Assembly (NCBI GenBank): GCA_030598325.1
Contig: JAUVQE010000004.1
Span: forward strand, 1 to 32,180
DNA from: Nitrospirota bacterium
Lineage (GTDB): Bacteria; Patescibacteriota; Gracilibacteria; UBA1369; LOWO2-01-FULL-3
Reading direction: 5' to 3'
DNA length: 32,180 bases
Below, piece by piece: positions 1 through 32,180 of the stretch. The position numbers and the translations under genes were made by a program. Position 1 is the stretch's first letter, and every line of letters starts with the position of its first letter. The notes under the pieces are model-generated. The model saw only the letters and a list, made by a program, of their open reading frames with translations. It was not told the origin of the DNA and did not search any database.

Positions 1-2301
1 CCCTTTTACTCTTGGCCTGACCAGTACGTTTTTATCTCCCAGGTCATCATCTTCCGCCACTTTTGCGATGAAAGTTATTGTTCCGATTTCACCCGGAGCA
101 ACTTCATCATTTATGATTTCAGCGTCCTCTATTTTTAGATCCAATTCCCTTAAAAGGTCTATCGTCATGTCTGATTTCTTCCATGTTTCCTGTCCAAGGT
201 TTCGTATTTTCACGATTATCAGGTATTTCTTTCCTCTTTCCCATTTTGATGCCGCTGTTGTGCTTACATGTTCGGCTTCATATAAATCTCCGTAAACTGT
301 TGTTTCAAAATACATCCCGGAGTCCGCCATCCATGTTTCGTCCCCCACTATCGGTGTAAAATATTCTTTATAGTATCCGGCTTCATCGGGAGCTTTCAGT
401 TTAATTTCGAAAGTTCCTGTTTCTCCGGGGGCGACCTCATCATCAACAAGATATCCGATTTTTGTCGGATCGGAGACGTTAAAAGGGCTTTTCCTATCCC
501 GTTCGTGATCGGTTGCCAGGGTTACCGTGAAGTCTCCCGTTTTTTTCCATGTCACATTTCCCTTATTTTTCAATTTTACCCAGCCTGTGAATTCTTCTCC
601 TTTTTCCATGGCTTTTTCCGGAAGTTTTGAGCTTATATATTCATATTTATAATCAGATTGCTGGACTGCTATCGGGATTATTATCGGATCTTTCAAATAA
701 GTGGTTCCGTTTATTACGGGGTAGACCTTCATATATATGATTTCTCCTTTTTTACCTCCTTTTATTTCAAGTTTGAATGTTCCTTTTTCTCCGGGTTCAA
801 CCAAGCCTTCTTTCATTGATGCCGAGACAATCGTGGTCTTGTTTGGGAATGAAATTATTCCTTCAAATGCCGGATCTTTATTAATAACCAGCATTGTTTT
901 GTTATTCCAGTCTTTGTTTCCTATATTTTCAAGTTTGAATGTCAGAATAGCGGTTTCATTCGGTTTTAATTCTTTATAATAAATTTCCGACCTATCCTGA
1001 TAATCATAATCTTTCACGTATTTTGTTTTTTCCTCCGAATAAGACGCCGCGATTGCCCTGATTATCGGGAATTTTTCATATAGAAACGCGCCCGGACAAC
1101 TGGTGCTCCCAATATCTTTGTGCCCAAAAATATTTGGCATATTCTGTCCTCTAAATACACTGTAACCCTCCGGATCTATATCATGAATTTTCGTTTTTAT
1201 TGAAATGAGCTTTCCCAAAGCTTTTGTCACCTTTTCCGGAACTTCGTTATACTCATAATTACCAAGCACCGAAATACCGATGGACCCAGTATTCCCAATT
1301 CCCGCATGCGCGCCAATCACGCCTTCCCCTCCATAGCGCCCTTCATAAATATTGCCTTTTGTGTCGATAATATAGTTGTATCCTATATCTCCCCATCCTC
1401 TTGTCACGGCATGGTAATAGTATATGTCACGGATTGCCTGCTCCGGATCATCGAGATTTTTTGTGGTCGCGGTGTGGTGAATTACTACTTTTTTTACTTC
1501 TTCCGGATATTGAAGTGGCCATTTGTATTTGTCCCCATCTTCGTCTTCTTCCACAACGCGTGAATATTTAAGCTCGTCTTTGAATTGTTCATAAACGGAA
1601 TCATCGATTTCTACAAGTACCGGATCCACAGAGTTGTTTGAAAGATATCTGAGGGATTCGTTCGCTCCCCATTCTCTTCTGGAAACGATGCCGGCTGGAT
1701 CGTTTGATGATGTCAGCGCGATGTAAGTTGCGGTTGAAAGGGGTCTGATCGCGGAGAATTTTGGTTGGGGCGGAGGGTCGAGGTCGAGGGTTTCCGCTGT
1801 ATTGATGAATGTAAGGTCTATATTTTTTACTGTCGGACTGTTTGTGCCATCACCATAGAGAATAAATCTGTACTGCATTGCGGTGGCGGGATTGCTTGCC
1901 GCCATCGCGTATTTTTTTTGAATATCTATCGCGTCCTCCTCTTCTTCCGTTTTTATCCAGTCTGTCCATTCTCCATCTTCTTTGAATTTTACTTCCAGTT
2001 CCACTTTTGTACCTTCCGGTGTGGTTTCCTCCCATGATCCCCCTATTGATGTAAATTCAAATCCAGCTGTTTCCTCGTTTGAGAGGAAAATATCCATGGT
2101 TTTGTACGGAGCGACCAGCATTGGCTGGTAAGACGCCGTCTTGGAATCTATTTTGAAATTGAGTTCCTGATGGATAGTCAGTACCTGGGTTTGGGCTTCC
2201 GGTTGTGCTTCGGGTCGGGCTTGAGATTGCGCGAATAAGACCAACGCTACTGTCGCGAATCCCAGAATTATTCCTATTGCGGTTTTCTTTGGGTTTTTCA
2301 T
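1..2301 (-). CDS. Secreted PGRP/type-2 N-acetylmuramoyl-L-alanine amidase with C-terminal Ig-like repeats (3' end beyond window)
   Basis: The frame runs open from ATG at 2301 to the window edge (767 codons, no stop), so the C-terminus is missing. Residues 1-25 form a signal peptide or membrane anchor (MKNPKKTAIGIILGF start). About residues 245-405 form a peptidoglycan-recognition amidase domain: SRREWGA, VVIHHTAT (first zinc His near 274), RGWGDIGYNYII (catalytic Tyr), IYEGRYGG, GISVLGNY and GHKDIGSTSCPG (second His near 392, Cys near 402). All expected zinc ligands are present, so it is probably an active Zn amidase cleaving the MurNAc-L-Ala bond. Residues about 430-767 hold at least three ~110-aa beta repeats with the pattern N-x-G-(N/Q)-x-x-W, similar to the Ig-like domain seen next to NBR1/BRCA1-type modules. 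It acts outside the cell, on its own wall or that of a partner cell. No SD precedes the ATG, but a good sigma70 promoter lies upstream. Confidence 0.88.
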   Translation of the reverse strand, partial: MKNPKKTAIGIILGFATVALVLFAQSQARPEAQPEAQTQVLTIHQELNFKIDSKTASYQPMLVAPYKTMDIFLSNEETAGFEFTSIGGSWEETTPEGTKVELEVKFKEDGEWTDWIKTEEEEDAIDIQKKYAMAASNPATAMQYRFILYGDGTNSPTVKNIDLTFINTAETLDLDPPPQPKFSAIRPLSTATYIALTSSNDPAGIVSRREWGANESLRYLSNNSVDPVLVEIDDSVYEQFKDELKYSRVVEEDEDGDKYKWPLQYPEEVKKVVIHHTATTKNLDDPEQAIRDIYYYHAVTRGWGDIGYNYIIDTKGNIYEGRYGGEGVIGAHAGIGNTGSIGISVLGNYEYNEVPEKVTKALGKLISIKTKIHDIDPEGYSVFRGQNMPNIFGHKDIGSTSCPGAFLYEKFPIIRAIAASYSEEKTKYVKDYDYQDRSEIYYKELKPNETAILTFKLENIGNKDWNNKTMLVINKDPAFEGIISFPNKTTIVSASMKEGLVEPGEKGTFKLEIKGGKKGEIIYMKVYPVINGTTYLKDPIIIPIAVQQSDYKYEYISSKLPEKAMEKGEEFTGWVKLKNKGNVTWKKTGDFTVTLATDHERDRKSPFNVSDPTKIGYLVDDEVAPGETGTFEIKLKAPDEAGYYKEYFTPIVGDETWMADSGMYFETTVYGDLYEAEHVSTTAASKWERGKKYLIIVKIRNLGQETWKKSDMTIDLLRELDLKIEDAEIINDEVAPGEIGTITFIAKVAEDDDLGDKNVLVRPRVKG

Positions 2302-2327
2302 GTATTTATATACGTTTTAGTCTGGGT

Positions 2328-2356
2328 ATTGTATCATTTTTCCGCTTGTTTATCAA
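2328..2356 (-). promoter_or_regulatory. Sigma70-type promoter of the amidase gene
   Basis: Reading the minus strand, TTGATA (2356-2351) is followed by a 17-bp spacer and TACAAT (2333-2328). Transcription would start near 2321, leaving a leader of about 20 nt before the ATG at 2301 that has no recognisable SD. Confidence 0.7.
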
Positions 2357-2471
2357 TAATGCGGGGGTTGCGTAGCTGCAGGAATTGTGGGGGAATAAAG
2401 TTTGAAAAATACAGTTTTTTCTTTACAAATTTCTATGTCCCCGTTATAGTCCTCTCCGGTAACTTTATTGA

Positions 2472-2560
2472 GCTCGCATCCGCTCGCGTTATGCTCGCCT
2501 TAGCTCGCAGGCGCAACGCTGTCTCGACCCTGCGGGTGCCCGAGAGCTGACTCTGCGAGC
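2472..2560. repeat. GC-rich intergenic element: four phased GCTCGC boxes plus nested hairpins
   Basis: GCTCGC occurs at 2472, 2482, 2493 and 2503, that is at 10, 11 and 10 bp spacing, close to the DNA helical repeat. The last box, extended to GCTCGCAG (2503-2510), is repeated inverted as CTGCGAGC (2553-2560). Between them lie nested inverted repeats TCTCG (2522-2526)/CGAGA (2541-2545) and ACCC (2527-2530)/GGGT (2534-2537). The rest of the gene-free stretch 2302-2626 shows only the two flanking promoters. The element contrasts strongly in base composition with its AT-rich surroundings. It may be a REP-like repeat, a nucleoid-protein site or a structured RNA; no function can be assigned. Confidence 0.55.
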
Positions 2561-2613
2561 CTTCGCTTATGCGTTTTATGTTCATTTTTCATTCGGGGCT
2601 AACCGGCTTCAAA

Positions 2614-2619
2614 TATAAT
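2614..2619 (+). promoter_or_regulatory. -10 box adjacent to start codon (probable leaderless mRNA)
   Basis: A consensus TATAAT lies 7 nt upstream of the ATG at 2627, so transcription should start at or within a base or two of the start codon. There is no SD. The -35 region is weak (nothing close to TTGACA at the right distance). Confidence 0.5.
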
Positions 2620-2626
2620 TCTTTTT

Positions 2627-3898
2627 ATGGAAGTCTCTTATAATCTTCGTTATCAAAAATCCAGTTTTTCGAATAAGGTTCTCCTCGATAAAGAGGGTGA
2701 GGTTATTGTGTACGCAAAGGGCTTTCGGCTGAAAGGGAAGGGAGCCGCCGACAAAGGTGAGCTTATAAATTTTTCTGAGATTAAGGAGTTTTATTATAGA
2801 GATAGTAAAATATTTTTTATTACTTTTTCGAAGGAAAAATATGTTTTGCTTGAGGCAAGTACCTTATTTGATCAGCTTTTGCTGGATTTGTATAAAGCTC
2901 GAAATGAATTTTTGATAGACGCGCTTTTCATGAAACGTGGGAGGCTGAAGGCTGAATTTGAAGGTGATTTCCAGAGATTGAGTAAGTTTGGGAAGATGAT
3001 AAATAAGGGCCATGCGAAATTGAAACTATTTGAGAAAAGTCTTGTTGTTGCTCCTGAGAACCAGGATGCGTTTGCTATTCACTATGATTTTGTGAATTTC
3101 CATGAGTTTGACGATATGGAATATGTTCTGAAAGTTGTGATGGATGATGGTTTGACTATTCTTTTTTCCAAGCTCGGCAATGATTTTGAATTTTTCCAGG
3201 AGAAAATGACCGAGATGTTGGGTGGTATGTATGAAGGGCTTGTGAATAATGTTCTTAAGGAGGTTTTTCCGGAATTTCATGCGGAAACTTTGTTGAAATT
3301 GGCATATAAGATGAAAGGTGGAAAGGCCGTTTGTCTGAAAGATATTCAGAAAATGGATAAAGAACTTGCGGTGGCTGTGGATGGATATATTTTTGAAAAT
3401 GAGGATTTTGTGAGCAAAACCAAAATGCTGCGTGAATTGGTGGATGAATATGGTGTTTTTTATGGAATCGCCCAGGATAGGGCGGTTAAGGATAATTTTA
3501 TTAAATGGGTAATGTTTGCTATTCCCGAGAAGAATGTTGTCGCTTTCAGTATTCTTCCGAGATGGGAACAGGGAGGGAGCGTTGATGTGGATTCCGCGAA
3601 AGTTCAGGCTTTTGATACTTTTTTCTTTAAGATAATAATGGAAAAAGGAACTCCCGCTGAAAAAGTCGAAGATAAGATCCGTGAGATTGACCAGGCTCTG
3701 GTGACGCTGGATTTTGTGAAAGACCCCTGTTATATGGATAAGAGGGAATTGCGGCATTCTCCGTATCAGTATGCGATCCGAAAATTGCCTTTTTTGAGGA
3801 TTTTGAGAAAATCTTATATTGGAAAAGTCAGCGCTGTTGATGAAAAAGAATGGAAAAAACAGGTTAAAGATATTTTCAGGTCAGCTGAATTGAAATAA
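2627..3898 (+). CDS. Hypothetical soluble protein, 423 aa
   Basis: I do not recognise this protein. It has no signal peptide or clear membrane segment, so it is probably cytoplasmic. The first ~100 residues alternate short beta-like stretches with charged turns (for example EGEVIVYAKGFRLKG and KIFFITFSKEKYVLLEAS), and a similar pattern recurs around residues 130-200 (KLKLFEKSLVVAPEN, VLKVVMDDGLTILFS). This suggests two PH-like or similar small beta domains, as an inference only. A more helical, mixed-charge C-terminal half follows, ending in a basic segment (IRKLPFLRILRKSYIGK). Codon use matches the neighbours, it starts from its own -10 box, and it is followed at 49 bp by thioredoxin. The uninterrupted 423-codon frame supports a real gene. 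Confidence 0.8.
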   Translation: MEVSYNLRYQKSSFSNKVLLDKEGEVIVYAKGFRLKGKGAADKGELINFSEIKEFYYRDSKIFFITFSKEKYVLLEASTLFDQLLLDLYKARNEFLIDALFMKRGRLKAEFEGDFQRLSKFGKMINKGHAKLKLFEKSLVVAPENQDAFAIHYDFVNFHEFDDMEYVLKVVMDDGLTILFSKLGNDFEFFQEKMTEMLGGMYEGLVNNVLKEVFPEFHAETLLKLAYKMKGGKAVCLKDIQKMDKELAVAVDGYIFENEDFVSKTKMLRELVDEYGVFYGIAQDRAVKDNFIKWVMFAIPEKNVVAFSILPRWEQGGSVDVDSAKVQAFDTFFFKIIMEKGTPAEKVEDKIREIDQALVTLDFVKDPCYMDKRELRHSPYQYAIRKLPFLRILRKSYIGKVSAVDEKEWKKQVKDIFRSAELK

Positions 3899-3946
3899 AG
3901 TTTTTTTTGTGTAATATGTGGCTGATTAAATTTTAATTTTTATATT

Positions 3947-4264
3947 ATGGCTGAAATGGAATTTACCGATGACAATTTCGATGAAGAGGTTTTGAGATCC
4001 GATCTGCCGGTTTTGGTGGACTTTTTTGCGGAATGGTGCGGACCCTGCAAAATGCTCGCGCCGATTATCGATGAATTGGCCGGAGAATATGAAGGGAAAG
4101 TAAAAATTGGAAAATTGGATATTGACGCAAACCCCAAAACAGCTGAAAAATATGGGGTTCAAAGTATTCCAACATTAATTTTATTCAAAGGTAAGGAGGC
4201 CGGTGATAAAATGATGGGATTCCAAAGTAAAGAAGCTCTGAAGGCGAAGCTGGATGAGCTTTAG
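3947..4264 (+). CDS. trxA: Thioredoxin
   Basis: The 105-aa protein is the usual size for a single-domain thioredoxin, a cytoplasmic dithiol reductant for ribonucleotide reductase and other partners. The active site WCGPCK lies at residues 30-35 with redox Cys31 and Cys34, preceded by the buried-Asp motif VLVDFFAEW. The cis-proline loop is QSIPTLILFKGKE, followed by the usual terminal helix. The start is preceded by a very AT-rich stretch with no SD. Its 3' end converges on the RNase HI gene with a 27-bp gap. Confidence 0.97.
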   Translation: MAEMEFTDDNFDEEVLRSDLPVLVDFFAEWCGPCKMLAPIIDELAGEYEGKVKIGKLDIDANPKTAEKYGVQSIPTLILFKGKEAGDKMMGFQSKEALKAKLDEL

Positions 4265-4291
4265 GAGTCGCTTGGTGTCTGGTACTTGGGG

Positions 4292-4720
4292 CTAGTGCTT
4301 TTTCGCTTGCGCCAGAGCCATTTCGTCCACCTTATTATTGTAGTGATTGTCGGCGTGGGCTTTTACCCAAACCCATTCAATGTTCAGCCAGGCGCGAACT
4401 TTGTCCATTTCCGCCCAGAGGTCGGTGTTTGCTTTGCGTTTCCAACCTTTGTTCAGAGTTTGAATTATGAGGTTTGAATCGGAATGGATAGTGATGTGGG
4501 CTTGATCGAGTTCTTCTGTGGGGATGTTTTTATCTTGCCTGAGCCATTTTAGGGCATGGATTATTGCGGTCATTTCCATGCGGTTGTTTGTGGTATCTTT
4601 ATTTCCACCTTTTAAGTCGTGTTCTTTTTCGTCATGTAGAATGATCGCTCCCCAACCACCCGGTCCGGGGTTTCCGATGCAGGAGCCGTCTGTGTAAATG
4701 TGAATCTTATCGTCTTTCAT
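4292..4720 (-). CDS. rnhA: Ribonuclease HI
   Basis: The 142-aa product degrades the RNA strand of RNA-DNA hybrids (R-loops, Okazaki primers) in the cytoplasm. All four catalytic acids are visible: Asp11 (IYTDGSC), Glu49 (NNRMEM), Asp81 (IHSDSN) and Asp132 (NNKVDEMA), plus the active-site-loop His at 122 (VKAHADNH). The glycine-rich GNPGPGGWGAI motif and basic handle region (NKGWKRKANTDLW) are typical of bacterial type 1 RNase H, and the length fits the short form without a hybrid-binding domain. A TAAAAT -10 box lies 7 nt before the ATG, suggesting leaderless transcription. Confidence 0.96.
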   Translation of the reverse strand: MKDDKIHIYTDGSCIGNPGPGGWGAIILHDEKEHDLKGGNKDTTNNRMEMTAIIHALKWLRQDKNIPTEELDQAHITIHSDSNLIIQTLNKGWKRKANTDLWAEMDKVRAWLNIEWVWVKAHADNHYNNKVDEMALAQAKKH

Positions 4721-4727
4721 GTTTTTG

Positions 4728-4733
4728 ATTTTA
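4728..4733 (-). promoter_or_regulatory. -10 box of the RNase HI gene, 7 nt from ATG
   Basis: TAAAAT on the minus strand ends 7 nt before the ATG at 4720, the spacing expected if the transcript begins at the start codon. No SD and no clear -35 box. Confidence 0.4.
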
Positions 4734-4742
4734 GCAAAAAAG

Positions 4743-4762
4743 TGGGCATGTGCCCATTTTAT
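4743..4762. terminator. Perfect hairpin with T-tracts on both sides, between divergent genes
   Basis: TGGGCATGTGCCCA (4743-4756) is a 6-bp stem with a 2-nt centre. On the plus strand it is followed by TTTTATC, and on the minus strand by CTTTTTT. It looks like a small bidirectional intrinsic terminator, yet it lies between the divergent RNase HI and glutaredoxin genes. It could block read-through or act as an attenuator or operator. Confidence 0.4.
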
Positions 4763-4831
4763 CTACAGAGGTCTTTCTATTCTTTACGAAAAAAGGTATC
4801 ATAATAGATAAGAATTTAACCTCAATGACCT

Positions 4832-5089
4832 ATGGCGAAAGTAGTTTTGTACACAAAATCATATTGTCCTTATTCAAAAAATTGCAAAGAGTATTTAAGC
4901 GAAAAAGGAGTGGAATACAGCGAGATGATAGTCGATGAAGACGTGACCTTAGTAAAAGAAATGGAGCAAAAATCCGGTGGGAGGACCGATACCCCCCAGG
5001 TTTTTATAAATGATCATCATATTGGAAGCTTTGATGATCTGAAAGCGCTGGATTCTCAGGGAAAGTTGAACGAAATGCTGAATCTTTAA
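4832..5089 (+). CDS. Glutaredoxin-like protein (monothiol CPYS)
   Basis: The 85-aa protein has the compact glutaredoxin/NrdH length. The active site is YCPYSK with Cys12 and Ser15 in place of the second cysteine, so it is a monothiol-type enzyme; a second cysteine follows at about position 18. The TPQVFIND motif supplies the conserved TP cis-proline and the glutathione-binding strand, and IGSFDDLKAL matches the conserved GG-DDL region, with Ser in place of the second Gly. Its role is cytoplasmic thiol-disulfide exchange or deglutathionylation, or delivery of electrons or Fe-S units. The ATG at 4832 was preferred to an overlapping ATG 7 nt upstream because it opens the conserved MAKVVLYTKSYC strand. 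It is followed at 21 bp by the CapA-like gene. Confidence 0.93.
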   Translation: MAKVVLYTKSYCPYSKNCKEYLSEKGVEYSEMIVDEDVTLVKEMEQKSGGRTDTPQVFINDHHIGSFDDLKALDSQGKLNEMLNL

Positions 5090-5097
5090 ACATTCCA

Positions 5098-5103
5098 TAT
5101 AAA
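5098..5103 (+). promoter_or_regulatory. Possible -10 box 7 nt upstream of the CapA-like gene
   Basis: TATAAA ends 7 nt before the ATG at 5111, the same spacing seen at the genes starting at 2627, 4720 and 6158. No SD is present. A single AT-rich hexamer is weak evidence on its own. Confidence 0.3.
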
Positions 5104-5110
5104 TATTCAC

Positions 5111-6145
5111 ATGAATAGATGGGTTATACTTGCCGGACTTATTGTTGCTTCGGTTCTGGTGTTTCAGATCCAATCGGGAAAACTTGGAACTGATGACATT
5201 TTTGGTATTTTCAGGTTTGACACCAGTGAGGAGCGTGGAGATCTTGAAATTATGGCGTTCGGGGATATGATGTTTGGAAGATATGTGAGAATCTTGATGG
5301 AGCAGGGTGGCATGAGTTATGTTTTTGGTGAGGGCGTTTCGGATTTGTTTGATGATGCGGATGTGGTTTTCGCGAATCTTGAGGGGCCGATACATGGTGA
5401 AGGTAAAAAAGGGGGTACTTCTATGAATTTTTCGTTTAATGAAGATATTGGTCCGTTTTTGAAAAATAATGGGTTTGATGTGGTTACAATAGCGAATAAT
5501 CATTCTCTTGATCAGGGCTGGGAGGGGCGTGCAACGACTATTTTTGCTTTGGACCGTATCGGTGTGGGTTGGTGTGGGCACCCCACCGAGGTTGATTATG
5601 ATAGTGTTTATTATGGAAAAGCCGGGGACAAGACTTTTGCGTTTGTGTGTTTTAATGATGTTGGTTATAACCTTGATGAGGAGGCGGCTGTTTCACTTAT
5701 TGAAGAGGTGAGCCGGAATGTGGATTATGCTATTGTCACCATTCATTGGGGGATTGAATATAATCATTATCCGGATCGGGGATTGCAGATTGAGCCGGCT
5801 CATGCGTTTGTTGATGCGGGCGCGGACTTTGTTATAGGGCATCATCCTCATGTTGTTCAGAGTTTTGAGGAATATAACGGAAAATTGATTTTTTATTCTT
5901 TGGGAAATTTTGTTTTTGATCAATATTGGTCTACAGAAACGCAGGAGGAATTGGCTATTAAAATTGGATTTTATGAGGAAAATGTCCGGGTTGAATTATT
6001 TCCCATGAAAAGTGAATTTTCGCGGTCGCGCCTGCTTAATGATGACGAATATGCGGTGTGGATTGAAGAATTCTTAACCTATGGCGATTATGATGAAGAA
6101 ATGAAAGAGCAGGTAAGAAGCGGTGTAATTGAAATAAATATGTGA
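5111..6145 (+). CDS. CapA/PgsA-type calcineurin-like phosphoesterase, membrane-anchored
   Basis: The 344-aa protein has an N-terminal hydrophobic anchor (residues 4-21) and then a CapA domain of the calcineurin-like metallophosphoesterase superfamily. Characteristic blocks in order are MAFGDMMFGR (metal-binding Asp near 55), VVFANLEGPI, VVTIANNHSLDQG (Asn-His), IVTIHWGIEYN, VIGHHPHVVQ and IFYSLGNFVFDQ. Relatives take part in poly-gamma-glutamate capsule synthesis or export, but the family is broad and no capBC genes are present here. It probably acts on the outer face of the membrane on a cell-envelope substrate. It ends in TGA, which forms part of the extended -10 of the next gene. The downstream gene is in the same frame, four codons later. 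Confidence 0.9.
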   Translation: MNRWVILAGLIVASVLVFQIQSGKLGTDDIFGIFRFDTSEERGDLEIMAFGDMMFGRYVRILMEQGGMSYVFGEGVSDLFDDADVVFANLEGPIHGEGKKGGTSMNFSFNEDIGPFLKNNGFDVVTIANNHSLDQGWEGRATTIFALDRIGVGWCGHPTEVDYDSVYYGKAGDKTFAFVCFNDVGYNLDEEAAVSLIEEVSRNVDYAIVTIHWGIEYNHYPDRGLQIEPAHAFVDAGADFVIGHHPHVVQSFEEYNGKLIFYSLGNFVFDQYWSTETQEELAIKIGFYEENVRVELFPMKSEFSRSRLLNDDEYAVWIEEFLTYGDYDEEMKEQVRSGVIEINM

Positions 6146-6151
6146 TATAAT
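6143..6151 (+). promoter_or_regulatory. Extended -10 (TGATATAAT) overlapping the capA-like stop codon
   Basis: The TGA stop (6143-6145) provides the TG of an extended -10 followed directly by consensus TATAAT (6146-6151). Only 6 nt separate it from the ATG at 6158, so the transcript should be leaderless. The -35 region is not conserved, as is common for extended -10 promoters. Confidence 0.5.
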
Positions 6152-6157
6152 TTTGCT

Positions 6158-7561
6158 ATGAAAATTCAATTTGCAGGGGCCGCAAAGGAGGTTACCGGTT
6201 CAAAACATCTGATCACCTTCAATGGTAAAAAGATTCTTCTGGATTGCGGAATGTTTCAAGGACGCCGTCAGGAAGCCGATAAGAAAAACAGGGAGTTTCT
6301 TTTTGATCCGAAAGAAATTGACGCGGTTATTCTTTCTCACGCTCATATTGACCATAGTGGTCTTCTCCCCTATTTGGTGAAATCCGGTTATGACGGGCCT
6401 ATTTACTGTACTCACGCTACCCGGGATTTATGCAATTATATGCTGGCTGACAGCGCTTACATACAGGAACGTGAATATAAATGGCTGAAGAAGAAGAAAA
6501 AAAATAAGGGTTTTATTGAGGAGCCTTTGTATGTGACAGAGGACGCGGAGAAAACTTTGCGGAAGTTTCACGCCGTTGATTATGAACAGAGTTTTGTTGT
6601 TGGCGAAGGAATTGTTGCTTCTTTTTATGATGCCGGACATATTTTAGGTTCCGCCCTTGTCCATCTGATTTTTTATGATGAAAAAACGAAAAAGCATTTG
6701 AAAGTTTGTTTTACCGGAGATCTTGGACGACGCGGACTTCCTATTCTTCGGGATCCTCAAATTATTCCCCAAACTGACATTCTTATAACTGAAACCACTT
6801 ACGGAAATAGATTGCATTCCGCTTTGCAAACAATTGGAGAAGATCTCGCGACTATTATCAATAAAGTCTGTTCTGACGGAGGGAGACTTATTATTCCATC
6901 TTTTGCTTTAGAACGTGCGCAGGAAGTTGTTTATCATCTTCATAAGTTGCGTAATGAAAATAAAATACCGAAGATTCCTGTCTACGTTGACAGCCCTTTG
7001 ACCGGTAATCTTACCGAAGTTTTTAGAACTCATATGGAATGTTTTGATGAGGAAACCCGTGATGAATTTATAAAGCACGGGGAAAATCCGTTTGGTTTTG
7101 GGGAGCTTACTTATACGCGTTCCGTCGAAGAATCGAAGGCTTTGAATGATAAACCCGGCCCTATGATTATTATTTCAGCTTCAGGAATGTGTGAGCATGG
7201 TCGTATTCTTCACCATTTAAAAAACAATATTGAAGATCCCAAGAACATGGTTTTAATTGTTGGATATCAGGCTGAACATACATTGGGAAGAAAACTTATT
7301 GAAGGGCATAAACAGGTAAATATATTTGGTGACGCATACAAAGTAAAAGCGTCTGTGTATGTAATGGATGCTTTTTCCGCCCATGCCGACAGGAGTGATC
7401 TTTTGGATTACATAGGAAAAGTTGAAGGTCTCAAAAAGATTTTTCTGGTTCATGGTGAGGAAAAACAGCTCGTGGCTTTCAACGAAGCCTTAACTCAGAA
7501 TGGTTACAAGGATGTACATATTCCTTCGTTAGGCGAAGAAGTTGAGGTGAAATTTGAATAA
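6158..7561 (+). CDS. Beta-CASP metallo-beta-lactamase RNase (CPSF73/TTHA0252-like)
   Basis: The 467-aa enzyme has the full MBL plus beta-CASP arrangement. MBL motifs: LLDCGMFQG (motif 1 Asp), HAHIDHSGLLP (motif 2, zinc ligands), DAGHILGSA (motif 3 His), CFTGDLGRRG (motif 4 Asp). Beta-CASP motifs: ETTYGNR (motif A), IIISASGMCEHGRI (motif B region) and FSAHADRSD (motif C His), ending with the LVHGEEKQ strand. Relatives are RNA endonucleases or exonucleases related to CPSF-73. It lacks the C-terminal domain of RNase J, so an RNase J assignment is not justified. A basic insert (WLKKKKKNK near 110-118) may bind RNA. The gene ends back-to-back with the converging antiporter gene. Confidence 0.93.
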   Translation: MKIQFAGAAKEVTGSKHLITFNGKKILLDCGMFQGRRQEADKKNREFLFDPKEIDAVILSHAHIDHSGLLPYLVKSGYDGPIYCTHATRDLCNYMLADSAYIQEREYKWLKKKKKNKGFIEEPLYVTEDAEKTLRKFHAVDYEQSFVVGEGIVASFYDAGHILGSALVHLIFYDEKTKKHLKVCFTGDLGRRGLPILRDPQIIPQTDILITETTYGNRLHSALQTIGEDLATIINKVCSDGGRLIIPSFALERAQEVVYHLHKLRNENKIPKIPVYVDSPLTGNLTEVFRTHMECFDEETRDEFIKHGENPFGFGELTYTRSVEESKALNDKPGPMIIISASGMCEHGRILHHLKNNIEDPKNMVLIVGYQAEHTLGRKLIEGHKQVNIFGDAYKVKASVYVMDAFSAHADRSDLLDYIGKVEGLKKIFLVHGEEKQLVAFNEALTQNGYKDVHIPSLGEEVEVKFE

Positions 7562-8728
7562 TTACCGTCTCCTTGCGTATTTAAATCTAACACGCCCTTT
7601 TAACAATCTCATGAAAATTATTGTGAGGAAAGTTGATGTAAAGGCTATCATTACCAGCATGGAGAAAATCTGCTGATCAATTATTCTATATTGGAGTCCG
7701 ATTGAGATTATTATCAGGCCTACCGTTCCTCTGCTGTTCATGGTGAGGCCGAGGAGGACAGACTTGATTGGTTGAATTTTTTGGACTAGTGAGAATAGTG
7801 CGACTCCAATGAATTTTCCAAGATAAGCTATTGCAAATAACATTAGAAAAAGGCTTGGCGCTTTAATTATTCCTCCAAAATCGAGGTTGAACGCGAGACT
7901 TGTGAAAAATATTGGCCCCAAAAATCCATAACTTAAGCCGTAAATCCTATCTTCGATTTTTCTGAATGTTTTTCCTTCGAGTAATTCTTCGTGAATGAAT
8001 AATCCTGCGAGGAATGCTCCGATTATTACATGAAGGCCTATCCATTCCGCTATGAAACCAAGAAGCATCGCTATAACAAGAGTGAGCGTAAATCCTTTGT
8101 TTTTGAAAAATCTCTTCGCATATTTGCTTAACTTAAATCCCGCGAAAATTACCGCCGAAAAGAAAATGATAACCTTTGTGATTAGGAAAATTATTTCATA
8201 CGCATTGATTGTTCCCGTTTCCGCAAGTTTAATCACGGCGGAGAAAACGACCAGGACTATTATGTCGCTTAACAAGGCGGCGCCGAGGACTTTGTTGGCA
8301 AAAGAAGTATTTCTGATGTGGCAGTCCTTTAAAATTCTTATTGATATTGCTATTGATGTGGCTGAAATTGCGGTACCTATAAACAGGGATTTCACGAGTG
8401 GATAACCGAGATATTGCGAAACCAGATATCCTCCAATGAGAGGAACTGCGACCCCTCCTATAGCTATTAATATTGATTTTTTTGAACCTTTGAAAAGTGC
8501 ATTTGGGTCTGTTTCCAAGCCCGCGTGAAGCATAAGAAAGAAGATTCCCAGCTCCGCCAGAATTTTTATTGTAAAGCTACCCGGATCAATGAGATTTAGT
8601 ACCAGCGGGCCAACGAGAATTCCACCTAGAAGCTCACCAAAAACTACCGGGAATTTAAGCATCCGAAACAGTTTTCCCATTAACCACACAACTACCATTA
8701 AAATCAGCAGGCTGTGAAAATCTTCCAT
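7562..8728 (-). CDS. CPA2-family cation:proton antiporter (Kef/NapA type)
   Basis: The 388-aa integral membrane protein has about 12 hydrophobic segments. It is recognisable by the N-terminal GELLGGILVGP motif, FFLMLHAGLETD, the ATSIAISIRIL region in the central discontinuous helix, LLSDIIVLVVF (conserved Asp) and the C-terminal GLTMNSRGTVGLIII motif typical of CPA2 exchangers. It would exchange Na+ or K+ for protons across the cytoplasmic membrane. No TrkA-N or other ligand-binding domain is present, so this is the transport domain alone, with a short basic tail (VRFKYARRR). It has its own promoter and shares a back-to-back stop junction with the beta-CASP gene. Confidence 0.92.
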   Translation of the reverse strand: MEDFHSLLILMVVVWLMGKLFRMLKFPVVFGELLGGILVGPLVLNLIDPGSFTIKILAELGIFFLMLHAGLETDPNALFKGSKKSILIAIGGVAVPLIGGYLVSQYLGYPLVKSLFIGTAISATSIAISIRILKDCHIRNTSFANKVLGAALLSDIIVLVVFSAVIKLAETGTINAYEIIFLITKVIIFFSAVIFAGFKLSKYAKRFFKNKGFTLTLVIAMLLGFIAEWIGLHVIIGAFLAGLFIHEELLEGKTFRKIEDRIYGLSYGFLGPIFFTSLAFNLDFGGIIKAPSLFLMLFAIAYLGKFIGVALFSLVQKIQPIKSVLLGLTMNSRGTVGLIIISIGLQYRIIDQQIFSMLVMIAFTSTFLTIIFMRLLKGRVRFKYARRR

Positions 8729-8749
8729 TGAAATGATTAAGTTGAGTGG

Positions 8750-8778
8750 ATTATATCAGAAGTTTGACCGGATAAGAA
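8750..8778 (-). promoter_or_regulatory. Extended -10 promoter of the antiporter gene
   Basis: On the minus strand TTCTTA (8778-8773), 17 bp, then TGATATAAT with TATAAT at 8755-8750. The transcript would start about 15 nt before the ATG at 8728. The -35 is poor, but the TG extension and perfect -10 compensate. Confidence 0.55.
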
Positions 8779-8843
8779 AAAGGCTTGTAGGGAGGTGACT
8801 TGTTTCTGTATGATTAGCGGGTAAATAATTTAATCTCTTTCCT

Positions 8844-9248
8844 ATGGATGATCTAAAAAAGAATTTTGACAAAGAACCTGTGGGTGTAAAAGTTGTGCTT
8901 GGGGCGGCTGTGGCCGGCGTGATCGCGAGCTTTTTGCCGTGGTGGTCTTTTTCTTTTGGCGGTTTCGGAAGCGCCGCTGTAAATGGATGGCACAGTTATG
9001 GACTTTTGACCGCGATTTCTTCGATTTTGATTGTTTTGATGTGGCTTCTTCCAAAAGTCGGGGTAAAATTTTCATTACCCTGGAATGAAAAAAGTTTGTT
9101 TAAAATCTTGTCCGTGGCGATGTTGGCAGGGCCTGTTTTGTGGTTAATTGATTCTAGTTTTTCATTTTCTTTTGTCGGGATGGGAGTTTATCTGGCTCTG
9201 GGAGCCGGTGGACTTGCGACTTATTATTCGTTCTCTAAATTGAAATAA
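8844..9248 (+). CDS. Small four-helix membrane protein, unknown function
   Basis: The 134-aa product has a short polar N-terminus (MDDLKKNFDKEPVG) and four hydrophobic stretches, at about residues 18-36, 50-68, 88-103 and 108-128. The first contains VVLGAAVAGVIASFLPWWSF, a pattern seen in many small uncharacterised bacterial membrane proteins. No catalytic motif is visible. It is followed after 2 nt by the ZIP transporter, so the two are almost certainly co-transcribed, and a helper role in metal uptake is possible but unproven. No SD precedes the ATG; a TTTAAT sequence lies 9 nt upstream. Confidence 0.8.
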   Translation: MDDLKKNFDKEPVGVKVVLGAAVAGVIASFLPWWSFSFGGFGSAAVNGWHSYGLLTAISSILIVLMWLLPKVGVKFSLPWNEKSLFKILSVAMLAGPVLWLIDSSFSFSFVGMGVYLALGAGGLATYYSFSKLK

Positions 9249-9250
9249 TT

Positions 9251-10006
9251 ATGGAAGTGTGGCTTTATTCTCTGGGGAGTGTTGTTGTGGTAAGTCTTAT
9301 TTCTTTGGTTGGAATTTTTACGCTTTCTATTAAGATTGAGAAGCTTCGGAAGATTTTGATCTACATGATCAGCTTTGCGGCGGGTGCTTTGCTCGGGGAT
9401 GCTTTCATCCATCTTTTGCCGCATGTGGTTGAGGAGCATGGATTTGGTCTTAATATATCTATTTATGTTTTGGTCGGTTTGGGAGTAATGTTCGTAGTCG
9501 AAAAAGTAATTCATTGGAGGCATTGTCATCATCCCACCTGTGATGACCATCCGCATCCTTTTGCTTTGATGAATTTGTTTGGGGATGGGGTTCATAATTT
9601 TATTGATGGACTTGTTATTGGCGCCGCATACTTGGTTAGTATTCCTGTTGGTGTGGCTACTACTATTGCTGTTGTTTTACATGAAATTCCTCAGGAGATT
9701 GGAGATTTTGGAGTTTTGATTCATGGTGGATTTTCAAAGGCTAAAGCATTGATGTTAAATTTTGCCACTGCTTTGACCGCTGTTTTGGGAGTTGTAGTAG
9801 CGCTTTTAATCAGTTCGTATGTCGAAAATTTGACAATGTTTTTGATTCCGTTCGCGGCAGGTGGTTTCATTTATATCGCAAGCGCGGATTTGATTCCTGA
9901 AATGCATAAAACGGTTAAAATCTCCCGTTCATTATTGCAATTCCTGTTTTTCACTTTGGGGATCGGGGTAATGTTTCTGATTCTTCTGGTTGAGCATCAG
10001 CACTAG
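9251..10006 (+). CDS. ZIP-family divalent metal transporter
   Basis: The 251-aa polytopic membrane protein has about eight TM segments and imports divalent metals (Zn, Fe or Mn) into the cytoplasm. The family signatures are intact: HNFIDGLVIGAAY in TM4 and HEIPQEIGDFGVLIHGG in TM5, which supply the binuclear metal site, plus the AGALLGDAFIHLLP segment in TM2. The loop between TM3 and TM4 is histidine-rich (HWRHCHHPTCDDHPHP), as expected for metal capture. Translation is probably coupled to the preceding small membrane protein. Its last 56 bp overlap the 3' end of the converging ATPase-like gene. Confidence 0.94.
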   Translation: MEVWLYSLGSVVVVSLISLVGIFTLSIKIEKLRKILIYMISFAAGALLGDAFIHLLPHVVEEHGFGLNISIYVLVGLGVMFVVEKVIHWRHCHHPTCDDHPHPFALMNLFGDGVHNFIDGLVIGAAYLVSIPVGVATTIAVVLHEIPQEIGDFGVLIHGGFSKAKALMLNFATALTAVLGVVVALLISSYVENLTMFLIPFAAGGFIYIASADLIPEMHKTVKISRSLLQFLFFTLGIGVMFLILLVEHQH

Positions 10007-11441
10007 AATCTGAAGAAAATTCGATGGAAATATATTTTTCCACTTCTGATGAAATTCCATCGGCGATCCCTAAAATCCTACGAGGGTAATGAGATCCCAG
10101 CTTACCCTTAACAAACTGAAGATTACATGGATCTTTTTTCCCGTTCATCGGTAGCGCAATAAGAAAACCAATTCCCCCATCCCTAACTTCACTACACATA
10201 ATATCTCCGTGATTGTCCCGGACAATTTCACGGGCGGCATGGAGCTTTTTGTTATAATCCTTTGAAGATAATGCATCCATTAGATCTGATCCATTTTTGA
10301 TTTTTCGTCCTGTATCAGCCTCTATTTCTTCAAAATTGGCTGGCTTTCCCATATCTGCAACAAGAATTGCTATCATGTCGTTTCCTTGATGATCTTGCAT
10401 CTTTGTTACTTTTAGATAAAGGTAGGGCTTATTCGATGCCAGATGACTATTCAATGTTTCGGGAGTTACTTTTTCTTCTTCAAAAGCTTCTTCAGCCATA
10501 CACAGTAATGCCCGAAATAGTTGATTTTGATCTACATTTTGGAGTTGTGGAGAAGTGCCATCTTTTTCAGGTATAATTTCGATTTTCATGGGAACAGGTG
10601 TAACCGCGTGCTCTCTTTGGATTTGTTGCGCGCTTAAAAGATGTTTAAGGTCATCGAGAAATGACCAATCGCTTATTGTTTCGGTTTTTTGTGCTGAAAG
10701 AAGTTCTCTTTTTGAATTATCGAGCAATCTTAAACATCCTTGTAACGCTTTTGCCTGGAATTGTAGATATACAGGGTATTTGGCAATTTGGTCTTGAGGA
10801 TCCGGGTCTTCATTTTCCGAATCAAGTGATTGAATTTTTTTTAAATAAGAATATATTTCTATAATATTGGAAATATTAGTTAGATCCGCACTGAACTCCG
10901 GCAATTCCCGCCATTTATCGTCCTTACTTGCTTCATCGAAAGGTGGTTTTTCATGATTAGTTTGTAGCGCTTCTATCAATTTATTTAATTGATCTATTGG
11001 TTCTTGCAACTTTTCACCACTAGTTTCAATAAAATGTTGGATTTCAAACATACCTAATTGCGAAAATTTCGCATCAAGTTTTTGAAACATTGATAATAAT
11101 TCGGATAAATGTTCTTCCTGGAAAATTTGTTGTAAACGTTCAATATTATATACTGTATGTAAGCGATACAGTTTCGCTAAAAAAGCATTTCTTTCTTCAT
11201 CATTCTTGAATTTTCTTGTGACTCTTGATCGTACTAAAAGGTGATCTATGGACATCTGGGAAGAATCGGCTTTTGCGCTTCTTTTTTCTTGTATTACATC
11301 GCCTTCAATCAAAAGTCTCAGGGACTCTTCTAAAAACTCCCTTTCCGTTCCCTGGATTTCAAGAAATTGTTGAAATTCAGGTTTATTTAAAATTTCTGAC
11401 GAATCCATTTCTTCCGGATTTCTCCCTACTGTTTCCTCCAT
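9951..11441 (-). CDS. Protein with diverged histidine-kinase-type (GHKL) ATPase domain, 496 aa
   Basis: The C-terminal ~150 residues resemble a HATPase_c domain: an N-box-like helix (QNQLFRALLCMAEEAFEEE, with Glu but no Asn-x-x-x-Asn), a G1-like ILVADMGKP, and AREIVRDNHGDIM followed by DGGIGFLIALPM, which matches the last lobe. The N-terminal 300 residues are soluble, acidic and mostly helical, with no evident phosphoacceptor H-box and no TM segment. It may be a degenerate kinase, an anti-sigma-like partner or a signalling adaptor; the fold is inferred from pattern only. The ATG at 11441 is preferred over a TTG 33 nt upstream, because the latter overlaps the -10 box. It ends in TGA and overlaps the ZIP gene tail to tail by 56 bp. 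Confidence 0.8.
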   Translation of the reverse strand: MEETVGRNPEEMDSSEILNKPEFQQFLEIQGTEREFLEESLRLLIEGDVIQEKRSAKADSSQMSIDHLLVRSRVTRKFKNDEERNAFLAKLYRLHTVYNIERLQQIFQEEHLSELLSMFQKLDAKFSQLGMFEIQHFIETSGEKLQEPIDQLNKLIEALQTNHEKPPFDEASKDDKWRELPEFSADLTNISNIIEIYSYLKKIQSLDSENEDPDPQDQIAKYPVYLQFQAKALQGCLRLLDNSKRELLSAQKTETISDWSFLDDLKHLLSAQQIQREHAVTPVPMKIEIIPEKDGTSPQLQNVDQNQLFRALLCMAEEAFEEEKVTPETLNSHLASNKPYLYLKVTKMQDHQGNDMIAILVADMGKPANFEEIEADTGRKIKNGSDLMDALSSKDYNKKLHAAREIVRDNHGDIMCSEVRDGGIGFLIALPMNGKKDPCNLQFVKGKLGSHYPRRILGIADGISSEVEKYISIEFSSDSSADAQPEESETLPRSPK

Positions 11442-11470
11442 AATGTTTATAAAATTACAATCAGGAGAAT

Positions 11471-11498
11471 ACAATACTGGTTATACGCTTTTTGTCAA
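11471..11498 (-). promoter_or_regulatory. Sigma70-type promoter of the ATPase-like gene
   Basis: Minus strand TTGACA (11498-11493, perfect), 16-bp spacer, TATTGT (11476-11471). Start near 11464 gives a ~23-nt leader to the ATG at 11441. Confidence 0.55.
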
Positions 11499-11511
11499 TG
11501 CCGAGAGGGCG

Positions 11512-12171
11512 TTAGGACTTATGAGCTTGAATAATCCCCATTGACGATTCGTAGTGAGAAGGTGAGATTTTCGCACGAAATCCGGCTTTTTGGAGCTTTT
11601 GTGTGATTGGTTTGGGGTCTTTTGTGTGGTATTCAATGTAGAAGTTTTTGATTAGCCGAAGTGTTTTTAGTGGTGTTTTTTCTATGATTTCAAATTCTGC
11701 TCCTTCGCAGTCCATTTTTACGAGATCTGCAGGGGTTTTTATGATTTTTTCGAGTGTTGTTGTTTGAGTGATTTGGGTTTTTTCGAATTTTTTTATTAAT
11801 GAATGGTTGTGAGAGTCTTCGCTTAGGAATAATGTTGTTTGTCCTTCTTTGTTTGATACCGCTAGATTTTTTGTTTTGATGTTTTTGATGTGATTAAGTT
11901 TGAGATTTTCGTTGAGGTGTTTGTAATTTTGGTTTTCCGGTTCGAAAGTTAGAATGGGGACGTTTGGGTTTAGAGTTCGTGCGTAAATTGAGAACATTCC
12001 CGTGTGCCCACCGATATCAATAATTTGGGTTTTTGCGTTTTTGATAATCGGTTCGACGTTTTTGTATTCTCTTTCAACGAAAATTTCATTAAAGACAGAA
12101 TCATCCGCGTCGGAACGAATGATTATTTTTACTGAGGTTTTATTGTAGATGATTTGTTTAGTGTGTGACAT
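11512..12171 (-). CDS. FkbM-family SAM-dependent methyltransferase
   Basis: The 219-aa protein has a class I methyltransferase core. Motif I is IIDIGGHTGMFSIYAR (SAM-binding glycine loop, about residues 50-65). Motif II is ILTFEPENQNYKHLNENL with the acidic residue that binds the SAM ribose, and the family hallmark DLVKMDCEGAEFEII follows near residue 150. The closing IEYH...L...GF strand also fits FkbM. Family members O-methylate sugars or small molecules; the substrate cannot be told. It starts immediately after the argH stop codon with no intergenic bases, so it is the last gene of a three-gene operon. Confidence 0.9.
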   Translation of the reverse strand: MSHTKQIIYNKTSVKIIIRSDADDSVFNEIFVEREYKNVEPIIKNAKTQIIDIGGHTGMFSIYARTLNPNVPILTFEPENQNYKHLNENLKLNHIKNIKTKNLAVSNKEGQTTLFLSEDSHNHSLIKKFEKTQITQTTTLEKIIKTPADLVKMDCEGAEFEIIEKTPLKTLRLIKNFYIEYHTKDPKPITQKLQKAGFRAKISPSHYESSMGIIQAHKS

Positions 12172-13494
12172 TTACAGTTTCGTAAGTTCTCTCCTCAATT
12201 TCCCCAACTGTAAGTTCCCCGTTCCGCCTTGGTGGCGGGATTCTTTCAGCATTTTTACGATGTTTTTCTTGTCGATTTTGATTTTATCGAGGTTCGCACC
12301 GACATCTATGTAAGCGTCACGGAAAGATTTTCCTTTTTTTACCATTTCAAAGGCTTTGTGGGCCGCGAAAAGTTCCGGGTTCATGTCATCGAGAAGATTT
12401 TTTTCGTTTGGTTTGAGTTTTCTGATGACAATCGAGGCTACTTTTAGTGACATTTCTGTGTATCGCAGGCCGAGGAAGAGCGGGCGTTTGATTTCCTGGC
12501 CGTCTCTATGATATCCGGAGACTTTATTCAAAATATTCATAGTCATTTCGTTTCTGCAAGCTACAACTGTGGCTGTTCGTCCTCGGATCAGTTCGGCGAC
12601 GTCGAGATTTTTCTTTTGTGGCATTATTGATGAACCGGTAGAAACTTCGTCGGCAATTGTGAAGAAGCGGAATTCCTGAGTTGTGTAGAATAAAAGATCG
12701 TTTGCGAGTTTGTTTAATGTGAGCATTATTTGACAGCAGGCTTCCAGAACCATTCCTTCGATTTTCCCTCTTGAATTTTGGCAATAAATTACGTTGCTTT
12801 GGGTTCTTTTCATTCCTAAGTCTTTGGAAAGTTTGTCGCGATCGAAATCAAATGGAGATCCGTAGCCGGCTCCTGAGCCGAGGGGATTTTGATCGACCAA
12901 TACATCGTTTATACAGGTTAATATTCTTAGATCATCCATTAGGCTCTCTGCGAAAGCGCTATACCATGTCCCGAGGCTTGTTGGCATGGCTTTTTGCATG
13001 TGGGTGTAGCCCGGCATTGGAACAAATTCGTATTTTTTTGCGGCGGTTAGGAGATCTTCTGTTAGCTGCTTCCCCACTTTTTTGAGGTGGTTGAGTTTTT
13101 CTTTCATAAAAAGACGCATTGTCACCAGTATCTGGTCATTTCTTGAGCGGGCTGTGTGGATTTTTTTGCCTATATCTCCGTGTTTTTCAGTGAGATAGTT
13201 TTCTATTTTTGTGTGACAGTCTTCATCTTCGAGTTTTAATTGAAATTTACCTTTTTTATAAAGTTTCATTATTTCGTCGAGTCCTTTTTTTAATTTTTTT
13301 AGTTCCGTGTTGTTAAGAATTTTATGCCTGTGGAGCATTTTTCCATATGCATAAGTCCCCTGAACGTCATACGGGATTAATTCCTGATCATAAAGAATAT
13401 CATCACCAGAATTGTATTCTTCCACAAGCGGATCTATAGAAACCGCTTTCTTTTTGTACCAAAGTTTTCTTTTAATTGGTTTTTTCTTAGGCAT
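12172..13494 (-). CDS. argH: Argininosuccinate lyase
   Basis: The 440-aa protein belongs to the fumarase/aspartase superfamily and carries the ArgH-specific motif HTARSRNDQ plus the superfamily signature GSSIMPQKKN (catalytic Ser loop). MPGYTHMQKAMP holds the conserved Thr-His (general acid/base partner), and NPLGSGAGYGSPFDFDR is typical of ArgH. The reaction is argininosuccinate to arginine plus fumarate. Length is near the usual 450-470 aa. The basic N-terminal stretch (MPKKKPIKRKLWYKKK) is unusual. No argG or other arginine-pathway gene is present in this window. It overlaps the upstream amidohydrolase by 8 nt (ATGCCTAA) and abuts the FkbM gene, so translation is probably coupled. Confidence 0.93.
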   Translation of the reverse strand: MPKKKPIKRKLWYKKKAVSIDPLVEEYNSGDDILYDQELIPYDVQGTYAYGKMLHRHKILNNTELKKLKKGLDEIMKLYKKGKFQLKLEDEDCHTKIENYLTEKHGDIGKKIHTARSRNDQILVTMRLFMKEKLNHLKKVGKQLTEDLLTAAKKYEFVPMPGYTHMQKAMPTSLGTWYSAFAESLMDDLRILTCINDVLVDQNPLGSGAGYGSPFDFDRDKLSKDLGMKRTQSNVIYCQNSRGKIEGMVLEACCQIMLTLNKLANDLLFYTTQEFRFFTIADEVSTGSSIMPQKKNLDVAELIRGRTATVVACRNEMTMNILNKVSGYHRDGQEIKRPLFLGLRYTEMSLKVASIVIRKLKPNEKNLLDDMNPELFAAHKAFEMVKKGKSFRDAYIDVGANLDKIKIDKKNIVKMLKESRHQGGTGNLQLGKLRRELTKL

Positions 13495-14500
13495 AGTCTT
13501 TGAGTTTAAGTGTTTTTGCGCCGTTTACTGTAGCTATTTTTGCAAGTGTCGGCACATCATATAGTCTGACCGCGCTTGCAAGTAAAATTATTTCTTCGAA
13601 TAGATCTCCCCTGTCTTCCGGAACAAAGAGATCTGAGATATTGTCTGTTCCTACTGATACATTTACTCCCGCTTCTATCATTTCATCAACCGGAGCTATG
13701 GAATTGTGGAGTGGCGCGACTTTGTCTTTGTGTTGCTTCATGCCGATTGCGGCCCAAGGGCAAACTGTGACACTTGTGTCGGTGTCTACTAGTTTTTTGT
13801 AGATTCTTTTTCGATCTTCTTCGGGCTGTGCCGCTACTGAAAGGCAGTGTACCAATGTAACTCTTCCTTCCATTTTATGTTCTTTTATTTTATCGAGGAA
13901 CCATTCTGTGTCTTTTTCAAGTGGATTATTTTCCTGATCGATATGGATATCGAGGTCTTTTCCCAGATTTTTAGCTAAATTGAGAATGAAGTCCGCATGT
14001 TTCCGGTCTCCACCCTCCATGGCTCTGTCACGTGACGGCAGGCCTCCCACTACATCACACTTTTCGCATGCTTCTTCAAATAAATCGGTTTTTGCTTTGT
14101 CAAAATCCGTAGCGTCTTCATTCAAAAAACCCTCAAGAGGGTGAGCAACTAGTTGTAGTTCAAACTTATCTTTATATTTCTCTCGGACTTTTGCGGCAGA
14201 ATTCACAACCAGCATTCCAACAACACTATCCGCATCTACATGCGTTCTGCAAGCCACAATCCCCTGTTCGATAAACCCTTCTATACAGTAGATGAATCGT
14301 TCTTCAAGCGATTCTGCTGTATGGTTTTTCTTAATATCCCGATTGATTATCCATTTTTCCTCCATTAGTGCCGATGCCTGCTTCCAGTTTTCGGGAGTGA
14401 CCGTATATGCTCGATCCAAGTGCGCATGACAATTAACCATTCCCGGAGTTTTTTGGACCTCCTGCAGAAAGAATTCTTTGAAAGGAAATTTTCTTGGCAT
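13487..14500 (-). CDS. Amidohydrolase-superfamily deaminase (cytosine-deaminase-like)
   Basis: The product, 337 aa from the ATG at 14500, has metal-dependent amidohydrolase motifs in order: NCHAHLDRAYT (HxH-type metal site), CRTHVDAD, LDIHIDQENN (His ligand), VTLVHCLS (His ligand) and VSVGTDNISD (catalytic metal Asp). HLDR, HVD, HIDQ and GTDN are typical of cytosine deaminase-like members, which act on pyrimidines, triazines or related cyclic amidines. The usual length is about 400 aa, so this one is compact, seemingly lacking the N-terminal beta-sandwich strands. The frame stays open upstream to 14845, but that would run across the promoter and coding region of folE, so MPRKFPFKEF is the likely start. 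It leads an operon with argH and the FkbM gene. Confidence 0.87.
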   Translation of the reverse strand: MPRKFPFKEFFLQEVQKTPGMVNCHAHLDRAYTVTPENWKQASALMEEKWIINRDIKKNHTAESLEERFIYCIEGFIEQGIVACRTHVDADSVVGMLVVNSAAKVREKYKDKFELQLVAHPLEGFLNEDATDFDKAKTDLFEEACEKCDVVGGLPSRDRAMEGGDRKHADFILNLAKNLGKDLDIHIDQENNPLEKDTEWFLDKIKEHKMEGRVTLVHCLSVAAQPEEDRKRIYKKLVDTDTSVTVCPWAAIGMKQHKDKVAPLHNSIAPVDEMIEAGVNVSVGTDNISDLFVPEDRGDLFEEIILLASAVRLYDVPTLAKIATVNGAKTLKLKDYA

Positions 14501-14559
14501 TTGGAAAAATTTTGTTACGTTACCGACTCTTGCAGAAACCTCATTAGTTTTATTCCATT

Positions 14560-14587
14560 TTGACGAAAATTGCAAATGCGCTAAAAT
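14560..14587 (+). promoter_or_regulatory. Promoter of folE
   Basis: TTGACG (14560-14565), 16-bp spacer, TAAAAT (14582-14587). The -10 ends 9 nt before ATG 14597 and only 3 nt before GTG 14591. Predicted transcription therefore begins just before or at the ATG, which argues for ATG and for a nearly leaderless mRNA. Confidence 0.6.
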
Positions 14588-14596
14588 GCGGTGGCC

Positions 14597-15148
14597 ATGA
14601 AAGAATGTTATAAAAAAATTATAGAAGCTATCGGGGAGGATCCTTCGCGTGAAGGGCTTAAAAAAACGCCCGAACGTGCGGCTGAGGCTATGAAGTTTTT
14701 GATGAAGGGATACGATGAGGATCTTGAAAAAATTGTTAATGGAGCGATTTTTGAGAGCGAATCCAGAGATATGATTATCTGTAAGGATATTGAACTTTAT
14801 TCCATGTGTGAGCATCATATGATGCCGTTTATTGGCAGATGCCATATAGCGTATATTCCCGATAAAAAAGTGATTGGTCTGTCGAAGCTTTCACGGATTG
14901 TTGATTTTTACGCGAGGCGGTTGCAGATTCAGGAAAGGCTGACAAAGCAGATAGCCGATACTGTAAAGAAATTTGTCGAGCCACTTGGGGTCGCTGTTGT
15001 GGTGGAAGCTCAACATCTTTGTATGATGATGAGGGGGGTGGAAAAGCAAAATTCCGTGATGCAGACTTCCGCGATGCTTGGATTATTTCGCGAAAATGCG
15101 GCTACGAGGTCGGAGTTTCTGAATCTGATGAGTAGGACTCACATATAG
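14597..15148 (+). CDS. folE: GTP cyclohydrolase I (FolE type)
   Basis: The 183-aa protein converts GTP to 7,8-dihydroneopterin triphosphate, the first step toward folate, biopterin or queuosine-type deazapurines. Seen motifs: [18 protein letters not shown] near the N-terminus, [20 protein letters not shown] with the zinc Cys and His pair, [23 protein letters not shown], and [17 protein letters not shown] with the second zinc Cys. Length and motifs match the homodecameric bacterial enzyme without an N-terminal extension. GTG at 14591 would add two residues; the promoter position favours the ATG. The 3' end overlaps the converging hypothetical gene by 47 bp. No other folate or queuosine gene lies in this window. 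Confidence 0.96.
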
Positions 15149-15746
15149 ATTTAATACTTTTTTCCGCCTCTCTCAGAAATTTTATTATTTTTTCTTTTAA
15201 AATTGTCTTCAATTCTATTTCTGTCCCTTGTTCATCTCCGGACATCTGCTTGCGCGTATGCCTAGCTAATTCGTTAAAAATTTTGGTAGCCTTTGTATCC
15301 AGTTTTTTTAGAAGCCTGCCTATTTGAAGCCTGTCTGTTAAGCTTCGGTCTCTATAGGATAGTTTTCCAAGCGCTTTCTTTGCTTCATTTAATCCGAAAA
15401 CTACATTAATCAATGTCTCTCTTGAAAATTTGTTATTCTCCTCAAGTAATCGTTTGCTTATGTAAACACGCCCCATTGCAATTTCCAAATTTTCGTTATC
15501 TCCATCCAGAGTGTTTTCTTCATGAGAAGAAGTTCGTCTGGTTTTTTCTAAAATGCTTTTTATTGCTTCTTCCTCAGTTAAATCAAAAGAAGCTCGTCTG
15601 ATTTTTTCTAGAATGCTTTTTATTGCTACTTCCTCGGTAAAATATCCACCATCTTGTGCTGTTTCACTTTCATCCAAATATCTTTCAACCGCTCCCGATA
15701 TATTTTCTGAATTTGGATCATCCGATTGTGGACCTTCTCCCAACAT
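15102..15746 (-). CDS. Acidic hypothetical protein with internal 20-aa duplication
   Basis: The 214-aa soluble, highly charged and helical protein has no known motif that I recognise. Residues about 38-75 contain two near-identical copies of a [17 protein letters not shown]-like unit, produced by a 60-bp tandem duplication. The C-terminal half is a predicted long helix bundle or coiled coil ([20 protein letters not shown], and [16 protein letters not shown]). Its promoter is good (TTGACA-17-TACTGT), with a ~25-nt leader, supporting a real gene. The last 47 bp overlap folE tail to tail. Its acidic, low-complexity N-terminus resembles that of the ATPase-like protein at 9951-11441, but I see no clear homology. 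Confidence 0.75.
15531..15645. repeat. 60-bp tandem duplication inside the hypothetical gene
   Basis: The AG(T/C)TCGTCTG block at 15531 recurs at 15591, and the following bases match with only scattered substitutions, so the period is 60 bp (20 codons). Two copies, in frame, encode the duplicated helix. Their divergence suggests an old duplication rather than an assembly artefact. Confidence 0.8.
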
Positions 15747-15771
15747 CTTTATATTTAGTTAAATCGGGTAG

Positions 15772-15800
15772 ACAGTACGACCTTTTTGCTGATTTGTCAA
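15772..15800 (-). promoter_or_regulatory. Sigma70-type promoter of the acidic hypothetical gene
   Basis: Minus strand TTGACA (15800-15795, perfect), 17-bp spacer, TACTGT (15777-15772). It starts only a few bases after the terminator hairpin of the preceding gene. Confidence 0.65.
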
Positions 15801-15804
15801 CCCA

Positions 15805-15831
15805 TTAAAAAACGACTCCGGTACAGAGTCG
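15805..15831 (-). terminator. Intrinsic terminator after the small secreted protein gene
   Basis: Inverted repeat CGACTC (15813-15818) and GAGTCG (15826-15831) with a 7-nt loop. On the minus strand the stem is followed by a TTTTTT tract (15812-15807). It lies 28 nt after the stop codon at 15859. The plus-strand side also ends in CTTTTT. Confidence 0.75.
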
Positions 15832-15858
15832 CTTTTTATTATGCCCCATTTATTCCTT

Positions 15859-16263
15859 TTATTCGGCATTTCCTAGTCCACATTTGCAGTTGAGGTTGTA
15901 GGATTTTTTCTCCATCTTCTTTAGCTTTTGCATATTTTGGAGTTTGACCCCAGCTTCTTCAAATAGTGCTTTGGCTCCTTCTCTGTTGCCTTCTTGCATC
16001 ATGGTGTGAGCTTCCTGCATTAAACCAAACTGCTCTTCTGACAGCTCTTCTCCGGTTCTTTCCTGATGCTTCTCTGCGATCACGTCATAGTCGCCATTTT
16101 CCAGAGCTTCCTTCAGCATTTCTTTTTGCTCTAATTTTTGGAGAAGTTCTGCCTTTTTAACTTCCTTTTTAACTTCTACCGAGTCCGCGAAGACTGTTAC
16201 AAAAGAAGTTGCCAGTACTACCACAATTAGTGATAAGACAGTGAGTTTTGCTTTGATTGTCAT
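15859..16263 (-). CDS. Small secreted helical protein linked to the ECF sigma cassette
   Basis: The 134-aa product has a clear signal peptide (MTIKAKLTVLSLIVVVLA, cleavage probably after VFA near residue 27). The mature domain is Lys/Glu-rich and helical, with EKHQERTGEELSEEQFGLM and HTMMQEGNREGAKALFEEAG repeats, and a C-terminal NCKCG pair of cysteines. It resembles in style small periplasmic stress-binding proteins of the CpxP/Spy kind, but I cannot assign it to a family. A longer frame from 16302 exists, but its extra residues precede the signal peptide, so 16263 is the start. It lies 59 bp after the membrane gene; the gap contains the perfect palindrome ACTATATAGT (16301-16310), a possible operator. 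A terminator follows. Confidence 0.78.
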   Translation of the reverse strand: MTIKAKLTVLSLIVVVLATSFVTVFADSVEVKKEVKKAELLQKLEQKEMLKEALENGDYDVIAEKHQERTGEELSEEQFGLMQEAHTMMQEGNREGAKALFEEAGVKLQNMQKLKKMEKKSYNLNCKCGLGNAE

Positions 16264-16322
16264 CGTTTTTGGGTTAAATATTTTTATATAACAAGCTTGC
16301 ACTATATAGTACGCGAAAACTT

Positions 16323-17045
16323 TTAATTTTCTTTCATTTTTATGAAATTTCCTTTCCAGGGTTTGATTTTTTCAGCATCAAACGTTCCCTTTTCGCCCTT
16401 TTTGCCCATTCCACCAATAATCATTCCTTCTTCTAACTCCTTCAGCATAAAATCAGGGACCATTTCTGTGTTGATTTCCAAAATATTCCCTTTCAGCCCC
16501 TTGAGCTCTATTTTGTCTTCTTCAATTTTCATGATTTCGCCTCCCACCAATCCTTTTTCTATCTGTGACCAGATATCGATTTTCTTATCCAAAGTCATCT
16601 CCTTGTAGAAAGGAAGATGCTCCAATGCTTTTGCGTCCATTCTTTTCGCTACTCCCGCTCCGAAAAACGCAAATCCCAGGATTATGCTGGCCAGTACGGT
16701 CAAAATAACCACAAGAGGTAATTTATATTTATATCCTTTCTTTGTATGCTTAAAATTGTAGTCGGCGACTAAAATAAATACCCCAAGAATAATCAGCCAA
16801 AAATACGGAATTGATCTGAAGAAAAATCCCACAAAACTTACCCCCAATTGTCTGTGAATTTCCCAATCATTAATAGTCAGCTTAAAAATCATCATGGATG
16901 CGGCCAGACCTCCTATCACTACACAAAGTCCAAAAAATCCCCAGAATACGTAGTTTTTGAGGAGAAACTCCCACTTTGGTTTTGGTTTTATGTGTTCTTT
17001 CTTTATCTTGTTTAAGACCGATTTTGATAAATCTTTTTTACTCAT
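16323..17045 (-). CDS. Three-TM membrane protein, probable anti-sigma factor of the adjacent ECF sigma
   Basis: The 240-aa protein has a basic N-terminal cytoplasmic segment of ~28 residues (SKKDLSKSVLNKIKKEHIKP). Three TM helices follow, at about residues 31-55, 73-93 and 107-129. After these comes an extracellular C-terminal domain with VGGEIMKIEEDKIELKG and GMIIGGMGKKGEKGTFDAEKI, a short beta-barrel pattern like the DUF5666/OB-type domains. There is no zinc-binding HxxxCxxC motif, so this is not a standard ZAS anti-sigma. The role is inferred from position: its ATG overlaps the sigma gene stop by 8 nt (ATGAGTAA), the usual coupling of sigma and anti-sigma genes. Confidence 0.72.
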   Translation of the reverse strand: MSKKDLSKSVLNKIKKEHIKPKPKWEFLLKNYVFWGFFGLCVVIGGLAASMMIFKLTINDWEIHRQLGVSFVGFFFRSIPYFWLIILGVFILVADYNFKHTKKGYKYKLPLVVILTVLASIILGFAFFGAGVAKRMDAKALEHLPFYKEMTLDKKIDIWSQIEKGLVGGEIMKIEEDKIELKGLKGNILEINTEMVPDFMLKELEEGMIIGGMGKKGEKGTFDAEKIKPWKGNFIKMKEN

Positions 17046-17586
17046 ATTTAAAGTGGTTATTTTTTAGGATTTCCCGGAATTTTTCTTTTGCGCGGTTTAG
17101 CAGTGTCGCGGTTGTACCCATCGGTTTTCTCAGAATGTTTGAAATTTCCCGATAATTTTTGTCTTCCAGATATTTTAGGATGAGTACGTCTCTATATTTT
17201 TTATCCAATTTTGAAAGTAGGTGTGATATTTCTTCTTTTTGGATTTTGTTGTGGATTTTGTTGTGGATTTTGTCTTTCAGGTTGAATTCCGATTTTATTT
17301 TTTCGAGTAACATCGTGTTATCTTCCAATGAAAGCGTTTGTGACGCTTTTTTATTTTTTCTGTAGAAACTGATTGTGTGATTGTGTGTGATTCTGTATAT
17401 CCAACTGGAAAATTTCAGATCTGTATCGTAGTCGTTTAAGTTTTCGTAAGTTTTTATAAAAACTTCCTGGAGAATGTCTTCCGCGTCCCCGTCGGAAATT
17501 TTAGCCAAACGCTTGATATATATGAACAATCTTTTTTCGTACCTTTGTATCAAAAAAACAAAATCATCGGCGTTTTTCAACGCCAA
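17038..17586 (-). CDS. ECF-type RNA polymerase sigma factor (start uncertain)
   Basis: The 182-aa protein has sigma region 2 (GDAEDILQEVFIKTYENLNDYD, then FSSWIYRITHNHTISFYRK) and region 4 (LDKKYRDVLILKYLEDKNYREIS, then MGTTATLLNRAKEKFREIL), with no region 1 or 3: an ECF factor. The linker contains a duplicated IHNK from a 12-bp repeat. The first accepted start codon, TTG at 17586, cuts off residues SDTQLVALALKNADDF that match the normal ECF N-terminus (SDxxLVxxALxGDxxAF). In-frame codons between the stop at 17638-17640 and 17586 include ATT at 17634 and ATA at 17628, so the true start is probably upstream at a non-canonical codon. It heads an operon with the probable anti-sigma gene. Confidence 0.88.
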   Translation of the reverse strand: MALKNADDFVFLIQRYEKRLFIYIKRLAKISDGDAEDILQEVFIKTYENLNDYDTDLKFSSWIYRITHNHTISFYRKNKKASQTLSLEDNTMLLEKIKSEFNLKDKIHNKIHNKIQKEEISHLLSKLDKKYRDVLILKYLEDKNYREISNILRKPMGTTATLLNRAKEKFREILKNNHFKYE

Positions 17587-17654
17587 GGCGACCAGTTGCG
17601 TATCTGATTTGCTGTTTATTTCTTTTATGCAAATAGCTTATTTGATTCATTCTT

Positions 17655-17660
17655 ATTATA
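17655..17660 (-). promoter_or_regulatory. Perfect -10 (TATAAT) upstream of the ECF sigma gene
   Basis: Minus strand TATAAT at 17660-17655, with transcription expected near 17648, about 20 nt before ATA 17628 and 62 nt before TTG 17586. The position fits the longer protein better than the shorter one. No clear TTGACA lies 17 bp upstream. Confidence 0.4.
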
Positions 17661-17688
17661 CGCTAATAACGGTATTTTTCTTTCACTA

Positions 17689-20600
17689 TTATGTTCCCCT
17701 GTAAATCATTTCTGCCGCTTCCCCTCTTGTTAGAGGCTGATCAAGCCCATTCTCCTGTAATATAAAGTTAAGCGTTGTTCCTCTGGCGTAACGCACGTAC
17801 GGAACAAACCATTCTTCACCGGACTCTACATAAAATTCCAGTCCCTGTGTTTCCAAAATGATTTTCAGGGCTTCCACGGTATTTACCGGATTACCGGGTT
17901 TAAATGTTCCGTCTGGATTTCCGTGAATTATTTCCAGTCGTTTTGCGGTACAAACAAATGTGGAGAACCATTCATCATTCACATCGGGGAAACAATAATT
18001 TCCGTAGATGCCTTCCACAAATGTATTCATGACTATTTTCGCGAATTCAGCCCTGTTTAGTCCGTCATCCGGCTTGAATGAGCCATCGGGGTGTCCATCA
18101 ACCACTCCTATACCTTCCAGATAAGCGATCGCGTTTTCGTATTTGTGTCCCCATACGTCATAAAACGAAGTTCCCTGGGAAACATAAGGTTTTGCTTCTT
18201 CATCTTTTTCCGTCATATCCTCTTCAATAATTTCATCTTTGATCGGTTCAGGATCGTCCGTAATCGGATCGATATCCGGAACTTCTATCCCAATACTCTC
18301 GTTTGTTTCTTCTATTACAAGATCCCAATGCGGATTATAAGTATATGAAACATTTGGCTTGGGAGCAGTCAGTGCGGCATATGCATCCGGAATACCTTCT
18401 CCCATTTTATTGCTGTAGTAAATATTTGTATCATCAATATTTTTTGCCGTATCCAAAAGCACATATTTTATTTCTTCAATATTCCAATCGGGATGTTCGG
18501 ATTTAATCAGAGCCACGACTCCCGCCACTATCGGGCTTGAGAAAGATGTTCCGTCCGCTGTTCCGTAGTATCCGTAATCTGAAGGAACAGCAACCGGAAT
18601 ATATTCACCCGGTGCTGATAAATCCGTGCACACATTTCCGTAGTTGGAAAAATAAGACAGTCTGTCGGCTTCATCGGTTGAGGCCACTCCCACAATAGCA
18701 TTTTTATTAACATCTACGCATACAGGAGCGTAGGAAGAGTAATAATCCAGATCCGACCCTTCGTTTCCGGTCGCGGCCACAACAAAAACGTTATTGTCAT
18801 AAGCATATTGAATCACATCTTCGTAATAAGATAACGAATCTATTCCGCCAAAACTCAGGTTTATAATGTCCGCGCCATTATCAACGGCGTATTTCATCGC
18901 CATGAGAGCCCCGTCAATACTCACGGTGTATCCGTCATAATTTGCTATGTTTAAAGGCATTATTTTTACGTTTGGGGCTATCCCCGCAACTCCTTTGGTA
19001 TTGTCTTTTTTAGCCGCGATAACGCTTGAAACCATTGTTCCGTGTTCGCCACGCGGAGACATTGAGTTGGAATCGAGAACAAAATCCCATCCGTAAACGT
19101 CATCGACATATCCGTTTTTGTCATCATCAATTCCATTATTTGCGATTTCGTCCTCATTCTCCCAGATTGCGTGCCTAAGATCTTCGTGATTAATATCGAC
19201 ACCACTATCTATCACGGCAACTATTACGTCGCTTGAGCCTTCTGTTATCTCCCATGCGTCTTCAATATTTATTGTTCCCAAATGCCATTGGTGCTGGGAA
19301 TATTCATCATTCGAATATCTATCAATAGATATTATTATCGTATATACGGTGGCGGATTTTATTCCTTGTGAATTTTCTACGTATACATCTCCGCTTATAG
19401 CGTTGTCCGGAACTGTAAAAGTCACATCCGTATTGCTCCAGCTTACTATGTCACATTCAAGATTATTTATGACAATCTTTCCCGGGCTTGTTCCAAAATA
19501 ATATCCGCTGTAAGTATATGTTTCTCCCTGTTCCATTTGACGATAATACCATTCTATAACCGGCTTGTGACCGACTGTATAGGCGGGACTTTCGATAAAG
19601 TCATAATAACCGGTGTTTGGGAAATATACTTTCAAACCAATTGTTCCGGAATCTTCCTCATTTATGAAAGAAGGTGTTGTTACGATGACTTCCGTGTCAC
19701 TCCACTGCTGGAGATAGAAATCTAAATTGCCGTCGCTTATACAATTTTCGTTGAAGCAGATCTGACTATATTCGTTTACATATGAATCTCCAAATCCCTG
19801 TCCTGTAATTGTTACGTCTGTTTCTCCCGGAATCAGGATTTTCGGAGAAATGTAGGTTATTTCAGGGTCGGGAAGCGCTGTAAGTGTGAATTGGGTTCCT
19901 GAATAAGTTATTCCGTATTCTTCGCTTGTTGGAATTTGGAGGATCAGGCTTATTCTTCCTTGTGCATCAACAAATTCCGGTACCAGAACCTGTATTTCGG
20001 TGTCCGACCAGCTTACGAGATAGGTATCCAGGGCTGTGTCATCTATACAACTGTTGTTTTCGAAGCATATTTGATTTTGTCCTTGTGTGTATTCATTTCC
20101 AAATTCGTATCCTGAAATAGTCAGAGTTGTTTCTCCGGGAGTAAGCTCCGCCGGGGAAAATGACGTGATTTTTGGGAGTAATCTGTAATTGCTTGTGCTT
20201 TCAATAGAGGTGTATCCTCCTGCGGATGTGGAATAAATTTTTAGTTTGAGTTTGCCGGGACCCGTCAGATTTTCCGGAATGGTAAGTTCTATCTGTGTGG
20301 GCGACCAGCTTTGGAGATAGGTATCGATGTCGTCATCCGTAATGCATGTTTCGTCAAAACAAATTTGGTTTGAATCCGGTACGTAAGAATCTCCGAAATC
20401 TGTTCCTAAAATCGTGAGAAGAGTTTCTCCCGGAGCGAGCAAGGTGGGAGAGAATGAAGTAATTTCCGGAGCTAAAACGGGATCGGGGTCGTCAGGATCG
20501 TCAGCGGGGTCGTCAGGATCGTCAGCGGGGTCATCGGGATCGTCAGCGGGGTCGTCAGGATCGTCAGCGGGGTCATCGGGATCGTCAGCGGGGTCGTCAG

Positions 20601-21345
20601 GATCGTCAGCGGGGTCGTCAGGATCGTCAGCGGGAGGATCGTCCGCGGGAGGATCATCCTCTGCGATTGTGAATTGTGTTCCACTTTTGATGTAAGAATA
20701 ATTTTCCAGGCTCGGTGTATATAAAAGAAGCCAAATTTCACTAGGGGTATCTACAAAATCGGGAATAAGAACCTGGACCTGCGTATCCGACCAGTTTTGG
20801 AGATAAGTGTCTATATCCAATGTCGGGATACAATTTTCCTGTCCGAAACAGATTTCATTTACCATTGAATTGTAGTCGTCTCCGAAATCGCTTCCGTTGA
20901 CAGTTACGACAGTTTCGCCCGGGGTGATTTCTGTTGGGGAGAAAGATGTGATTTCCGGGTCGGGAGGGAGCTGGACGCTATACATGTCCGCGCTTTGAAT
21001 GTAGTCGAAGGTCTCGGTGTCGGGAAAATAAACTCTTAAATCGATTGTGTTCGGATCTGTTCCTATGTCTTCGGGAACCAAAAGCTGGATTTGTTCGTCA
21101 CCCCATGCCTGGAGATAATCGTTTAAACCTGTCGCGTCGTAGCAATTGTCAGCTCCGAAACAAATCTGGTTTTCTGTGGAATTGAATGGAGAGCCGAAAT
21201 TGTTTCCATCGATTGTCAGGACTGTTTCTCCCGGAGTTATTGTAGCGGGAGAAAAGGCTGTGATTTCAGGATCGTTATCACCTACTGCACTTAAGAGAGG
21301 CAAGGCCGCCAATACTAAAATTATGGGGTAGGTCGTTTTTTTCAT
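17689..21345 (-). CDS. Wall-anchored subtilase with six IPT/TIG domains and C-terminal SLH domains
   Basis: The 1218-aa secreted protein begins with a signal peptide (residues 1-20). IPT/TIG domains with the ITxFSPxxxxPGET pattern lie at about 26-125, 129-228, 296-392, 394-490 and 495-595, and a diverged sixth at 600-680. A DDPDDPA-repeat linker occupies about 228-290. The S8 peptidase domain (about 700-1000) has the intact triad: Asp in VAVIDSGVD (near 713), His in GEHGTMVSSVIA (near 765) and Ser in GTSFSSPIVAG (near 936), with oxyanion Asn in AATGNEGSD. Residues ~1057-1218 hold three SLH-like repeats (AYLEGIGVVDGHPDGSFKPD, LEIIHGNPDGTFKPG, LTRGEAAEMI), expected to bind wall polymer. It is probably a surface protease, displayed by SLH anchoring and binding other molecules through its Ig-like arms. 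It has its own strong promoter. Confidence 0.93.
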   Translation of the reverse strand: MKKTTYPIILVLAALPLLSAVGDNDPEITAFSPATITPGETVLTIDGNNFGSPFNSTENQICFGADNCYDATGLNDYLQAWGDEQIQLLVPEDIGTDPNTIDLRVYFPDTETFDYIQSADMYSVQLPPDPEITSFSPTEITPGETVVTVNGSDFGDDYNSMVNEICFGQENCIPTLDIDTYLQNWSDTQVQVLIPDFVDTPSEIWLLLYTPSLENYSYIKSGTQFTIAEDDPPADDPPADDPDDPADDPDDPADDPDDPADDPDDPADDPDDPADDPDDPADDPDDPDPVLAPEITSFSPTLLAPGETLLTILGTDFGDSYVPDSNQICFDETCITDDDIDTYLQSWSPTQIELTIPENLTGPGKLKLKIYSTSAGGYTSIESTSNYRLLPKITSFSPAELTPGETTLTISGYEFGNEYTQGQNQICFENNSCIDDTALDTYLVSWSDTEIQVLVPEFVDAQGRISLILQIPTSEEYGITYSGTQFTLTALPDPEITYISPKILIPGETDVTITGQGFGDSYVNEYSQICFNENCISDGNLDFYLQQWSDTEVIVTTPSFINEEDSGTIGLKVYFPNTGYYDFIESPAYTVGHKPVIEWYYRQMEQGETYTYSGYYFGTSPGKIVINNLECDIVSWSNTDVTFTVPDNAISGDVYVENSQGIKSATVYTIIISIDRYSNDEYSQHQWHLGTINIEDAWEITEGSSDVIVAVIDSGVDINHEDLRHAIWENEDEIANNGIDDDKNGYVDDVYGWDFVLDSNSMSPRGEHGTMVSSVIAAKKDNTKGVAGIAPNVKIMPLNIANYDGYTVSIDGALMAMKYAVDNGADIINLSFGGIDSLSYYEDVIQYAYDNNVFVVAATGNEGSDLDYYSSYAPVCVDVNKNAIVGVASTDEADRLSYFSNYGNVCTDLSAPGEYIPVAVPSDYGYYGTADGTSFSSPIVAGVVALIKSEHPDWNIEEIKYVLLDTAKNIDDTNIYYSNKMGEGIPDAYAALTAPKPNVSYTYNPHWDLVIEETNESIGIEVPDIDPITDDPEPIKDEIIEEDMTEKDEEAKPYVSQGTSFYDVWGHKYENAIAYLEGIGVVDGHPDGSFKPDDGLNRAEFAKIVMNTFVEGIYGNYCFPDVNDEWFSTFVCTAKRLEIIHGNPDGTFKPGNPVNTVEALKIILETQGLEFYVESGEEWFVPYVRYARGTTLNFILQENGLDQPLTRGEAAEMIYRGT
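20481..20640. repeat. 21-bp minisatellite encoding DDPDDPA linker
   Basis: About seven to eight copies of a 21-bp unit alternate between GTCGTCAGGATCGTCAGCGG-type and GTCATCGGGATCG-type variants on the plus strand. In the protein this is a (DDPDDPA)n acidic rigid linker between the second and third IPT domains. The repeat keeps frame, so copy-number change would lengthen or shorten the arm without breaking the gene. Confidence 0.9.
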
Positions 21346-21388
21346 GGGTGTTTAAGGTTTTTGTTTTTGCTTTTGCTCTCAATGTTAT

Positions 21389-21417
21389 ATTATACCACAA
21401 AAACGTGCTTGAGACAA
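21389..21417 (-). promoter_or_regulatory. Strong promoter of the subtilase gene
   Basis: Minus strand TTGTCT (21417-21412), 17-bp spacer ending in TGG, TATAAT (21394-21389), so an extended -10 with a perfect hexamer. The leader to ATG 21345 is about 37 nt, A-rich and without an SD. The stretch 21418-21553 upstream shows nothing else that I can identify. Confidence 0.7.
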
Positions 21418-21553
21418 TCGCTGTAAAATAATGATTTGTCCAAGCAAAAAGGATTTTACCTAACTTGAAAGAGTTTTTGGCTTAAAACTGTGATCGTAAA
21501 TGTAAGAAACCTCATTATCAAATGCGGTCTAATATATATTATAAATTGTTGTG

Positions 21554-21605
21554 GGAGTGAAGGTGGTAAGGACCTTCACTCCAGTAATTTTGTTAGCACC
21601 TTACC
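21554..21605. ncRNA. Predicted pseudoknot element downstream of the GC-rich gene
   Basis: GGAGTGAAGG (21554-21563) and CCTTCACTCC (21573-21582) form a perfect 10-bp stem with a 9-nt loop. Seven of the nine loop bases, GGTAAGG (21565-21571), are perfectly complementary to CCTTACC at 21599-21605, only 16 nt from the stem. The geometry is that of an H-type pseudoknot on either strand. It lies 24 nt past the TAG that would end the frameshifted gene on the minus strand, so a 3' UTR element is the simplest reading. It has no strong U-tract, so it is a poor intrinsic terminator. Confidence 0.55.
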
Positions 21606-21629
21606 TGTATGAGATCACGCTTTTGCCTT

Positions 21630-21777
21630 CTACTCGCCATCGTCGGCAGCAGTGAGGACAGGCACGATCGGGTCGATTTTCAGGTCCATATCGCGCAACG
21701 CACTCTCCAGTTTTTCGATGAATCCTTCCTTGAGCATCCAGACGGCTCCGTCCCCACTGCTCCCCAAGATCCTCAAT
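21630..21777 (-). pseudogene. Displaced C-terminal segment of the GC-rich gene (other frame)
   Basis: Just after the TGA at 21778, the frame one base further along reads HELRILGSSGDGAVWMLK and continues through KLESALRDMDLKIDPIVPVL to a TAG at 21630-21632. Composition and amino-acid style match the upstream frame (GC about 54% on the 120 bases counted, 21661-21780). One extra C in the CCC run at the junction would explain the break. The segment has no start codon with an SD of its own. It is best read as the rest of the same protein, separated by a real or sequencing indel. Confidence 0.55.
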
Positions 21778-22230
21778 TCATGGGTAAGACCTTAAGGGGA
21801 GCAGCCTGTAGGACAATCTCAGTTTCTCCTTGTAATACGCCTCCTCCTGCCTCCAGCCGGGGCTTACCATCCTGAGCATAGCCCTGCAGACTTCATCATC
21901 CGGGCGAGTACCGTTGCTAGGAGGCTTACCATCATACATGGCCTTGCGCACCCGTCGGAGGGACGCCAGTTCTTCTCCAAAAACCTGTTGATCGGGTGGG
22001 AGCAGATCGTGGAGCCGTTCGATATCACTCTGGCTCGTTGCCAGAGTGAGAATGACTGCATAGGCTCTATCCACGCCAAGCACCGAATCCGCCCCCTTCA
22101 AACGCGGAAAACTAAACTGTGGAACCTTGACTCCTCCAACATGATCCAAATCCAAGTCATGAAGCATCTGCTCCCACTTCTGCTCTTTCTTTCCAGTCGT
22201 CATCACAAACCTCTGGTCTGGAATTATCAC
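21778..22230 (-). CDS. Unknown GC-rich gene, N-terminal part (frameshifted)
   Basis: I do not recognise this protein. It has 150 aa from GTG 22230, or 141 from ATG 22203, which opens MTTGKKEQKWEQML and has an AGAGG 6 nt upstream. It is soluble, with alternating charged helices (WEQMLHDLDLDHVGG, FGEELASLRRVRKAMYDGK, WRQEEAYYKEKLRLSYRLL). Its codons favour C/G in third position, unlike all neighbours, which suggests transfer or a different origin. The frame stops at TGA 21778 in the middle of what seems one domain, and protein-like sequence continues in another frame to 21630. It is preceded by its own promoter and a long structured leader and is followed by a pseudoknot. Confidence 0.55.
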   Translation of the reverse strand: MIIPDQRFVMTTGKKEQKWEQMLHDLDLDHVGGVKVPQFSFPRLKGADSVLGVDRAYAVILTLATSQSDIERLHDLLPPDQQVFGEELASLRRVRKAMYDGKPPSNGTRPDDEVCRAMLRMVSPGWRQEEAYYKEKLRLSYRLLPLRSYP

Positions 22231-22234
22231 TTAA

Positions 22235-22388
22235 TCCTCAACTGAGGACACTAGATTGCTGACCAAGCAACCAAGTCGCAATCCCCAAGTGTAACTGCAC
22301 TTCATCCTGGGGTAAAAATTCCTGCGATCCACTGCAACTGCAGTGTTTTTTACCATAATTGGCAAGATCACAACAACACGCAACTGCG
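22235..22388. repeat. Four inverted repeats sharing a CAACTG core
   Basis: Within ~150 bases lie TCCTCAACTGAGGA (22235-22248), AAGTGTAACTGCACTT (22287-22302), CACTGCAACTGCAGTG (22330-22345) and CGCAACTGCG (22379-22388). Each is an inverted repeat centred on the same (C/T)A-AC-TG core, with arms of different sequence but matching complement. Centres are 53, 43 and 46 bp apart. The third is enclosed by GGTAAAAA (22311-22318) and TTTTTACC (22347-22354), forming a larger stem. CCCC (22283-22286) and GGGG (22309-22312) bracket the second. They lie in the predicted leader of the GC-rich gene (minus strand, where the core reads CAGTTG). Confidence 0.65.
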
Positions 22389-22417
22389 CGCCTCAATTGG
22401 ATGATTCAAAGAGGAAG

Positions 22418-22451
22418 CTAACAACAAATCATTGCTATCAAGTCCCTCCTT
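22418..22451 (-). promoter_or_regulatory. Strong SD with a tiny leader ORF (MICC or MIAMICC)
   Basis: AAGGAGG (22451-22445) is the best Shine-Dalgarno I found in the window. It is followed 3 nt later by TTG (22441) and 12 nt later by an in-frame ATG (22432), giving ATG-ATT-TGT-TGT-TAG. The paired Cys codons, directly before a series of hairpins, resemble an attenuator leader peptide. The spacing from the SD is not ideal for either start codon. Confidence 0.35.
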
Positions 22452-22494
22452 GAATCTAAGATTCACCAAAAAGTCAAAGAACAAATGAGTTTAT

Positions 22495-22522
22495 ATTATA
22501 TATTAAAACTGTGCGACGTCAA
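22495..22522 (-). promoter_or_regulatory. Sigma70-type promoter driving the structured leader and GC-rich gene
   Basis: Minus strand TTGACG (22522-22517), 16-bp spacer, TATAAT (22500-22495). Transcription would start near 22488, giving a leader of about 255-285 nt before the GC-rich coding frame, far longer than any other leader in the window. Confidence 0.6.
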
Positions 22523-22545
22523 GTGTGACATGATCTGGTGAGGGA

Positions 22546-23733
22546 CTATGCCTGTTTTGTTTTTAACGTTAATTTTGCCACTCCCCAAACAAGGAAGCTT
22601 GCCAGAACGAAAACCCCGAGAATGATTATGGTGTTTTTTGTTGGGTTGCTTTCGCTTATCGTGCTGAAGGCACTGTTCGGATTAAAGCGTGTGTGTAGAC
22701 GCAGGAACGAAACGGCTGAAAATATTCCCGCCCATCCAAAACGACTCCATTTGTAAATTGCTTTTCCGGGAAGATATGTAAGCGGGAAAAGTTCAAAAAA
22801 CACACCTTCAAGAAGAATTATATATAGAAGATTGAAAAGGTCATAAATTACTTCATATTCCTTTGTGTACGGCGTGATAAACCATGCCGTCAGAGCCATT
22901 AAAAACATCCAAAGCAGACTGTAATATTCGAGTTTACCTTCATTTCTCTTATATTTTTCCGAAAAAATGAAAAGTCCCATTGGAATTCCGAATAGATAGC
23001 CGGGTGGTATTTCGAGGTTTCGGCTCAAAACCACACAAAATATCGCCAAAAAAAGTCCAAGGACGTTGGGCTTGAAAATTGCGGGACAGTTCCATTTTCG
23101 CGCGACCAGAAAACGGAAAAGATCTTTTGCGTATGTTGCCAGGATGATTGCACCGACTGTGATTATCAATATCCCCAAATTCTTTTTTCCAAAAAGGCTA
23201 AAGTCGGGGGTTATGTGGGCCGCCACCACTCCAAAAGTCAGGAGGAGCAGGAGAAGCGTTATTTTTCTGGTCAGAGGGTGTCTGGATATTTTTGATTCCG
23301 TCAAAAGTCCGAGTATCGGGATGCGTTTCATGAATTTGTTGATGTCATCGCCGTGCGCCTCTATTACATTGTTAAAAAGGAAGCACGCTATTCCGACCAC
23401 GAGGAAGATTATGATTGCGAGGAGAACGTTTGTTCCTATTACTTTTGGGTCTTTTGAAATTTCTGAGGGGCTTGCTATGTATTCATCATTGAGAATTGGG
23501 TTTTCGTAGCCGAATTTTTCTCTTTCAAAAGGTTCTGTTGGAATTTTTGGAATTTCTATAAATTCGTAAATTTTGTACGTTTCTCTGATTTCAGTTGTTC
23601 CGTCGGGGTTTTCGATTATTTCCACGCTTTCCGGTTCACCGAGGTCGGGTCTGGAAGTCAGGTCTTCCGCCGCGAGGGCGAATTGTGTGGACAGGAAAAA
23701 CAAGGCTAATGTAATTAGAATGAGTTTTTTCAT
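22546..23733 (-). CDS. Polytopic membrane protein with signal peptide (FGLLP-motif-like)
   Basis: The 395-aa protein has a signal peptide (residues 1-21, cleavage after ALA). An acidic extracellular domain of ~80 residues follows (PDGTTEIRETYKIYEFIEIP), then about nine TM helices between residues 100 and 390. Near residue 310, EGVFFELFPLTYLPGKAIYKWSRFGW resembles the motif of FGLLP-type membrane proteins, an uncharacterised family; this match is from memory of the pattern and is tentative. The last gene in a run after the sensor kinase and receiver, it also has a promoter candidate of its own, so it may be an output or accessory sensor of that system. Confidence 0.72.
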   Translation of the reverse strand: MKKLILITLALFFLSTQFALAAEDLTSRPDLGEPESVEIIENPDGTTEIRETYKIYEFIEIPKIPTEPFEREKFGYENPILNDEYIASPSEISKDPKVIGTNVLLAIIIFLVVGIACFLFNNVIEAHGDDINKFMKRIPILGLLTESKISRHPLTRKITLLLLLLTFGVVAAHITPDFSLFGKKNLGILIITVGAIILATYAKDLFRFLVARKWNCPAIFKPNVLGLFLAIFCVVLSRNLEIPPGYLFGIPMGLFIFSEKYKRNEGKLEYYSLLWMFLMALTAWFITPYTKEYEVIYDLFNLLYIILLEGVFFELFPLTYLPGKAIYKWSRFGWAGIFSAVSFLRLHTRFNPNSAFSTISESNPTKNTIIILGVFVLASFLVWGVAKLTLKTKQA

Positions 23734-23763
23734 ATTGAGAGATTATGGTGCTGGTATGCTGGA

Positions 23764-23791
23764 AGTATACTGCATTTCTTTACCCAATCAA
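23764..23791 (-). promoter_or_regulatory. Promoter candidate of the membrane protein gene
   Basis: Minus strand TTGATT (23791-23786), 16 bp, TATACT (23769-23764), with a ~25-nt leader to ATG 23733. The -10 lies inside an AGTATACT palindrome that also occurs at 23822-23829. Confidence 0.45.
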
Positions 23792-24151
23792 CTCTTTAAC
23801 TTTCTCAGCAATTTTTTCCAAAGTATACTTTGATTTCATCAAATAGTTTTTCACGTTTAATCTAACGACACAATCATTCAAACTGGTTATATCGTTTTTA
23901 ACGGTAAGGACAATCACTGGGTATTTATCAATTATTCCCGTTTTATTCATTTGCTCCAGAACCCACTCTCCCGATTTTACCGGCATGATCAAATCCAGTA
24001 TTATCAGATCCGGTTTTTCTTTATCGATTTTATCAAAACCATCTTTCCCGTCAAAGGCTTGGACTATGCTATGTCCTTCTGTTTCCAATGCTGTTGTTAT
24101 TGCTTTTTGCAGGATGTTATCATCTTCGATAACGAGTATTTTTTTAGACAT
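23780..24151 (-). CDS. Single-domain response regulator (CheY-type receiver)
   Basis: The 123-aa receiver domain has no output domain. The acidic pocket Asp10/Asp11 (LVIEDDN), phosphoacceptor Asp53 (LIILDLIMP), Thr83 (PVIVLTVKND) and Lys106 (NYLMKSKYT) are all present, so it should be phosphorylated. It lies 23 bp downstream of the sensor kinase gene in the same direction and is almost certainly its partner. Lacking a DNA-binding domain, it probably acts through protein contacts, such as with the kinase, with the neighbouring membrane protein or in a phosphorelay. Confidence 0.94.
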   Translation of the reverse strand: MSKKILVIEDDNILQKAITTALETEGHSIVQAFDGKDGFDKIDKEKPDLIILDLIMPVKSGEWVLEQMNKTGIIDKYPVIVLTVKNDITSLNDCVVRLNVKNYLMKSKYTLEKIAEKVKELIG

Positions 24152-24174
24152 AAGTGTTTTTTTTAAATTGATTA

Positions 24175-26439
24175 TTATTTTACAGGCAGTTCAGCATAAA
24201 AAGTAGTGCCTTCATTTTCGTCTGATTCAAACCAGATTTTTCCGCCATGAGCTTCAATAATTGCTTTAACAATGTATAGACCAAGGCCTGTTCCACCGGT
24301 TTCGTATTGGACCACATTGTCCGCCCTAAAGAACTTTTCAAATATTCTGTCTTGTTGTTTTAGTGGTATTCCTATTCCATTGTCTTTGACGGATAACATT
24401 ATCCCGTCTTCATTTTGCAGACAACTCACTTCTATTGTTCCTCCCTGCTTTGAATACTTGACCGCGTTGTCGATTAGATTGCTAATTGCCTGCTTTATTT
24501 TGCCGGGATCAATATTTATTATTAATTTTGACGGAGTTTCTTTACTTTTAACAATCGGTATTTTTTTATTATTGTTGTTTTTTTCAACAATTTTTATTGC
24601 GCTATCAATAAGCTTGATCACATTGGTATTTACTTTTTCTATATCAAATTTCTTACCGGTTTCAATGTGCGATACATTCAGCAAATTATCGACAAGTTTT
24701 GTTAATTTATTCGCGCTGGTATTAACATCAAGGGCATATTCTTTTTGCTTACTATTCAATTTTTCGCGAAGCAGTAGTTCACTCATCCATTTTATGCCCG
24801 TCAAAGGTGTTTTGAGCTGGTGAGACGCGACCGACACGAATTCAGTCTTCATTCTGTCTATTTCCCGTTCCTTGGTTGCGTCTCTAAATACCACCACACA
24901 ACCGACAATCTGTCCCTTTTTATTTATTAGTGGTGCCGCACTGTCAGCTACCGATATCTGTTTTCCTTTTTTGGTAATCAGCAAGGTATGATTGGACATT
25001 GACTGAGGTTTTCCGGTTGCTATGGCGTCCTTAATAAATTTGTCATTAACTTTATCGGTGTCTGATTCATAAACAAACTTCAAAACATTCTGATATTTTT
25101 CACCCAAAGCCTCTTTTTCCGAAAATCCTGACATCCGGCTTGCGACCGGATTAAAAAGCGTAATCTTCAAATCTACGTCAACCACAAAAACACCGTCACC
25201 AATACCCTGAATAATTGTTTCTATTTTATTTTTGTCCTTACTTATTTGATCGGCATTTTTTCGAATTTCTTTTGTTTGATCTTCAACTTTTTGATCGACT
25301 TCCGCCCGGGACTTTTTTATAGCTTTTGTCATCTCATCAAAAGACCGTGAAAGTTGCCCTACCTCATCATCACTATCAGTACCGACTTTGTAATCCAAAT
25401 TGCCTTTACCGATAATCGCGGTTCCTTCTTTTAAAAGGGTAATTGGTTTGGTAATGTATTTGGCCACAAAATAAATGGTAGCAAAAAGTATTACAAAAAC
25501 AATTAAAATGCTTGTTATCGCAAATATTAATTGATTTTTGATCGAAATCATTGCTTCAGATTCATCAATCTCGGCAAGCAGGCACCATCCCATTTCAGGA
25601 ATGTGAACATGGGTTCCAATAACACTATTTCCGATATAATCGGGAAATATTTCGACCGACTCCTCCCCGTATTGTTTTATATGACCCTCTTCATGTTCTT
25701 CGTGTTCCCCTTCATCTTCTACATACGAAAAACATTTACTGGAATTAACCGTATCTATTTTCTGTTCTAAAATAACGTTTTCAGTCTGAGCTAAAGGACT
25801 AATCGCGTAACTTTCTTCATTGATCAAATATGTTTCACCGGTTTCCCCAAGTCCTGTTTTATCTAAAACTATTTCATTAAAGTGTTTAAAACTTGTTATC
25901 CCCCCTACCATTCCCAAATATTCATTGGTTTCTTGATTATAAATAGGGGAAACAATTCCTAAAACAACTCCCAAATCGGGGTCATCTACAAATTTTATCT
26001 CAGTTTTTCTCTCCGGATTTTCTTTAAAAAACGCACTTTCAGAATAATCCGAGCCAATCAATTCAGGATCGGTTGACGCGATCAATATATTATCTTTATC
26101 AAGAACCCTAACACTTAAAACATGGTCAATTGAATTAACTATTTTCTGCAATCTTTCGTTAACGGCTAATACTTGCTCATCATAAGAAGAATCATTTCCA
26201 CTTGTTAATAATAATTTTTCAATTTTCCCAATTAAAGCTATGCTTTGAATAAGTTCTTTTTCCATTTCCAGCTGTGTCTCAATATTATGCGCTCTTGATT
26301 GCGCGGTTGTTTCCAGATGCGCAAAAATTCTCTCTTTTAAATTTTCGGCACTATAAAAATAGGAATAAAAAGTTGCTAACGACAATATCACCGTTATGGC
26401 TATAAAGATTGGTAAGACTATTTTTGTTTGAATCTTCAT
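24175..26439 (-). CDS. Membrane sensor histidine kinase: Cache-HAMP-PAS-HisKA-HATPase
   Basis: The 754-aa kinase has TM1 at about 9-29, an extracellular double-Cache-like domain (30-300: VLDKDNILIASTDPELIG, GETYLINEESYAIS) and TM2 at about 303-325. HAMP follows (ITKPITLLKEGTAIIGKGNLDYKV), then a coiled coil, PAS (about 400-515: GDGVFVVDVDLKITLFN) and HisKA with the phosphoacceptor His540 (VASHQLKTPLTG). HATPase_c carries the N-box NLIDNAVKYS, G1 VKDNGIGIP and G2 GGTGLGLYIV. All catalytic residues are intact. The sensor domain holds an unusual Glu/His-rich loop at about 238-256 (GEHEEHEEGHIK), suggesting metal or pH sensing (inference). It pairs with the receiver 23 bp downstream and follows the giant surface protein gene. 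Confidence 0.94.
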   Translation of the reverse strand: MKIQTKIVLPIFIAITVILSLATFYSYFYSAENLKERIFAHLETTAQSRAHNIETQLEMEKELIQSIALIGKIEKLLLTSGNDSSYDEQVLAVNERLQKIVNSIDHVLSVRVLDKDNILIASTDPELIGSDYSESAFFKENPERKTEIKFVDDPDLGVVLGIVSPIYNQETNEYLGMVGGITSFKHFNEIVLDKTGLGETGETYLINEESYAISPLAQTENVILEQKIDTVNSSKCFSYVEDEGEHEEHEEGHIKQYGEESVEIFPDYIGNSVIGTHVHIPEMGWCLLAEIDESEAMISIKNQLIFAITSILIVFVILFATIYFVAKYITKPITLLKEGTAIIGKGNLDYKVGTDSDDEVGQLSRSFDEMTKAIKKSRAEVDQKVEDQTKEIRKNADQISKDKNKIETIIQGIGDGVFVVDVDLKITLFNPVASRMSGFSEKEALGEKYQNVLKFVYESDTDKVNDKFIKDAIATGKPQSMSNHTLLITKKGKQISVADSAAPLINKKGQIVGCVVVFRDATKEREIDRMKTEFVSVASHQLKTPLTGIKWMSELLLREKLNSKQKEYALDVNTSANKLTKLVDNLLNVSHIETGKKFDIEKVNTNVIKLIDSAIKIVEKNNNNKKIPIVKSKETPSKLIINIDPGKIKQAISNLIDNAVKYSKQGGTIEVSCLQNEDGIMLSVKDNGIGIPLKQQDRIFEKFFRADNVVQYETGGTGLGLYIVKAIIEAHGGKIWFESDENEGTTFYAELPVK

Positions 26440-26448
26440 GTTTATTAT

Positions 26449-26577
26449 TTATTTTCCGACTTTTATTCCCTTGCTTCTTCCGACTAAAAAGACCAATACT
26501 CCAATAAATGCTAACAACAATGTTAATAGAGTTGTTGTCAGATCAAAATATGACAGAACAATCGCTAAATAATTTTT
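26449..26577 (-). other. Out-of-frame C-terminal transmembrane tail of the giant surface protein
   Basis: The giant frame ends GTG-GAA-AAA-ATT-ATT-TAG at 26565. In the -1 frame from the A6 run, the sequence reads KNYLAIVLSYFDL, then TTTLLTLLLAFIGVLVFLVG and a basic tail (RSKGIKVGK) to TAA at 26449-26451: about 42 residues with one clear TM helix. No ATG, GTG or TTG lies at its beginning. The neighbouring protein at 31807 ends with the same layout (Ig-like strand, DKIIVRLDTYLNYF, TM helix). A frameshift, slippage or single-base error at the A6 run would join the tail to the giant protein. Confidence 0.55.
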
Positions 26578-29500
26578 TCCACTCTAAATTCTACGATTTC
26601 ACTTGGTTTACTTTTGACCTGACTTTCAGCGTCCAATGTCAAGGTATATACCTCGTGATCGCCCGTGACTAATTCAATGTCGTCTTGTGAATGACTTAAG
26701 AGCCAGTCCCCATTTTCGTCCACCTGTGTTCTGTATATGACAGCCTGCTCAGAATGGATAAATATAATTACTTCGGAATTAGGGATACCTTTTCCGCTAA
26801 ATTCAATATTATTGCCAATACTGGTGCCAGCGACTTGCAGTACTTGCGGTGCTTTCAAAATCGGTGATTCTTCGGCCTGCGAAATATCTTCTATGGTGGT
26901 GATTTCCTCTTCTGCCGGTCCGCCTCTTTCAATGAAAATTTTTTCTTCTGTAGGCTCTTCTGTGATTTCTTCCGCCGGGGTAGGTTCTTCTGTGATTTCT
27001 TCTGTGGGTTCCTCCTCCAGACCTCCTCTTTCAATAAGAATCTTTTCTTCCGGTGTAGCGGGTTCTTCCGTGATTTCCTCCGGCTCTTCTATAATTTCTT
27101 CCTCCGGCTCTTCTGTGATTTCAACAAGGATTCTTTCTGATATGGGTCCTTCTGCTGTTTCTTCTGTGGGTTCTTCTTCCTTTTCTTCCTCTTGCGACTC
27201 ATCTGCAGGAGTTTTGTCCACACCGTAACTATGTGGCAACGGTGCCCCACCGCCTCCGCCACTACCTCCTGATCCAGATGAGGTTGTGTCGGTTGTGAAT
27301 TGGGATTCTGTAATTGTTATTTCGTTACCAAAACTATCAAATGCCCAAATCTTGGCGTGATAAGTGGTTCCTTCCGCAAGTCCAGTTATGTTTGTTGAAG
27401 CGGTTTCCATGATCGCTAAGTTGGTGTCGGCAATTTCATCCCATTTTGTCGCTGTTCCGGTTGCGTTTTGTACATCCGCTAAATCTTGTCCGTACCAAAT
27501 TTCATAATAATCAAAATTGATTTCAACGCTAACAGGGGCCCATGACCAGACAATGGATGAAGTATCGGAGCTCACGCCGGAAAAATCATTCAATCCAAGC
27601 GGATTTTTGGTGTCCAAAGCAAAATCTGCCGAATTGACATAGCTGCTTGTGTTTTGATAAACATCAGTGGCTCGTAACCTTATTTGCATATCCGCTTCTT
27701 CTTGTCCGTCAAAATCAGTACCTGCATCCCAAGTGATTGTTTTGCCTGTTCCTAATGTCATACCCGACCCTATGTCTCCTATAACGCCGGTATCAACAAC
27801 TGTCCAGGTCAGGCCTCCATCATCTGAAATGTCCATTTCAACAACAATATCACCGGATCCATCACTCAAATCATAAGATATTTCGACATCATTGCTACCG
27901 GCCACTTGTTCCGCGGAAATATTAGAAATAACCGGCGCGTTGGCATCAACGGTAAACGCGCTACTTACTTGCGCGTCACCTTCTTCAAGTCCATCATCCG
28001 GTTTCAATCTGACATAAACCGTCTCATCGTAGACCCCTACTAAATCATTAGCCGTGTTCCATACAAAAACGTGATCTTCTCCCGTCGGGGAAGAAGATAA
28101 CGTAGAAACTCCATCATGAGCAATATCAGCCGAAGCGACCGTCATTGTCGCTTCTTCACCGGTAAAATCGCCTGTTAAAGAATATTCATAAACAGATAAA
28201 TCCACAAAATTGCTTTCGGCGTCGCTCAAGTTATAACTAATATTCACATATCCATCATCAGCTTGTTGTATAGCTGAATTGATAACAATTTCCGGTTCTG
28301 TGTTGTTCCCCTGCAAATACAATGTGTTTATTTCCGTGGCATCAAGCGCTCTATTCCACATGCTCACTTCATCAATCGTTCCGTTAAAATGCTTGTCGTT
28401 TTCTACTGATCTTCTGCCTATATCCAGAGCGTTTGCTGAGGAGGAAATGTAGCCGCTCCAGCTGGTGCTATTATCCAAAGAGCCGTCTATGTATATTTTC
28501 ATTGTTTGTCCGTCGTAGGTACCTGCGACAAAATACCAAACGTTTTGGGAGGGTGTCGTGCTGGTAGTTATGGATTCTCTGCCGGAAGATGTTTCAATAG
28601 CGAATTCAAATGCGGTATTCCCATCATTATGCTGTAGTTGGTATTGGCTGTCTCCGTTTTTACTGACTATTTGCGCTCGTGCATTTCCTGTTGTTGGGTC
28701 AATTGCCCATTTCACCCAGGCCGAAACGGTGATTGCCGTACTTGGATTAAGATTTGTGGCGTCTGCGACAGTTATATAGTCATCTGTTCCATCAAATAAA
28801 AGCGCGCTGTTTTCTTTTCCGGTTGTCCATGTAGGTGAATTGGCTGGGCAGCTTGGGCTAAGAGTTCCGTCATTGGCATCATATGAATCACTTGCCGTGC
28901 AATCAGTGTTTTCATCCAGCGACCAGCGACTTATTGGGTCTGTGTCGGGTGTGAGTATTGTAAAATTCGCATCACTCACGTCGCTAACCAAAGTCTCCAA
29001 AACGTCAGTAATTCGTATCTTTACGGTGGTGCTTGGATCGGCGGGCACTGTCCATGCATGGCTTCCGTCATCTGTCGTTGAGGATGTAATAATATTTATA
29101 TCTGAGGCAAAATCATCTTTGGAATATTCAAGCTTCACATTGCCCGATGTATTTGCTGAACTCCACGTGATGGTTGCTGTTGATCCGACTGTTGGATACT
29201 CACCTCCATTTGGGGCGGTGAGTGTCACACTTGTTGCGGTACTTTCAATATCCACCGTATTCAAAAGACCCGTGGCACCATTTCCTTCATAAGCAATAAG
29301 GTATTTATCGCCCGAAAGGTGTAGAATTTTAGGGAAACTTGTAAATAATGTATCAAACTCAAATGTTGATAGAACGGCATCTTCGATAGCCCCGGTGCTA
29401 TCGACATCGAATGTTTTTATAAACCCGTCGCCGTCCTGACCTTGATAAATAGACGCGAAGACGTCACCGACGATAGAAATAATATCCGGTTCAAGCCCGC

Positions 29501-31778
29501 TGATCGTGTCATATTCCAACGTATCAATAACTGTATCGGTAATATTTCCCGATGTATCGATCTCAACTGTTTTGACAAATCCAGCATTGCTTAGCCCCCC
29601 ATAAACCACCATATATATATCCCCACTCACCTGTTTTATCTGAGGTGCCTGCCCATCGCTCGTATCAAACTCCAATGTATCAATAACAGTATCGGTTATG
29701 TTCCCCGATGTATCTATCTCTACCGTTTTTATGAATCCGTCAGCATCCACTCCTTCGTATGCGATAGCGTAGATATTGCCGGATATGTTGATGATCTCCG
29801 GAAATGCAGTGCTTGCTATATCAAATTCCAATGTATCAACGACAGTATCGGTGATGTTCCCCGATGTATCTATTTCAATCGTTTTTATAAAACCGTCATT
29901 TCCCGGTCCTCTGTAGGCAACCGCATAGATATTGCCTGAAATATTGATTAGTGACACATTCATAGCTTGTCCCAGGTCAAATTCCAATGTGTCTATTACT
30001 GTTTTTGTTATATTTCCCGATGTATCAATAGTTATCGTCACAATAAATCCATCATTTAAAACCCCTTCGTACGCAATTGCGTACACATTGCCTGAAATAT
30101 GAATGATATCCGGATAAACCGTATCCTCTATATCAAATTCAAAGGAGTCTACATTTGTATTAACAAATGTTCCGGAACTCGTGACCTCAATAGTTTTGAC
30201 AAAACCGTCAACATCTACCCCTTGGTACGCAATAGCAAAAATATCTCCGGATATGTGAATCAAATCAGGGTTTATTCCGGTAGTCGCATCAAATGTTACG
30301 GATGAGCCCAAGTTTGAAATGACTCCTTGTGCACCGGTCGAAAACGCATTTACGTCTTCTGCTTCAATATACCAACAAGTGCTATTGTTCAACTTCACCA
30401 GCGAATACCCTGCCTCCGTGGAATTGTTTTCCGAAAGAAGGATTTCACCTTCGCAACCATCAAAGACATCTTCCGCAGAAGTGGCTCCGGGACACACACG
30501 CACAGATTCATGACTCGGTAGCTTTGGTACAACAAGCTGGATTTTTGTAATCGCGGATCTATTGTTCGTTCCTATATGTACTACTGATGTGTCATTATTA
30601 GAATCAATCATATAGTCGGATATATCTAAGTCGTCGTTGTATTCAAAATAAGCAACTTTGTTGTTTTTGTGATCGAGATATATCCATTCGTCAGTGATGT
30701 TAATAATTTCGCTACTTTCACTTATAAAAGTCACATCTGTTTGATTCTTGGTTAAATTGTAAATCCTTTCTTCTTCGACTTCCTGATCGTAAGCAATCGT
30801 TATATCCAAAAGTTGTATTTCGGTTTCACAATCACCGATCAGGAATGCTTTAAACATTATTTGTCCGGTATCTATAGAGAATTCGCTAATATTATCATTT
30901 ACAACGGAAGCTGGGTTGTACTTTTTCTTACCGGCTTTCATCCATTCGTCATTCCAGTAATACCAATTTACCCCATTGTTATCGGAAAGCTGATAGTAAA
31001 TCTCTCCTCCATTTTTGTCGGCGCTCTCAATGAAGCCGGTCCACTCGGATATATTTGGAACGACCAGCGAATCTATCGGCTGAATTGTCGCTTCGCATGT
31101 TTTTGTGCCTGCGTGAGCGGTTGGAATGTCAAAAAAGATGTCTTCCAGATAGCTTACCGGTTCTTCTGCTGGTGGTTCGGGAGCGGTGACCGGCTCGGGT
31201 TCGATGATTGGCTCGGGTTCGGGGGTCGTTTCTGGTTCGGGTTCGGGAGTGGCTTCAGGTTCGGGTTCGGGAGTGGCTTCAGGTTCGGGTTCGGGGGTGG
31301 CTTCGGGTTCGGGAGTGGCTTCAGGTTCGGGTGAGGCTTCAGGCTCGGGGGCGGCTTCAGGCTCGGCCCCAAAGAGAACTATTCCATCAACAATCTGTAT
31401 TTCGCTGGAATCGTAAACATATTCTGTTGGATTATTAAAACCCCAGCTCACAGACATTGCTCTAACTTCTGCTTTTGAAGTAACAAAAAACACACCGCTA
31501 AATAGAATAATCCATAAAACCACAAGTAATGCAAAACCTGAAAGACCCAAAAGAGAAACTTTTCTTTTCAGTTTATATTTCTCAATTTCTTTTTCATCTT
31601 TACTGAATTTTTCAGGAGCAAGAAAAATGTAAACAGGCAACGATATTATCAACAAAAAAAGCTCTAAAAAAATAATAATAAAAGCATTACCGATGGTCTT
31701 TAAAACACCAGCATTGATGATTTTCTCTTTCTTTTTGTAAATCGCGGTCGAAACGTGCGATATAAAATTTAGCCACAT
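26565..31778 (-). CDS. Giant multidomain surface protein (seven-repeat propeller, LamG, FnIII/Ig-like)
   Basis: The 1737-aa protein starts with a cytoplasmic stub and two TM helices (about 31-54 and 73-98) instead of a normal signal peptide. Outside follow a PEPEAT-rich stalk (about 134-200), a beta domain (200-480) and seven ~52-aa repeats (about 489-844) of the type DTLEFD...ISGNIYAIAYEG...DGFIKTVEIDTSGNI, which probably fold as a seven-bladed beta-propeller. Next are a GEYPTVGSTATITW domain, a LamG/concanavalin-like domain (about 948-1159: NALLFDG-like core, YITVADATNLNP, AGTYDGQTMKIYIDG), Ig-like domains (1160-1390), an FnIII-like domain (1391-1496), a Gly/Ser hinge, a Glu/Pro-rich repeat segment (1518-1636) and a last Ig-like domain. 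It is probably an adhesin or recognition protein. A TM tail lies in the -1 frame just after the stop. Confidence 0.9.
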   Translation of the reverse strand: MWLNFISHVSTAIYKKKEKIINAGVLKTIGNAFIIIFLELFLLIISLPVYIFLAPEKFSKDEKEIEKYKLKRKVSLLGLSGFALLVVLWIILFSGVFFVTSKAEVRAMSVSWGFNNPTEYVYDSSEIQIVDGIVLFGAEPEAAPEPEASPEPEATPEPEATPEPEPEATPEPEPEATPEPEPETTPEPEPIIEPEPVTAPEPPAEEPVSYLEDIFFDIPTAHAGTKTCEATIQPIDSLVVPNISEWTGFIESADKNGGEIYYQLSDNNGVNWYYWNDEWMKAGKKKYNPASVVNDNISEFSIDTGQIMFKAFLIGDCETEIQLLDITIAYDQEVEEERIYNLTKNQTDVTFISESSEIINITDEWIYLDHKNNKVAYFEYNDDLDISDYMIDSNNDTSVVHIGTNNRSAITKIQLVVPKLPSHESVRVCPGATSAEDVFDGCEGEILLSENNSTEAGYSLVKLNNSTCWYIEAEDVNAFSTGAQGVISNLGSSVTFDATTGINPDLIHISGDIFAIAYQGVDVDGFVKTIEVTSSGTFVNTNVDSFEFDIEDTVYPDIIHISGNVYAIAYEGVLNDGFIVTITIDTSGNITKTVIDTLEFDLGQAMNVSLINISGNIYAVAYRGPGNDGFIKTIEIDTSGNITDTVVDTLEFDIASTAFPEIINISGNIYAIAYEGVDADGFIKTVEIDTSGNITDTVIDTLEFDTSDGQAPQIKQVSGDIYMVVYGGLSNAGFVKTVEIDTSGNITDTVIDTLEYDTISGLEPDIISIVGDVFASIYQGQDGDGFIKTFDVDSTGAIEDAVLSTFEFDTLFTSFPKILHLSGDKYLIAYEGNGATGLLNTVDIESTATSVTLTAPNGGEYPTVGSTATITWSSANTSGNVKLEYSKDDFASDINIITSSTTDDGSHAWTVPADPSTTVKIRITDVLETLVSDVSDANFTILTPDTDPISRWSLDENTDCTASDSYDANDGTLSPSCPANSPTWTTGKENSALLFDGTDDYITVADATNLNPSTAITVSAWVKWAIDPTTGNARAQIVSKNGDSQYQLQHNDGNTAFEFAIETSSGRESITTSTTPSQNVWYFVAGTYDGQTMKIYIDGSLDNSTSWSGYISSSANALDIGRRSVENDKHFNGTIDEVSMWNRALDATEINTLYLQGNNTEPEIVINSAIQQADDGYVNISYNLSDAESNFVDLSVYEYSLTGDFTGEEATMTVASADIAHDGVSTLSSSPTGEDHVFVWNTANDLVGVYDETVYVRLKPDDGLEEGDAQVSSAFTVDANAPVISNISAEQVAGSNDVEISYDLSDGSGDIVVEMDISDDGGLTWTVVDTGVIGDIGSGMTLGTGKTITWDAGTDFDGQEEADMQIRLRATDVYQNTSSYVNSADFALDTKNPLGLNDFSGVSSDTSSIVWSWAPVSVEINFDYYEIWYGQDLADVQNATGTATKWDEIADTNLAIMETASTNITGLAEGTTYHAKIWAFDSFGNEITITESQFTTDTTSSGSGGSGGGGGAPLPHSYGVDKTPADESQEEEKEEEPTEETAEGPISERILVEITEEPEEEIIEEPEEITEEPATPEEKILIERGGLEEEPTEEITEEPTPAEEITEEPTEEKIFIERGGPAEEEITTIEDISQAEESPILKAPQVLQVAGTSIGNNIEFSGKGIPNSEVIIFIHSEQAVIYRTQVDENGDWLLSHSQDDIELVTGDHEVYTLTLDAESQVKSKPSEIVEFRVEKII
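29245..30320. repeat. Seven ~156-bp repeats encoding the propeller blades
   Basis: Seven units of about 52 codons follow one another without gaps. Units 3, 4 and 5 are the most alike (each with DTLE(F/Y)D, SG(N/D)IY and EIDTSGNITDTV), and the outer units are more diverged. This suggests spread by unequal crossing-over or gene conversion in the middle of the array. Confidence 0.85.
31180..31375. repeat. Minisatellite encoding the PEPEAT stalk
   Basis: GGTTCGGGTTCGGGAGTGGC-type units of 12-24 bp repeat on the plus strand, encoding a minus-strand (PEPEATPEPE)n segment. In-frame copy-number variation would change the distance of the receptor domains from the membrane. Confidence 0.85.
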
Positions 31779-31806
31779 ATTTTTTTTGTTTTTCTGTATA
31801 TTTTAG

Positions 31807-32180
31807 TTATATAAGCAATACAATAGAGATAATTCCTAAAATAAGGAAAGTAATCACAAAATAATTCAGATAAGTATCCAGCCTGACTATTATTTTATCT
31901 CCCCAATCCTGTGTTATTTCAAAATAGCTGGTCTGACTTGTGTCACTTCTCGTGTTTGTCATTTCGTCATAAGCCATGACTTCGAGCCTATATTCCCCCG
32001 GCAATAAACTAAAATTATTAATGTTGGTTTCAACACTCCAATACCCCGCCTCGTTAATGTCTACCACGTATGTTTTTATGCTTGTATCTTGCAAAGTATC
32101 ATCCGTTTGCACATTGCTAATATTGACGACAGCTTTTGTATCTTTACTTCCCTTTCCGTCTATCAGCAAATGGCCATTAC
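31807..32180 (-). CDS. C-terminal part of an Ig-like single-pass surface protein (5' end beyond window)
   Basis: The frame is open through the right edge, so the N-terminus is missing. The visible 123 residues form a bacterial Ig-like domain (NGHLLIDGKGSKDT, VVDINEAGYWSVETNINN, LLPGEYRLEVMAYDE), then DKIIVRLDTYLNYF and one TM helix (FVITFLILGIISIVLLI) at the extreme C-terminus. It is the same kind of last Ig-like domain as in the giant protein that follows (IEFSGKGIPNSEV, VDENGDWLLSHSQDD, GDHEVYTLTLDAE), so the two are related. Only 28 bp separate it from the start of the giant gene, so they are probably co-transcribed. A TTG at 32169 could be called a start, but it lies inside the domain. 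Confidence 0.85.
   Translation of the reverse strand, partial: NGHLLIDGKGSKDTKAVVNISNVQTDDTLQDTSIKTYVVDINEAGYWSVETNINNFSLLPGEYRLEVMAYDEMTNTRSDTSQTSYFEITQDWGDKIIVRLDTYLNYFVITFLILGIISIVLLI

Follow-up and report, generated by a model that had tools for sequence, protein, structure and literature searches.

The window analysed here is a 32,180-nucleotide (32-kb) stretch of the genome of a Peregrinibacteria-like CPR bacterium, whose carB gene has its best matches in Peregrinibacteria. It contains a GC-rich island (positions ~21600–22300; GC content of ~0.54 versus ~0.40), which has a hairpin at one edge and whose composition bears out the initial annotation, in which the gene beside the hairpin was described as compositionally foreign. 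The island carries a minus-strand reading frame (21778–22203, ~141 codons), which starts with an ATG after AGAGGT and belongs to no family. It is continued on the same strand in another frame (21630–21791), as a result of either a frameshift or decay to a pseudogene. The GC contents at the three codon positions (0.61/0.41/0.59 in the first frame and 0.61/0.37/0.69 in the continuation) make both frames look coding. A 9-bp perfect inverted repeat, CTGCTCCCC/GGGGAGCAG (21757–21804), spans the frame change, and a CTGCTCCC motif recurs inverted at 21996–22007 and 22166–22177.

One segment of the first frame (22070–22155, minus strand) is derived from carB. It is 83% identical in DNA sequence to the genome's own carB over an alignment of 86 bases, the first 22 of which are identical, and it contains an insertion of 3 nt that keeps the frame. 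Of the codons that differ between the two copies (counted by eye), nine are synonymous changes and two nonsynonymous. In the encoded protein (P0001), residues ~24–57, as numbered from an upstream GTG, match the large subunit of carbamoyl-phosphate synthase, while searches of Pfam, NCBIfam, PHROGs, the order, a phylum sample and GTDB contigs gave no relative for the rest. A match to a protein of one other genome (G123, E-value of 9e-4 in a search of 380 genomes) was taken as chance. Two short matches were considered as candidates for further captures, one of 28 nt to a 709-aa gene at another place in this genome, the other of 26 nt in G155; at these lengths, neither allows an interpretation.

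Upstream of the frame lies a promoter-like site (22495–22522, minus strand; TTGACG-16-TATAAT, 11 of 12 consensus bases), which is followed by a putative, highly structured 5' leader of ~265 nt (22225–22489, minus strand). The leader is predicted to form a closed multibranch fold with a long hairpin at 22403–22456; this fold is closed between 22488 and ~22227, and the island frame has its SD-like AGAGGT and its ATG enclosed in a small hairpin of their own (22191–22223, minus strand). The minimum free energy of the minus strand at 22190–22490 is -109 kcal/mol (z-score of -5.96). Among 426 segments of 300 nt (mean z-score of -0.37, standard deviation of 1.21), the leader is the lowest, with a z-score of -6.5 compared to -3.6 for the next. 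Neither the leader nor the hairpin at the island edge has an Rfam match at the gathering score, and nothing credible emerged from searches for tRNAs, tmRNA and Rfam families, among them a permissive one of 21340–22560 (the best E-value, 0.64, was to a human lncRNA model). Strongly structured and located between a promoter and a reading frame, the leader resembles structured leaders of the GC-IGR type, which are candidates from GC-rich intergenic regions of AT-rich genomes (PMC8632094), but unlike these it has neither an Rfam match nor a second example. Judged from this single sequence, it is a better candidate for a structured RNA than the hairpin at 21554–21582.

The island and the neighbouring subtilase gene form a block of 4.85 kb (17694–22545), which is absent from the syntenic locus of a genome of the same genus, G001. 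There, the sigma-factor gene follows directly on the 395-aa gene that lies upstream of the island, and relative to G001 the block has been inserted or deleted exactly behind the stop codon. Another genome, G002, carries a different 2.5-kb insert at this locus, comprising a permease-like gene plus two further reading frames. With nothing in G001, another insert in G002, and the subtilase gene and island here, the site is a hotspot of gene turnover. In the subtilase gene, tandem GTCATCGGGATCGTCAGCGGG-type repeats (20400–20650) encode a DDPAD-rich linker of the 1218-aa subtilase/TIG/SLH protein.

The hairpin (21554–21582) is made up of two perfectly complementary 11-nt arms (21554–21564 and 21572–21582) and a 7-nt loop (21565–21571), which reads GGTAAGG on the plus strand and CCTTACC on the minus strand. 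The initial annotation had recognised it as a 10-bp stem with a 9-nt loop, a count that arises when the top T-A pair is left open. The loop match reported there is borne out by the sequence: 16 nt beyond the stem lies a CCTTACC (21599–21605, plus strand) that can pair with all seven loop bases, so that positions 21554–21605 read GGAGTGAAGGT GGTAAGG ACCTTCACTCC agtaattttgttagca CCTTACC. This heptamer is also similar to the stem arm ACCTTCAC, and the two pairings are thus not fully independent. A 57-nt RNA is predicted to fold into a simple hairpin on both strands (-19.9 kcal/mol and a z-score of -2.3 on the plus strand, -19.1 kcal/mol and -3.0 on the minus strand).

The hairpin and its loop match are real and somewhat unusual. 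Two perfect hairpins of at least 10 bp are found in the window, compared to 0.35 per dinucleotide shuffle, and the hairpin at 21554–21582 is the only one of at least 11 bp (0.075 per shuffle). None of 40 shuffles contained a hairpin with a loop 7-mer match. Given the hairpin, 1.1% of shuffled flanks contain CCTTACC at a distance of up to 60 nt, and these odds have to be read in the light of the window having been scanned for anything odd. Nine distinct hairpins in 617 kb of fetched loci combine a stem of at least 10 bp with a loop of 6 nt or more, and a 7-nt loop match occurs in this one only. The earlier statement that the arrangement is unlikely by chance is therefore correct in that it goes beyond ordinary chance, but this applies only if a hairpin of such great length is taken for granted, and in a window searched for oddities.

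On the minus strand, the island reading frame stops 47 nt short of the hairpin, which in turn precedes a promoter-like site of the subtilase gene (21389–21417, minus strand; TTGTCT-17-TATAAT, with a TG ahead of the -10) by 137 nt. Like intrinsic (Rho-independent) terminators, the hairpin has a perfect stem and a short loop just 3' of a reading frame, and in a scan of gene 3' ends its stem is stable (11 bp, -17.1 kcal/mol). Stems near -17 kcal/mol follow only two of the 21 gene 3' ends in the window, that of the island frame and that of the gene at 15859–16302, where the stem itself finishes in a T-run. Unlike intrinsic terminators, it lacks a U-tract on the gene strand: directly after the stem, the minus strand reads CACAACAAT. 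As this tail has one T in nine positions, the hairpin is not a canonical intrinsic terminator on that strand. The initial annotation was right to doubt a normal terminator, and its statement that a U-tract is lacking holds for the minus strand; it does not extend to the plus strand, where the tail (AGTAATTTTG) has five T and, albeit weak, is scored as terminator-like. In E. coli, strong hairpins without a U-tract have been described as trimming endpoints after Rho-dependent termination (PMC13289151). The hairpin resembles such REP-type, 3'-stabilising hairpins in its strong stem, the missing U-tract and its position 3' of a gene, and differs from them in the stretch downstream, which is not C-rich: for the 100 nt downstream, C minus G equals 4 (64th percentile), which is not unusual and so lends no support to a rut-like site.

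The loop match led the initial annotation to propose a pseudoknot, possibly a frameshift element. In an H-type pseudoknot, loop 1 spans the deep groove of stem 2, and the minor groove of stem 1 is covered by the last loop (PMC6007934). The hairpin loop is indeed complementary to a nearby single strand (GGTAAGG/CCTTACC), and we infer that this geometry could be accommodated on the plus strand only, with the top T-A pair open. On the minus strand, only a connector of 0–1 nt would be available to span the minor groove of a 7-bp helix, which would exclude a pseudoknot there. The plus-strand RNA would start near 21549, contain a stem 1 of 10–11 bp (-17 to -20 kcal/mol), a 16-nt linker and a 7-bp stem 2 (-9.0 kcal/mol as a separate duplex), and end at an intrinsic-terminator-like site (22330–22351). 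The latter and a promoter-like TTATCA-16-TATTAT (9 of 12) flank an 803-nt stretch with a z-score of -3.1, but the promoter match is weak, in a region with five promoter-like sites compared to 2.0 in shuffles. Such an RNA would also be antisense to the island reading frame, whereas the strongest fold and promoter are both on the minus strand. Without homologues there is no covariation either, and that a plus-strand RNA folds into a functional H-type pseudoknot close to its 5' end is unsupported and rather improbable. The pseudoknot's stem and linker lengths are compatible with the frameshift class of MMTV and IBV, and with the top pair open its connectors would be of 1 nt, like those of MMTV. 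It differs from that class in lying neither in nor just after a slippery site, in being on the strand opposite to the coding one and in showing no covariation. A role in frameshifting finds no support, since no slippery site lies a few nucleotides upstream and on the coding strand the frame change (~21780–21791) precedes the hairpin by ~200 nt.

The proposal that the hairpin marks the end of a mobile element is not supported either. Such an element would span ~21530–22505, with the hairpin in a subterminal position. Its possible edges are two 16-nt AT-only inverted repeats, TAATATATATTATAAA (21530–21545) and TTTATATTATATATTA (22490–22505), which are complementary at 15 of 16 positions and have a hairpin inside each; as an island edge, the left repeat is weak. 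The elevated GC content and the absence of the block from relatives are in line with this idea. However, repeats of pure A/T could be due to chance (the right one overlaps the -10 box of the minus-strand promoter), the block is single-copy, no transposase or integrase domain and no clear target duplication were found, and the precise junction in G001 bounds the subtilase gene and the island together, not the island alone. A mobile element is thus rather unlikely. An IS or phage origin was rejected, as neither phages nor plasmids yielded a match to the island DNA and the island's sole match in IMG/VR is to 22 residues of the carB stretch. An integron attC site was dismissed by inspection: an RYYYAAC-like ACCTAAC is present near 21459, but its partner, GTTAGCA, departs from GTTRRRY and no attC fold is obtained.

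At a probability of roughly 0.45, our tentative explanation is that the hairpin is the 3'-end or boundary hairpin of a small, horizontally acquired transcription unit on the minus strand. The unit would run from the promoter (22522–22495) through the structured leader and the frameshifted GC-rich frame, which ends at 21630, to the hairpin (21582–21554), beyond which lies the subtilase promoter. The hairpin is in the right position and has a strong stem between promoter-like sequences; if the unit is transcribed and its RNA ends here, the hairpin may shield the 3' end from exonucleases and/or aid termination as a stem without a U-tract. The match between the loop and CCTTACC is then probably incidental. 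The 11-of-12 promoter, the SD sequence, the coding-type codon-position GC and the carB-derived stretch argue for this unit, whereas the reading frame is frameshifted and has no relatives, and may therefore be dead.

The same two observations feed the main rival explanation, which we consider somewhat unlikely, namely that the hairpin is a neutral remnant without a role in decaying acquired DNA and the loop match a coincidence. The hairpin is absent from the other 379 genomes of the phylum, even with two mismatches, it has no match in IMG/VR and no second copy in its own genome, and in 99 relatives the island DNA matches nothing other than carB. The loop match, with its 1% chance given the hairpin in a window searched for oddities and its resemblance to the stem arm, is also consistent with a remnant. 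The rarity of a perfect 11-bp stem and its occupation of a 3'-end position speak against it.

The island's minus strand could further encode an undescribed structured RNA, in which the multibranch leader follows a strong promoter and the hairpin serves as the 3' end. Although unlikely, such an RNA, if real, would mean that the acquired DNA of a CPR bacterium carries a new noncoding RNA or riboregulator, whose leader may govern the hairpin around the SD of an orphan gene. Taken alone, the hairpin is an orphan with an ordinary likely role and carries little weight. What it does draw attention to is a hotspot of gene turnover in a CPR genome and, within it, a small unit of acquired DNA that combines a captured carB fragment with a leader of unusually strong structure; if expressed, this unit would offer a new RNA regulator that can be put to the test.
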